DNA from: Anthostomella pinea
Taxonomy: Eukaryota > Ascomycota > Sordariomycetes > Xylariales > Xylariaceae
NCBI GenBank assembly: GCA_963556695.1
Contig: CAUWAG010000012.1
Span: 3,038,001 to 3,102,000 of the forward strand
Direction: 5' to 3'
Length of the DNA: 64,000 nucleotides
Shown here: positions 1-64,000 of the stretch, in pieces
Position numbering within the stretch: the first letter of the stretch is position 1
Layout of the letters: every line of letters starts with the position of its first letter
Position numbers and translations under genes: made by a program
The notes under the pieces: generated by a model
What the model saw: only the letters and a program-made list of their open reading frames with translations
Databases searched by the model: none
Told to the model about the DNA's origin: nothing

Positions 1-2700
1 TCGCTAAAAAAGCGGTCTGGTATAGACAGCGGACGTAAAAGTCCCTGCTTCGCTTAACGCCAGACCTTAAACCTGCCACAAACATTGCAGTTTCTGCAGA
101 ATCGGCGCACTGTCTTGTATTGCTAAGGCCAGAAATAGTTTCGTTATAAGATCCATCCTGTGATGTTCCTTCCCGGGTGTCCTGTAATATAGGAGTCGTG
201 CGTCTGTTGTACCAACGCCGTTCTGAGGGGCTCGTAGTCAGGCACCCAGATTGATCCTTTATACAAGAGGACTCTTCTGCCTTCAATTTCGTAGTCGATA
301 GCCTGAACGTCAATCCCTAGGCCAGGAGGTAAGGCTCTGTCCCCTCTCACAACACTAGCATAGATATTGCAATACGTCTTGTCAGCGCTGATAGCCTGAT
401 CCCAAAGATGTTGGAGCTCAGGGCTAGTGAAAACGTGTCGTCCTGGTGGTGGTGTACTAAGCTCTTCTCGCGTGGTTGGAATGTCTTTAATGTGAGTTGC
501 TGGGGGCGGTTGTCGTCCAGTCTTTGTACTGACTGGGGCTATGATCATAGCATATATTTTGGCAGCGGCCTGAGGATGTTTTATGGATGGCGGGAGCCAG
601 GCGTCCTTGATCAGCTGAAACTCCCTATTCTTGAGACGTTCGTTGTCTGTTCCCTTGATAGGGTCTTGAGGACGGCGGGACAGGATGTCGGGCTTTCCTG
701 AGTCTTTCCCGGCCCGGAAAGTGAAATGGAAGTTGTACTGGGAAAGAATCTCTGACCATCGGACTTGGCGTTCTGTGAGTCTCTGGATTGTCATGAAATG
801 ACGGAGGTTTTTATGATCAGATAGCACGGAGAACTTTGTTGCCACACTGCGTAGTTCACCTCTGAAATGGACCATGGCAGCGACGATAGAGAGTAGTTCC
901 TTGTCGTGTATTTCATAGTTTGCTTTTACTGGTGTCAATTTGCAGGAGAAAAAACCAACTGGGCGAAGGCGTCCCTGAGCATCGACCTGGGATAGGGAAG
1001 CGCCGATAGCGTACCCCGACGCGTCTGCCTCAAGGATTGTTTTAAGGTCAGGGTTGAACATCATTAGTAACGGGGCGCTTGTAAGGTGTTCTTGGAGGGT
1101 TCGGAATGCTTTCTTCTCGTCGTGTCCCCAGGTGAAGGCTGCGCCATGTCTAGTTAGCCGGTTGAGAGGCGCGGCAATAGTGGCAAAAAGAGGGATAAAT
1201 TCTCTGTAGAAATTGGCAAAACCGAGGAATGAGTGGACGGCAGAGGCGTTCTTGGGTTCTTCCCATTGCTTGATAGCTGCAACCTTCTCGGGGTCGACAC
1301 TAATGCCGTCGCCTGTTCGAATCACGAATTCAAGGTACTTGATTTCGTGTATAGCAAAGGCGCATTTCTCGATGTCGATTTAGAGGCCTGTCTTGCCTAG
1401 CCTCTGGACGACGGTTTTAACCTTGTCTATGTGGTCCTTATATATCCCGTCGCTATAAATGATAACGTCGTCCATGTATGCCGATGCGTAGACATCAAGC
1501 AGGTCTTGGAGCGTAGAGTTGATATAACGTTAGAAGGTTGCTGGTGCACCGCAGAGGCCAAAAGGGGTAACCAGCCACTCAAATTGGCCGTACCTTGTCC
1601 GGAACGCCGTCTTCCACTCGTCTCCTTCCCGTATTCTCAGCCTGTGAAATGCTGCGCGAACGTCCACCTTAGTAACCCATTTTACCTTGGTCAGCTGGTG
1701 GAGCGTTTCTTGTATCAAGGGCAAGGGGTACCGATCGGACTGCGTTATGGCGTTTAGGGCTCTGTAGTCGACGCAAAAGCGCAGACCGCCGCCTGGCTTG
1801 CGTGCGAAAAGCACTGGGGCACCTGCTGACGACGCGCTTGCTCTGATCCATCCCTTGTCAAGGTAGTCAGTTAGTGTCTTCCGTAACACTAGGAGCTCCT
1901 CCCTGGACATGTCGTAAAGCGGTCCGTAAGGCACCCGTTTTGGTCGCCCTTAGTCGTCGACCTCGATATTGATAGCAAGATCCCATCTGGTTCGGTGGGG
2001 AGGAACCACGTCGTTGTCATCGTCTATGAAATACTGGGCCTCGTCTCGCAGGGCTTCTGAGAGTTGGTCCTTGAGTGAGCGGAGTGTAGGCTTGTCCTTC
2101 CTCTTGTTTAGTTTCTCTAATGCTTTGTTGATGTCTTTAATAGTAACAGAGCCGATCGAAATGGGGCTTTGGTCACCCTTTGCCCTCTTGATCTCAGTAT
2201 TGAAGATCCTCACTGTTACAAGGTGTGCGGTCTTGATTGACTTGGTCCTCTCGATGACATGTGGACTATCCATCTAACCGCTCTCGCGGACTTTTACTCT
2301 GTTGTTTGGCGACCTGATGCGTAGCTGGCGCTTCTTGGCTCTGTAGTGAACATTATTACGTTCATACCATCCCTTGCCAAGGATAATATCGTAATGGAGG
2401 CCCGGGATGACATATCCATAGATCCGCTCTTGCCTGCCGTTGATATCGATAGTAGTGTAAGTTATCTGGTTGATATTGCAGGTAGGCTTTGGCTTGTCCC
2501 TGCGGAACTTAGAGTCGTCGCCGTCTACAGCGAGCTTAAGCTCCCGCTGGCTGATCTATTTGTATGGGAGATGTCTTCGGTTTATAAAGCTTTCGCTAAA
2601 TGCGGCATAGGACAAACAGCCCGTGTCAAAAAGAGCAGAGGTATAGAATGTGTTGTTTATCAGCGTATTTATGAGAAACGGAACGCTGTCTAACCTCTTT
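1..2700 (-). pseudogene. pol of the gypsy element (PR-RT-RH-start of IN)
   Basis: Protease: DTG at 2619-2627 followed by a conserved ILGKGW-type segment. Reverse transcriptase: 1934 down to about 1400, with the [12 protein letters not shown] and [13 protein letters not shown] motifs and the YMDD box at 1467-1478. RNase H: about 1325-700. Integrase: the HHCC zinc-binding motif is split across frames, with H-containing sequence near 180 and CRNCNVCGR at about 95-70. In-frame stops fall just before YMDD (near 1530), near 1380, near 1950 and near 50. At least two fit CAA/CAG to TAA/TAG. The protein is homologous to Ty3/gypsy Pol along its whole length, but the copy cannot be autonomous. Confidence 0.88.
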
Positions 2701-2794
2701 TCCGCTGCTTCCATCTGCTCCTGTGACGGTGACTGGTGTAGATCCTCTCTGAAAACATCCGTGTTTAGCCTCTGAGCTCGACTTCGCTCAGAGG

Positions 2795-5253
2795 CTAGTC
2801 TTTTAACGAACCGGATGACATGCTGTCGTTGCTACCGGCAGCCAGAGGGTGGCGAGCAAAGCCTGTATAGTCACAGTCGCCAAACCTGTGGGATGGATTC
2901 TTGCCGCAGCGGATGCAGCGTCCAGCAGATTCGCGATTGCGATATTTTGTAGCCGTGATAGGTGGTGCCTTTGGACGTGTGTCCCTCGTGCGCCCGTGTC
3001 CTTGTCGTCCTCCAATGCGGTGCTCGAGGTTGAACAGCCTAGTCTCGAGGTTCCCGACAACGCCTGGCGTCCCGCCCATGTACGTGTTGCCACTGGCATC
3101 GACAGCCCCTGCGGGAGTGCCTCCAGGGTCTGCCTGATTCGGTATGCCTCCTTGAGTTGGTGCCATGATGTTGGGGTTGATTTTGTTGGTAATGTACCAC
3201 TCCTTCCGCGCGCCTTTTGAGGAGTGGAATTCCGGCAGTGCCTCCAGGTTATTGGCTAGAGCCTGCGCCTTGGCGATGAACGGCTCGTATTCCGTGCGGG
3301 AGATTTCGAGCTGGTTGGCCAGAGCTCTGCGCAGGTAGGGGGCAAATGCCTCCGTGGCTGTGTGGACCTTGGCTGGGCCGGTCGGGGCCAGCTTGCGGGC
3401 TTGCGAACAGAGGGCATCAAAGACTGCCAAAAACTCCGCCAGCGGTTGGGCGTGTCCTTGGCGAACGGTATACAACTGGCGCGAGGCGCGTTCCTTGGCA
3501 TCCCGAGGCAGGAAGGCCGCCTCCAGGACGGTAAGCCAATCCTCGATATTCTATGCAAGGGACGGATCTTCAATGCAGTCTTGAATCCAGCCAGTAACTC
3601 TAACCCTGTGTGTCTCGGGGATGCTGCGGTATACGGAATTGCATACATGTTGGTTGTTCCCGAGAGCATCATGGAGTTCTTCATTAAAGATAATGCTCCT
3701 CAGTGTGAGGTGGTGTGCCAGGTAGGTGGCGCGATCGCCAGACCAGGCTGGCCAGTCTTGGAACAGTCTGGCGCCGGCGGCGCGCTTCAGTACGAGAGGT
3801 GGTCCCATGGTAGGGATGGTAGGTGGGTTTACGTGAGAGCCGTGATGTGGCTGCGTGGGACCTGGTGACGCGTCAAGGCCAGGAGGTGATTGATAGCTGT
3901 CAGACAGTGCCGGGGCAGAAACAGATTCTTCGTGCAGGGTGATATTTGCACCTGTATTGGTGCTTTGGCTCTCTTTTTCTGTCTCGCCTTAGAGTCTCTC
4001 AGTAGAGGTGATCTCGAGCTGGGAAATGAAGTCGGCGAGGCCTTCAATCTAGTCGTTGGATATCTATAGCACGGGCGTCCAGGTCGCGTTGCTTTAGAGC
4101 CAGGGGTATGATATACTACGGTAGAATAGTAAGAAAAGAGATATCGTTGAATCTATGTGACAATCAGGCCTGCAGCTGCGCTGGTCAGGGCTGATGGGTT
4201 GAAATATCTAGATTCAACGATATCTAAGGAAGAAGAGGCAAGGTCGGAAGAGAACGGGGAAGCTAGGAGTATATATGTACATAAATATGTGGAGGTATTA
4301 TATAATACCGTAACAGCTGGTTCCATCCATAGATCATGGAGCTGATCTCTGGCTTGAGCAGCTGCGTCGAGATTGCTGTAAGAGGACCGGAAAAGGTCAT
4401 ACACCTCTTTAATGGTAGTAAGTGACTCAGCGTTCTCTTCAGAGATGAATGGTTCCAATGTTATAGCTATATCACCTTCTATTAGCGTACAAAGCCAGTC
4501 AAACTTTGATTCTTTTGTAGTGAAGAGCCACCAGTTGGTCCGTAACTTGCGTTGAGTGCTGTTCTTTCACTGTTCAAAGGTTGGGTTTTGATTGTCACTT
4601 GGCTTTGCAGGGTCTGCCAGCTTGATAGAATGTCGCATGGCATTTGAGGTTGAGGCTATAGAAGCTGGGGTCATTGTGTGTAGAGAACCTGTTTCTAAAG
4701 AAGGAAAGGCTCGTTCTTCTTGTAGTGCGCTAACATGCACAGACTGTCGTTGTGTTGTGTGTCTTGGTGGCTCAGACCTCAGGATCCGGGTGTGTAGTTC
4801 AGTTTGCAGTCTGGCTAACTGCTCTGGTGTAAGTGCATCCAGGTTGAAGAGCAAGGGGTCGTCTGATCGGCCCAGAGCACCGCTCATGATTGGTGCCATA
4901 GGCTGGGTCTGTGGGTCCTGGGATGTGATCCTGGAGGAAGATAGAGACGATGAAGCGTTTGAGGGAGATTTGCTGTGGGTCAAAGCGGCCTTTGATCGCG
5001 TGTTTGGCTTGCTCTGGCCCCTTCGTACCTTGGTTCTCTGTTTCTTTTGGGGGAGGTTGTTGGTATTGCGGGATGTTTGTATAGGTTGAGCTGGTCTTCC
5101 AGTCCCTGCAGAACCATCCTGATGTTCTGGAATGATAATGGTACTTATCGTCACAGTGTGTTGGACGGAATCAGTGGTAACAATAAATGGGATAATAAAG
5201 TCTTGGGATAGGTGGGTGTTTAAAGACAGTGCACCTGTCACTACTAGAGGCAA
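2795..5253 (-). pseudogene. gag of the gypsy element, interrupted and with stops
   Basis: The N-terminal part is open at 5253-4567, with a likely start near 4909. It continues as a gag-like region with coiled character to about 4330, then is interrupted by an LTR-like insertion (4114-4315). It resumes to 2795 through short frames separated by stops. The C-terminal part carries a zinc knuckle, CIRCGKNPSHRFGDC, at 2873-2917 (C-x2-C-x5-H-x4-C; one residue longer than the usual x4 before H). Gag packages the element RNA; the knuckle binds it. A second frame at 3256-3684 overlaps the coding frame and appears to be a shadow. Stops in the central part mean no full Gag could be made without readthrough. 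Confidence 0.8.
4114..4315 (-). repeat. LTR-like insertion (about 202 bp) inside gag
   Basis: It splits the gag frame. On the minus strand it begins TGTTACGGTA and ends TACCGTAGTA, so the termini are inverted repeats with two transition differences. It contains a perfect palindrome, GGTATTATATAATACC (4293-4308), and a 17-bp inverted repeat around AGATATCGTTGAATCTA (4138-4154 and 4209-4225). No 5-bp target duplication is evident. It is likely a solo LTR of another family, but a MITE is possible. Confidence 0.55.
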
Positions 5254-5302
5254 AACTCCTTGCAGTGGTGATTTAAAGACAAGGCTTCTAATCTGGTATG
5301 GG

Positions 5303-5316
5303 CTAGTCTTGATATT
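5303..5316 (-). promoter_or_regulatory. Primer-binding site, self-priming type
   Basis: One base after the LTR end, the minus strand reads AATATCAAGACTAG. This is the exact reverse complement of CTAGTCTTGATATT inside the LTR (intact at 29220-29233 in a solo copy; one transition at 5386-5399 in the adjacent LTR). No match to a tRNA 3' end (TGG...) is seen. Tf1-type and some other fungal gypsy elements prime reverse transcription by folding the mRNA 5' end onto the PBS. I infer the same here. Confidence 0.75.
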
Positions 5317-5317
5317 A

Positions 5318-5529
5318 TGTCACGGCGAGCATACTGAGGAGCTGGGACATGGCCTGCAGCAAGCAGCTATTACTTTATTAACGAGAATATTAAGACTAGA
5401 GAGGAAAAGAAGAGAGAGAGAGATAGGTACAGTGGGAGGTTGCGCTTTTAAGGGGATCCTCTGGTCAGATCCTTCCTTTATTGGGAAGTATCCACTTGTC
5501 ATGCGGGAAGGTCTGTGCAGGCCGTCACA
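5318..5529 (-). repeat. 5' LTR (212 bp) of the gypsy element
   Basis: The ends are TGTGACGGC and GCCGTGACA on the minus strand. The same 212-bp sequence occurs as isolated copies at 29090-29301 (+) and 31320-31531 (-), which fixes both boundaries. A pyrimidine-rich stretch precedes the CTAGTCTT motif that is likely the start of R. The outer flank is AT-rich relic sequence. The matching 3' LTR and its target duplication are outside the window. Confidence 0.88.
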
Positions 5530-6790
5530 AATATTAAAAGAATTTCATATTTATAATTCGTTTCAAATTTTTTAAATTTTATTCGTATTTTTAAACTTAT
5601 ATTAATAATGAAGCTTTTCAACCTTAGATTTACATTTATTGATATTGAGATTTAATCTTATAACTTTGAAATAATATAAATTTTTTTTAATTTTTTTAAC
5701 ATAGTTTCTTTTTAATCTTAACCAATATACTAATATATTATTTGTACACATTAAATATATTATATTGAAGTAATTTTGTAATACGTTATTCATATAATAC
5801 TGAAACATTATAAACCAAAAAAAAATAAAAAATTTTAAGTATTGAAATAACTTAAATCTAATTTAAAACGTTATTTTTCTCATTCTTTTTTTCCTCATGT
5901 CTTATAAATACGTCTTTTATATTTAACTTGATAAACCTTTTTATATCTAATAAGGTTTTGAATATCTTTTAAATCAAAAATGACGGATATTTATTTGCTT
6001 AATAATCCCGTTCAAGCCTTAAAAATCGTAATAAAAATTTTAATCTTTATTAGCTTTATTTTATAAATAATGTTAAAAAACTTATTAAGAAACTATTAAC
6101 GCAGATAAACCTTACATTTAATAACTTGATTAAGATCTTTTTTAGTACTAATAGTTTTTTTTAATATTTTGTATATAATTCTAATATTATTTATAATTCG
6201 TGCCTGTCTTTCTTTTTAGCAAAGTATATTTCTATAACTAAAGCTTAGTTTTTATAAAAATGAAACTTCAATATTTTTAAAACTAAGTCTTTAAACTTTT
6301 TAAACTCATTTAAAAGCCACTTATTAAAATTAATCTTATTTTTTGGATATTAAAGCCTTAATAATACTTATTAAAGTAATTATAAAAATTGCCATTCATT
6401 TCATTTTAAAATCCTTAAACTTTTTATTTTTATTCGTTCTATTACCAAAACGTTTACGTTAATATAACGCGCTTTTTAAATATTTTATATTTTTACTATT
6501 TTTCATTTTAAACCATTTTAATTTGTTTTTCTTATTAAATTTTATGTACGTAATATATACTCATAAGTAATATTCATAACTTTATTTTATTTTGGTTAAA
6601 AACCTTTTTAAGATGAATATAGCCATTTTATGATATAAATACCGTTCGTTTTTTAAAGCCATTTATATTGACTTTTAACCATATTATCTCAATAATTGAT
6701 ATTTATTATATACTTTTTTGTCTCTTTTTATTACTTTTTATAGCTTTTATTGTTTAATTAATATATGTAATAACTTCAAACGTTCAACTA
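5530..6790 (-). mobile_element. AT-rich island: RIP-destroyed Ty3/gypsy relic
   Basis: This block is almost entirely A and T, with abrupt edges at the gypsy LTR (5529) and near 6790. On the minus strand from about 5930 to 5602 one frame still shows the skeleton of a gypsy reverse transcriptase. A TF..RF.LF.YL segment is followed by FQYYMNNVL, then CTNN where YLDD is expected, then LNINKCKSKVEKLHY where the conserved LNxxKCxFxV segment is expected. The substitutions are those expected if nearly all G:C pairs became A:T. The rest of the block (5960-6790) shows nothing readable. I see no host gene. Confidence 0.7.
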
Positions 6791-6908
6791 TAGTTTCGTT
6801 TAACGTGGATGACAGGCGAGCGGCCATTACAAGCGAACGGCAACTTTTTACCAACCTTACAACCAATATGTCAAATAACTCGACCACAACGTATTTAGTT
6901 TAATCTAA

Positions 6909-7660
6909 TCAATTAGATTCTTTTTCTTCAGACGTTTCTATCTCTATTGTACAAGTTTGCGCATTATGGCCAGTGTTGCTGCAAACGCCATAACGTCGCT
7001 CTCGCGCTGCCGCCCTCCTCGGACGACGACTACCTTCACCTATTTCCTGTCTTGCCAGCTCATCACCATCCTTTACAGCCTGGAGACCTATTATATCTTC
7101 AACAGAAAGTACTTCTCCTTTCACTAGATGTTTGTTTTTTGTCCTCTGGTGTTTACTTAATAGGTGATTAGTCTCCTCTAGCTCGCAGACCCAGGAATCA
7201 ACCAAAGCGACCTTGTGCATAAGACCGTATATAGCCTTTCAAAAATGAGCTCAACGCATCAATTATTGATGTAGGTGAGCTTCCCTGGTGGTTTTTGACT
7301 TGATTTTGGATATAAACTGACTGGTTTACCGCTTCATTGATGGTGGTAGGCATCTTTGAAGTCTAAGTAGTGAGTGGCAGATTGGAGTCTGGTGACAGTG
7401 TTCGTATGACAGCGACAGCATCCAGCTTTGAAATGACACTTTCTGGGTCGAAAGGAATAAGACCAGTGGCACTGAAACCTGCTCGAATATTTCCTGGTGT
7501 CATAGCAGCGTTATCTGCTTCACAAAACGCTGCAAAGAAGTCCTCCTTCGAAACGTGGGTTATATGACGCCGGATGAGATCCTCAATCATGCGACCATAC
7601 GCTTGTTTGAGCGGGCTAAAATATCTGACATCTAAAGGCTAGAACCTGTGTGATGAGTGG
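6909..7660 (-). pseudogene. pogo/Fot-type DDE transposase, C-terminal remnant
   Basis: Minus strand. From about 7655 the frame reads LDVRYFSPLKQAYGR, then a helix with RRHITHVSKEDFFAAF, then FSATGLIPFDPESV. These are the conserved C-terminal block of fungal pogo-like (Fot1/Tan1-type) transposases. After a gap, 7220-6909 gives the typical lysine-rich tail and a CxxxGHNAQTC zinc-knuckle-like end. A TAG replaces Q in the QPLDV motif near 7640. The catalytic DDE core is missing: homology stops near 7660. The family moves DNA by cut-and-paste at TA sites. The region 6790-6900 just beyond the stop (GGCGAGCGGCC) may be terminal inverted repeat. Confidence 0.75.
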
Positions 7661-8518
7661 GCAGTTTTGTGCCAGAGGGGGCTGGATCGGGACGGAACAA
7701 CTAGGTTCCGCTGTCTACCTGTCAAGGTGCCTTCTAGGCGCACTTTTAATCCAACAGATAAAGACTAGGGCTGGATGCTAGATACGGCTAGTCGCGGTGG
7801 GACACCGTCTGTTCAGGCAGTTACACCGTCTGTTTAGACATTCTGCTCACGACGCCCCTCAACGTCAGCCTGCGGCGAGGTTATCGCCATCGCGGCGGTG
7901 TCGTCATGGGAGGGCTTAGGGATCAGGATCTCAGTGGGTCAAAGGATGCAACTATGGAATGATTTTGGAAGCAATCCCTGATGGAAGGAAGCGGCTGCGG
8001 CTGCGGCAGCGCGAACTTTGGAATTCTGACCATGATCTCACCTGTGGAGTGCTTTCTTGACACGTTGCCAGGATGACTTCCTTTATTCCGCCGATACTAT
8101 CCTCATCATACACTCTCCGGTAGATGGACCCCTGAACACTGACGTTTGGAGGATCTTTTTTCTGTATTCACGATTCTCTGATGCCGGTCCAGCTCTCGGC
8201 GACTACTGGGTCTACCTTGGATGTCGACAGTTCTAACCTATAAATGTCTGATGCGTGGGTGCAGTGCCGCAGCTACAAAAAGCCACCGCCTTCGGCGTGG
8301 ACCGGTTGGAGATATTTTCGAACCCCTGAGACCTACGTACCACGTAAGTGGATCCATGTTCCCCTTCGCTCGACGGCCTGGCTTGCATAAAGCTGAGCCA
8401 GATCCCAAATTGACTGGATCAACTCTGCTCATCACCATTCTTGAACCGCGTTTCGAGCTCTATCATCAGCCTATCATTCCAACATCTGGTTTCATTTGCC
8501 ATTCACATCAGTCCTGCA
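7661..8518. other. Intergenic, no gene recognised
   Basis: It contains a short tandem duplication of ACACCGTCTGTT-Y-AG at about 7806-7840. Otherwise there are only short frames without recognisable similarity. Confidence 0.4.
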
Positions 8519-9023
8519 ATGCGTTTCCATCCGTTCCTTGCGACGGTGGCTATGTTGCCAGCAGCTCTAGGCATCAATTGGGGTACCAGGGATGGCTTGG
8601 AATGGTTGTTGGCTGAGTAAGTAGTCACCCTTTGTGCACCATCGTGCCGATTGTATGCCAGAACAGAAGCTAAAGCCCAATATCAGATACGATGGGCGTG
8701 GTATGAAAAACCATAAGCTTGAGTGTACGGGGAAACTCATCCAGAAAAGGAAATACAGGGTTGATTCGGGGTGCACCGAGCTTCAACCGAAAACAAAGGC
8801 CATCCAGACTTTTCTAGGAAGATACTGCCAGATGTTCTTCTTCGGCGATGAGAAAGATTGCCTGAAGCCCAAAAACGAGCGACAAAAATTCGATCACGAC
8901 AATAACGAATGGTGTACTGTGGTGCCGACGACCAAGCTATGGGGTCTTGGTGATCGCGAATGGAACTGGTATCGAGTTTCGTGTTCTGTCACCGAAGAAT
9001 ACAGGGGAAGTGCGAGATTGTGA
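8519..9023 (+). CDS. Candidate small secreted protein, possibly decayed
   Basis: An ATG at 8519 opens MRFHPFLATVAMLPAALG, a convincing signal peptide. The frame runs about 30 codons to GA|GTAAGT, a good 5' splice site near 8610. Downstream, a cysteine-containing open frame (about 8650-9023; stop at 9021-9023) has five to six cysteines, a lysine-rich first half and the segment EYRGSARL at the end. I could not find a 3' splice site that joins the two in phase. Either one base has been gained or lost, or the exon structure is different. A small cysteine-containing secreted protein would fit an effector-like role, but I recognise no family. Confidence 0.35.
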
Positions 9024-9100
9024 CTCGACAAGCTACTTCCATAAGCAGACCCCATGTCAGAAACCGGGCTTCACAAACGTCGCATAGTATTATTGATCTA

Positions 9101-9880
9101 TTATCTTTGATGACCATGCGCTGCCCGCTGGAGTCCCGACTTGGTGGGGCTTATTAGGTCGACTGCATGAAATGTGAGGGCACCCACCGGCGATACCTCA
9201 CTCCGTCCATCGCCGCGCTGGACACGGGTTATAGACATGGCCTGAGCCGTCGAGACGTCAGCTACGAAGGTGAGTAATTCGGTACCAGAATCACTACCAG
9301 GCACGTCTGCGTTGTCCTCATCATCGATATTATAGAAAACGCGCCAAAACTGCATACGTGAGGCATTAGGGCGCCGCGGACGAGCGTTGACTCACGATGA
9401 TTAGAACGCGTCGACAGTGTGTTGGCGGCACGCGAAGCCTCAGTACCGATTGTAACGCTCTCGATGTGATGGGTAGAGCCATCACCGATGTTGTCTGGTA
9501 CCATCGTGGAAGAGACTTGCCTCCGGCATGATGTGCAACAACACATTTCCCTACGCCAGCGCAGCCATAGTGTAGCGAGAAGCAACAGTAAAAGGAACGC
9601 ACCCACTGCTGATAGTATTGGCACAGCATTCACATCGCCAATCTGAATACGACGCGCAATACCCGGGAACATATCTAGCCTTCGGACTTCCAGTTCTTTG
9701 CTAAAGCTGAGGTTGCGATTTACCTCTTTAGGTATTTTGCGGAATTTTGTTTGGTTGAAACCACCGATGTACAGGGTGCCATGGTGTATGGTTTGGCCCA
9801 AAGTTGAGTATCTAGGTGAGATCTGATATGGAGAGGTCGCAGTATGTACTGATGCGACAATGCATAAGAGTTTCGGGAGA
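9101..9880 (-). pseudogene. Single-pass membrane protein fragment
   Basis: On the minus strand from about 9880 the frame reads a hydrophobic leader (LLCIVASVHTATS) lacking an ATG; a TGA sits just upstream. Then come GTLYIGGFNQTKF, a stretch of charged residues, and one strong transmembrane segment (AVPILSAVGAFLLLLLLATLWLRW is the span, about 9640-9570). A Cys-rich, Ser/Thr-rich cytoplasmic tail follows. The GTLYIGG segment vaguely resembles the body of fungal pepsin-like proteins with a C-terminal membrane anchor. The length is far too short for that family, so this would be an internal deletion. A second frame at 9355-9101 may be the tail. Function unknown. Confidence 0.35.
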
Positions 9881-9890
9881 GTGGATCATA

Positions 9891-10303
9891 AGCGCCTGTG
9901 CGGGACGCCTTCTAAGAGCGATATATAGACTCTTTGGGAGTCTGAGTGTTCTGCTATTCTTAATGACATCGTTATTTGAACAATGAAATGAGTGATAGTC
10001 ATAACGCTGTTTGACGGACTCAAAGCCGGAGTTTACACGTTTCGATTCACGTGGAACCTCAGACCCCTGTACCAGAGCGTTTCCAAGGCATTGTTCTATA
10101 CATTAGGTTCGGGACTCTGGGGCTGGAGTGCAGAGCAGATCGATAACACATGGTACGAAGAGGCTTGAAGTTGCATCATGCATCCCATCACACGATCGTC
10201 ACATGTTGTCAGATTTAGGAATGGTCTGTATTAGAAGGGAAAGAAGGGATAGCTGATCGGGGTACCATCTTACTTAAATAGGTGGGAAAGAGACCTCTAA
10301 CAC
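9891..10303. other. Intergenic, nothing recognised
   Basis: No frame, repeat or RNA gene could be supported here. Confidence 0.4.
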
Positions 10304-10312
10304 CTAACATGT
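10304..10312. repeat. Target-site duplication, LINE-A copy 1 (left)
   Basis: ctaacatgt. The identical 9-mer at 11207-11215 directly follows the TCAA-type tail. Confidence 0.75.
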
Positions 10313-11206
10313 TGAAGTCCATGGCGCTCTCCAAGGTCTCGCAGCAGCCAGGGCGATTAGACGCGGAAAACGGCTGTATGTCTGTCTGGACAACACGTCA
10401 GTGGTAGATGGGCTCAATGGGACTCCACCTGAGACATCACAGAAAATTTTTCTACGATTCCAAGAACTTGCCACGGCACACACTCCTGGGGTGACCGTCA
10501 AGTGGATTCCTGGACACAGAGATATCAATGGCAACAAAGCTGCTGACACACTAGCAAAAGAGGGTGCCATGCTATAAACGGACGCAACGAACCTTCCCAC
10601 AATCTCTTGGGTCAAGAGAGATATCAAAAAAAAGGGCAAGAAAGAATTTGATCAATAATAAAAAGACCAATCAGAACCTAGGTATCAAGAAGTATACTCA
10701 TATATAATAACTAAAAAGGACCTTATATCTTTTGAAAGGAGCATTCTATACAGATTTCTAACGGCCAGATCTGAACATGGCGACTTTGCTAGATATTATG
10801 AACGTTTTGGGCATATAGACTCGAATGACCACTACAGCTACAGTAAGAAGAAAACACCACAATATATTTTCTTTTGTAAGAGGTTTGGGAAAAACTGACT
10901 ACTGCCCAGGTACTTGCCTAGGACAGCCTGTTTACAATACTTGGGGGAGAGGAGCGCGGAATGGGCAAGATTTGTTAAGAAGAGCAAGTTCTTTTTATCA
11001 ATCTGTCCTTGATAGATAGCTGTTCTTGAAGGACCAGATAGATAACCCTAAAGTCATACAGCTGCAACAATAGGGATGGGCCCGTGAGCGGGACTGACTG
11101 TACTTATTATCTTGAGACCTCCACAACCCTGCGATACAGAGGCTCTGGGAGGCGTGGTTTGCACTACTGAGGAGCTACCCCCCACGTTAAATACAATCAA
11201 TAACAG
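10313..11206 (+). mobile_element. 5'-truncated Tad-like LINE, family A copy 1
   Basis: It holds the 3' end of ORF2. There is an RNase H domain (VCLDNTSVVDGLNG..., WIPGHRDINGNKAAD) at 10313-10640. The C-terminal zinc-binding region (about 10790-11000) is followed by a 3' UTR ending CCCCCCACGTTAAATACAATCAATAA. The same sequence occurs on the opposite strand at 25450-27627. A 9-bp direct repeat, ctaacatgt, flanks it (10304-10312 and 11207-11215). Stops interrupt the frames, including TAA near 10576. The copy is dead. Confidence 0.88.
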
Positions 11207-11215
11207 CTAACATGT
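11207..11215. repeat. Target-site duplication, LINE-A copy 1 (right)
   Basis: ctaacatgt, matching 10304-10312. Confidence 0.75.
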
Positions 11216-11486
11216 GATTCCACAGGACGACATCATAACAAGGCTAAGTACGCCACTGTTATGATATCTGACACATGATGATTCCTGTAACGTAACCTTG
11301 CTGATGAGAACAGATTGCGACAAGGTGCTCTAAATGCAAAGTTAAACATCGGGCCTCACTTTGCTGGCCAGGCTGGCCTCTCCACGGACTGTGGAGAAAG
11401 CAGGTACATGATCGTCATGATATAGGGGCTGTTCACTGCCCGTAGTGGAAGTTTGAAATCATTATGGATCATTTTATCGGTGGAGT

Positions 11487-11553
11487 AATCACTCTGGAAT
11501 AAGCATTAATGGTGGCATATAAGAATGTACCTGCTTATTCTAGGGTGCTCATT
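11487..11553. repeat. Small hairpin element, MITE-like
   Basis: AATCACTCTGGAATAAGCA (11487-11505) faces its near-inverse TGCTTATTCTAGGGTGCTCATT (11532-11553) across a 26-base loop. A second hairpin with the same arm sequence occurs at 24438-24507. The flanks from 11216 to 11672 contain no recognisable gene. Confidence 0.5.
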
Positions 11554-11712
11554 TCATCGTCTATACCTTACCATGGGGGGGCTCTCGAAGTGCGCGGACG
11601 GAGACTTATGGGAGTGGTGGTATATTGATTTAATACGCCATTCTCATCTGCTGCCCTAGTTACCGCCAAGTGTCACACCTGACGCCGTTGGGGCTTCTTG
11701 TCTGGTAGGGCC

Positions 11713-12010
11713 TTAGACTGGATAGCAGCACCTGTATCGATATACGACAAAACCCACGAGAATGAACGAAAGTGCCAGGACCGCCAGAATGATCCCAATT
11801 GTCGCCTCGGTAGATATCCCTTTAGACACAAGTGTTCGTGTCCAAAAATCGGGCTCATATGCCACTGTTTGCGGTCTCTCGAAACGTCGATACGCTCCCA
11901 TTTTGGTCGAAATCTAGTTCTGGCGCTCCTGGATGAACTCGTCGATCTTGATGAGGTTTCGTGGAATGTGCCGTGTCGGGTACGGGCAGAGGCTTTTGGA
12001 AGCTTTTGAC
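11713..12010 (-). pseudogene. Membrane protein fragment with one TM helix
   Basis: Two overlapping minus-strand frames. The one at 11901-11713 reads a short extracellular part and a strong membrane helix (IGIILAVLALSFILVGFVVY), ending RYRCCYPV. The frame upstream (about 12010-11905) reads TRHIPRNLIKIDEFIQERQN and is separated from it by a TAG. The hydrophobic segment is convincing. No family is recognised, and the gene lacks a start, so it is probably a relic. Confidence 0.3.
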
Positions 12011-12329
12011 ATTATCCGCACTTTTGCTAAATATATATAGATTTGTCTGGCTTTTGGGCAATTACCAACTACGTGCAGGCTTATGATTGCTCTAGACTCA
12101 ACTACCTGTCATCGTTACTTTGCATCTGTTCGGTTTGTCTCGCCTGTATCATATGAGTAGCAAAATCGGTGACAAGTCACCACCGGTCGACAGTCAAAAA
12201 CGTCTTCCTCATCAATCGTCACAAAAAACTTTCGAGGCATTAAAAAGTGAATATCCCTTGACGTATCAAGACTGTGAGTTGCGGCTCCAGAGATGTGACA
12301 GCCAGCACAAGCTGTTAGAAAGGAAATTC

Positions 12330-12719
12330 CACGGACACAGAACTACCCAGCCTGCTCCCCGAACAGGGCTTCCATCTGACTCAACTTCCATTGCTACAAC
12401 AAGAGGATTGTATCCTAGATTGCGTAGATGATGGAGAGCGCCCATGGACAACAAGCAGATGGTCGGAGACCACCTCACTAGGTACGACGGCCAATATGGG
12501 AGAGGCGGAAGGTGTGCAACCTGGACTGGGGGAGCTTTTCAGGTTAAGCACCCAAGAGTTTAGCCATTAAAGTTACAGCACCTACGATTAGCCTGCCATT
12601 CAACATCGGCGATAACGACCTTGGTAGGGTTCACGTCCGCGTCAAAGGGTACAATCAACCCCCTGAAGTCTCGTACGGCATGTCTCTATCCATTCTTGGG
12701 TATCAATCCAATGGAGTAA
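12330..12719 (+). pseudogene. Unrecognised coding fragment ended by an LTR
   Basis: Two consecutive open stretches lie in different frames. The first (12330-12567) reads LPSLLPEQGFHLTQLPLLQ and an acidic tail. The second (12552-12719) reads LPFNIGDNDLGRVHVRVKG and SYGMSLSILGYQSNGV. The second runs straight into the LTR-like repeat at 12725. They may be exons or frameshifted parts of a host gene disrupted by that insertion. No family recognised. Confidence 0.3.
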
Positions 12720-12724
12720 GCACC

Positions 12725-13220
12725 TGTTACAAACCAACAAAGACATACAGGGGAAGAGGCCCGATGGCAGGCCCAACGGAAGAGACAGGGACAGAAGAGA
12801 ACCAGGAAGACACACAGACCACAGACCAAGAGCAAGGATCACGTGACCCAGGTATCACGTGACGGATATGCTGGATCATACATATCCAACATATCCACCT
12901 CATCAGTGAGGGAGAGATTGGATATATAAGGATGAATATTTCCTAGTTAGACAGATAGACAGTCTCTATCTTAGTGATCAATCTAAGCATCTTAGCCAAC
13001 CCTAAGGTGAGAGAAATCTCCTGACGACTCGACTCCGAAGTGAACCCAGTTCAGACCAAGCCCCAGCATCTGGAGGTGTGTGGTTCGATTTCACCTTCGG
13101 GCATAAATTATGGTTTTTTTTTAACTTGGATTTGGCAAGCCATCTTGAATGCCTATATCAGAGTATTTATTGCACTTATGCGAAATTCACCTCTAGGCTT
13201 GCGGAGCGAGGGGTGTAACG
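12725..13220 (+). repeat. Solo LTR-like element (about 496 bp)
   Basis: It begins TGTTACAAACC and ends GGGGTGTAACG, so the termini are inverted (TGTTAC / GTAAC+G for A). Inside, GGATATATAAGGATG resembles a TATA box, followed by a C/T-rich transcribed part. The 3' part (CTTGCGGAGCGAGGGGTG) looks like fungal gypsy LTR ends. No 5-bp target duplication was found (left gcacc, right ttaca), so the boundaries are tentative. Confidence 0.5.
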
Positions 13221-13644
13221 TTACAGAGACTTTTGGAGGTTTAGTGACTTTCATGTCCATCCGCACCTTCCTGCTGATCGTTCGAGTGCATCGACTAACT
13301 CTCTAGGAATTCTCGTAGACGTCGGTGAAATGAAACGTTAAGCCTTCCGCGTCCAGAGAGGTCGGGTGGCTTGCTATTCCGGCTTTCTCAATATTGGGTA
13401 TTGCCATACCAACACAGTGTCGTGATGCCACCCTCGTCTTCGCCTAGTCGACCATTCGACCCGCTGCCTTGATGACTCACTGTGTTTGATGGGCTGTAAC
13501 GGCTTCGAAAATAGAGGCTTGGGAGGTTCATTCGTGACGCCAGTGATTCGATCATCAGCAACGCACTCGAGGACCGGCTTTAGATGCTGATCGGATGCTC
13601 AAAAAGTTTGCCAAATAAAGCACCTTCACTAGTTGTCCACCAAA
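13221..13644. other. Intergenic, nothing recognised
   Basis: Only short frames; no convincing product. Confidence 0.4.
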
Positions 13645-14982
13645 TCATGCACCTAGCTTGGTTGTCACGTTCCACTCATGTTTCACCATGATCTCGCCCT
13701 GTTTAGACAGGACCGGCGAATTCCAAGTGCCGAACTCCTCATCTACCCTGTGCCCAACAATGGCCGCCTCGTAAGCAGGGCCTACAGGCCGCGACTCGAG
13801 CTGCGATGTATTGTCAAGGCTAGACTGGAAGCGCGACTTCTGCTTTCATCTGTGGGCCGATACTGCACCCCTCCACGTAGTCGACTGCCCACGCGCCGTA
13901 CTGGTCCTCGAATATTTCGATCGTCGTAGCAGGGGCCGCAGGAGCGGGATGCACGAGAGCGTCACGGCTACACTGCATTCGAGCGCACTGTATTCCATTG
14001 CTCATGTTGCGCCGGAGGTGATATCACCAAAGTCCACGTCGACAATGGCGACCAAACGCGCAATACCGACGGCAGTGGTACTAAATCCGATCGAACATCA
14101 GCAGGCGGATAAAACAAAACAGTGCATAAGGGACCACCCACAAGATACCCAGGGCGAACATTGCTATCAGCACTACCTTTTTGTACGTTGCCATCTGGAT
14201 CTTGCTGAGATCATACACGGGCAGCGTGAGGACAACAGCGTCTGTGAGGATATTGACGACGCCCGCGCTCTTCCAACTTGCCAGCTGGTCGCCACAGTAT
14301 CCACCAGGGATTGCTCTGTCCCAGTTGAAGGCGAGGGGTTGGCAGAGCAAGAATGTGACGAAGAGGGTCGCGATACCCCACAGTGTGACTATTGCTTGTG
14401 TCCCTCGGCACGCTACCATCATGGACGTCGTAGGAAAAATTGTGCGGTATAATTCGAGAATAGAGAAGCTTCGTAAGGGTGATCGAAACGGTGTAGACCA
14501 GTTGGACACTGAATAGGAACTGGTTCCGGTTACTATCAAGTCAGCTATCAGACAGGACCAAGTAGGGTGAGCTCAAGTACTGGGTCGGAAGGCATCTACT
14601 TTCGAGGACTCCATCACTTTGCCCGGTCCGAATGCCTTGACAACATCGGTCATGTGATAACTCATTCCAAGGCATTACGCAGCTAAGATCGTTAAACCGA
14701 AGGTCACAGAAAGAGCGCCTCTCGAGATGACGACTCACAGACTATCAACGCGATCTGGTAGCCAGTCGCAAGGCTGGTTTACTCTCGTTAGCATTAGTTC
14801 TGCCGTGATGAGTCGTGTGTCGAACCCACGCAAGATGGGATGATGAGAAAAATTAAGTTTGCGATGAGAGATCATTCGCGCTGCCAGTCGGAGAACGACG
14901 GCCACTGCGGAACAAAAGCAGCGACAACGCATATCGCAAGTATCGCTTGCTGCGGAGGGCCAATGGGTAGTTGGGAAGCCAT
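13645..14982 (-). pseudogene. Fungal rhodopsin-domain (PTH11-type) membrane receptor, broken
   Basis: The start ATG at 14982 opens MASQLPIGPPQQAILAICVV (first helix). A frameshift follows, then VLRLAARMISHRKLNF. Further frames give QFLFSVQLVYTVSITLTK (near 14520-14467), a frameshift near 14460, then ELYRTIFPTTSMM. The best-preserved part (about 14440-14150) reads IVTLWGIATLFVTFLLCQPL, W.RAIPGGYCGDQ and NILTDAVVLTLPVYDL. The last helix region reads GIARLVAIVDVDFGDIT and SVAVTLSCIPLLRPLL. This order matches the fungal rhodopsin-like domain family of seven-helix proteins. TGG has become TGA at 14004-14002. A likely intron (GTACTTG..TAG) lies near 14585-14538. Several frameshifts plus one stop make it a pseudogene. 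Confidence 0.82.
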
Positions 14983-15893
14983 GGTATGAAGGCGATTCAA
15001 CGGAAATCATGCGGAAGTGTTCAAACCGGCGCATGGCGAATCGGGAGGGGGACGACGTTGTTTGATATACCGAGAGTGCATTTTCTTCGCTTGGAAACGA
15101 CAAGTCAAACAGTTGACGAAAAAGAGATATTTCGCTCATCGCACGCAAGAGAGCAATTTTGGTGCGACCTACCAGGTTGTCGAAATGGGCTGGACCTGCG
15201 TTGAAGTAGAGGTAAAGCTGATAGGTCATAAACCTCTTTCCCTGTACAGGAGCGTTGCATTCCGTCTTCGGCTCAGGACCGCATTGATATGCTGCCCGCA
15301 TACGGCATTACGTCCCGCATGGTCTGACCATTCCGATCAACGGCAAAACAGAAGTAGAATCTAGTTGTAGACGACCGTGGTCAGCTTTATCTAAACCGAC
15401 ACTCTAATAACTCAGCGACATTCTCTGAAGACGATATCCCTCATCTGCATAGGTAACGGGCTATTACTAATGCATCCCGTTTCTTTTTCTTGGTCAGAAT
15501 TTCAGCATTGAGGAGCGGTGAGAAACCCCGGCTTCAATGTCGCCTCTGGAAGTGGCCGGGACGCGGCTGTGCGCGGTCTTTGGGTGAAGCAACCGAGATG
15601 ATTGCCGGGCCGTTTATGATCGCCGGGACCAGGTTGTCGGGATGCCGAACCCTTTCAAGTGGGCCTATTCGTCAACGGCTGCGTTGACTTATCTGAGGAT
15701 CCATACTCCAGGGTGTGATACCACCTTGTCGGGTATGATACCACCTTGTGTGTCAGACCCCCAGTGACCCCGCGTTTCTCATGCTTTGGTAAAGATTAGA
15801 GAAGCAAGAACCCTCGCACTTTCTTGACTCAGCCAACACACGATACTCACTCGAGCGAACATAACTGCATAACAAGCATCGGCAACTTACGTG
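14983..15893. other. Intergenic between divergent receptor relic and P450
   Basis: No gene recognised. A 20-bp unit, gtgataccaccttgt-like, is repeated twice at about 15714-15750. It is presumably the shared promoter region of the two divergent genes. Confidence 0.4.
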
Positions 15894-17736
15894 ATGGAGG
15901 TGTTGCGCAGCCAGGGCTGGCCGGCTATTGTAGCACAGACTCTCGTGGTGTTTGTGCTCACTGTTCTCCTGAGGCGTGTTTGGTTCAGCCCGATAGCAGA
16001 TATCCCCGGTCCGCGATGGGCGGCGCTGACACGCCTTTGGCATATGGTATGTATGGAAAATATTGCTTTTCTGCTTCTTCTAGGAACTGGTCCTACTGGT
16101 CTGCGGAAAGATGACAACATAGAACCAGTACCATATATGGACTGGGCACCAAAATCTCACCTTGATCTGCACGCGAAGCATGGTGCGTGTCTCACTCTAC
16201 CAACATCCTACGGGCTGGAGAACTGACGGCGCGGAGGCGACTTCGTCCGCATCGCGCCGAACGGAGTGAGCATTACTCACCCCGCGGCTATCAAATCACT
16301 TATCCTCACGCCTCAATATAAGGTAGGCCTTTCACCGCGGTGTCGATGAACAAGACGTTCTGACCGCGCCGTAGGGCCATTTCTACAACATCATGAAATT
16401 CCCCGACTGGAGGACTCCCCTACCCCTGTCAATTCTGGATCCCAAGGCTAAAGCAGAGATGAATCGACGCCTGGCTTCAGCGTACCCCATGAGCAATGTA
16501 ATCAAGTCCGAGGAACAAATTTCTCGTCTCGTCGAAAAGTTGACGGGGTGGATGGACCAGCATGCGTCGACTCACGAGCCCATGGACCTAGCCAAGTTTT
16601 TGACCTTCACAGCCTTTGACGTCGTAGGCGAAGTCGTTTTCTCTAGGCCATTCGGGTTCCTCGAACAGGGTGTTGATATAGGAGACTCCATATCGCAGAC
16701 TATGAAGTTCGAGGGCTATATCTCGGTCGCCGCCTTTGCCCAGTGGCTGCATAACTCCCGTGAGAATCTTCCCCTCGTATAAAGGTGGTCGAATGCGAGC
16801 TGACCCGAAGTGCGTAGTTGTTGCGAACCCTTTCATCACCTGGCTGGACATCATGCCCACGAACTACCTGTCGAAGACGTCTAACAAGGCGCTGGAGGAG
16901 CACAAGGCGAACCAAGATGCTCGTTTCGACTACGTCGCGCACTGGCTCAAGACGCACGAGGAGCACCCTGAACGCCTGAGTTACCGGGACGTGCAAGCGG
17001 CCGTGATGGCAAACGTAGGGTTCGTATCCAGGCCCGCTCCCACTGCATCATAGATACTGACCACGACGACACCTATTTAGCGCCGGCTCAGACACTGTAT
17101 CCTGTGCCCTCCAGTCCTTCATCTACCATGCGATCAGGCACCCCAACGCCTGGAGCCGCATGCGACAGGAGATCGACGAAGCCAGAAGCAAGGAGGGAGC
17201 GTGCACTGACCGTGTGGTCACCTACGCTGACGCCCAGAAGCTGCCGTACCTGCAAGCCTGCATCAAAGAGGCGCTGCGCATATTCCACCCGGTGCCGATG
17301 GGCACGGCGCGAGTCGTCCCGAAGCAGGGCATCGTCATCGGCGGGCGCGCGCTCCCTGCCGGCACGACCGTGTCATTGAACACGTTCAGCATGAACCTGT
17401 CGACCGACGTGTGGGGGGCGGATGCCAAAGAGTTCAAGCCCGAGAGGTGGTTGAAAGAGGACAGTGCTCAGCTGGAGAAGCCGTTCATACCGGTAAGTAG
17501 TCCAAGTATTCCTGCGCTTTACAGTTCATGTCTGACGACCGCAGTTCTCCGGAGGCATTGGCGCGTGTGTCGGCCAGCATTTGGCCAGAATCGAGCTGTC
17601 CAAAATCCTGGCGACCATTGTCCGTGACTTTAATATTCGCCAGGTCGATCCGAAGCAAAAGTGGAGTTATCATGCGTATTTCACCACGGTGCCTGGCGGT
17701 TGGCCGGTATACGTAGAGAAGCGGGAGGCCGCGTAA
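15894..17736 (+). CDS. Cytochrome P450 monooxygenase, apparently complete
   Basis: The ATG at 15894 gives an N-terminal membrane anchor (VFVLTVLLRRVWF), then the proline hinge IADIPGPRWAALTRLWH. Introns with good signals are 16183-16236, 16323-16374, 16760-16817, 17020-17080 and 17493-17544. All keep the frame. Family marks: I-helix AGSDT (about 17081-17100), K-helix EALR, PERW, and the haem loop FSGGIGACVG with the Cys codon at 17566-17568. The stop is at 17734-17736. The protein is close to the usual 500 residues. About 25 extra residues after LWHM (16047-16122) contain GTATGT and several AGs but no in-phase splice pair. That segment may be an unspliced or mutated intron. The sequence resembles fungal pisatin-demethylase-like P450s in general style. 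Its substrate is unknown. Confidence 0.88.
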
Positions 17737-17889
17737 GATGATGCAGCCTCAAGCTCGGCTGGCTTGGTGAAGTTCAGAGTTCTGGACATAAGCCAGGTGA
17801 CTAGTTGTTGGATATCATACAAGGCTTAAGCTTTCGGGGCTGAATGCGCTAATGGGCTTATACTTTCCAACATTCAGATGGCGTCATTA

Positions 17890-17894
17890 TCATA
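17890..17894. repeat. Target-site duplication of copia element (left)
   Basis: tcata, identical to 24156-24160. Confidence 0.92.
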
Positions 17895-18080
17895 TGTGAG
17901 CAGAATCCATCTGTGTATGTAAGCATGATGAGGCTGCCAGTTGCCGTGTCGGGTGACACAGGCTCCGTGGCCCCCATATATAGCGATCGCACACCAGAAC
18001 AGAGTAGATAGACCTTTTCCTGAATACAACAACGCTGTACCGTTCATCACGCACTCATCGGATCCGGGATATTGCTCTCA
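17895..18080 (+). repeat. 5' LTR of copia element
   Basis: TGTGAGCAG...TTGCTCTCA, 186 bp. It contains the TATATAGCG promoter-like motif at about 17978. It differs from the 3' LTR at six positions, with C or G here where the other has T or A. Confidence 0.93.
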
Positions 18081-18090
18081 TGGTAGCATC
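18081..18090 (+). promoter_or_regulatory. Copia primer-binding site
   Basis: TGGTAGCATC lies directly after the LTR. TGGTAGC is complementary to the GCTACCA 3' end of fungal initiator-Met tRNA. This is the usual copia primer. Confidence 0.65.
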
Positions 18091-18210
18091 TCTACAGTTC
18101 TGAACGATATCATTGACGAGAGCTCCCCCCTTTCCGACCCCCTGTCTGAGCGATACCTACACCATTGACCCCTTTCTGGTGCTAATAAGCGTTCTTTCTG
18201 TCATTATTGC

Positions 18211-19981
18211 ATGTCATACGAAGACAAATAGCGACAAGTGATTGGCAATCTGTTGGACCGCGCCAACTATCTTGAAGCCATATTCAGGACGATGGCCGAA
18301 CAAGATACTGCCCTCCTGGCAGATTGCGACGCTGAGGTGAAGTGTCTGCGAGATCAGATCGAGCAAATGATCATCGAGAGAAACGAAACAACTATTGCCC
18401 GAGATGAGGCAAACCTCGCAAGTGAGGAAACTGCTCGTGTGAACGAACAGATGAGGGCGAACTTCTCCAAGGATCTCAAGGAGATCAAGGAGACGATGGA
18501 GGCGATAAAGAAGCGCTCTTCGAGTTCGAGAGCTGCTAATCCTGACGCTGCTGAGAGTCCTCAGAGCGATCACAGGCCTGTTTCTCCGCTGAGATTCACG
18601 AGGGCATGGTTATCTACCCCATCTCCCTTCCCTTCAACCAACCCGTTTGCGCGTGACGTTAGGTTCGCAAACGACACTGCAAACAACCACAGTGAACACG
18701 TCATCTTCTCATCAGACGAAGAGGGCGATCAGGAGTGAGTCGACCCCAGTAACTCCTCAAGTGTAGAGGAAGTGATCGAAAGCCCCGCCGTCAGACTGGC
18801 GCACGAGGCATACGAGAAGGCTGTCGCCACCACCAAGAGCGCCGCCAAGGAGAAGAAGAAGGACTCAGTCAAGTCCAAGGTCAAGGCTGAGAGGAAGCCA
18901 TTCGCGTTTGAAGACTCCTCCGAGAGCGAGATTCCGTTGCCCAGATCAAAAGGCAAACGGAAGGTTGTTCGCTTTGAGGATCTGACCACTGACGAATCCA
19001 TCACCGACTTAAACGACGATCCTTCAGATGATTCGTCGTCGTCATCATCCTCAAGCTCCTCGTCGTCAGAAAACAAGATCTTGATAGGATCACACAGGAA
19101 GCGCAAAGAAGCGCGCCACAAGACGAAGCTTGAGAAGGTCGAGAGCGAGTGCAAGCTCAAGTGGAAGCGCTTCAGCTTCAAGCCTGACAAGGAGGCCTAT
19201 CTCAAGGGCCCCGGCAACTGGGAGAGATATAGACAAGCTCTCTTCCTTGCACTGTACGATATCGGTTGGGAAGACGACATGAAGCTCACCGATCGTGACA
19301 ACGTTCATCTGGCGAAGTACATTATCGAGAACTGCAAGCCGGAACCAATGGAGTTGGTCTCAGGGCTCCGAAGCGGCACGAAGATGCTCAAAACGTTTGC
19401 CAGAACGTGGAAGGACACCGGGAAGGTGTACCAGCGAGGTCTTTGGAGAGACCTAATGGGGCTCCAATACGATGGCAAGGACCCCACCAAGCACACGGCT
19501 ACCTTTGTTTGTCTCGTTCATCAGATTCGAGACTCTGGATCGGACCTGGATCACGAGCAACAGGTCACAATGTTCTTGATCAGTACGGAAAAGAACGCTG
19601 GAGACTGGAATAAGACCACCAGCAAGGTCATTCGCTCCATGAAGAGGGTGAAGCTCCAGTTCCTGATTGACGACTTCACCAACAAGTTCAGGTCGAAGAT
19701 CGGCAAGAATAACACTCCCCGAGGTGACAACAACAGCCACAACGCCGAATCTGACAATAACGGCGGTGGCCGAGGGAGAGGCAACGGCAGAGGCCGTGGA
19801 GGTCGAGGCCGTGGTGGCCGCAGTGGCCGTGGGGGCAATAACAACCGCGGAGACAATCAGGGATCCCGCGAATAGGACGCTGACGGCAAGCCCAAGTGCC
19901 GCAACTGTGGCAAATGGGGCCATATGAGACGCGACTGTACGAAACGTCAGCAAGATCAGCAACAACAGCCATCATAATAAC
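18211..19981 (+). pseudogene. Copia gag with zinc knuckle
   Basis: The ATG at 18211 is followed after six codons by TAG (18229-18231), probably from CAG. The frame continues as a coiled-coil-rich segment to TGA at 18736-18738. It then runs at 18739-19875 through an acidic/serine-rich linker, the capsid-like GPGNWERYRQALFLALYDIG region and an Arg/Gly-rich tail, to TAG at 19873-19875. The zinc knuckle CRNCGKWGHMRRDC (C-x2-C-x4-H-x4-C) follows at about 19897-19938, and TAATAA comes soon after. Gag forms the particle and the knuckle binds RNA. All frames are in phase, so the stops look like point mutations rather than frameshifts. Confidence 0.85.
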
Positions 19982-20779
19982 AACAGTCTGGTGGCAATGC
20001 TCAGAAGGTTGAGCTTGAGGCAAATATACCACCAGGACTGGAGTTCGCGAAGGGGACGCGTGCCGGTGGAGGCACGTTCGCCTGCGAGGGAGATCCTGAG
20101 AGCCTCCTCGAGCTATTCAGAGACTATGATCGAGAGATGGCTGCTCGGATCGCTGCTGTTAAGATTGAGACTGGCGTTGCGCAGTCAGCGCTGATGGATT
20201 CGGATAGCCTCTTCGAGCTCTTCAGTGAATATGATGCCGAAATGGCCCTGAGAGGCGCAGAATCGGCCGATCAACACGAAGAAGGCGTCCATATTAAGGA
20301 AGCCCTGGAGAGCTCAATGAGTGCTATAGCACACCTAATGGAGGCTCGCTCCTGAGTCACGCTTATGCATGAAGAGGATCTTGTGTGATACGGGCGCAAA
20401 CGTCACAATCACCAACGAAGAAGACGATATAGAGCCAGGCACCATGATCGATATACGCTCCAAGCGATATACCATTCGAACAGGTGCTGGCCCCGTCCTC
20501 ATGGACAAGATCGGCGTGATCAGATGGGATTTCACCGGTCCTGGCGGTCAGAAGACAACCGCAAAGTTCAACTATGGCCTGTTTTGCAATGTCTTCCCGT
20601 TAAAGATCTTCTCTGGAGAGATCTTTTATCGCGGAGGAGGCCAGATCCAAGGGAACAACTTGGTGAATCCAGATGGCATGGTCTTGACGATTATTAACGT
20701 ACCAAGGCGAGGATTCCTGTTGTGGGAATACGGTCAGCAAGAGCCTGCTATCCGATCCCCCAGACCAGCAGATCAATGA
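19982..20779 (+). pseudogene. Copia protease and preceding spacer
   Basis: The spacer (19982-20355) contains a duplicated acidic unit, ESLLELFRDYDREMA and DSLFELFSEYDAEMA, about 110 bp apart. The protease follows in frame at 20369-20779, with the active-site CDTGANVTITNE (DTG at 20387-20395) and GPVLMDKIGVI. It is an aspartic protease that cleaves the Gag-Pol polyprotein. A TGA (20353-20355) separates the spacer from the protease, so the polyprotein is interrupted. Confidence 0.8.
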
Positions 20780-20794
20780 GGATGCGAGCTGGGG

Positions 20795-22435
20795 ATGGCA
20801 ATCGGTCAGATCAACGAGTTAAGGGAGGTACTTCTCTCGTGTTCCGTTGACGGCATTTTTGTGGTGTCAGACGAGCTTTGGAGAAGGCTCGTCCTCTGGC
20901 ACAGACGCCTTTGCCACCCCAGCACCGAACGATTGATATGGATTATCAAACGCACCACAGGAATTGATCTAAACCCTGATCAGGTCGTCTGGATTCTGTG
21001 CATCGCTTGTGATCGAGCCAAGATCACCAAGATACCATCGAAGGATCTCCAAGAGAGAGGGCGATACGTCGGAGAGATCCTCTAGGTGGATACCGGAGAG
21101 ATTAAGCCCATCTCCGTCGAGAGTAAGCGGTATTTCACCCTAATCGTCGAGGACGTCAGCAGATTTCGAGAGTTCTTCACGCACAAGACGAAGGATGAAG
21201 CTTCCGAGGCCCTGATCGGGAGGATGAGATGGATATCAGAGACCCTCAAGGCACTCCCTCCACAACCAGATAGAAGCAGACGTCGAATAAAGACGCTGCG
21301 CCTGGATGGAGGTCGCAAATTTGGCATGTCAGCGATGAAACAAGCCTGTAATGACGAGGGAGTCACCCTAATCACCTCCATGCCACACAATCAGTATCAG
21401 AATGGCGTTGCTAAGCGAGGGATTCGCTTCTTGCAAGACGAGGCGAGGGCAACACACCTACAAATGCGAATTCCGAGCTTTTTATGGGATCACGTGTGCA
21501 CTGCAACATCGATCATCCTCAACCAAACGGGCCAATTAACAGTCGACGATACGCCCCTCAAGATCTTCTGGGACGCACTCGAACCCCACAATAATAACAG
21601 GCCCGATCTCAGCGAAGCAAAGATTATCGGATTGCGCTGTGTTATTTATATTGACGCGCAAAATTGCGTCACCGCTGAGAAGATGGAAGCGCGAGGCGCT
21701 AAGGGGATGTTCCTGGGATACGAAGGGGATCATAACTACGTCGTTTGGTTGATCAATGGAAACAGGTTTCTTCGAACACCACACGTCTATTTCTACGAAT
21801 TAACAGGCGAAGCCGATACCGACGCCCCCAATCCGAAAGACCTCGTACGATCTCTCCCCCGTCACATCCAGCAGCGCCTCCGCCACCGATCGAAGGCCAA
21901 GGGCTACATAAAGAACAAGGACGAGAATATCGTGGAGGAGGATATCACAGATAAAGAAGACGGCTCTCTGAAGAAGAAACGAGGCTGCCCGAAGAAGACA
22001 ACCCCTGTCTTTTCCTTTCCAGACGAATCTCCTATCATCGTATTTGCCGCCTGTGCTGTCCTTAAAGAGGGCGAGAGAGGCTCGCTTGACAACGAATTTG
22101 ACGCGAATTTCGGCGGCTTCTATGTGGGAGATGACATACATACACTGGAGGAGGAGCTCAATCGCACTCTCGCTCAAGAGCTGCTAGATTACGAGCGTCA
22201 GGAGATCTTCGGTGATCTCTCTGAGAAAGAATACTACACTAAGCTGTCAGACGCGTACGCTCTCCTCGTCGCAAATGCTGATGATCCCACATTCAAAGAA
22301 GCCATATCAGGGCCTGAGCGCGAGCTCTGGATCAAGGCCATCTTCGTGGAGATCCGGGAGAATCTCGAGAGGGGAACTTTCAAGTTCCGACCACCAACAG
22401 ATGCTATCTTGGGACACCTTATCGATGCCAAATAG
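20795..22435 (+). pseudogene. Copia integrase
   Basis: Zinc-binding HHCC: WHRRLCHPS and CIACDRAK at about 20898-21015. An in-frame TAG at 21083-21085 separates this from the core, which starts VDTGEIKP (first Asp). The second Asp is in LRLDGGRKFG. Thirty-five residues later, where the catalytic Glu of DD35E belongs (NG-A-E-R), the sequence has Lys (NGVAKRG, codon AAG 21413-21415, one G-to-A change from GAG). The C-terminal chromatin-associated part reads GAKGMFLGYEG. The frame ends with TAG at 22433-22435. Even with readthrough this enzyme should be inactive. Confidence 0.87.
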
Positions 22436-23871
22436 GTCCTGAAAAAGAAGTATCTTTTAACAGCTGAGCTCGAGAAGCTCAAGGCGCGAGTCATTGCCAG
22501 AGGATTTACGCAACGCAAAGGGATTGACTACAATGAGACTGCCGCCACAACGGCGAAGGCAGCATCCTGGCGTATCATAATGGCACTCGCGGCCTTATTC
22601 GAGTGGCACATCATACAGGTAGACTTCGTCGCCGCCTATCTCAACGGTGAATTGGAGGAGCGCATATTCATGCGGCAGTTCCCTATGTTCAAAGAATATT
22701 TTAATGCATATCCAGAGGAGAAGGAGAGATACGGCTACCAGGAGGACTCGATAATCGAGCTCTGTAACCCTGGCAGAAAAGAGTTCGCGAGATCCTCAAG
22801 GCGCGAGGCTTCATACCCGTGATTAGTGATGATGACATCTATATCAACAGAAGTACGGGGGATATCATCGCCTCGTATGTGGACGACTTCCTGCTATTCG
22901 GACCCGACCTCCAGTGACTCAAGGATGTCGCCGCCAGTATCAAGGAAGAGGTCCAGATCAAGGATATGGGTGACGCTGATTGGTTTATCAGCGTCAGGAT
23001 AGTCAGGAACGCAGAAGTTGGCGATGTGAGGCTTGACCAGGCGCAATATATAGCGAAGGCACTCAAGTCTATTAGATTTGACAAATCGCAACCAGTTTCT
23101 TCACCGTTTGACCCTATTAGCCAAGAGCACGCCTTCTTAAGGGATCGAATAGATCAAGCAACTAACAAAGAAGTATTCGAATATGCCTCCATGGTTGGTA
23201 AATTGAACTTCCCTGCGTATATAACACGCCCTGATCTCTCGTTTGCAACCTCAACCTGGGTGCAATTCATGAGCAATCTATTGCCAAAGCACTCTATAGC
23301 ACTCAAGCGAGTGGCTAAATACGTCAGAGGCACTGTTAATTGAGGGATACCCTATTGCAAGCTGACGCCGCAGCACGAACACCATCAATATGGTGATTAC
23401 GGACTGTTCGGCGCCTGCGATGCTGGCCTCGCTGGCAACCAGAATGATGCCAAGTCGATCACGTGATACGTGTTCTTCATGGCTGGCACGCCCGTCCTTT
23501 GGCGAATGATCGTTCAGAAGGTTGTCACCAAGGGCTCAACAGAATCAGAGTTCGTTGCCCTCAATGAAGCTGCTGAGGATGCCGCATACATTTGTAACCT
23601 GTTCACAGAGCTTGACTTGATGCCAGAGGGTCCTGTCACGCTGATACAGGACAATACCGGCGCAGAATCTTGGGCGAGGGACCCCAAGATGTCAAAGAAG
23701 CGCCGTCACGTCCGCCTGGCATACAATTATATACGTCAAGAGGTTGACAAAGGCATGATCAAGCTCGAGCATGTGAAGAGCGAAAAGAACCCTGCAGACG
23801 GCTTCACGAAGCCCTTAGGCATCCAGGCATTTGAGGAGTTTGTCGCCTTTTTGCAGATAGAGGATTTCTAA
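22436..23871 (+). pseudogene. Copia reverse transcriptase and RNase H
   Basis: The RT N-terminal region reads ARVIARGFTQRKGIDYNET and VDFVAAYLNGELEE. Around 22765-22785 the usual LYGLKQ segment is missing and the frame shifts, so a small deletion removed part of the palm. The frame then resumes with the catalytic YVDD at 22876-22887. TGA occurs at about 22917, and further stops at 23341-23343 and 23464-23466. RNase H is readable (GCDAGLAG-like, STESEFVALNEAA, NPADGFTKPLG) to TAA at 23869-23871. The family copies element RNA into DNA. Confidence 0.87.
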
Positions 23872-23969
23872 AGACAAAAAGAGAGAAAACACCAGGTTTT
23901 TGGCTATCTACACATCGTGGCAAGGGATATCTGGTCTCATAGCCTCCAGCACACAGCTGGAAGAGGGCG

Positions 23970-24155
23970 TGTGAGCAGAATCCATCTGTGTATGTAAGTA
24001 TGATGAGGCTGCCAGTTGCCGTATCGGGTGACACAGGCTCTGTGGCCCCCATATATAGCGATCGTACACCAGAACAGAGTAGATAGACCTTTTCCTGAAT
24101 ACAATAACGCTGTACCGTTCATCACGCACTCATTGGATCCGGGATATTGCTCTCA
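23970..24155 (+). repeat. 3' LTR of copia element
   Basis: 186 bp. All six differences from the 5' LTR are T or A here against C or G there (five C-to-T, one G-to-A). Confidence 0.93.
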
Positions 24156-24160
24156 TCATA
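24156..24160. repeat. Target-site duplication of copia element (right)
   Basis: tcata, identical to 17890-17894. Confidence 0.92.
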
Positions 24161-24437
24161 TGATTATCTGGTCACCCTGATGGTACACCTGTACACATAG
24201 ATGGGGGCTTCTCCCTCAGAGATCTTCTTCTCTTCTCTTCCCTTTGAATCTAGAACGGTTTGAAATCTCACACTAGTGTACTGAATCATTGTCAGGAAGC
24301 ATGTCCCGGAGACAAAAGAACCATGGATGTACATATACATGGCTCCCACGCCTGACTCGTACTGTAGACCTCTGCAGAACAACATATATCTTACCCCCCC
24401 TATGGTTGGCCTTCTGACAACCATTGTTTATACATGG

Positions 24438-24507
24438 AATAAGCACTCTAGAATAAGAAACAAATATTGCTCATCAAATCGAATCGGCTTGTTCCAAGGT
24501 GCTTATT
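24438..24507. repeat. Small hairpin element, MITE-like, second copy
   Basis: AATAAGCACTCTAGAATAAG (24438-24457) faces CTTGTTCCAAGGTGCTTATT (24488-24507), with 16 of 20 arm positions complementary. TACAT occurs close to both sides (24431-24435 and 24507-24511). The arms match those of the hairpin at 11487-11553. Nothing else is recognised from 24161 to 24612. Confidence 0.5.
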
Positions 24508-24612
24508 ACATTTTACGAATATAGCATTCATGTCGAAAGGTCACAAGAGGCATGCCAAACAGAGACTTATAGTTACGGGGTGACTGTATTATACGTCATC
24601 TAGCTCATAGCC

Positions 24613-24626
24613 TATACCTAGGCACC
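24613..24626. repeat. Target-site duplication of SINE (left)
   Basis: tatacctaggcacc, a perfect 14-mer repeated at 25190-25203. Confidence 0.9.
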
Positions 24627-25189
24627 GGCCATATGGTGCAATGGTCAAATGCGCTTGGTTGTGTTCTCGTTTGTGCGGTGAGCGATGAGAACAAGTGGGT
24701 TCAAATCCTGCTACGGCCCCCTTCTGACCCGGCTTGTACGAGTTGATAACCAGCACACTACAGTGGAGAGGCCCTATTATCGCAGAGCCCAATAGCCAAG
24801 CAGCTTGTCTCCATAATACCCACTCCTGTGAGGTTTTTCCCTTTGTGGTTTCCCTTGCTAGCAGATAACAAATACCTGTTTTATTCACCAATGCGACATA
24901 TATCGGACGGCTACTGGAACGATGTGTACACCAGAAGACTGAGGTCTACTGGGTCGCTTTGTCACTGGACAGGAGGTTTTTCTGACAAAATTATGCTTGG
25001 GTATTGACTAAAAACCATTCAGACACTCCATGTTAGTACCGCTACAGCGAGGATGGGTTTGTGCGCAGACCTGAATATATCTAGACTGACACCTCTACAA
25101 CCTTGCGATGCAATGGCTCTGTGAGGCGTGGTTTACCTTGTTGAGGCACTGCACCCACGATATATAAAATCAATCAATCAATCAATCAA
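24627..25189 (+). mobile_element. tRNA-derived SINE with LINE-A tail
   Basis: The head (24627-24721) is tRNA-like. The acceptor arm GGCCATA pairs with TACGGCC (one A-C mismatch). The A box is TGGTGCAATGG and the B box GGTTCAAATCC. D and T stems form with wobbles, and a 7-bp hairpin TGTTCTC/GAGAACA lies between. The body (24722-25040) is unrelated to anything else here. The last 150 bp (25041-25189) match the 3' UTR of LINE family A (compare 11060-11205), including GGCTCTG-GAGGCGTGGTTT, and end in five TCAA units. A perfect 14-bp target duplication flanks the whole. A Pol III-transcribed SINE moved by the LINE-A enzyme is the natural reading. Confidence 0.88.
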
Positions 25190-25203
25190 TATACCTAGGC
25201 ACC
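25190..25203. repeat. Target-site duplication of SINE (right)
   Basis: tatacctaggcacc, identical to 24613-24626. Confidence 0.9.
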
Positions 25204-25434
25204 ATGAGAACTCGTGAGAGGTAAAGTAAAGGCATGAGCACATCATATAATGTATTGGTAACCAAAGTCAACCGTAATATTGTGTAACATCATAAGCCGT
25301 GATATAACAAAGTAATGACATATATTGTGTATGAGACTATGTGAGATTTCAAAGTGTTCTATGAAGGAGAGGAATCCTAGCTACTCTGGAGCGGCCAGAA
25401 TAGCCCTATATATATCCAAGATACTAAAGGAAAG
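25204..25434. other. Unique spacer between SINE and LINE-A copy 2
   Basis: No gene or repeat recognised. Confidence 0.4.
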
Positions 25435-25449
25435 GATATGTAGCCTTAT
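25435..25449. repeat. Target-site duplication of LINE-A copy 2 (left)
   Basis: gatatgtagccttat. The partner at 27628-27642 is gatacgtggccttat. The two differences are both transitions (C/T and G/A). Confidence 0.8.
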
Positions 25450-26001
25450 GATTGATTGATTGATTGTATTTAACGTGGGGGGTAGCTCCTCAGTAGTGCA
25501 AACCACGCCTCCCAAAGCCTCTGTATCGCAGGGTTGTGGAGGTCTCAAGATAATAAGTACAGTCAGTCCCGCTCACGGGCCCATCCCCGTTGTTGCGGCG
25601 GTATGACCTTGGGGTCATCCATCTGGTCCTTCAAGACAAGCTATTTATCGGGGGCAGATTGTTGAAAAGAACTTGCTCTTCTCCACAAATTTTGCCCATT
25701 CTGTGCTCCTCTTCCCTAAGTATTGTAAACAAGCTGTCTTAGGCGAGTACCTAGGCAATAGCCAGTTTTTCCCCAGCCTCTTACAAAAGAAAATGTGTTG
25801 TGGTGTTTTCTTCTCACCACAGCTGTAGTGATCATTCGAGTCTGTATGCCCAAAGCGTTCATGGTATCTAGCAAAGTCGCCATGTCCAGATCTGGCCGCT
25901 AGAAGTCTGTGTAGAGTGCTCCTCTTAAAGGATATGAGGCCTCTTTCAGTTACTGTATGTGAGTATACTTCTTGATACTTAGATTCTGATTGGTCTTTCC
26001 A

Positions 26002-26463
26002 TCATTGGTTGAATTCTTTCTTGCCCTTTCTCTTGAGATCTCTCTTGACCCAAGAGATTGTAGGGAGGTTTGTTGTGTCTATTTCTAGCATAGCACCTTC
26101 TTTTGTTAATATATCAGCAGCTTCGTTATCATCAATATCTCTGTGTCCAGGAATCCATTTGACGATCACTCCAGGAGTGTGTGCTGTGGCAAGTTCTTGA
26201 AATCGTAGAAAAATATTCTGTGATGTCTCGGGTGGAGTCCCATTAAGCCTATCTACCACTGACGTATTGTCCAGGCAGACATATAACTGTTTTCTGTGTC
26301 CAATTGCCCTGGCTGCTGCAAGACCTTGGAGAGCACCATGGACTTCAGCATCTACTACTTCTGCTTGGAGAAGTCTGCCCTTTCCCCGGTATACTTCTTG
26401 TGTAGTGCCGCCTTTCCTGATAGTATAACCCCATCCAGTGCGGGTTGTGCCTTGGTCGTCCAA
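26002..26463 (-). pseudogene. LINE-A RNase H domain
   Basis: This is a 153-codon open segment with RNase H features. Asp/Glu-containing strands include GWGYTIRK, EVVDAEVHGALQGL (first acidic cluster), LYVCLDNTSVV (catalytic Asp) and WIPGHRDIDDNEAADIL (last catalytic Asp region). It removes the RNA from RNA:DNA hybrids during LINE retrotransposition. It is the best-preserved part of the copy, and also occurs at 10313-10640 on the plus strand. Confidence 0.85.
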
Positions 26464-27088
26464 CTATGATCCATCTGAATAGATGACAAGGTCAGTGTTC
26501 ATGTTTCTCTCCTGTAGCCATTGCTTGAAGAGCTCTGTTTTTTGTCTTTGTCTTTGTCTTTACGGATTGGTGGCTTCTTCCATAATGGCCTGGTAAGTGT
26601 TGGTCTCTGGAAGTCAGGGACTAGCTGAAAGCTCCTTTGTAGCCTTGTTGGATTCTTGCGAGCTTGTATTTGGAGCCTGCCAACAAGAGGGTGTCTCTGG
26701 TCTATTCGTCCTAGTCGGAGGCCGTGACATCGTCTTATTGACTCTGCAAGAACTCCTGCTGGGGGAATCTGCGATTCAAAGTGTAGGATATGTCCAGGGT
26801 GTGTTTTCCAGACTGGCAAGATAGCCCTGATCGCTGTTCGTAGTACGGCATTTATTGTTCCAAGAAGCCCCTTAATGCGACATGCTGATATCCCACCTAA
26901 GCTCCTGACTTTCTTAATTCTTGGGTACCAGGCCTCTAGGCCGTGTGTAAGAATAGGAATAACACAAGCTTTCACAGCCCTCTTGGTTAACTTTACTGGA
27001 AGTCCTTTGACTGTGTTGCATAGTCCTCGAAGGTGATTTGCTACCTTATTAGCTTTCTTGGCCCAGTAGGAAACGTGATTTTTGAAGT

Positions 27089-27502
27089 TTAGTTTCTATC
27101 CAGAAAGACACCCAGCCATCGTATGGAGTTCTTTGCTGGTTTGTTCATTGTCCCGTGACGGACTGGAGGGTTGTCTGAGTTCTTTTTCTTTAAGAAGTGC
27201 ATGATCTCAGTTTTGTCAGGGTCAAATTCAATAGCGTTGTTATGTCCCAATTGACTGAGCAAGTAAAGATTTTCAGAAGCCTCTTTAGCTGTTTCCTTAA
27301 GGTTCTTTCCAATGCAGAGAGTTGCTAGGTTGTCTGCATATCTAAAGTGTCTCTTTTTCATACCAAGTCGGGCATAGATTGGCTCTGTATACAGCATATA
27401 AAGGATTGGAGAGGCTGGTGAGCCTTGTGGTAGCCCATAAGTGAGAGCTTTAATATTGGTCACAATACCTTCAAACCGAACCCTTGCGGACCGCTCGGAC
27501 AT
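27089..27502 (-). pseudogene. LINE-A reverse transcriptase fragment
   Basis: It covers the RT palm. GLPQGSPASPILYMLYTEP is motif B, RYADNLATLCIG carries the mutated active site, and EIMHF with RWLGVFLD are the D and E motifs. Upstream of 27502 the frame continues past one TAG into the FDAAL motif. The element is truncated at 27627, before the remaining RT motifs. Confidence 0.85.
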
Positions 27503-27627
27503 GAATGACTGGACCCATCTTATGCGAAAGCCCGGCTAGCCCTGTTCTCTCATGCGAACCACCAGCCGTCCTATTAGAGCAGCATCAAAGGCCCCTTTCA
27601 CATCTGACGTGACTACTGTTGCAACGA

Positions 27628-27642
27628 GATACGTGGCCTTAT
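27628..27642. repeat. Target-site duplication of LINE-A copy 2 (right)
   Basis: gatacgtggccttat. It also forms one arm of a 10-bp perfect inverted repeat (ATACGTGGCC / GGCCACGTAT) in the empty site. Confidence 0.8.
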
Positions 27643-27754
27643 ATTGGCCACGTATGTGACAGAGTCACAAATGGGGATGGTGATCTTGAAGGATGACTAT
27701 GGATGGGCTAACGTAGCCCAGAATCCAACAGACCATAGTTGGTATAGCCAAGAA

Positions 27755-27890
27755 TATGAGTACCGACATGATGATCGACATGATCATTATCGACATGATC
27801 ATCATTGGATTGCGACATGATCATTATCGACATGATCATCATTGGCATGCGACATTGTCATCAACATGAATACCGACATGAGTATTGACA
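27755..27890. repeat. Degenerate minisatellite, CGACATGATCATYAT-type unit
   Basis: About eight imperfect repeats of a 13-17 bp unit built on cgacatgatcat, spread over 135 bp. The rest of 27643-28179 holds no recognised gene. Confidence 0.75.
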
Positions 27891-28671
27891 GAGTCAGAGA
27901 GGTGAGGTAGATACCAGCATAATTTGAGATAATGCTCACCACTTGCTTGTCGGTCTTGAGCGTTGGCCCTGTCTTTGTCGTTTGCCCTATTGCCTTTGGT
28001 CGCCACTTTTCCTGCTTGTTTTCTCTACGAAGACTTGTTTGGTGGTGAGGGATAAACGTTGCAACTCCTCGTCTTGATCTTGATCAAAAGCAGTCATTCT
28101 CGCGACTTGTAGCAGCATCGAAATTGGTTTCAACATATGAGTCCTGGTGGCATTCTCGTAATTGATGGTCCTCTCGGCCTTGTTGTTGTTGTTGTTGTAA
28201 CTTTTAACGCCAGGGGGCCTGCCGTATGGCGGCGGCCCTGGGCCTCCAAAAGGGCGCGCGGGCGTGCTAGTCTAGGTCCCATACTATATATATACATACA
28301 GCTGCCCAGCTAGCAGATCTCGTCCGTAAACAGCCACTGTATCTAAACAGCGGTTCCCATCGTGTCCCCCCTCTTCCGGGTAAGGGATAGTGCCGACGTC
28401 GTTCCCAATGCTCAGTTTCATAGCATATCCCCAAATTTAAATAGCTTGATTCGCGCTTTAAGGTAAGTTCTGCGGAGTTGGTGCTCCTGCTACACATGAA
28501 AGTGCACCACAAAGGAAAGATATTTAAAGTAGATACCACGAACGCCGCCCAAACAAAAAGAAAACCTATTGCTCTCAGTAACAAGGGCAGATGCCACTAT
28601 AGGATTTTGTGGCCACGAGTAATTCACGGTAACCTGTAAGAGTGTCCATAATGTCACGCAAGTAGCGCTGT

Positions 28672-29003
28672 TGTCAGATAAAACAGATAAGATCATCGTG
28701 CGCAGAATGACTGTACACCTTACCGTTTTGGTCTAGGGGTAAAATCCAACAATTAAGAGTCTCATCGCTTGACGAGCTAGCTGCGCACGGCGCAAGCCAA
28801 TGGTTCCACTAGACCCAGCTTTTAGAAAAGGCGCGAGTTCGATTCCCGTAGAGGTCCAATAGCGACGAACAGAAGAAAAGTCCAGCTTACCTCCGAAGTC
28901 ATCGCAGCCAAGCTGAGGGGGTGTGTCAGATAAAACAGATAAGATCATCGTGCGCAGAATGACTGTACACCTTACCGTTTTGGTCTAGGGGTAAAATCTA
29001 ACA
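28672..29003. mobile_element. TRIM-like element with 80-bp terminal repeats
   Basis: An 80-bp sequence starting TGTCAGAT and ending TAACA/CAACA occurs at 28672-28751 and 28924-29003 in direct orientation with one C/T difference. The 172-bp interior ends in the purine tract GAGGGGGTG just before the second repeat. The flanks gctgt (28667-28671) and actgt (29004-29008) fit a 5-bp target duplication with one G/A change. The repeat carries a tRNA A-box-like TGGTCTAGGGG, and the interior a B-box-like GTTCGATTCC, so a tRNA or SINE origin of part of the sequence is also possible. Confidence 0.6.
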
Positions 29004-29089
29004 ACTGTCGTTCCGGTCTGATAGGTCACCAGGAGGGGCGTAAGGGCCATTTCTTGCACTGCTTCATAGATTTCTGGCAGTGGACGATG

Positions 29090-29301
29090 TGTGACGGCCT
29101 ACACGGACCTTCCCACATGACAAGCCAATACTTCCCAATAAGCGAAGGATCTGAACAGAGGATCCCCTTAAAGGGGCAACCTCCCACTGTACCTATCTCT
29201 CTCTCTCTTCCTTTCTTCTCTAGTCTTGATATTCTCATCAATAGAGTAATAGCTGCTTGCTGCCGGCCATGTCCCAGCTCCTCAGTACGCTCGCTGTGAC
29301 A
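29090..29301 (+). repeat. Solo LTR of the gypsy family
   Basis: 212 bp, TGTGACGGCC...GCTGTGACA, same family as 5318-5529. Flanks: cgatg (29085-29089) and caatg (29302-29306), a 5-bp duplication with one G-to-A difference. It carries the intact CTAGTCTTGATATT motif (29220-29233) used for self-priming. Confidence 0.9.
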
Positions 29302-29305
29302 CAAT

Positions 29306-30148
29306 GTCCTCTGGGGCTTTTGCTCTCCCGCAAGAGCATTCACAGATAGCGTCTTGGTGTCCAAACTTGTCGTGATACCAGGCAAAGTCACCGCGCCCTG
29401 TACGGGTGGCAAGATAGTGATGTAATGCTGGCCTTATAAGCACCTGTAGCTCCTCGTGACAACGCAGGTGATAACCCAGGTTCCAGTCCTTGTAGCGAGA
29501 CGATAGTGTTGCTTGTGCCTTGTCCCACCATTTCTCACGAGCTGCAGCTCCCTTTATTTGCGCTATGGACTTAATACCGTAAGCTGTGGGCGTACAGTCG
29601 CTATTGATGACAGGCAGCTTGGAGCCGTCCTTAGCCAGCTTGTCTGCAAGCTCGTTGCCTTGGACGTTGCAGTGGCCGGGACACCACTTGACACTAACGT
29701 CCCAGATTTCCGCCGCTGCGTAGAATTTTAGATAGGCCCACTGACAAGAGACCGCGGCGTTGCTGCGGAGTCCCCAGATCGCTCTTGTATTATCTACGCA
29801 TACCCAGATCCGGTGCTGGCTCAGCTCCGGAGGGGCCTTGATCACGTACTAGAGCCCTTTTTATGCTCCTACTACTTCTGCATCGAATATGATGGAGCAC
29901 GGGTATATGCGGCCCTTATTTGAGGCAAGGAGTTGCCCGCCTTAATAGACCGCATAGCCGTATCCTACGCATGTTCTGTCTTTTGATCTGTCCGAGAACA
30001 CCACTATATCCTTTTGGGGCAGTGTTTGAAACCATGCTTTAAAGGACTCTGCCGCCTGCTCTTTGGTTTGACCCCTTGTTAGGTCAGCGCTGTAGCCCCT
30101 TGTGAATCTTGGTGGCACCAATAAGGGCTGTTGCACTGGGAGTAGCAT
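29306..30148 (-). pseudogene. LINE-B RNase H and C-terminal zinc motif
   Basis: RNase H motifs: VVFSDRSKDRTCVGYGYAVY (30010-29942), IFDAEVVGA, VCVDNTRAIWGLR and WCPGHCNVQGNELADKLAKDG. Then comes the C-terminal CxCxC region. A TAG near 29942 and others near 29850 break the frame. The solo LTR at 29090-29301 cuts the zinc motif between EDI and HCQK. Confidence 0.85.
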
Positions 30149-30715
30149 GCGTGCTACTACCTGGACTTTGGTCTTTAGTCTTTCAAATCCACCTGCACCC
30201 CGGCCTTGTGTGGTGACCGGTAAGTCGATCCACCTCGTGAGAGGGTATAGCTTGTCTACAGTCCAACACCTGTATGCAAAGCGCCACAGGGCCTGGTCCA
30301 GAGCTGTCTCCGCTGTTGGGAGTCCGGCGTCTCTGTAAACCGTGTAGGTGGGGGTGGTGCGCTATACAGGAAGCACTGCATGCGTTGCCATGGTGAGGGC
30401 TCGCTGTATCATGGCAATGTGCCCTCCCACACGGGCACTAATTTCCGACTTTTCTGCAAAAGAAACGTTATTTGTGGGCTTTTTCCGCCCGCCGTACCAT
30501 GCCTGCATGCCATATAGCGCTATTGCAATGATACAGGTAATCACAGCCTTTCGTAGCCCAGACGCTGGTAGTCCGTTTTTTGTGTTAGTTAGGTTGTGTA
30601 TGTGCCTGCAAAGTTGCATTGTCTTGTACACACATTTAGCAACATGTCTTTTTAGGGTAAACTTCCGGTTAAATCACATCCCTAGCCACTGTAGTGCCTG
30701 TTCTTTCTCGCTGCC

Positions 30716-32306
30716 TTACGGCTCTTGTACGGGGTAGATAGTAAGTCTTTCGCCTATTATTATAGGAGGATTGGTATTTTCTTGGCCCCTAGTAATGTAA
30801 AGTAGTTCATACTTCTTAGGGGCAAGGAACACCTTGTTCTCATCTCCCCATTGTAAGACCTGCTTGAGGTCGTCGGCTAAGAGGTCCACGTTGTGTTGCA
30901 ACAACTTAGACACCTTGTAGAGTGCTATATCGTCAGTATACCCAAAGCGTAGGTCTGGATCCTGCTATAGTAGCTCAGCCAGGTATAGCATGTAGAGTAC
31001 CGGTGACCATGGTGAGCCCTGGGGGGTGCCGCAATGCACTTCCCCAAAGTTCGTAGATGTTTGTTCTAGGCGTACCTTGGCACGCTGTTTTTTTAGAAAA
31101 AACTGCACCAGTTCTAGACAGTCTATTGGCCAGCCCTGCTTTCTTATCCGCAGCAATAGACGTCTCATTAACAGGGCGTCAAACGTACCCTGTACATTGA
31201 GTGTAGCCATTGAGACCTTGAGACCCTTGGCCAGTGCAGCCTCCACGTTGTGGGTAAAAGAGGCCACCAGGTCCATGCATGCTCTTTTTGGGAGAGCGCT
31301 GTCGTGTTGTGAGCTGAACTGTCACGGCGAGCGTACTGAGGAGCTGGGACATGGCCGGCAGCATGCAGCTATTACTCTATTGACGAGAATATCAAGACTA
31401 GAGAGGAAAGAAAGAGAGAGAGAGATAGGTACAGTGGGAGGTTGCCCCTTTAAGGGGATCCTCTGGTCAGATCCTTCCCCTATTAGGAAGTATCCACTTG
31501 TCATGTGGGAAGGTCTGTGCAGGCCGTCACATGAACAGTCCTTGTGAAAGCGCTGTTTAGGTCATCCTCTTGGCTAACATCCGTTCCAGGCCCTTGCTCA
31601 GGCAAGAGAGAAGTGCGATTGGTCTCCAAGACCGCGTCGAGGAGCGGTCCTTCTTCCCCGCCTTAGGTATCATTGATAAATCTGTATCCCGTCAGGTTGT
31701 AGGGTAATGGCGCAGTTAAAGGCACTTCTTAAAGACCTCGTATATAGCGTTCTTGATATGCTCCCAGCACGCCTTGAGCAGGCGTACCGTGATGCTGTCT
31801 ACACCAGGGGATATACTAGGTACCCCTATTATATACTGCTCAACTTCCTCCATTATAGCCGACGTTTCTAAGTAGAGCTTTGCCTCCGACTCTCGCCAGC
31901 CTTCTAGAGGATCATAGTCCAGGTCGTCTGTGCTCGAGAAGCAGCCCAAGATCTCTTCTTGTAGTACTTCTGCCTTTTCCTCGGTAGATTCTACCACTCG
32001 ATCACCCACTTTGAGCGGCGGGGACTTGAGCCATAGACCTAGCTTGTGCCAGGTGATAACCTTGTATAGAGCTTTGTCGGTATTGGCCAAGTTGATGATC
32101 TTTTTCTAGTATTCCTATTTGGCCTTACGTACCACTACAAGGAAATAATGATGCTCTTTTGTGAATTCCTGCTGCTCTAGGCGCCCAATGGCCTTAAACG
32201 CTCTGTAGACGTCGTAGGCAGCTTTGTATTTGTCAGTCCACCAGGGGGCTGTGTGTCCTCTGTTAGAAGCCGGTTTACCCCCCGCTAGAAGCGCCGACCG
32301 TATCAC
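30716..32306 (-). pseudogene. LINE-B reverse transcriptase, interrupted by solo LTR
   Basis: The N-terminal part reads APWWTDKYKAAYDVYRAFKA, then VPSISPGVDSITVRLLKACW. SWRPIALLSCLSKGLERMLAKR comes just before the LTR at 31531-31320. After the LTR, ALPKRACMDLVASFTHNVE resumes, then TPQGSPWSPVLYMLYLAELL and GYTDDIALYKVSKLL (active site, Ala to Thr). The ordered RT motifs on both sides of the LTR show it landed in a once-continuous frame. Confidence 0.87.
31320..31531 (-). repeat. Solo LTR of the gypsy family
   Basis: 212 bp in the opposite orientation to 29090-29301. Perfect 5-bp target duplication tgaac (31315-31319 and 31532-31536). It interrupts the LINE-B reverse transcriptase. Confidence 0.93.
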
Positions 32307-32504
32307 TTCAGTAAGTTTGGCTATGTAGTCGTCCAGGCTTTATTTGGACTGGATGTCTTTTGTGTCTGGCATTGTTGCCATCCCAGTAGTTACAAGCGCT
32401 GAGAAGCGCGGTAAATCCTCTTCACTGACCTTATGATGAAATTGTTCCAAGGCCTCTTTGCCTCTACCTGGTATTATTGTTAACATAGTCTTGTGGTCTG
32501 ACCT

Positions 32505-33170
32505 TTAAGCAAGCTCCTTACATATCTCGGTCTTAACATAGGGTACATTCGTCAGGACTATATTCACTACGTGTCCGGCCTTGTGTGTAGCCTGACCCAG
32601 GATGCCAATAAAGTACATTCCATTATCAGTAAACCATACCACCACATCGGCGCCCCGGTTTTTACCTTTAACCCCTGGCTCGAACACTGGGTGGTATATA
32701 TTTAGGTCGTCCCCTACAAATAGGTTAAGCAATGGTTGCAGGCTGGTGAGGTAATTCATTATCTCATTGGTGCATGGTTCCCTATAGATATTCAGGAACG
32801 AATACCCATTTACGTCAACCCAGATTGCGTCCCTCGGGGCTATTGGCCAGCGCTGCTGGGCCTTGAGCTTGCGCCCCTTTCTTTCTCTCGTAAGTCATCA
32901 CCCGTGGGCGATTCTTCTCTGTGTCCAAGGCGTTTACTGGAGCATATAACTCGTATCCTGGGTAGTTTTGTGTCCTGGTGTCTCTTATTGTCCAGGGCTC
33001 GCAGACATTAATCACGTCAATTCCTCGAGCCCAGCACCGCTGCAGCAGCGTGAGATGCTGGGGCATGCCTTTTCCTGTATTGCACTAGGCTACTGTGATA
33101 TCCGGTACCCTTCGTAACATCTCTTGTCCATCACGGCGCCTGCGGCGCTTTCCCCTGGCCTGATAGCACT
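32505..33170 (-). pseudogene. LINE-B endonuclease domain
   Basis: It reads RRRRDGQEMLRRVPDI, then TGKGMPQHLTLLQRCWARGI, INVCEPWT (conserved metal-binding Glu of APE-type endonucleases) and YPGYELYAP. After a stop near 32815 it reads VDVNGYSFLNIYREP, VGDDLNIYHPVF and, past another stop near 32505, SDHKTM, which holds the catalytic SDH. The enzyme nicks target DNA to start reverse transcription. At least three stops are present, and R/W-to-stop changes look like RIP. Confidence 0.8.
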
Positions 33171-33180
33171 CGTACGGTAG

Positions 33181-33919
33181 CTCATGGCTGCCACAGACCG
33201 TGATCGCACGTAGTCCAACATTTGCAAGATGTTCTCACAGTTGGCTGCCTGTCACAAAGCATGCGGGAAAACTTTGGGAGGTCAGCGAGGTCGTAGTGGT
33301 AACGCCTTTCGGTATAGATTGCTTCTCGGCCGTAACAAGCGATGTTTCTTTCGCTTGTCGTCGTCCATAAGTCCGTACTACGGGCGCCGGCTGGCGTGCT
33401 GAATCTTTGATGACAACAAGATCGATCTGCCTTGCACGTCGGGGTAAATGATTTGGAAGTTGGAAGGACGGTGTCAGGACGCAGGTGGTGCCTTCCCGAA
33501 CGCCTTCTACCCAAACGCCTTCTACTGAAACGCACCAGATGGACTCACCGCGATCTGTGGCTCCTCGGCGGTTAGAGTCCAGCCCCTGGAGATACATGCA
33601 ACTAGGAGACGGATGATATTGGAAAGTTTCAGGACAACTGCCCGGTCAAATGGACAACAAACATTAATGTGAAGCTTACACTGCATAACATTCAGTCTAC
33701 CCACCTAGGTAGAGGAAGCCGCAAGCCCCACTGAATCAAGTTTGGCAGTCTCTTATCTCCAGTGACTTGCAGGTTCATGTACTTAACAGGGCTCTCACTC
33801 CAAGGCCATCCCCTTCACATAACCATCTACCTCCTAAAGCACTCCGAAAACAGTCATCTCGATTTCTTTGCCTGTAACGGCCTGCACTATGTATCCTACA
33901 CTGGAGTGCAAGCGCTGCC
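33181..33919. other. Spacer with one unrecognised minus-strand frame
   Basis: A minus-strand frame at 33597-33235 (120 codons) reads GATDRGESIWCVSVEGVW and QIDLVVIKDSARQPAPVV. It has no recognised family and could be a host-gene fragment into which LINE-B inserted. A short tandem, acgccttctac, occurs at 33499-33525. No other gene. Confidence 0.3.
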
Positions 33920-34682
33920 ATGGCCCAACTCTGGAACCTCGCGCGTCTCCTTCAGCGCTACCACTCCACACTTCCCGACCCACGACCTGCTTTCGTCGCA
34001 ATTGATATTGAAGGTCGCGACGCACCGAGCAAACTCGGTCTTGCCCTTCTCCCAGGGCTAGATCGCAATGCAAATGCGTTCATGTCGACTCCAGACTTCG
34101 TCGCTAGTCATAACCCCGATATCAGCTGCTTCGGCATTCACGGCACCACCCCAAACAGGAGACGCGAGCCCTTCATATGGGGGAAAATACAGGAGGTCGA
34201 CCAGCCAGACATCGAGGGCGCCATGTTGGACGCTATAGGAAGCCTCGAAGCAAGATGCGAGCGACGTCTTCTTGTGCTTGTGGCCTGTAACATACAAACA
34301 GAGCTTCGCATCTTGTCGCACTACAAGTCTGTTATGGAGCGCTTCTCTTCCCCATATCGACGTCCAGAGGCTCTTCATCGAAGCTGGAGGCATCTATTGC
34401 GAGAAAAGTGCATTACAACCGGCACTGTGGGATGCGATGGTGAGTGTCGGCGTCGAGGCATACTTCACCAGTCTGAGGAGTAGACCACACAACTCCGGCA
34501 ACGCTGCACTACGTACGCTTGCCCTCCTGGCACGCGTACTACAGATATCGGTACATGAACGAAAACTGCAACTTCGTCAGCCAATTAAACCTCCCATGTC
34601 GAGGACGATATGGAACAGACGACCACGACCCTACGAGGTCTACCCTTATGCCGCCGAGATTACTATGCATGACGAGACCTGA
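33920..34682 (+). pseudogene. Gfd2/YDR514C-like (RNase H-fold exonuclease-like) protein, frameshifted
   Basis: The ATG at 33920 opens a frame with FVAIDIEGRDAPSKLGLALL. This is a D-x-E motif followed by a strand, as at the start of DEDD-type exonuclease folds. After about 34345 the frame breaks. The continuing frame reads HIDVQRLFIEAGG and VGVEAYFTS, then RPHNSGNAALRTLALLARVL. Fungal Gfd2-like domains have HNAGNDA-x-T at this place. Here the Asp is Ala. A single indel near 34345-34350 (ttctcttcccc) explains the two frames. The stop is at 34680-34682. Possible C-terminal coding (WDFFDTHAATALAVQV) follows at about 34720. Host gene, now broken. Confidence 0.6.
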
Positions 34683-34689
34683 CCGGCGC

Positions 34690-37293
34690 ACGAACTCGCC
34701 GTGAAGAACAAGGCAGCCCTATGGGATTTCTTCGACACCCACGCCGCTACCGCTCTCGCCGTCCAGGTGAAGCACAAGACGGGCAAACGAGGTGTTTTTG
34801 GGTGCGGCATATGCCACACTTGCATCTAGCATCTATGTGTGCGTGCGGGAACTCGAAGATCTGGAGCGCATGAAAGAGGACCTGGATGGGAAGGAGCTTG
34901 GAGGAGGACGCTGCGGTGAATAACCTCTACGAGCAGGACAAACCGACGCCGCAGGCGAAAGAGGATTACATATCCCGCAGAAAGATTTTGAAGGAGAACC
35001 AGAGGCTAAAGGGTGAAGACGACAAGCTTATTGGGACGGGTCCAGGCTTTTTCTGAGGGGTGTTGTACTGGAAGATCCGATACCCTATTGTTCTATCTTC
35101 CGGTCGGCGCTGTCGTCGGCCCAAGACACAGCGGACGGAGACCACATAACCCGACTCACGTTCAACCGCAGTCCGCCCGGATCGATCAGACAGGTACGGA
35201 GAACGGCACGGGACATTCTCCGGCGCATTGTTCTCCATTGGCCTGGTACCGGCTGCACCAAGCCCGGGGCGAAGGTTGCACTGCCTATGGAGTGCTACCC
35301 CTGAAGCTCATCTGCCCCTGTGAGTGACCAGCGACCGGCCGACCGCCACGCAGGCAACCGCCAAGAAAACCGTACCTGCAATGGTGCGGCGTCCTTACTA
35401 TTTCAGGCATTACTTCTCCGTCCGATACGAAGGCAGCAGCGAGTGCCAAGCAGCAGCATTGAATGGCGGCAAACGAGTACCCTTAACAAGTCTTGGCTCG
35501 CATACGCGAGATCCACGCCGGCTATCTCGGGACGAGCCTGGTACTGCCAAGATACTGCCAAGCCCAGCTGTCTTACATCGTGCACGACCTTCGGGCCGCG
35601 ATGCGGCTAATCGGCACCGCGGAATTGCCTTGCACAGCTGAGCTGCCAAGAGACAATCTTACCAGCGTCACCGTCAGACACAGAGGCATTGCTTTCGCTT
35701 CCTTGCGGACATAATGCATGTCTCGGCTATTTTGACGAGCCTGATGAAGCACTCCAACAAATGGACGGTGCCGGTATCCGGCCAGGTAAGGGGGTCGGAT
35801 TTTCGCTCCCTTGGGCCCCGAGGGCTGGATCGGCACGGACGCAAGGCGACAGTGTAACACGATGTACTCAGCCCTATTTGCTGTTTCACTGGGACTGCGC
35901 GTCTGAGTCCACAGGTCTTGGGCACGTTTGGAAGCAACACGGGCTTGATGCTAGGGGAACGTTTGTCTGAGACAAAACATCTAGGTGGAGAGGCTGTGAG
36001 ACGGATGAAGAAATATATGAGATGACTCGCATTACATGCAGCTAAGCCTACCAATGTGTCAGGAGAAACGTAGCCTTCCGTCCAGCAGCCTCCTTGCCCC
36101 AACAAACGTGGAGCAAAACCACCTGCACCTGAGACTCCTGTCAAACTGTGCGTTGACAATCGTGTATTCAGTGCTGATTCTGTTGTTCTGGAGTTGTTGT
36201 TGTGGCCAGTTGGTCCCAAAATCTCCTAATGGTTAAGCCCTTGTTCAGTGCACTGCCACCTCCTTGACGCCACGGTGGCTTGCGTGCCATTCAACAACTC
36301 CAGAGCTTTGACTCGCAGTACTGCAGCGCCCCTACGAGATGTCAAGGGACTGCCTATACTGACTTATCAGTATATATGGACAATATGGTTGGTTGCAGAC
36401 GGGGAAGTCACCGCTCCCGGCCTTATCTCACACGGACCTTGGTGGACATTGGTGTTGGAACCATGGGAGACTCTATTCCTTTGTGTTTCTATCGTGGGCA
36501 CCTCGTTCTCTGGATGTTGGAGTTGCCTGGTTTGTGGACCGCTTGCGGTGTTTGTTGGGTGCTATCGTGTAGGAGAGAAGGCGGGGAGGCGAGGACGAGG
36601 TTGGATTAATCGGGATGTTAGGGCATGCGGCGTCGGTTGGCGGTAACTTGTAGGCGAGGAGGCTCGAACGAAGTTGGAATACTCGTAATGTAAAAGTTTC
36701 TCGGGCGCTCGACTGCATGCGGCGCCAGTTGGGTTGTTAGGTAGGTGAGAAAGCTCCAACAGACCTGGCTTGTTGGTTGTATGTGGGTTCGGCTTGCATT
36801 TGACTTATGCCTGACTTCCTGTCAAGAATGCTCCGTCCGCCCGGTTGGGACCAGACCTTCGGGTGGAGGGTAGCAGCGGGCGCCCGACTGTCTGGTTCTC
36901 TTTATCCGACTCGCGTTCCACAAAGCAGCAAGGTCGGTATCCGGCTCCAACGACGGCGTTGGCGATGCCGTTGGGTATCGTGGGCATCCAACAACCGTCG
37001 ATATCCTTCTCGTTCGAGGACAATTCACGATCGATGGAGCATGTTGGTTTAAGTCCTTTGTCCTTCAGGTCATCTCGGATGGATGGGTGATGCGTTCAAT
37101 TGATGAGTTGGTCTTTACAGCAGTTCCTAGGTGGTCTCTAACGCAACTCATATTTCTATAAAGATGAGGTTCTATCCTGTCTTTCGTGGAGTTCATTTTC
37201 CATCTGCCAGAGTCTTCTTACATACAGGAACATCCCTATCTTCAAGCCACAAGTCCCGACTATCCTCTTCGTCAATCATTTCAAGCATCCAAC
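34690..37293. other. Long stretch without recognisable gene
   Basis: Many short overlapping frames on both strands; none has recognisable motifs. GC content is ordinary, so this is not an AT-rich relic. I saw no terminal repeats or simple repeats. Confidence 0.35.
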
Positions 37294-37497
37294 ATGAGCA
37301 ACCTCCCGAGAGACCAAGAAGAGTGGCGGAGACGAGAGGACCACTATGAAGAGCAATTAAAACAAGCACGAACGATCCGCGGTCCGCCAGTAGGGGAGGG
37401 CAAGTCGAAGGACGAAGTCGAAACACTTGAACGAGTGAAAACCTTTTTAACACCGAAGGCGGGAGAGCAGAAGGAACAACCGAAGGCGGGAAAGTAG
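37294..37497 (+). CDS. Small hydrophilic protein, hypothetical
   Basis: The ATG at 37294 starts MSNLPRDQEEWRRREDHYEE, followed by a Lys/Glu-rich stretch, stop at 37495-37497 (67 residues). The frame is open upstream to 37186. The composition suggests a charged helix. A TAG-separated continuation (EEKPEIFDASRGQGEQKES) suggests the original may have been longer. No family recognised. It may be non-coding. Confidence 0.25.
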   Translation: MSNLPRDQEEWRRREDHYEEQLKQARTIRGPPVGEGKSKDEVETLERVKTFLTPKAGEQKEQPKAGK

Positions 37498-39149
37498 GAG
37501 GAGAAGCCAGAGATCTTCGACGCGTCCAGAGGCCAAGGAGAACAAAAAGAATCAATATGGCGAGGTTCTCGATGTGTCTAGCGGGACGGAGAAGACTCTA
37601 GACTGGCGGTTTCAGTTTCCGTGGTTGATATCATGCTGGAGAGGATATCTTGGGACACGACACTCATTTGGTGAAGCCTAAGGGCGTGCCTTTTCTCTTT
37701 CCTACCTATTTCCTTTTTCATGTTCGCCTCTCTTCAGAGCTCGGGGGTTCTCAACCACTCACCAGCTCTGGGAGAACACATTCGCTTTCTTTTGGGTTTC
37801 CTATTTCAGGGCTGGGTTTCATGGCGTTATCTGATTTCATTTGCTAGCCGGCTATAATAATACAACACTTTGCGCAAGCTTCGTGGTCCCCTCGCACGTG
37901 ACATACCACCTTTTGATCTGGGTCTGCTGGCGTTTCTGGTTGCGAGTCCGCTGGCTTTTCTTACAAGTACCCCACTACGAGCATGGCATCGGAGGATACC
38001 ACCGAGACTGCAAACATGAACACGGCTGTATGTGCCTCGGTATGATAAAGAACTCTAGCTTCCATCTCATAGAGTATAGTACGAAGTCGCTCCTGCTATC
38101 GTCCAAGCTGGACATAAAACATAAGCGACTTTCGACGCCATCTCCTGGCTGGCAAGGAGCTCAATATCAACGATGCCGCTGTTAGACAGGGGTAGGCGAA
38201 TGTCATCGAATCCATCCGACTAATTTCTGCTACTGAACCCCTTTTCCACCAGTACGAGTTGTCAGGGGCGAGCACGTCCTCACGAGCATGATCCAGTGAA
38301 AAGGAGAGAAACCTCGGCTTTGGGGTGAGAATCTAATCTGCGAGTCAATGACAAGGGATGCCATGCTCGTAGTGCCCAATACTCGCCAAACCAAGCCCTA
38401 GCAGTGGATGATAGAATTGGGGGACTGCTGACCGGACACCAGAGTCTGCGAGGTACCAAGGCGGATGCTTCCTATGTCCCAGTGAGAGCCGTGGCCCGGA
38501 CGCTGAATGTTCTGTTCGACATTCGCGAGAAAATGCGGAATCTGCGAGGGATGCCAGTATGGGATGCGCCACAACTGTAGCGATTGTGGACTCGTTGAGG
38601 CCGAAGGAATGCGGATGAGTTGCAGGTATCACAGCATACGCGGTCACCGTCTGCGCCGCCGAGGCACCAAAATATCACGATCGGGGCCCGACTGACCAAT
38701 GAGGCCGCTGCCCTATCGTGTGTGCTGCAGCATGCGTTCTCGTGCTGCTTGTGTAGGTATCAATGTCGACCGTGGGATTGCGCCCATGTGGCGTGTGGTG
38801 GCACGGACGAGAACACACGAATCACAGGAACAAGCTCGACAGGGAGGCGACCGACCTCGTCATCACCTGCGCCTCAACGGCGTAACAGCGTAGGAGGCTG
38901 TCTCTTCCCCATCTGTACACCAGTGATCAGTGATCATCAACAACCACGTTTCCTTTCCTCGACAGTGTGTCGTGTTTCGTGTTTCGCGTTCCGAACTCGA
39001 CAGTCTGCAGGACCCTGGATTCGGCTGCGCTGAACAGCCGCTGAGGGGTGTTTCAACTTTCAACCTTCAGGACTGTACGTCTCAATTGAGCCTTGGCCCT
39101 TGGCGGGGGCCTGGTATCGCGGGGAAGTCTAACCCCTGTGGTGAACTAC
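37498..39149. other. Intergenic, nothing recognised
   Basis: A hydrophobic minus-strand frame at 38647-38345 has no recognisable features. Nothing else can be supported. Confidence 0.35.
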
Positions 39150-39776
39150 TGGTGAATCACCAATGGTTAGGGGTGAAAAAACACCGTGTGATAATGAAAA
39201 ACACAATACAACACAAACACCTCATACATGCCTTCCGTATAAGAAAGGTGTTTGTTAGGTCTGGGTTTTAGTTTTACCAGAACTTTTGTTCCTGAATGGG
39301 CTTAGTTTTGCACTTTGAGCCATTGGCTTGAGGACTGTGGCTAGGCCATATTGGGCCGATAAGGTCGGTAAGGCGCGCGAACGGCGGGCGGTATGCCCGA
39401 CGCGAGCAAGCCTTACCGACCTTGTCGGCCTCGAGCACCTGCTTACCAGCTGCCATTACTTACGCTAAAGGTCTATGCGGAAGGCTATTGTTGCGAGCTT
39501 TAGTAAAGCCTCTCAGTACGTGTTTGTGTCTTCGGCCGGAAGAACTTCAGGAACCCCGATTAGGCTTAGTTCCGGCTTCCGGCCGGCTACATAGGGACTA
39601 ACCCTCGGCCGCGGACAATCTCCCAGCCGAATCTATGTACCACTAGGTACCCTTCACTACGTTACTACTAGGAAACACATGTGTGAACCTGAAAAACACA
39701 ATACAATACAGTACAACACGCTACATGTATTGTACTGTGTTTCTCAGACTCCATCCCTACCAATGGTGATTCGGTG
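39150..39776. mobile_element. Probable non-autonomous TIR element rich in hairpins
   Basis: GAATCACCAATGGTTAGGGG (39154-39173) faces CCCTACCAATGGTGATTC (39755-39772), imperfect inverted ends. Inside are a 14-bp perfect inverted repeat AAGGTCGGTAAGGC (39362-39375 / 39410-39423), a 9-bp one (GGCCGGAAG / CTTCCGGCC) around 39535-39590, and two direct copies of GAAAAACACAATACAA (near 39199 and 39692). No coding capacity. The exact outer ends and a target duplication were not found. Confidence 0.45.
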
Positions 39777-42700
39777 ACTCCCTACATATGTCGTGGAACG
39801 TATGTCTGCGCCCAATGAGACGATACACGATAGTCTATAATAATGCCAAGACAAGAAAGGGGTCGCACACGTCGGCCGACCGAGGGGGATGTGACATGCG
39901 CACGTGACACACGGCTACGACGGCACCCCGCCAAGAGACCAAGAGAAGGAACACCGGGGCATTTGGAGAATAGTGGGCTCGTTTAAGCCTCATCCCAGCA
40001 GAGCGTGCAGAGAGATTGGCGCCTGCAGCCCCCTGCAGCCTTTCCCCTTTGGAGGGGCGCCCCCCTGGCCTATTACCCTGTCTGGGATTCCGGTCACCGG
40101 TGATCTGGCATCTCGTGGCTAACAAGTTCCATGCCCCCTGCCCATGTGCTGAAAAAGCTTACGACGCCAAGACACTCGGCAGCGTCAAACCATGTCGAAC
40201 CCGAGCCAGTCATGCAGACAAGGCAGAAAGGGGTGAACCAATCGCACTTGCACTGCACTTGCGCCACAGGAGACGGGAAGTGGTCAAATGTTCAAGTTGA
40301 TTCGTCTGTGGCGCGTGGCTGAAAAAGGAGTATGAACGAAGCGAAGCAACGTGAGAGTCAATCGCGGTGATGACGACCGCTGAAACAGCACCGCGTGGCC
40401 GACGTGGCTGCTACACATCTTGCTGACCAACGGCGGTATGGAGGAGCGACTCGCTTTAATCACGTCAGATCACGATACCGGATAGTGCAAGTATTCGAGA
40501 CAGACGATGCTCGAGGAGGCAGGAGGACGCTGTAATAATAAGAACAGAGTGTCGTGATCGCAGGCATGGCAGGATTGTACACCGTCACCAGTGACCACAT
40601 TTGGAGGGGCCGCGTATGCGTCGGTCACAAGACCCACTTGTGTGAATTAAATACCAAAGCTCGGACACTTTGGCGACCGCTGCATTGCCAAGCATGGCGT
40701 GCTTGACTCGACCCTCCTGAGTCCTGAGTCCTGAGTCCTCGGTGTTGAAGAAGGCTGAAGCTGAAGGAGAGACGGGATGCTGGCATTCCCAAGCCAGAGA
40801 AGCTAGAGTATTCCTACAAGGTAGGTAAAAGCCACGACATCTTCAAGCTGAAAAGGTTGGGCTTATCATCATTGATTGGTATGTTCCCGTCGCAACCTTG
40901 AAAATACCTCGTCTTGACCTTGGCAGCTTGGCAGGTGGCAGGGCAGAAGCAGAAGGTGACCCGCTGAATTGGCTCAAGCTATAGAGTTTAGGCGTCGCAC
41001 CTTTTGCCCCAGGTCAAAGGTGCAAGCCACACCATCTAGTTCTTAACTCTTAAGATTATACAGGCCCCACATGCAAGTGGTTGTTGTATGACAGTGCCAG
41101 GGCGGTGATGTCGGAGTCCGTAGGTTCCAACTTATAAGAATTATCGTGATGATGCCATCCGCAGGTACCATGTTGTGAGCATACCTGTACATAACTTACG
41201 GTGCGCGTTAGGAGAGGGGCCGCGAAGTGGTGTTCATGAACGACGGAGGATAAGATAGCAGACGTAGCGATAGATGGTATCCATTTGCAATCAAATCTGC
41301 CCCATGGATTAATAATAATTAAGCCACATGCACGGGTATGACCTACCATTTGGGGCTAGTGGCGATCTATGGTAATTTTCAGCCCAACAAGACCTAGATG
41401 CGCGCAGTTCTGACTCTCGCCAGCCAGCCAGCCAGCCACCGACGTGCACCATCGAAGGCCTGTAATACCGACGATGATACTCATATCATACCGAGGATGA
41501 TGGTAAGGATGGCGATGGCGATGGAGATGAGGATGGGGATGTTTATCACGTTGTGCTTCGTGCCAAGGTCGCCGCCAAGCTCTCATATCAAACCGCCCCA
41601 TCATAACCTCGTAAACCATCCATGCAGTCGAACAGGCAGCAGGCATGCCGACATGCAGACAGCAGATGGCAGAGGCGGACAGGCTGATAGGTTCTATGCC
41701 AATGACTATAAACCACGAACCTACATTCATGGCTGTTCTTCCTTATGACCTCATCTTACGAGGTGAGGTGGAGGTACGATCCGGACAATAACTAATAAGG
41801 TAGGTATAAGTCCCATCTCTAGACTTGATGTTAAACCCCGGATCGGTACTGCCAGCGATTAGTTCTGCATTCGTTGTTCCTGATTGGAGTGTCTTACAAT
41901 TCATGTAAGGATGTACTTTTACTAGTGCCAAGTTGGTTCGCGGGTTCTTGGCGCCCCGGTTGTGGATATCAAACGCAGGTTTATCCACCTTATGAACTTC
42001 ATCTATCGGGCATTCGGGGTAAATATAGAAAATGCGACATAATCTCTATCATACGACGACACGACCAAAATGGGATCTTTATACTGGTCCCAAGAGTCCG
42101 GCAAGCTGGCAGGCAACCTCTTGGAATGGAGAATTGCTTCTGTTCTGCTGTCTGCCACAGACTGACACTCATCAGTAGTGCCAAGCGTCACTCGCCACCC
42201 CCAACTTCGGCCTCACCCCCCCAGCGCCCCCCCAAGTTCCCCTTCTCGGTTAGGTAAGGTGGACACCGCCCAGACTGCCCAATTCCAACCCACCAGGGCC
42301 ACCACTGCCAGGGCCACCACCAAACCCACTCCCCCTTCATGCCCGATGCCCCGATGCCCACCCCTTATAACCGTTCCCGGTCCGGGTGATTTCGTATTAT
42401 TTTCTCAGATCAGGTATATCTAAAGTATATTCCGGATCCTATGCCTCACCCCCTCCTCCTCGTCGCCCTCCCCCTTCCTGCCTTTGGACCTTCTTGCCAT
42501 CCTGTTTCCTTCCCTCGTTAATTCAGTCGACTGTCGTCTTCCAATTGTTTGACTGCACCACAGCTTGGCTTCCGACTCCGACTCCGACCTATCGGGCTGG
42601 CTTCAGATGTCATAACCTACTGCTTCAGTTAGTCCCATCTGATACTTCTACGGACAAAGCTCACAGCTGCTCGCCGTCACTGTCACCGACAAGACCACCG

Positions 42701-43117
42701 ACACGACCACCGTTCTCTTCCGGTCTCGCATACGTCTCCGTTAACGCATATAATATACCTCCCCCGGCCATTGCCTTGTCCCAGCTTGCATTCTCCAGTC
42801 TCCAGTCTCCCGCCTTTGGCCCCTCGTGTTACGACCCTGGGCGCGCAACACAAACTGGACCTCTCCATTCTCTCCACCTTGTGATCTACCAGCCCGAGAC
42901 TTGTCCGTCGCGACACAATCGGCGGATGACCTGATCTAATAAGACATTGTTTGCTTGCCGCATCGTTCCTCAATCTACCATCTGTACCGCCTCGGGTTCT
43001 GGCCACTCCGCCGACAGTCACACCAATTCCCCGACCCTCCCAAGAGGAATGACATAGCGACGTTCGACCTGCACAGCTTCTTTTACGGTTCTCTTCCCCT
43101 GGGGGTAGCACAACACC
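39777..43117. other. Intergenic and promoter region of the acyltransferase gene
   Basis: No gene recognised. The last kilobase (about 42170-43117) is C/T-rich, typical of fungal 5' leader sequence. A long minus-strand frame at 43432-42683 overlaps the first exon and intron of the next gene and is a shadow. Confidence 0.4.
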
Positions 43118-44977
43118 ATGGCGATTGGCAAGGAGGGAAACGTGAAATGGGTCGATGTGAGTGAAGCGCATTGCGAGTATCTCTTTGGACACGATCACAA
43201 CAATCGGGCGTGGGTGTGGGCATGGAAAGCTAGGAGTCGCACCCTGTCTAACAGCGAGTTCGCCACCGGACCGCTGTTTGGGGATTTCGGACATCGAATG
43301 CGCTATGGAGTTTGTAGCGCGACGACGACTCCTCGATAAAAAGGCTACCCTCCAGTTGGTAGACGCTTGACAAACCTTCGCCAAACCACATCCAATAGCG
43401 AGCCAGGTAGCCTCTGCTTTGGGCCTGTCCATCGTTCATTGAATACGGCAGTGGCGCAACGCCCCGAACTCTGGTAGTTCTAGCTCGGGAGAGGAACGAC
43501 ATGGAAATAGGAACCTCCACTGCCGCCCAGCTCACCCAGTTCCTAGCATCAGACGCCGTCCACGTTGTTCTCTTGCCTTGACTTTCTCGACTAGAAGCTA
43601 ATCGCCCTCTACTCTAGGGCCTCCGCGGTCTCGCATCCACCCTTGTTGTTCTCACTCATATCGCGCGAGCTTTCGACGGAGATCTCTTCCTCCCAGTCTC
43701 CGCTGAAGGCACGAGCCCTCGCCTGCTCCAGTTGCCCTTCCTACGAATCCTCGTTCAGGGTCGTATCGGTGTCACCATCTTCTCCTTCGTTACCGGTTAC
43801 GTCTGCGCCCTCAAGCCCATCAAGTTGTACCGACAGAACAACCAAGATGCCGCCTTTACATCCATTGCGAAATCCGCCCTCCGCCGTGTTCCTCGACTCG
43901 TTATCCCCTGCGCCTTCGCTACATTCATCAGCTGGATCATGGCAGAGCTGGGAATGTTCCTTATTGGCAAGCGGAGTGACTGCTGGTGGTGTGGCATGAC
44001 GGCTCCGGATCAGGTGCCGAACATTTTCGTCGCATTCAAGAGCTTGATCTTCAACATTATAAATACGTGGACAAAAGGTGCCAATGCGTACGATGGCAAT
44101 CAGTGGACGCTTTTGCCGCTGCTGAGAGGTAGCATGCAAGTATACACGTTCATCATCGCGACCTCTTACATACAGCCGCGCTACAGAATGATTGCGAGCA
44201 TGATGATGTACTTTTACTTCTACATCGGAGGTGACTGTAAGTTTATCCCCTCTGGTGCTGCGACCTACTTCAAGCCGCAATTGCGTGCTCCAAGCGTTGG
44301 AGGCTGGGAAAATCACGGCTAACGAAGCATCAGCGGCCTTTGGAATGCAGTTTTTCTGGGGAGTCTTCCTCTGTGACGTGCAGAACACGCCCGCGGCTAC
44401 CGAGTGGCTAACGAACCGACCGAAAACCTCCCGTCTGTTGGCCATCATTTTCCTTACTCTTGGTCTCTACGTTGCGTCGTACCCAGAAGGACATGCCGAA
44501 TGGGCGACTTGGTCACACCAGATGTTCAAAGTCCTCGTCAGAATTACGCCTTCAAATCCCGACTTCCCTCGCTATGCGTCTGGTATCGGTCTGCAACTCA
44601 TCACGCTGGGTCTGCATTTCAGCCCTGGACTGCGCGACTTCTTGTCAAGCAAGTACCTACTCTGGCTGGGCAAGCAGTCTTTTGCTGTCTACCTACTCCA
44701 CGGCCCGCTTCTTCGCAGCGTGCTCTGCTGGATGGTCTACGGCATTCACCTGCCCCCGGACATCAGCAACGAGAATGGTGACACCATCCAGGGAAAGCTC
44801 GTCTTCCCCAACGGCTGGAGACTCATGCTATCTCTTCCATTCTGGATCCCCCTCAACTACGGCGTTGCAATGCTCTGGACTGGATACGTCGACCCGTGGT
44901 GTGCCAACCTGACGGAGAAGATCGTGAGCTACGTCAACCTGGACCGTGATGAGAAGGGCATCCTCCTGCCACAGTAG
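43118..44977 (+). CDS. Acyltransferase 3 family membrane protein
   Basis: Exon 1 is 43118-43156 (MAIGKEGNVKWVD). Intron 1 is 43157-43617 (GTGAGT..CTCTAG, 461 bp). Exon 2 is 43618-44236, intron 2 44237-44333 (GTAAGT..CAG), exon 3 44334-44977. Joined in phase they give 433 residues. The junction WVD|GLRGLASTLVVLTHIARAF is the signature start of the family (conserved His in helix 1). Several hydrophobic helices follow (GRIGVTIFSFVTGYV, LVIPCAFATFISWIM, LLAIIFLTLGLYV), and a late LLWLGKQSFAVYLLHGPLL motif. The family transfers acyl groups to sugars, sterols or other small molecules at membranes. The substrate here is unknown. The gene looks intact. Confidence 0.9.
43157..43617 (+). other. Long first intron of the acyltransferase gene
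   Basis: 461 bp, against 50-100 bp for the other introns in the window. It begins GTGAGT and ends CTCTAG. It could contain a second short exon or regulatory sequence. Confidence 0.6.
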
Positions 44978-47900
44978 GGCTGTGGTGCTGAGGAGCGCCC
45001 CGACAAGCGCATCGACACCTAAGCCGTCTATGGACACCTAAGTCGTCTATTGAGGCAACTGCGCGAGGCATTGCTTGGCATTGCGGTGGCATTTTATAGA
45101 CAATTACTAGGCCCCCTCGTCAACATGGTGTGGTACCAATCGAGTTGGTCACTGCCAGGACGTCGGAGTCCGAACGCTACGACGCCATGGCCTCTCCTGG
45201 ACGTGGCGCACACACTAATCAAAACTCCGCATTTTTACGCTTCTGACTATGGGTTGCTCCGTCTTTGAGACGGCATGGCGTTACTGGTTTGGAGTAGTTC
45301 GGCTCATTGCCCTGGGAATCGCATTGGGAATGGAAGCATTGAAAGAAAGCATTTCGCGACACCAAGAAACAACACTTGGTATAGCTCCGAGTCTAGTAGG
45401 ACCCGAAGAGCCCTAATACTACACTTGTACATAGGTGGTGGTTGCATCAATGTTGCATCGAGGTTTGGAGAGGGACATGACGTCCCGATCTGGCTGACGG
45501 AGGATGATACCCAAAGGTGAGGGCGCGCGTGCCCATGGCCTTGTCAGAGGAGGAAAGGCGAGATCTGCGCGAGTAGAACGACGGCGTCGAGAATCCAGAA
45601 GAGACCAACTAAATCCCATGACATGATGAATGTCTTTGTGTCTATCATACATCCCTGTCGGTCCTGTCCGAGTGACTCTTCCCCTTTTATCCTAGCCAAG
45701 CCCATCTCGGATACCATTCGGCGCGGACGACGTAATGAGTCCCCTCCTCATCCGCCCTGTATCTACCAAACTTACCCTACGGAACCTACGGACTCTCCGC
45801 TCTATTGCACCCCTACCTTCCTGGGCATGTACGCAGAGACGGGGTCAGTAGGTAGGCTCGCAACACCCACACCAGTCAGTCACACTCAGCTAAGGTAACG
45901 TACTCACTCAGTTGATAGTTCAAGGGATGCTGCAACCATCTATTCATCTCTCAGTTTTTATTTCGAATCTTATCGGTTTCGACAGAAGCAGACAGTCGGG
46001 TTTCACGCACGCCGATGCTGCTGCGATGCGATGCGATGCGATGCGGGCTGAGGTCATGCACATATAAGCGAGATATCTGCCAGATGCGGTGGCTGGCTGG
46101 TTCGGTCTGCGTGGAAGGTGAGTGGGGTGAGTGGAAGGTGAGTGAGTGAGTGAGTGAGTGAGTGAGTGAGTGAGTGAGTGAGTGAGTGAGTGAGTGAGTG
46201 AGTGCTGTGTCTATTCATAGAAGCGAGCGAGCACGCATTTGGTGGCACCTCGCCTCGCCTACACCCTCTCAAAGGTTATTATTACTACTAAGAAGGTCGT
46301 ATGCGCATCGACGCGTGTAACGGTAACCGAACCGCATGATGACGGGGGAAGAAGGCGTTTGCCGATCCCTGGGCGTGTGAGGTGAGGTGAGATGTAACCC
46401 CGATGCTGGGGCGAAAGTAAGATTCCAGGGTACGTAGGATTCTGGGCTTCTTAGTCGAGCTTCTTGGGCATCTGGACTAGACTGGATTTTGTCTCTTCTT
46501 ATGTTTGGGTACTTACTACCTTACGTCCTCGCTGTTTGCTGGGCCCATCGAGGTTGCAGATGTCTTGATATTTGCTTAGGGTGTATGTAGATTCTCACTT
46601 TTCTCCCCAAGCTGCTCTGTTCCTGCAATCTGCTTTTGCCACAGGAAGCGGAGGCGGACAAGCTAGGTCGGCAGGCAGCGGTCCGCTGCTGGTTTGGCTT
46701 GCGTTGGTAGGGCTGGTAAGGTCACGTAAGGCCAGGAGAGGCGGGCTGGTGGTGCAGAAGGCGTCCTTGCGCAGCTTGGCGATGCTATCAGGCGGATGTC
46801 GATCTCGCCAGCGCCCTCAGTCGGTCACTTGACTTCCGCGCATGCCGGCTAAAGTCCCTAAAGGCTGAGCGCCGAGCGTTCGGTCCTGGTGGGGACGGAT
46901 GCGGTTCAATGTTTGCTTACGCCTTGGCAGACGCCACCTGCACCGGCCATTCGTGGACATTCGACATTCCACTGGCGGGCTTCTAGAACGATGTGAGCTG
47001 TTGCTGTTGGTGGTCTGGATAGGTTGGTTGTTGGTAGAGTGTGGCAGTCTTGGCTTGCTGGGTCTGGCAGGTACGGTTGGCCTGGCTGGGCTGAAGAGGC
47101 GGTCATAGGTACAGCCCACAGCAGCATTTTCGGAATGCGAGACGTCAGTTGCGGTGCACCTCCGTCCGCATATGGGTCCGAGTCGACTGCTGGAGTGAGG
47201 GAGCATCGAGAGTGGCCGGCTGACTGCTATATGCGCTCGGCTTGGGGTTCCGTTCGCATGGCAAGGCACCAGAAGGAGTCTCTGCTATACTACCCCTGCC
47301 GGCACGGAAACGCCAGGAAAGGGGTTGGGTCTCGGACCGGCTGCTTCCCGCTCGCATGCCCGTCCTCTAATCCGGCTTCGTGGGACGGGTCGAGACACGG
47401 TCATCGGGGTGGAGCGGGGCGGAGCGGAAACACCATCTGTCTCTTTCCTATTCCGCAACCTTGGGTTGTGGTGGCTTTGGTGATGAGCATATGAGCTTTG
47501 GAAAAGACAGTCGATGTAGCGAGCTCGCCCTTTCTGTGCGCTTCGCGTGGGGCAAGCGGCCTTTCAACACGGCCTCCGATTGCGTGCCCGTGTGGCCGAC
47601 TGGATCATGCGTCCAGCAGCGGTATTCACTTCACGTTCCTCTATTGAGTGATACGGTCGTCGGAGGAGTATGAGGCAGATCGTAGGTGGAACGGTTCACG
47701 TTGGTGGAGGTCGGGTACAACATGTGGAACTACCCCTGGGTAGAAACTCCTCGTCGGTGAGCCGTCGTCGCTCAGTATGGGGACTATCCGGCGAGGGGTG
47801 CCGTGTAAATGCTCATATTGGGACTGTCATGCTTATCGGCGCCAATAGCCCGATGGCGGAGTCCCGTCCACAATACGGTACCCCTTCCCGGGCCTTTCCG

Positions 47901-48438
47901 GGGTTTCCGGGCTCAAGCATCGCAGTCTTTGGTTTTGGTTTTCCTGTAGGACTGGTTTGACTTGATCCCTTTCGCTTTGTCGACTAGCCCGGGTCGAAGG
48001 AGACGAATGAGGAAGTGAGCCGGTGCTGCTGCTGGTTGAGCTGTGAACACTTGCGAAGCATAACTAGGCTCACTCGTCTCCTTGCTAATTATACTCAGCC
48101 CTCATAAGTCTCCGCACGCTCATGTTGATAACATTCCAGATTACCCATGGGGGGAAAAAAATGACTGGCATAAGCAGACAGGAACAAGCAGCTCTAGCGT
48201 TATAAGCTCCTTTTGATGCTGATCCCAGTGTACTTATTCCAATCACAGTGAATATACCGTTGTTTTCTGGATGGGTGGTGTACGGAGACTTATGAGGGTT
48301 CAGTGTACTTTTATACAAGCTTTGGGACGTAGTTATGACCCAACGTCGTTGCATGGAGCCCTCCGATGCCGCAACGTCAGTAAGCAGATTCAAGTGTGTA
48401 TTTTAAGAGCGCGGAGCCCGTGAGCTGGAGTGATGCCC
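44978..48438. other. Intergenic, no gene recognised
   Basis: It contains two copies of GACACCTAAG-Y-CGTCTAT near 45015-45049, the (GTGA)n array at 46137-46204, and many short frames. A minus-strand frame at 48393-48085 ends in a hydrophobic stretch (CLLMPVIFFPPWVIWNVI) but has no recognisable family. Confidence 0.4.
46137..46204. repeat. (GTGA)n microsatellite, about 17 units
   Basis: Uninterrupted GTGA/GAGT tetranucleotide array, preceded by degenerate GTGGAAGGTGAGT units at 46110-46137. Confidence 0.97.
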
Positions 48439-49502
48439 CTATCCATGTCCAGGCGGATTCACGACCCCCAACCGACTCCGCTTCCCATCAGGAAACGACA
48501 CCCCGTGCACTGGATGGACCAAGTATCCGGGCTCCAGCAGATCAACTGAACGCTCGCCCGCCCAGTCGTACAGCCGATCAAAATCAACGCACTGGTGGGG
48601 CTGGCTGTTGTTCAGCGAGGGCACCCGGTCGTACTCGACCCAATAGTAGCTCCTGACGCTCGTGTCGGCGTGGCACATGACGCTCTGCCGGAGCTGGTTG
48701 ATGCAGTGCACTGTTGGGGACGCGGCAGTGTCAGCTGGGGGGGGGGGGGGGGGGGGGGGGTTCGCTAGGTACTTGCCGCCACCGGAAAGAAGGGAATCGA
48801 TATGGCGGAGTAGATCAGGGAATTAGGGGGTGCTGCCTCATTATTATGCTGCATGTTTAATGCCCGCTGCTCCTCGTTAAAGTCCGGGAAGTAGTAATCC
48901 TGGAACATGTACTGGTGGAACCTCTTCAGGCAATGCAAGTCACGGAACACAGAGCAGCCAGGCGTAGCCCCCGTCGGAGAGCTCGACGTTGGGCTCGCCG
49001 CCGCGGTCCAGCTGGGAGAGGTCTTCCTCTGCGATGCGGATGTTGCTATACTGCAGAAGGGAGTCCCAGGCTGCGTCAAGCTCGGGGCTTGGTTGGCCGA
49101 TCAGGGGGCCGCTCGCTGCTTCTGTTTGGTACTTCTGCGGCTTGTATGAGAGTGCTGCGTTGGCGGGAGCTGTTGCAATAGTGAACGGGTTAGATAAGGA
49201 GGGTCTGGGTGGTGCGGATGCTGGGGTGCGGACGGACATGGCGGTAGCCATTCAGGCCTGTTCTCTCCATACCCGAATGCATGGGAATCTCTGACAGCCC
49301 AGAGGATTACCATGCTGAAGACAGAGAACACCCCAATGTGCAGTACGAGGAACAGGGCGTGAAGCTTCAATATCCTGGTTGTGGGCGAGCCGGTTCGAGA
49401 TCCCGTGTCTTCCCCAATATCATCGTCGAAATCTAAATGACTGGCATTGTCCTCATACTTGCCATCAGTCGTTGAGGGAAGCAGAAGCTTGCGATGTTCC
49501 AT
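48439..49502 (-). CDS. UstYa/DUF3328-like protein, possibly damaged
   Basis: The start ATG at 49502 gives a cytosolic tail, then one membrane helix (LHALFLVLHIGVFSVFSMVI). The next segment (about 49200-48960) reads SGPLIGQPSPELDAAWDSLL and IAEEDLSQL. Then comes RDLHCLKRFHQYMFQDYYFP (first HC motif, about 48950-48900), and the last exon has HCINQLRQSVMCHADTS (second HC motif, 48708-48660), followed by PHQCVDFDRLYDWA to the stop at 48439. The last intron ends CAACAG at about 48712 and contains the poly-G tract. Joining the first two segments needs a one-base shift near 49270, and another lies near 48960. These are either unusual splicing or frameshifts. UstYa-like oxidases act in fungal peptide-product and other specialised pathways, often cyclising or oxidising peptides. 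Confidence 0.7.
48737..48760. repeat. Poly-G tract, 24 bases
   Basis: 24 consecutive G on the plus strand, inside the predicted last intron of the UstYa-like gene, just upstream (in transcript sense) of its 3' splice site. Confidence 0.97.
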
Positions 49503-50420
49503 GTTCAGAATATAATGATGAGCTTCGCGAAGAAGAGAGAGAATGAATGCGAAAGTTCAGGTCTTTACATGAATGCAACTCAAGGCATATATATCATGTA
49601 ACACCATCACAGACGTATCACCCGTATTATTCGTATCATTCATCCGGTATGCACACCCGACTCCATCGTGGACGTCCAACTTCATATTGCGCCAAGACAC
49701 ACTGACTAACACCACGTTACGTTACACACGCCAAACCCGTCAAAGGCGGTCTCGCCATCGGACCATGTGGTTTTCGCGCAGTGAACATCTGGCCATGAAC
49801 AGACCTGGGTCCCGCCGGATAAGCAGCACAGGTGCCAAATGCGACACCGGACACGACCCCTACTGCAGGTAAGCGGCGAGGTAAGCCGCCTGCATATTGA
49901 CGATGAGTCAGAAATGGACGCCCAGGAATTGCATACCCTGTTTTTCTCACGATACCCTCTCACTATGCCTTGGAATGTAATAGTCGACACTGAAATGCTG
50001 CGTTTGCCAAGGGATGACCGGCGTCTCCGACTGGGAGGATATTGATGAAATTGTGACCCTTCACCGCAAGATCACACTAACGTTCATCAAAAAGACGCAA
50101 GATGATCGAGGGCTACCACTTTGAGGAGAGGTCAGGGAAGAGAATTTTCGTTCGCTCACTCATTCCGGGAAGCCATGCAACATCGGCAATGGAAGCTTGG
50201 TGGACGTCGACCAAGGGCTCCATCCTCAATATCGCACCAGGATGTTGCTCTTATAAAGAGCCAGGTTATCCCTCGAACCAGTGGCCATATCTTCGAAAGT
50301 ACCATCATCAGCATCACACAGCAGGCCGACAGATACCATATACCCATATCAAAACAATCAATCACCAAAATCATCTCCCCCCAGCCAAACCAACCCAACA
50401 CCAACCTTCCACCAGTAGCC

Positions 50421-50572
50421 ATGGCCGCCTCCACGAAGATCGTCTCCCTCCTCGCCAGCACGGGCTTCGCCGCTCCTCTCGTAAGCATTGCATTCCTACC
50501 TGCATCCCAAACACAAATTTCAACTAACCGATCCTTCAGACCGAGCGTCACTTCGGACACCACGAAGCGTGA
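50421..50572 (+). CDS. Two-exon gene for a 30-residue predicted secreted peptide
   Basis: The ATG at 50421 sits in a good context (GTAGCCATGG) after a C/A-rich leader, with TTATAAA at about 50250. Exon 1 (50421-50480) encodes MAASTKIVSLLASTGFAAPL, a signal-peptide-like sequence. The intron 50481-50539 starts GTAAGC, has CTAAC and ends TTCAG. Exon 2 (50540-50572) adds TERHFGHHEA and a stop. The mature part would be about ten residues, His-rich. It is transcribed away from the UstYa-like gene, about 0.9 kb apart. A precursor for a modified peptide is one possibility, but the usual repeated KR-flanked core is absent. A longer downstream exon is possible (GAGGAGTGAGT is another 5' splice-like site). 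Confidence 0.4.
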
Positions 50573-51029
50573 GGAGACGAGCGAGGAGTGAGTTGGGTGA
50601 TGGCACTTGTGCCTATTACTGGGGAGACAGACGTCTTGGGACAGTTGAACACAAAGCATTGGAAAGAGGCGAGATATCTAGAAAGTCAAGGCTGGTAGAT
50701 TGGTTGCTCCCGCGTAGGAAAATAGAGTGGATTAATTCATCGCTCAACTATTCAACTTTACAGCGCCGTGACTGTGGACATTCCTACCACAAGACCGTAA
50801 ATCGCTGTTCCACGTCTTTTTATCACTATTCAAGAGTTGTCACCTGTTGTTTAATCCTTGATAGTTATCCCAGTTAAGAAAACTTACACTGTGTTTTATA
50901 TGCGATTTATTTTTTGAAACAATGATTATACTAAAACAACGGCTCACAAAGTCCCTTCCCCTTTTGCCTAAACACTCCGTAACGCTCACCAGACTTACCT
51001 ATCTAAACGCCCTATGGTATTTACCATAC

Positions 51030-51849
51030 TTACTTTCGTGGGTGATGCGGCGTCCCGCCTAGAGTCGAACATCTACATTGCATTCCGAGCCCCAGGAAGT
51101 ACTGTCGGCCGTAGTTCACAAACACTTGCTTGTTGCCGGCGATCCGCTTCTTAGCATTGAAGAGGATGACGACCTGACCACCGAGTACCTGAGTCGTCGC
51201 GTCGACGTTAGCGCGACAATGGCTATTGACAAATCTTGTCCAGTTGCCAGTCTTCTCTGCGTCGACATCGGCGAGGTCCCCAGACGCCAGGCTGTAATTG
51301 TAGCGGCTCTCCGTGGGCATGTATGGTGGCATTAACTCGCCCATGTATACCTTTAACATGTCATCCTTTTTTGGTGGCTTCCGAGGCTGGGTGAATATTC
51401 CGTAGCCGAAGGCAGGGTCGCGACGGATCTCGACGCGACTGGTCACTTCGCGCGCCACCATGCGGCGGAAGGCCAGGCGACAGGGCTCACCAGCGCAGTT
51501 GTCATCGCCCATGAAGCCGCCGCATTGGATGCAGTCCATCTCTTCGATCATTGCCCGAACCGAGGCGCTGCCGTTCACGCCGACGACATCGTCTGGGTCC
51601 TTGGGGCTTGGTCGGACGACGGCTCCCTTGGCTCCCTTTTTAGCTCCCATTTTGTCTACCTTGGCTCCCTTGGCTCTCTTATTGGCACGTGCTACTCAAC
51701 GAGCCTCAGCCCGCCACAGTTCAGGATCAAGTATGTACTCATCTATGTCTCGCGGGTCTGGGGTTTCTCCAGTCCCTTCTTACCGTATGCCTGGTCGTGC
51801 GGTTCAAGTTCCAGGCGCTAAACCAACGAGGGCGAGTGCGGGGAGGCAT
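51030..51849 (-). pseudogene. SET-domain protein with nonsense mutation
   Basis: The likely start is the ATG at 51849 (MPPRTRPRWFSAWN). Then, after a probable intron or shift near 51780, the frame reads DIDEYILDPELWRAEAR, a TGA at 51698-51696 (CGA expected), and VARANKRAKGAKVDKMG. From 51650 the frame is open to 51030. It has a Cys-containing CIQCGGFMGDDNC segment and the SET core: AFGYGIFTQ, VYMGELM, NWTRFVNSHCRANV (the catalytic NHSC-type loop, here NSHC) and QVFVNYGRQYF. SET proteins methylate lysines. The family shows in the C-terminal half. The stop in the N-terminal part would force a shorter product starting at 51650, so activity is uncertain. Confidence 0.65.
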
Positions 51850-54800
51850 TTTCGGTTGATATATATCTTGTGCTGAGATTTGTTGGAGACTCACAATGTT
51901 TGCTTTCCTTCGGAAGGATGAATTGGGTGATGTGAAGATTGCTTTCTGCGAGTCTGCACACCAATTTCAGCTGGGTTGTCTGGTTGAATACATTCATAAT
52001 AGATAGATGCCCGGTATGCATGGACTATATAGAGCTTTGCTTCTTTGTGCCCTATGGCGTCTGGTGGATGTACATGCACATTGCTCGAGTAGTATGTAAC
52101 TCCACAGAGGCATTGTCTCGCAACAAAAACCAAATAGACGATCAATGGCGCTGTCAACAGATAAAGAAGACCCTTGTGATATTTGAATCAGTCACGATTA
52201 ACAATTTGAATAAACAAAGATACCTTTGTCAAAGCTGGGCCACGCGAAAGTGTTTCTATGTGACAAGTTAGACTTTTCCTACTGCCTTCTACTTTCAAGG
52301 GCAATCAATCTTTGCAGTCGACAATACGAAAGAGTGGAATACGGTGACATATATTTCGAAATGACGACCCTTGACGCTTTCCGTGCAGGCTTCTGTTAAA
52401 GCCTCAAGGGCAGCTGAGAGACCAGTGGATTTAAAGGGTGGCTGTGCCCCTGACTGGAGAGGTGTAGGCCATTGCCAGGTTTCGACCACAGTGTAGATTT
52501 ACTGTCTTGTGATTCTTTCTAGATTTCGAGCGGAGCTGAGGCCGGGGTGAAGTCTGGTAGCGAGGATAGTTGACCACCGGGCGATAAGACCGCCACCCAA
52601 TATCGGGTCCATAATCCGACCCAGACCCAGGATCCGGGTACAGTACCCAGCTCCCAGGTTCAGGTATACGTTCAGGTTGAGGAGACGAGCCTCCGATTGC
52701 CTTTTGCCAGTCTTCTGGAAAGGTCATCTCACACCGATCGCAAACAGTTGCTCAGCCTCGCCCTCACCGAGTCACCGAGTCACCGCCCTCGCCCTCGTAC
52801 ATGAATGCGGGTGCGCGGCGGTCTAGATTCGCGATTGCGTGCCGGGACATCTCCAGCTGCCGCAGCAGCGGATTCAAGGTCATTGGAACCCCTGCCTCCG
52901 CATCTCATTCCAGGCACGATCAGACGCGGCTTGCGTCCGCGACCCAGCTGTCGCAGCTCAGTACCCACGATCATGGGAGCTTGATGCACACACCCGCCCC
53001 CACCCCCCACCCACTTCCCGTTGACAGACCGACAGGGCAAAGAAAGTGGAGCGAAGGCTACGGAGTCGAGTGGATGGGCTGGGGAACGAGACGCTCATGA
53101 AACATTTTGTCAACTGTTCACCGAGGTCCAACGGATCGGAGCAATCATTCGGGTTCCAGAAGCCGCTGCAAGTCTGCGAGTGGGTGGTCAGCATCCCAAG
53201 CCTGATAAAAGCTACAGGAGCTACATCGTCAGCTGTGTACGAAGCATGGTGTTGACGAGCTATCAATAGTATCTTATCCCGGAATGCTCGTGTTCTTGTG
53301 AGTCTCTTTCGGGGACTGAACATGCCGCCCCCGATGCACCCGAAACTACCACCTACGGAAACTTCCATTAATATCGGAGCTCTAATACGGCAACCCGCTA
53401 TGCCTAACAGGGCCTCTCCAGATATGTGGCTGGTCGAGAATCACGTTCACCCATGCTCGCCTGATAGAGGAACTATGCGGTAGACCTGCTTCTACCCCCA
53501 AGGATGACATCAGTAACAACAGCCACTTAGTGAGTATACACGTTCGTCATTACTGAGATATCTCACCTATCCAAGGGACTTTTGGACTTTTGTGTAGTTA
53601 TGAGTAAATGCACATAAGCAGCCGGGGCCCTGGTATGCCAGAGGCGTTGATAAGCTGAACCTGTCAAACCTGATTTCCGGTACCTTACGTGGCCGAGCGC
53701 AAAAGTGCAATCAATGCTACATAAGTTACGATGACTCGGAAGGCCCTGCCAGACCAGATTAAGGGCTTGATGATACTTAGATAGGGGCTCAGCGTCGTAC
53801 TGAATGTGCAGTCAGGCGTGAGTCTAGTTTCCCAGGGAGTTGCGAATCATCACCCGCCAGGCGAAGCGAAGTCCTACATGGTCACCCAAGGCGTTCAGCG
53901 GCCCGAGCTTACGAGTCCCGAAGTACCGGATCTTTCTTTGTCCGTGTTATTACGACGCTGATATAGGTCTGCTGATAATGAATTCCCGAGGAGCCACCAG
54001 ATTGCTGATCCTTCCATGTACGGTTATGCCGTCTTGTCCCAATGGTCTGGTTCCCCCCCCCAGGAATGCGAAGGTGACATCTGCACAGTAGCAACGCCAC
54101 TATCACACGCAGCTTCGACTTCACACCATCACGAGACTGCGTCCATGGCTGGCTGCCCAGGCTGCCCAGACTGACTATGAGCGCCATATGACGAACCCAG
54201 ATAATAATACTGCTCCAAATGGCGCATATACCAAAGAAGAGCTATTGCCCTTTCGGGGAGGCATAGTCGATCTATATTGCGTTAGATGCCCCATTGGCTG
54301 GCTGCAGTCTTCGGCAAACAAGCCAACACGCATGACATATTCTGATATGCGCCTCGACATGTCTGGTTCTGCGCATATGGTTGGCGGCGTCTGGGAGCCG
54401 TGGTGGTTTCTATCATTTATGACAGAAGTTGGTGTGACCCTGTAAGCCCGGCATCATCGTCGATCCAACAGGCCCGGCCCCGACCCGTCACCAACGAACA
54501 GAGTGAATACGGGTCAAACGACCAACACGCACCCCGATTTTATGCAACTACCCGCGGATAGTCGGTCACTGGCTTGGCGATACGCCGTGCGTACAGGTCG
54601 ACCCTTGAAATAATGTACCGAGGGAGCCGGGGGCCCGTCACTGACAGGGCATTGACAGACATCTAAAGAGTCCAGCTCACGATGACCTATCGGTCCGTAC
54701 CGGCCCAAAATGGGGTTGATCGAGGAGTACCGTAGGCGAAGGCCACATTGATGATCGATACTAGTGCTGCGGCCAAGACGGCTCGTGGGTGACCCTTATT

Positions 54801-55992
54801 ACTCGCTCGTTTCGGGACTCAGCTGTACCTTTGGTGTTTGTCCCATGTCCCATGCACAGACTTCGACCCCTTGCACCGTGCTGCGCAGCAGGCTTGGAGC
54901 TTTCCGTTCAGCTTTCCACCTCTGACAATCGTCTGGGCGGACCCTCTTCGGCCCATGTCATCACCCCCATGTCGAGGACAGATAAGCCCGCTATCAGTGA
55001 CGCGTAGACACCACGGGGGATATCACGAGCATGTATGTAGCTGGTAAACGACCTGAAACTCAATGACGGCCACACAGAGGCCTTCCCGACTGTCCCGAGA
55101 AAGGCATCGGCTATTCGTAGGGGACGTGGTGGTGGGTTGGGAACCGACCGCCCGGCACCGCCTCCCCTGTATACAGGGCTCCGGCTGCCATTATCGTTCG
55201 TACCCTTTACAAACGGTTTGTAAAGGATGTCCAGCCCGGCGTCTGAGCTAAATAGCCACCCCCAACGGCATGAATCTCTCCTTTCACGCCATGCTGACGA
55301 TAGCGCGCCTCTGGACAAGCTACTGGCTATATCTGACACCAGCCCCCATAGGAGCAAGGGTAGCCAGACGGTACTCATACGTGGTCGACGTCGAGAGACG
55401 AGGGGTAGCCATCTGCAGCCAGCCCTCTTCGGGCTCATTCAGCCCAACATTGACGTCGTCGCAAACGGTGACCACCAACTGCTCACCGATATTCGCTAGG
55501 ATCTCATATGATTCTTTTCCGAAATCATGCTCCATCATCAGCATTCGACCGGGGCTCTGGGTGATATTCGCTTCTCTGCGGGCTAGCCGCGGGTTCCAGC
55601 ATTCGGCTTCAATATCTCACATATTCGGAGGGATATCATGACTCCAATCTTACAGATGAGCAAGTTGCCCCCCCGGACAAGCCTGCTTAACAATGTTATG
55701 CCAAGAAGCCTTCCCACCTCCAACACTTTAGACCGACCAGATTAAAGCTTCCCTCCCCACCTTACAAGTCAGCCCTTACCATCTATCTTATATACCAGAC
55801 AGCCTTCTCACCTTGATCACCTCGAACTCCGGTGGCAAACCTATGCCAAAGATGCACACCGGACGTTCACAGTCCTGCGGCCATACTGTGCCGAAACGAC
55901 GCCGTTACCAACAGAATCGAATAAGCAAACCTTCAGTGCCCTCTCTCAAGACTCGCACATCTTCGACCCCCCTCTACCGATCCTTACCAGTG
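51850..55992. other. Intergenic, no gene recognised
   Basis: Frames at 52727-52431 (-), 54188-54445 (+) and 55438-54908 (-) are open but have no recognisable features and use codons unevenly. The region just before 55993 has TATATA at 55790 and a C/T-rich leader, the likely promoter of the acetyltransferase. Confidence 0.4.
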
Positions 55993-57417
55993 ATGGCATT
56001 GGAGGATTGCTCGTGTTGTCAGGAGCCCCTATCGGTTTGGAATCAGAATGCCCCTCGCGTTTACATCTGTGTGGTCCTCTGCTTCCCATGTGATGATCGA
56101 CGGCGGGATGATGCGACCCACCACATCGAGCTCGCGCTCAAGCGTCTGGCGAAGGAACGGCCCGTCTTCGCTGGCCGTCTCCAAGCCAGCAGCTCTGGCC
56201 GAGTCACCCTGCGGAGATCACTGCTCTACGACATTCCTTTTCAAGTTACGCCCTCAGATGGAGGATGTGAACGCGACTATCAGCAGATGGAAAAGGACGG
56301 GTTCCCACCAGCCCAGTTCATCTCCTCCCGGTTTGGCCTATCTGGGAGCGTTGGCTCCAGCTGCGAGTCTGTACCTGTGTCCAGAGTGCAGATCGAATTC
56401 GCCCAAGGCGGCTTACTTCTGTCGATCTACCTTCACCACGGGCTCGTCGACGGGGGTTCACTACGAATTTTCCTGGAAACCTTCGCGGCACAGACTCGGA
56501 ATTGTCCGAGTAACCTACCTTGCGAACAGGAGTTCCGCGTCGGCATTCCCAGAAACCACAAGCTTCCCGTTTCCAAGCAGGACGTCTCGATATTCAAGAG
56601 ATTGGTGGCCAAATGCCCAGAGTACACGATCCTACCGGATTACAGCGGTCCCACACAGCCGCGGCTTCTCAAGACGGGGCTCTCTATGGCGAACATCGAG
56701 AGGACGGGCAGGATCTTCGTCTTCAGCAACGAGCGACTCCAGGAACTCCGGGCCATGATCAGATCACTGAACGGCTCATCGGAAGTCCCGTCGGCATACA
56801 CGAGCTTGGCGGCGTTGGCCTTCGCACACATCACCAAGGCCCGGATCAAGGTCGAGAAGTACCTCGGGGGAGTCGAGCCCAGCCAAACGGCAATGCTATG
56901 GAACTCGGTCAACTGGCGGACGAGGGCCTTCCAAGAGGCTACGGAGAACTACTTTGGCAACGCGGCACTGCCGGCGGTGACCAAGGTGCCGAAAGCACAG
57001 CTCGTGACCGCCTGCTACGACGACCACGCGCTGGCGCGCCTCGTGCCCGCGGTGAAAGCGTCGATCGACGCCGTAGACCAAGAATACGTCAGTCGGCGGC
57101 TGGCCATGCTGTCGCAGGTGCCCGACCCGCGTCTTATAGGCGTCAACTACGACCCGCGCATGGCCGAGGTGCTGGCGCTGAACACGTGGCGCCACTTCGG
57201 CGCAGACGTCGAGTGGAGTACCCCAGGCGTCGCTGCGTCGAAGCCCGACGCCATCAGGCGGGCCCACGGCGGCTGGAACCTGGGCACGGCGCTGATCCTG
57301 CCGGCGCGTGCGGATGCGCCCTCACAGGAGCTGTTCGTCAGCCTGTCAGTCGACGCCATAGCGCTGCTGTGCGCGGACGAGGGCTGGATGCGGTGGGTGG
57401 ATAGGGTCATTGGGTGA
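55993..57417 (+). CDS. HxxxD-type (BAHD/trichothecene-acetyltransferase-like) O-acyltransferase
   Basis: I chose the ATG at 55993. The frame is open further upstream, but the family's N-terminus (PLSVWNQNAPRVYI, matching PLS-LDQ--PR-Y) begins soon after it. This gives 474 residues, a normal length, with no introns. The catalytic motif HHGLVDGG is at 56434-56457. Late in the protein, HFGADVEWSTPGVAASKPD stands where the DFGWG-type motif of the superfamily lies. Also seen: LALKRLAKERPVFAGRLQ (N-terminal acyl-CoA domain) and SVNWRTRAF (channel region). These enzymes transfer acetyl or other acyl groups from CoA to small-molecule hydroxyls. Fungal members include trichothecene 3-O-acetyltransferase relatives. 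The substrate here is unknown. GC-rich and undamaged, unlike its neighbours. Confidence 0.85.
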   Translation: MALEDCSCCQEPLSVWNQNAPRVYICVVLCFPCDDRRRDDATHHIELALKRLAKERPVFAGRLQASSSGRVTLRRSLLYDIPFQVTPSDGGCERDYQQMEKDGFPPAQFISSRFGLSGSVGSSCESVPVSRVQIEFAQGGLLLSIYLHHGLVDGGSLRIFLETFAAQTRNCPSNLPCEQEFRVGIPRNHKLPVSKQDVSIFKRLVAKCPEYTILPDYSGPTQPRLLKTGLSMANIERTGRIFVFSNERLQELRAMIRSLNGSSEVPSAYTSLAALAFAHITKARIKVEKYLGGVEPSQTAMLWNSVNWRTRAFQEATENYFGNAALPAVTKVPKAQLVTACYDDHALARLVPAVKASIDAVDQEYVSRRLAMLSQVPDPRLIGVNYDPRMAEVLALNTWRHFGADVEWSTPGVAASKPDAIRRAHGGWNLGTALILPARADAPSQELFVSLSVDAIALLCADEGWMRWVDRVIG

Positions 57418-59234
57418 CGGAGCGGAATAACGGAAGGACGGACTGACGGATGGCCGAGCAGTACACACACAGTATACCCACCCCCAAATAGGGGGGCCAC
57501 GGCGGCAGCCAGCCAGCCAGTAATGAGCAATAGGCAGATAATGTGCAATGAAAGAGCCGCGGATCTCTAATCTTCCGATATAACTATCTAAATCATTGAC
57601 CCCTGCGCCCCGGGCTGCCCGGCTACCTCCCCATCTCCCGCCCCCGTGTCGATCCTCTGATCTGTGTTCCTCATTTCTTTTTCCTATTGACGAGGCCCGC
57701 CCCCACCCTCCCGTGACCCTGTAGCCACTGCTGCAATGTACGATCGTGATATCGAATCTGAAGACGATTCGTCAGTGGGGGGCGTTTGCTTCTTTTCTTT
57801 TTCTGTTTCCGGGTGTCCCGGACTCCCGCGGTATACGTGTGGGGTCATCCATCCCCTATTCTATCACCATGCCTATCCCACTATAGCGCAAGCCATAGGG
57901 GCGCCCTGCGCCCCCATTTCTTCTTCTCACGCGTTTCGAACTTGAAGAAAAGACCCGGCAGCAGGCGCCAATGCAAGATGCGCACGCCCCCGTTCACAAG
58001 CCTCCGGCCCCAGGCTTCCGCCATCCGGTTGAACGGCGGGTCCTCGGGATCCCACATCCGCCCGGCCACGTACCGGTACTGGTATTGCCATCAGGTCGAG
58101 GGCCTGTCGGGGAGAAAAGAAAAGGCACAACGTCATATCATTTGTCTCTTCGTCATGATGCTACTGCTGGCGCACGCGTTTATGCATAGCGGCTCGGGCC
58201 GGAGCCGGACCTCTCGCGCTCCTTTGCTGGTGTCCCAGCCTACCCAGCAGTAAGACAACTTGGTCTGCTCTGCTGTAAAACCCACTAGTGTACTGTGCGG
58301 CATTCTGTTGAGGCCTGGATAGGCAGGTGCTTGCTTGCTGGCCATCTCGCTTGGGACGTGGATGTGTTGGGATAGGCAAGTCGGCGTACGGGCTTATTCG
58401 TGACGGGCGAAATGTGGCTTTAAGGCGCGGATGACTGACTTGGACTTGCCAGGCTCGGTGAACAGTGGTGGGCGGGAGTGTAATATGGAATGAGGATCAC
58501 CAAGGAGGCACTTCGGCCGGCGTTCATGTGATATGGGCTGCATCGCAAGCGCCTCAGCAGACGGATTCGCAACCAGGCGCACTCGCACCAGTTAGAGAAA
58601 ACCACCCTATCAAGGACTCGTCAAGGTGAGGGAAATGGCTGCTTCGCTCGGGTCCATCACAGATCGGGAACCTGATAGTTTTTTCACAGCCCACCCCGGC
58701 GCCTGGTCACTTCGCAACGGTCAGTTGGGTGAACGGAACAACACACGAACTTATTTACTGAAACGCGACCGGATTGCATGGTGACAGTTGAATGTGGATT
58801 CTTGCTGTTGAACTTTGCGGCAACTTGAGCGAACAAAAAGGAGGATTATACTGCAAATTATTCGAATCAAACACCAAACTAATATCGCGTGCGGCCAAAG
58901 ACAAAGACCCGACTAGTTGTTCTCGACCCGCATTGTTCATATTCACAATGGAGCGGCAGACTAATATTCCGACACAGAGCTTGATATTTTCCGGTTAGCG
59001 AGCTCTTTACATAACAGTCACAAGTTTCACTACACAGGTTATTCTGCCAGGCTTGTGTGTATTGTCTATCTTCTACCTTGTCTTCTTGATGAAGTGGGAG
59101 GTCTTGGTTAGCTCCTTCTTCCATACACCATTACCCCTGTTTTATCTCATTTATCTTATAGTCTCACTCTGTTCAGGCCACCCGTAGGGTCTGTCAGACG
59201 CAATGTGATATATGCACGTCAAGTTCTTTCAGCA
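57418..59234. other. Intergenic, nothing recognised
   Basis: C/T-rich stretches and short frames only. Confidence 0.4.
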
Positions 59235-59381
59235 TCCTAACGTCTCTTCGGGGGAGCACCACTCGCGCTCGAGTAGCTACCGCCAGAGCTGGAAGAGGAA
59301 CCACCACTAGATGGAACCTTGACCTTCTCACCCTTGACCGGAGCAGGGGTCGAGAACCCGGGCCGGGGGGCAGGTGGTGGA
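59235..59381 (-). CDS. Possible last exon, Pro/Ser/Gly-rich tail
   Basis: On the minus strand, CTTTAG at about 59382 is a good 3' splice site. It is followed by GPPPAPRPGFSTPAPVKG, then a Ser/Gly tract and APPKRR stop at about 59238. The composition is typical of the low-complexity tail of a small fungal protein. An upstream frame (59757-59503, MKVSSGRSRIAAQQEAEAT) may be an earlier exon, but the phase is unproven. Confidence 0.3.
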
Positions 59382-60409
59382 CCTAAAGAACAAGATCAAC
59401 GATTCGAACAGACTAATATGTTACGCTGTGTGTAATGCACAAAGCGAGTGCCACAATACGCAACAAAGTCTTTCTGGTTTGCAGTTCAAGGAAGGGATTA
59501 GTTCAGCTTCGTAGTATAAACAGACAATAGTGATGTGTGCCATGAAATTTTGATCTACTAGGGTCGTTACGTCGAGGTCGCTTCGCAATCGCTTCGCAAC
59601 AGCCTAAGTAACTTATCACATTGAGGAATCCCCCGAGAGTGGGAAGAACACATAAATTCTCGTAGCGATTCTCAGAACATGCCGGAGGTGTCGATTGGAT
59701 CGTCGCCTCAGCTTCTTGCTGAGCAGCAATACGTGAACGACCAGACGACACTTTCATTTCAAGCCGTCCCCTAGTCTTGTCTCGAGCTCAGAATCCGGTA
59801 CTAGACTCTCCTCTCTGCAGTTCAAGCGTGCACACACGTTTACAGGGGCTAATCGAAGCTCAGCAAGTTCCGGGACAACATTATAGTCTAGGAACCTGGC
59901 CCTTTGCCTGGGTAAACATGCGAGTTTAAGACCAATGCTTAATATTCATCAAAGTTACTCTATGAAAGGGGAACAATAGACCCCCAGTGAGTAACTTGCC
60001 CTAGGACATTGACTAGAGTATTGGAGGTAGGTGAGTGGTGCTCAACTCAATATAAAATTCTACCCGGCTGAGTCAATCTAAGTCGTCTGTCAGCGATGTG
60101 CTCGGGTTTCTCGGGTTCGACCGGGGCTACGCGACTAGAGGAACCGCTCGCAAATAACTTAAGAAACATATCTTAAAATTGCGGCTCTTTCGAGTATCTC
60201 CTAGTCATGTAGCCATACTTCACGACCATACTTGTCCTTCTTTGACAGGAGCATCAAGAGCCCACCGTGTCCAATGACAAAGGCCTTCTCAGCGCGATTC
60301 AGGCACCACAGCGGTGGTCTACGATCCTGATCCTTGCCTGCTCAACGGTGAATTCACACTAGCCATCGTGTCCTGCTTGATCCAATGCTCATTGTGTCGC
60401 TAGACGGCC
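59382..60409. other. Intergenic, nothing further recognised
   Basis: Apart from the possible upstream exon at 59757-59503, no gene or repeat is supported. Confidence 0.35.
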
Positions 60410-60990
60410 GCGTACGTTGTCATCAGACTGGTATACAACATATGGTTCCATCCTCCAAGCAAGTATCCCTGGCCGTGGTGGCAAGCAGCGACCAGGCTTC
60501 CGTACACCATCTCCATCACTCGGGAACTGCGACTCGAAACACGAAGTGGGCCGGGAAGTAACGGTCATATCCTGCGGGTCACCCCTGACACTTTGTCTTA
60601 TACATGCAGTCAGGTATGGCCAGGTAGGTTCATTCAGACGATGATACAACAGGCTCCCCATGTGCATCTGGTCGACGTGTTCATGTCGATATCTACGGGC
60701 TAAAGCAGTCGATGAGCGCTGTGACCTGCCCAACGACCCACGATACTACATCAAGGCGGATGGCAATTGCAATACCATCGTGAGTTTTGCAGCTTTCGGG
60801 GCGGGACTTGTCCTCCCTCTCGGACGAACCAAGTCTTAATTACCATGTCCCGTCAACAGCAAAGGATGCCGACGGTCGCCGGCTAAGGCGCATCCAGGCG
60901 CACGCCTCCTTCGAGAGAGCCCTGTCAAAGCAGTATGACTACTTGAAGAGCAGGGGAGGAGACTGGATAATGAGAAGTGTGATTTTCGTC
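60410..60990 (+). pseudogene. Cytochrome P450, N-terminal half relic
   Basis: Across three frames the plus strand reads YNIWFHPPSKYPWPWWQAAT (the PPGP-type hinge region), RLPYTISITREL and HILRVTPDTLSYT (the G-x-VRV-P strand). Later it reads DPRYYIKADGNCNTI and, in the 60787-61019 frame, KDADGRRLRRIQAHASFERA (C-helix W/RRLL region). Frames change several times and stops occur near 60710. No I-helix, K-helix or haem loop follows. The order and spacing are those of fungal CYP65-type P450s. Clearly non-functional. Confidence 0.7.
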
Positions 60991-61496
60991 TTTTGGTTGC
61001 CTCAAATTCAGGGGCGTTAGGTGAGTGGGCATCATACAGGTCTGGGAGCCTGAACATGTCGCATAAGCAGGATAAGCCTGTTGTTTCCGAGTCCCCTCTG
61101 CATTGGTTACACGACAGTGAGATGAATACAAATAAGTGGCCCCCATGTATCTTCAATACCACCCTGCGTCTCTGTCCATGGTTGGCGAAGTATGCAAAGA
61201 CATCGTCCTGGGTCCTTACCCCCATGCCTAACGTAAGGGAGTATTTGGGTGACCCCTGTACGTGTTGGTTGACGCAGTTGGCGCATCGGGTCGGTTCGCT
61301 GCTGTGCAAGGGTGACAGATTCAGCCGCCTACTGACCGCCCGCCCTCTGCGTTCACACTTTCTCGACCATGGGTGCCCAATTGGACCTCGACGGTCTTTC
61401 GTTCTATTCCTAGTCGACTCTTTCTGCGTAATCTGATCAATCTCCCCAGTTCTTTGCCTATAGCCGACATCCGGAGGCAGTCTCGGCCAGTCGCAC
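60991..61496. other. Spacer between two P450 relics
   Basis: It carries an open frame at 60993-61436 without recognisable motifs, probably a chance frame. Confidence 0.3.
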
Positions 61497-62992
61497 ATGA
61501 TGTTGATGCGCATTCTGGTTGTGGCGGTCGCGCTCCTTGTACCTTACTTGTACAGCAGGGTGAGGTATAAGCGACTGAGACAATTTGCCCGCTTTCCACA
61601 ACTACCTCCCTCCAAAATCTTGGAACCTCCAGACCTTGGATGAATTCATCAAAGACGCGCCGCCCAAAGCCTACCCAGGTAGCGCAACATACTCCTAGCA
61701 ATGTCATCCGTCTGAGCATCATCGCTGATTCAACTAGATGTGGCAATCGCAGCCATGTACAAGGCCTTGGGCCGTCCGCTCCTCATGCTTATAGATCTTT
61801 GTCCCATCAGCCTGCCTCTGGTCGTTATTAGAAGCTATGAGATCGCAGAACAGATCGTCAAGGCATCGAGCGGCTTCCCATACAGGCCCCCTAAGTCGCC
61901 CGAGACTTGGAGGCACTTGGAGCATCTGACTGGGCCTACTTCAATTGTATCTTCTCGGGTAAGGCATTACCTCTATGATTGATGCCAATTCTGACGCACT
62001 CAATTTCCTTAGGGCGAGGACTGGAAATCGCTTCGCAAACGCTTCAACCCCGGCTTTGCGCCTTAACATCTCCTGAAACTGCTCCCCTCCATCATTGACA
62101 AGGCCTTCCTCTTCCTTTATCACCTCGACAATGCCTCACGCTCCGGGGATGAGTTTTCGCTTTAAGATCTTTCCACGAAGCTGACATTCGACGTCATTGG
62201 GCGTGTGGTTCTCGATATTGATATGGTTAGTGGTCCCTGACTCACGTGGTAGATTTATGGTCCTAACTCAGAGCACTGTGCCCAGACTGATAACCCAACC
62301 TATCTCATGCGTGTCTTCCACGAGCTTATCCAAGCCTATGCCGACGAGCAGGTCCAACTGCCCTGGTGGTACACGCCACGGGTAGAATGGAAGCGCCATA
62401 ATCTCGCGAAGCGAGCCAGAGGCACCCTCAAGTCCATCGTCCGTGAGAGATATGCAGAGCTCGGCCAGGCCGCCAAGTCCCGCAGCATTCTCTCCATGAG
62501 CCTCCACGGTATCGAAGAATTGAATGCTAAGACGGTCGACGTGACCTGCGATCATTTGAGTACTTTCCTTTTTGCTGGCCATGATACAACCAGTATCACA
62601 CTGGCCTGGGCGTTCTATGAACTGTCGCACACATCCCATGCACTTCGAGCCGTTCGCGCCGAGTTGAATGAACTCTTTGGCCCAGAGGCTGCATCGGTCA
62701 AGAGCTCGCCACGATAGAGACACGCGTCGTACTCGCGTTAGCGGTGCGGCGTTATAACTTTACAAAGGTTGGCATTGGAGCAGCGTGGCCTGGTGAAGCC
62801 ACCGGACAGCAACCCGAGGTAGGCGAGCACAGCCAATACAAGGTAGAGAAGGAGATGTATATGGTGAGTTCGCCCACGCGAGGCCTCTGTGACTGGGCTG
62901 GTAAGGTCCTCCAGGCTAACAAATATCAGAAGATGCAAGTGACTGCGAAGCCGGTCGACGGCATGATGATGAAGGTGAGGATCGTCACCTAG
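61497..62992 (+). pseudogene. Cytochrome P450, haem region lost
   Basis: The ATG at 61497 gives a membrane anchor (ILVVAVALLVPYLYSRVRYK). Frames then give MYKALGRP, LVVIRSYEIAEQIVKASSGF and GPTSIVSS. A good intron follows (GTAAGG..CTTAG, about 61960-62013), then GEDWKSLRKRFNPGF, TAA at the FAP(Q)HLL position, a second TAA at FSL(Q)DLS, and LTFDVIGRVVLDIDM. After another intron, YLMRVFHELIQAYADEQ continues to the I-helix FLFAGHDTTSITLAW at about 62570-62615. The frame stops near 62717. No ExxR, PERF or haem Cys is present. Yet the C-terminal end KPVDGMMMKVRIVT, typical for fungal P450s, is found at 62950-62992. An internal deletion took the haem region. Confidence 0.8.
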
Positions 62993-63576
62993 AACAGAAG
63001 TGAAGAGACGAAAGGAAGAAGAGGTCTGCAGTTATCTGGACCCCAATGCCCCATTGAAATTCGGGCAGAGTTCATAACAAATGAGTTGTTTTGGCGAAGT
63101 TAAACGAGGAGCGGTCGAACCTTTACTTGAAAGATATTGCTCGTGGCGTTTTTAGTTCTATGGGCTTGGTGTATAGCTTGAGGGAGTTGTTGTTTGGTGT
63201 GCCATTGGGGCGTTCATGTCTCTACACCCTTGCGGCCAGATAATTTGAGCACAGAATAAGTCATTGTACATTTACAACTTACTCATAAGCATACGGATTT
63301 CACTCGGCGCTCTACACCAACAGATCCATGCTTCAAGCCCTCCTCTTCTGTCTTCTTCCAACCCAAGAGACTTTACTGCACTGCAGTGTCGGCCTTCCTA
63401 CCTGTAGTCTGCCACTGCAATCTCTATTCTGCATCACGGGCCCAAAAGGACCCTTTGGCCCACCAGTAACCCAACCACCGCCCTTCAGTGAGTTCCAGGC
63501 CGCGAAGCCTCTCAACCCCAAACTGACGCTCCCATCTTAACTTATAGGCCAGACACTGACTGTAACATCATCAAGC
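62993..63576. other. Intergenic with one proline-rich frame
   Basis: A plus frame at 63328-63540 reads CITGPKGPFGPPVTQPPPF. It could be an exon of the next frame, but no splice pair was verified. Confidence 0.25.
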
Positions 63577-63864
63577 ATGTGTAAAGTGCAGTTGATGCTG
63601 TGCGCGCACCACGGGCGGCGCATCCACGGCATGGAATTGCGTCGTTGCCAGCCGCTGGTCGACCGGGGCTACAACCTCCAATCCGGTGTCTACTGGGTCC
63701 AGAATTTGATTCTCTCGCAAGATGAAGGGTGCGAGGGCTTCACTTTCCCGGATCCCCCGACTATAACCCTGCGATGCCCGCCATTTCAGCCCGATACCGT
63801 CGACGACGTCCCATTCTCGTATGATACCGTCAACGACTGGTCCATGGAAAAGACGCAGTGGTAA
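63577..63864 (+). CDS. Hypothetical protein, 95 residues
   Basis: The ATG at 63577 opens MCKVQLMLCAHHGRRIHGME, then a segment with NLQSGVYWVQNLIL and a Pro/Asp-rich end, stop at 63862-63864. The frame reads with even codon use. A longer minus-strand frame overlaps it. No family recognised. It may be part of a multi-exon gene with 63328-63540. Confidence 0.3.
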   Translation: MCKVQLMLCAHHGRRIHGMELRRCQPLVDRGYNLQSGVYWVQNLILSQDEGCEGFTFPDPPTITLRCPPFQPDTVDDVPFSYDTVNDWSMEKTQW

Positions 63865-64000
63865 GAGTGTGCCGCATCTGCTATTGGGTTTCTTTGAGAT
63901 GGCTGCGAGGCGACTGTGGGTTTTTACGGTTCGGAGACGCGCTGGCGATTTGGGGCGAACCTTGCGGCTCGTGCCTGGCAATGGGAAGGACCGCCGGCCA

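What the first reader, a model, noticed from the sequence alone, without database searches (positions are those of the whole stretch)
24613..25203. New-looking tRNA-derived SINE with a LINE-A tail and perfect 14-bp duplication
It combines a tRNA-like head with A and B boxes and a pairing acceptor stem, a unique body, and 150 bp matching the 3' UTR of LINE-A including the TCAA tail. The enzyme source is present twice in the same window. The LINE/SINE partnership can therefore be read directly. Few fungal SINEs of this kind are described.
Basis: partly seen in the sequence, partly recalled or inferred. Interest (0 to 1): 0.8.

Follow-up and report, generated by a model that had tools for sequence, protein, structure and literature searches.

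The report
Fungal SINE borrowing its LINE's tail
A short tRNA-headed jumping gene, present in hundreds of copies in this fungus, ends in a tail like that of a longer jumping gene whose enzymes probably copy it, and its youngest copies carry the exact current tail of that partner.

Summary
Window 24627-25189 is a 563-bp element between perfect 14-bp duplications. It has a tRNA-like head with A and B boxes, a body with no kept reading frame, a last part of about 150 nt that is 78% identical to the 3' end of a LINE present twice in the window, and a (TCAA)n tail. It is a SINE family: the head matches 251 places in the 53.7-Mb genome, and 27 of 30 copies examined have 13-18-nt target duplications. 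The window copy is the most diverged of those 30.

The larger result lies outside the given coordinates. A young subfamily carries, in place of the old tail, the last 60 or so nt of the partner LINE, including the (AAAC)n repeat of its young copies in place of (TCAA)n. The chimeric junction occurs in 96 places, 79 exact; 26 of 40 scored copies, the query included, are identical over 548 nt.

So this is a new member of a known kind (SINE with a LINE tail, as Mg-SINE/MGL), probably in a Xylariales fungus near Biscogniauxia, with tail capture visible in one genome. Mobilisation by this LINE is inferred; the donor of the old tail was not found.

The parts
24613..24626 (.). left target-site duplication, TATACCTAGGCACC
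24627..24721 (+). tRNA-like head (A box 24634-24644, B box 24698-24708, acceptor arms 24627-24633 and 24712-24718)
   Evidence: Rfam tRNA match in copies L013, L074, L002 but not in this copy; majority-sequence head folds as a cloverleaf
24662..24693 (+). long hairpin in the place of the anticodon arm (arms 24662-24670 and 24685-24693; perfect 9-bp stem in the majority sequence)
   Evidence: sequence shown; fold
24722..25038 (+). SINE body without detected similarity to the LINE
25039..25166 (+). LINE-like 3' region (majority sequence from 412)
   Evidence: 78% to the LINE 3' end
25167..25189 (+). (TCAA)n tail repeat
25190..25203 (.). right target-site duplication
25448..27628 (-). 5'-truncated LINE-A copy with a (TCAA)n tail, 92.4% to the long copy on C10
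10309..11201 (+). 5'-truncated LINE-A copy (first base uncertain by a few), flanked by 10299-10312 and 11202-11215, 13 of 14 identical

Best explanation
The element is a tRNA-headed SINE. Its head supplies an internal RNA polymerase III promoter (A and B boxes). Its RNA ends in a 3' region and short repeats that imitate those of the LINE called LINE-A here. The LINE's protein (endonuclease, reverse transcriptase, RNase H) takes the SINE RNA by that tail, nicks a target and copies the RNA in place, leaving duplications of about 14 nt. LINE-A has ends with (TCAA)n and, in its youngest copies, with (AAAC)n. A SINE copy acquired the young LINE's 3' end by recombination or template switching inside a 22-nt stretch common to both, and that chimera spread to about 95 places. 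Shown: anatomy, copy numbers, duplications, the chimeric junction, identity of many young copies, similar duplication lengths in LINE and SINE, the domains of the LINE. Inferred: Pol III transcription, use of LINE-A protein in trans, the order (TCAA)n before (AAAC)n in the LINE, the direction LINE to SINE, and the molecular step of the swap.
For: Family: 40 scored of 461 candidates, these 40 near full length; head 251, body 177, old tail 168 places, reversed controls 0. Duplications in 27 of 30 copies (21 exact, 13-16 nt), 240 controls at most 9. tRNA head. LINE-like tail. Young subfamily: alignment of nine loci; chimeric 76-mer in 96 places, 79 exact, one of the 96 being the composite L024; 26 of 40 scored copies (of 870 candidates), the query included, identical over 548 nt; nine copies on one side of a branch, support 100/97, in a tree built without the tail. 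Breakpoint: 35 informative sites between old SINE and LINE; left of it 20 of 22 scorable sites are SINE-like, right of it 11 of 11 LINE-like, two sites match neither; Fisher p = 4e-7 with the breakpoint chosen afterwards. Duplications in 7 of 10 young loci at score 12 or more, controls at most 6. LINE-A: 440 ends; AAAC ends 98 + 217, TCAA ends 120; exact 14-17-nt duplications in 6 of 30 loci, 240 controls at most 11; one 5.6-kb copy with 13-nt duplications, an ORF1 and EN, RT and RNase H domains.
Against: No transcript, protein or assay. The old tail is only 78% like LINE-A, so LINE-A may not have moved the old copies. Conserved folding of the shared tail is weak (z -0.4 to -0.8), and the minimum-energy fold of the young SINE tail lacks the stem seen in the other three. 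The body holds two T5 runs that might end Pol III transcription early (the first is T4 in 8 of 9 LINE-tailed entries where it was measured). The one long LINE-A copy read has one in-frame stop in ORF2; an intact copy was not shown. In 24 of 30 LINE loci no duplication of 13 nt or more was found in the stretch held, as expected if those copies reach further upstream, but untested. The AU test does not separate two origins of (AAAC)n in the SINE from one (p 0.42).
Confidence: 0.86

Rival explanations
1. Two LINEs in succession: the old SINE copies, including the window's, were moved by a different, now lost or unseen relative of LINE-A that had the exact old tail. Only the young subfamily is moved by LINE-A.
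For: The old tail differs from LINE-A by about 22% over 150 nt although nine LINE-A copies compared are 91-100% alike among themselves.
Against: Of 28 loci fetched by their old-type tail (of 168 hits), 24 continue into SINE body and 4 (L068, L086, L090, L096) carry only the last 81-182 nt; in L090 that piece follows LINE-A ends, but no LINE with the old tail of its own was seen. The sample is partial, so this is weak. TCAA-tailed LINE-A copies exist as possible helpers.
Confidence: 0.35
2. The (AAAC)n and LINE-type tail of the young SINEs arose without a LINE donor, by convergent mutation in the SINE or by slippage of the reverse transcriptase.
For: Ten SINE copies have an old-type 3' region but AAAC repeats, so the repeat can change without the rest.
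Against: Right of the breakpoint the young copy read matches the LINE at 11 of 11 scorable informative sites, and most young copies read share the irregular first unit CAAAACAAAC with the LINE; convergence at so many sites is not credible for the whole segment.
Confidence: 0.05
3. Not a SINE family but tRNA pseudogenes or fused fragments spread by segmental duplication.
For: The cloverleaf is imperfect and the anticodon arm is replaced by a long hairpin.
Against: Copies sit at different places with their own duplications and tails.
Confidence: 0.02

Closest known systems
Mg-SINE with its LINE MGL/MGR583 (Magnaporthe)
   Same: tRNA-type fungal SINE whose 3' end resembles that of a LINE; listed as a SINE/LINE pair in PMC3747384 (passages read) and said to use 'molecular mimicry' of MGL in PMC2104539 (passages read)
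   Different: No sequence comparison was made here. The passages read mention no subfamily that has taken over a changed LINE tail.
SINE2-1_BG with Tad1-24_BG (Blumeria graminis)
   Same: Fungal tRNA-type SINE paired with a Tad1 LINE (table passage of PMC3747384)
   Different: Other host; sequences not held, not compared.
AfuSINE2-1a with I-1_AF (Aspergillus fumigatus)
   Same: tRNA-type SINE with a 3' end similar to a LINE 3' UTR and a short tail repeat (ACT)n (PMC5063351, passages read)
   Different: Here hundreds of copies, among them a near-identical young subfamily; tail repeat and host differ.
LINE-tail exchange in animal SINEs with conserved domains
   Same: A SINE body acquires a new LINE tail (named as a hypothesis in PMC6887750, one passage read; the CORE-SINE case is recalled)
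   Different: There, as I recall, seen between families; here donor LINE, recipient SINE, chimera and a sharp breakpoint are in one genome and many chimeras are identical.

Membership tests
tRNA-derived SINE | 5' head related to a tRNA with A and B boxes | tested here: met
   Boxes present; Rfam tRNA at gathering score in L013, just below in L074, weak in L002, absent for the window copy; parent tRNA not identified
tRNA-derived SINE | dispersed, many copies, each with its own target-site duplication | tested here: met
   251 heads; 27 of 30 with duplications
tRNA-derived SINE | transcribed by RNA polymerase III | not testable with these tools
   no RNA data; T5 runs in the body are a caution
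tRNA-derived SINE | codes for no protein | tested here: met
   A 124-aa frame in the majority sequence (6 of 300 shuffles as long) is kept in 3 of 30 copies; the window copy's longest is 38 aa and three young copies have a different one of 76 aa
Stringent SINE/LINE pair | SINE 3' end shared with a LINE of the same genome | tested here: met
   78% over 150 nt for old copies; identical last 60 or so nt between young SINEs and LINE-A ends of the six-C type such as L047
Stringent SINE/LINE pair | conserved 3' stem-loop recognised by the LINE protein | tested here: inconclusive
   a common CGTGG/CCACG stem in the minimum-energy fold of 3 of 4 tails, z-scores only -0.4 to -0.8
Stringent SINE/LINE pair | LINE protein mobilises the SINE | not testable with these tools
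   needs a retrotransposition assay
Tad1-clade LINE (for LINE-A) | EN-RT-RNase H ORF2 and placement in the clade by an RT tree | tested here: inconclusive
   EN and RNase H above Pfam cut-off, RT below it in the piece searched; no RT tree built, the clade name is recalled

The most novel reading that the evidence does not exclude
A SINE that keeps pace with its LINE: when the LINE's tail repeat and 3' end changed, the SINE took over the new end, possibly in steps (first the AAAC repeat alone, 10 copies; then the whole last 60 nt, about 95 copies), perhaps through in-register insertion of a LINE-type tail into an old SINE. Locus L024 looks like such an event caught half-way: old body, LINE-type tail with (AAAC)n, then the old SINE tail again, all inside one 14-nt duplication.
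Probability: 0.5. Interest if true: 0.72.

Novelty: new member of a known kind. Interest (0 to 1): 0.55.

Why it matters
How SINEs acquire and keep LINE tails is usually inferred from old, diverged families (recalled). Here the donor LINE, the old and new SINE, apparent intermediates and a sharp junction sit in one genome, and both partners have identical copies, so both may be active. That makes it a natural test of which part of the 3' end the LINE enzyme reads: the unique 3' segment, the repeat unit, or both.

Tried and rejected
Repeat-induced mutation as the cause of the window copy's decay: 34 of its 47 differences are C>T or G>A, but by dinucleotide the rates are CG 12/60, CA 11/89, CT 8/66, CC 3/79, not the CpA preference I recall for RIP; not supported.

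L024 as a second young lineage: its body lies away from the young clade, but after the LINE-type tail the old SINE tail follows; read as an in-register nested insertion or template jump. Holding it with the young clade is not rejected (p-AU 0.13). L089 is the same locus as L024; it was removed for but was still in the tree and in the tallies.

Two separate captures of (AAAC)n: suggested by the tree, not supported by the AU test (p 0.42).

A LINE with the old SINE tail: not found; 28 of 168 tail hits read.

A protein coded by the SINE: a 124-aa frame in the majority sequence is kept in 3 of 30 copies; dropped.

The parent tRNA: ARAGORN calls differ (Glu for the window copy; His for the majority sequence), so none is claimed.

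Literature: all in the open-licence PMC library; one search gave no paper, and long results were listed only in part. No title on a SINE of Xylariales was among those listed. PMC12369201 (Neoarthrinium moseri genomes) holds the word SINE once; I saw its listing only. Read in passages only: PMC5063351, PMC2104539, PMC3747384, PMC4176376, PMC6887750.

Full report
The element. Window 24627-25189 is flanked by two perfect copies of TATACCTAGGCACC (24613-24626, 25190-25203). The head has an A box (TGGTGCAATGG, 24634-24644) and a B box (GGTTCAAATCC, 24698-24708). In the majority sequence of 30 copies the acceptor arms pair at 7 of 7 positions (GGCCGTA with TATGGCC, one G-U), and the head folds into a cloverleaf by minimum energy. 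The anticodon arm is replaced by a longer hairpin with a perfect 9-bp stem. Rfam's tRNA model reaches its gathering score in L013 (29.3 bits), falls just below it in L074 (28.2), is weak in L002 (21.6), and finds nothing in the window copy at E<=1. The body shows no similarity to the LINE; the last part of about 150 nt is 78% identical to the LINE end at 25449-25598 and 77% to that at 11074-11201. No reading frame is kept among the copies: a 124-aa frame of the majority sequence is in 3 of 30.

It is a family. A genome search (53.7 Mb, 16 contigs) gave 461 candidates; 40 were scored and these are near full length. With at most 3 mismatches the head 50-mer occurs 251 times, a body 61-mer 177 times and the old-tail 62-mer 168 times; reversed patterns give 0. 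Of 30 copies with flanks, 27 have duplications of 13-18 nt (21 exact, 13-16 nt; six with one or two mismatches), while 240 controls with another locus's flank never score above 9. Two copies (L017, L030) show none; L024 was missed by the script but has a 14-nt one by eye. The window copy is the most diverged of the 30: 91.6% to the majority sequence against 94.4-98.6%.

The LINE. LINE-A has 440 3' ends at up to 3 mismatches. Among nine copies compared over 880 nt, identities run from 91% to 100% (L036 and L040 are identical). One copy (C10, about 1463360-1468957, in loci L101 and L035, itself inserted in another LINE-A copy) is 5.6 kb with a 13-nt duplication, an ORF1 of 547 aa without a Pfam match and an ORF2 with endonuclease (PF14529), reverse transcriptase (PF00078, below the curated cut-off in the piece searched) and RNase H (PF00075), interrupted by one stop. 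Six of 30 LINE loci show an exact 14-17-nt match between the sequence after the tail and the sequence upstream; 240 controls reach 11 at most. The tail repeat is (TCAA)n in 120 ends and (AAAC)n in 98 + 217 (patterns and mismatch limits differ, so these do not simply add up). The named proteins closest to its RNase H part are from Xylaria and Seiridium. For one host gene in the window, an acyltransferase, the closest named relatives are from Biscogniauxia marginata (79% over 85%), B. mediterranea and Camillea tinctor (only the best 7996 candidates were scored). The host is therefore probably a Xylariales fungus near Biscogniauxia; this rests on one gene and the LINE.

The tail swap. Twelve regions were fetched because the body hits showed a uniform class; one of 61 bases was not used. 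Of the eleven others, ten (all but L080) end not in the old tail but in GCACTACTGAGGAGCTACCCCCCACGTTAAATACAAAACAAAC or a close variant, which is the end of LINE-A copies of the six-C type (nine shown in the alignment; L075). Between old SINE and LINE there are 35 informative sites. Left of the shared 22-nt stretch GGCTCTGGGAGGCGTGGTTTGC a young copy (L072) is SINE-like at 20 of 22 scorable sites, right of it LINE-like at 11 of 11; two sites match neither; Fisher p = 4e-7 with the breakpoint chosen afterwards. The 76-mer across the junction occurs 96 times, 79 exact; one of the 96 is the composite L024. A search with one young copy scored 40 of 870 candidates: 26, the query included, are identical over 548 nt and the other 14 are 99-100%. 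Seven of ten young loci have duplications scoring 12 or more (12-16 nt), controls at most 6; L079 has a poor one and L070, a 5'-truncated copy, a 14-nt one by eye. In a tree without the tail the nine usable young copies form one group (support 100/97); they lie among old copies, but the backbone is weakly supported.

An intermediate class has the old 3' region but AAAC repeats: 10 places, three of them (L065, L066, L098) one group in the tree. Whether this class and the young one acquired AAAC once or twice is not settled (AU p 0.42). At L024 an old-type body carries a LINE-type end with AAAC repeats, then the old SINE tail again, all within one 14-nt duplication. L090 shows three tails in a row. 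These look like in-register insertions or template jumps; template jumps are reported for MGL and Mg-SINE in Magnaporthe (PMC2104539, passages).

What is inferred. That LINE-A protein moves the SINE rests on the shared tail, similar duplication sizes and shared youth; that such LINEs read a cognate 3' tail is shown for other pairs (PMC4176376, PMC3747384, passages). A conserved fold of the tail is not well supported here. No LINE with the old tail was found among 28 old-tail loci, so the helper of the old copies is uncertain.

Novelty. Fungal SINE/LINE pairs are known (Mg-SINE/MGL; SINE2-1_BG/Tad1-24_BG; AfuSINE2-1a/I-1_AF), so the element is a new member of a known kind. The distinctive part is the recent capture of the LINE's changed end by the SINE within one genome. 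The check before this submission changed several details and numbers but none of the odds.

Noticed in passing
window 28672-28752 and 28924-29004: Two 81-nt direct repeats (99% alike), each holding an A-box-like GGTCTAGGGGTA; between them lies a B-box-like GAGTTCGATTCCCG. ARAGORN finds no tRNA in 28701-28900. Possibly another tRNA-related element.
   Followed up: partly
window 5311-5532, 29087-29308, 31320-31531: Three copies of a repeat of about 212 nt (90-93% alike) with TGT..ACA-like ends, two of them in opposite orientation around a second LINE-like region (by eye); could be solo LTRs or a small transposon.
   Followed up: no
window 17895-24156: Open frames 18739-19875 and 21086-22435 that look copia-like (by eye) between two 187-nt direct repeats 97% alike: an LTR-type element ending about 470 bases before the SINE.
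   Followed up: no
window 5540-6800: AT-rich stretch of about 1.3 kb, seen by eye.
   Followed up: no
L068, L096, L090, L024: SINE tail fragments that begin at nearly the same place (positions 466-471 of the majority sequence), as if reverse transcription often stops there.
   Followed up: partly
window 24834-24838 and 24977-24981: T5 runs inside the SINE that could act as Pol III terminators; the first is T4 in 8 of the 9 LINE-tailed entries where it was measured.
   Followed up: partly
C10 about 1463360-1468957 (L101, L035): The long LINE-A copy is inserted in another LINE-A copy in the opposite orientation.
   Followed up: no
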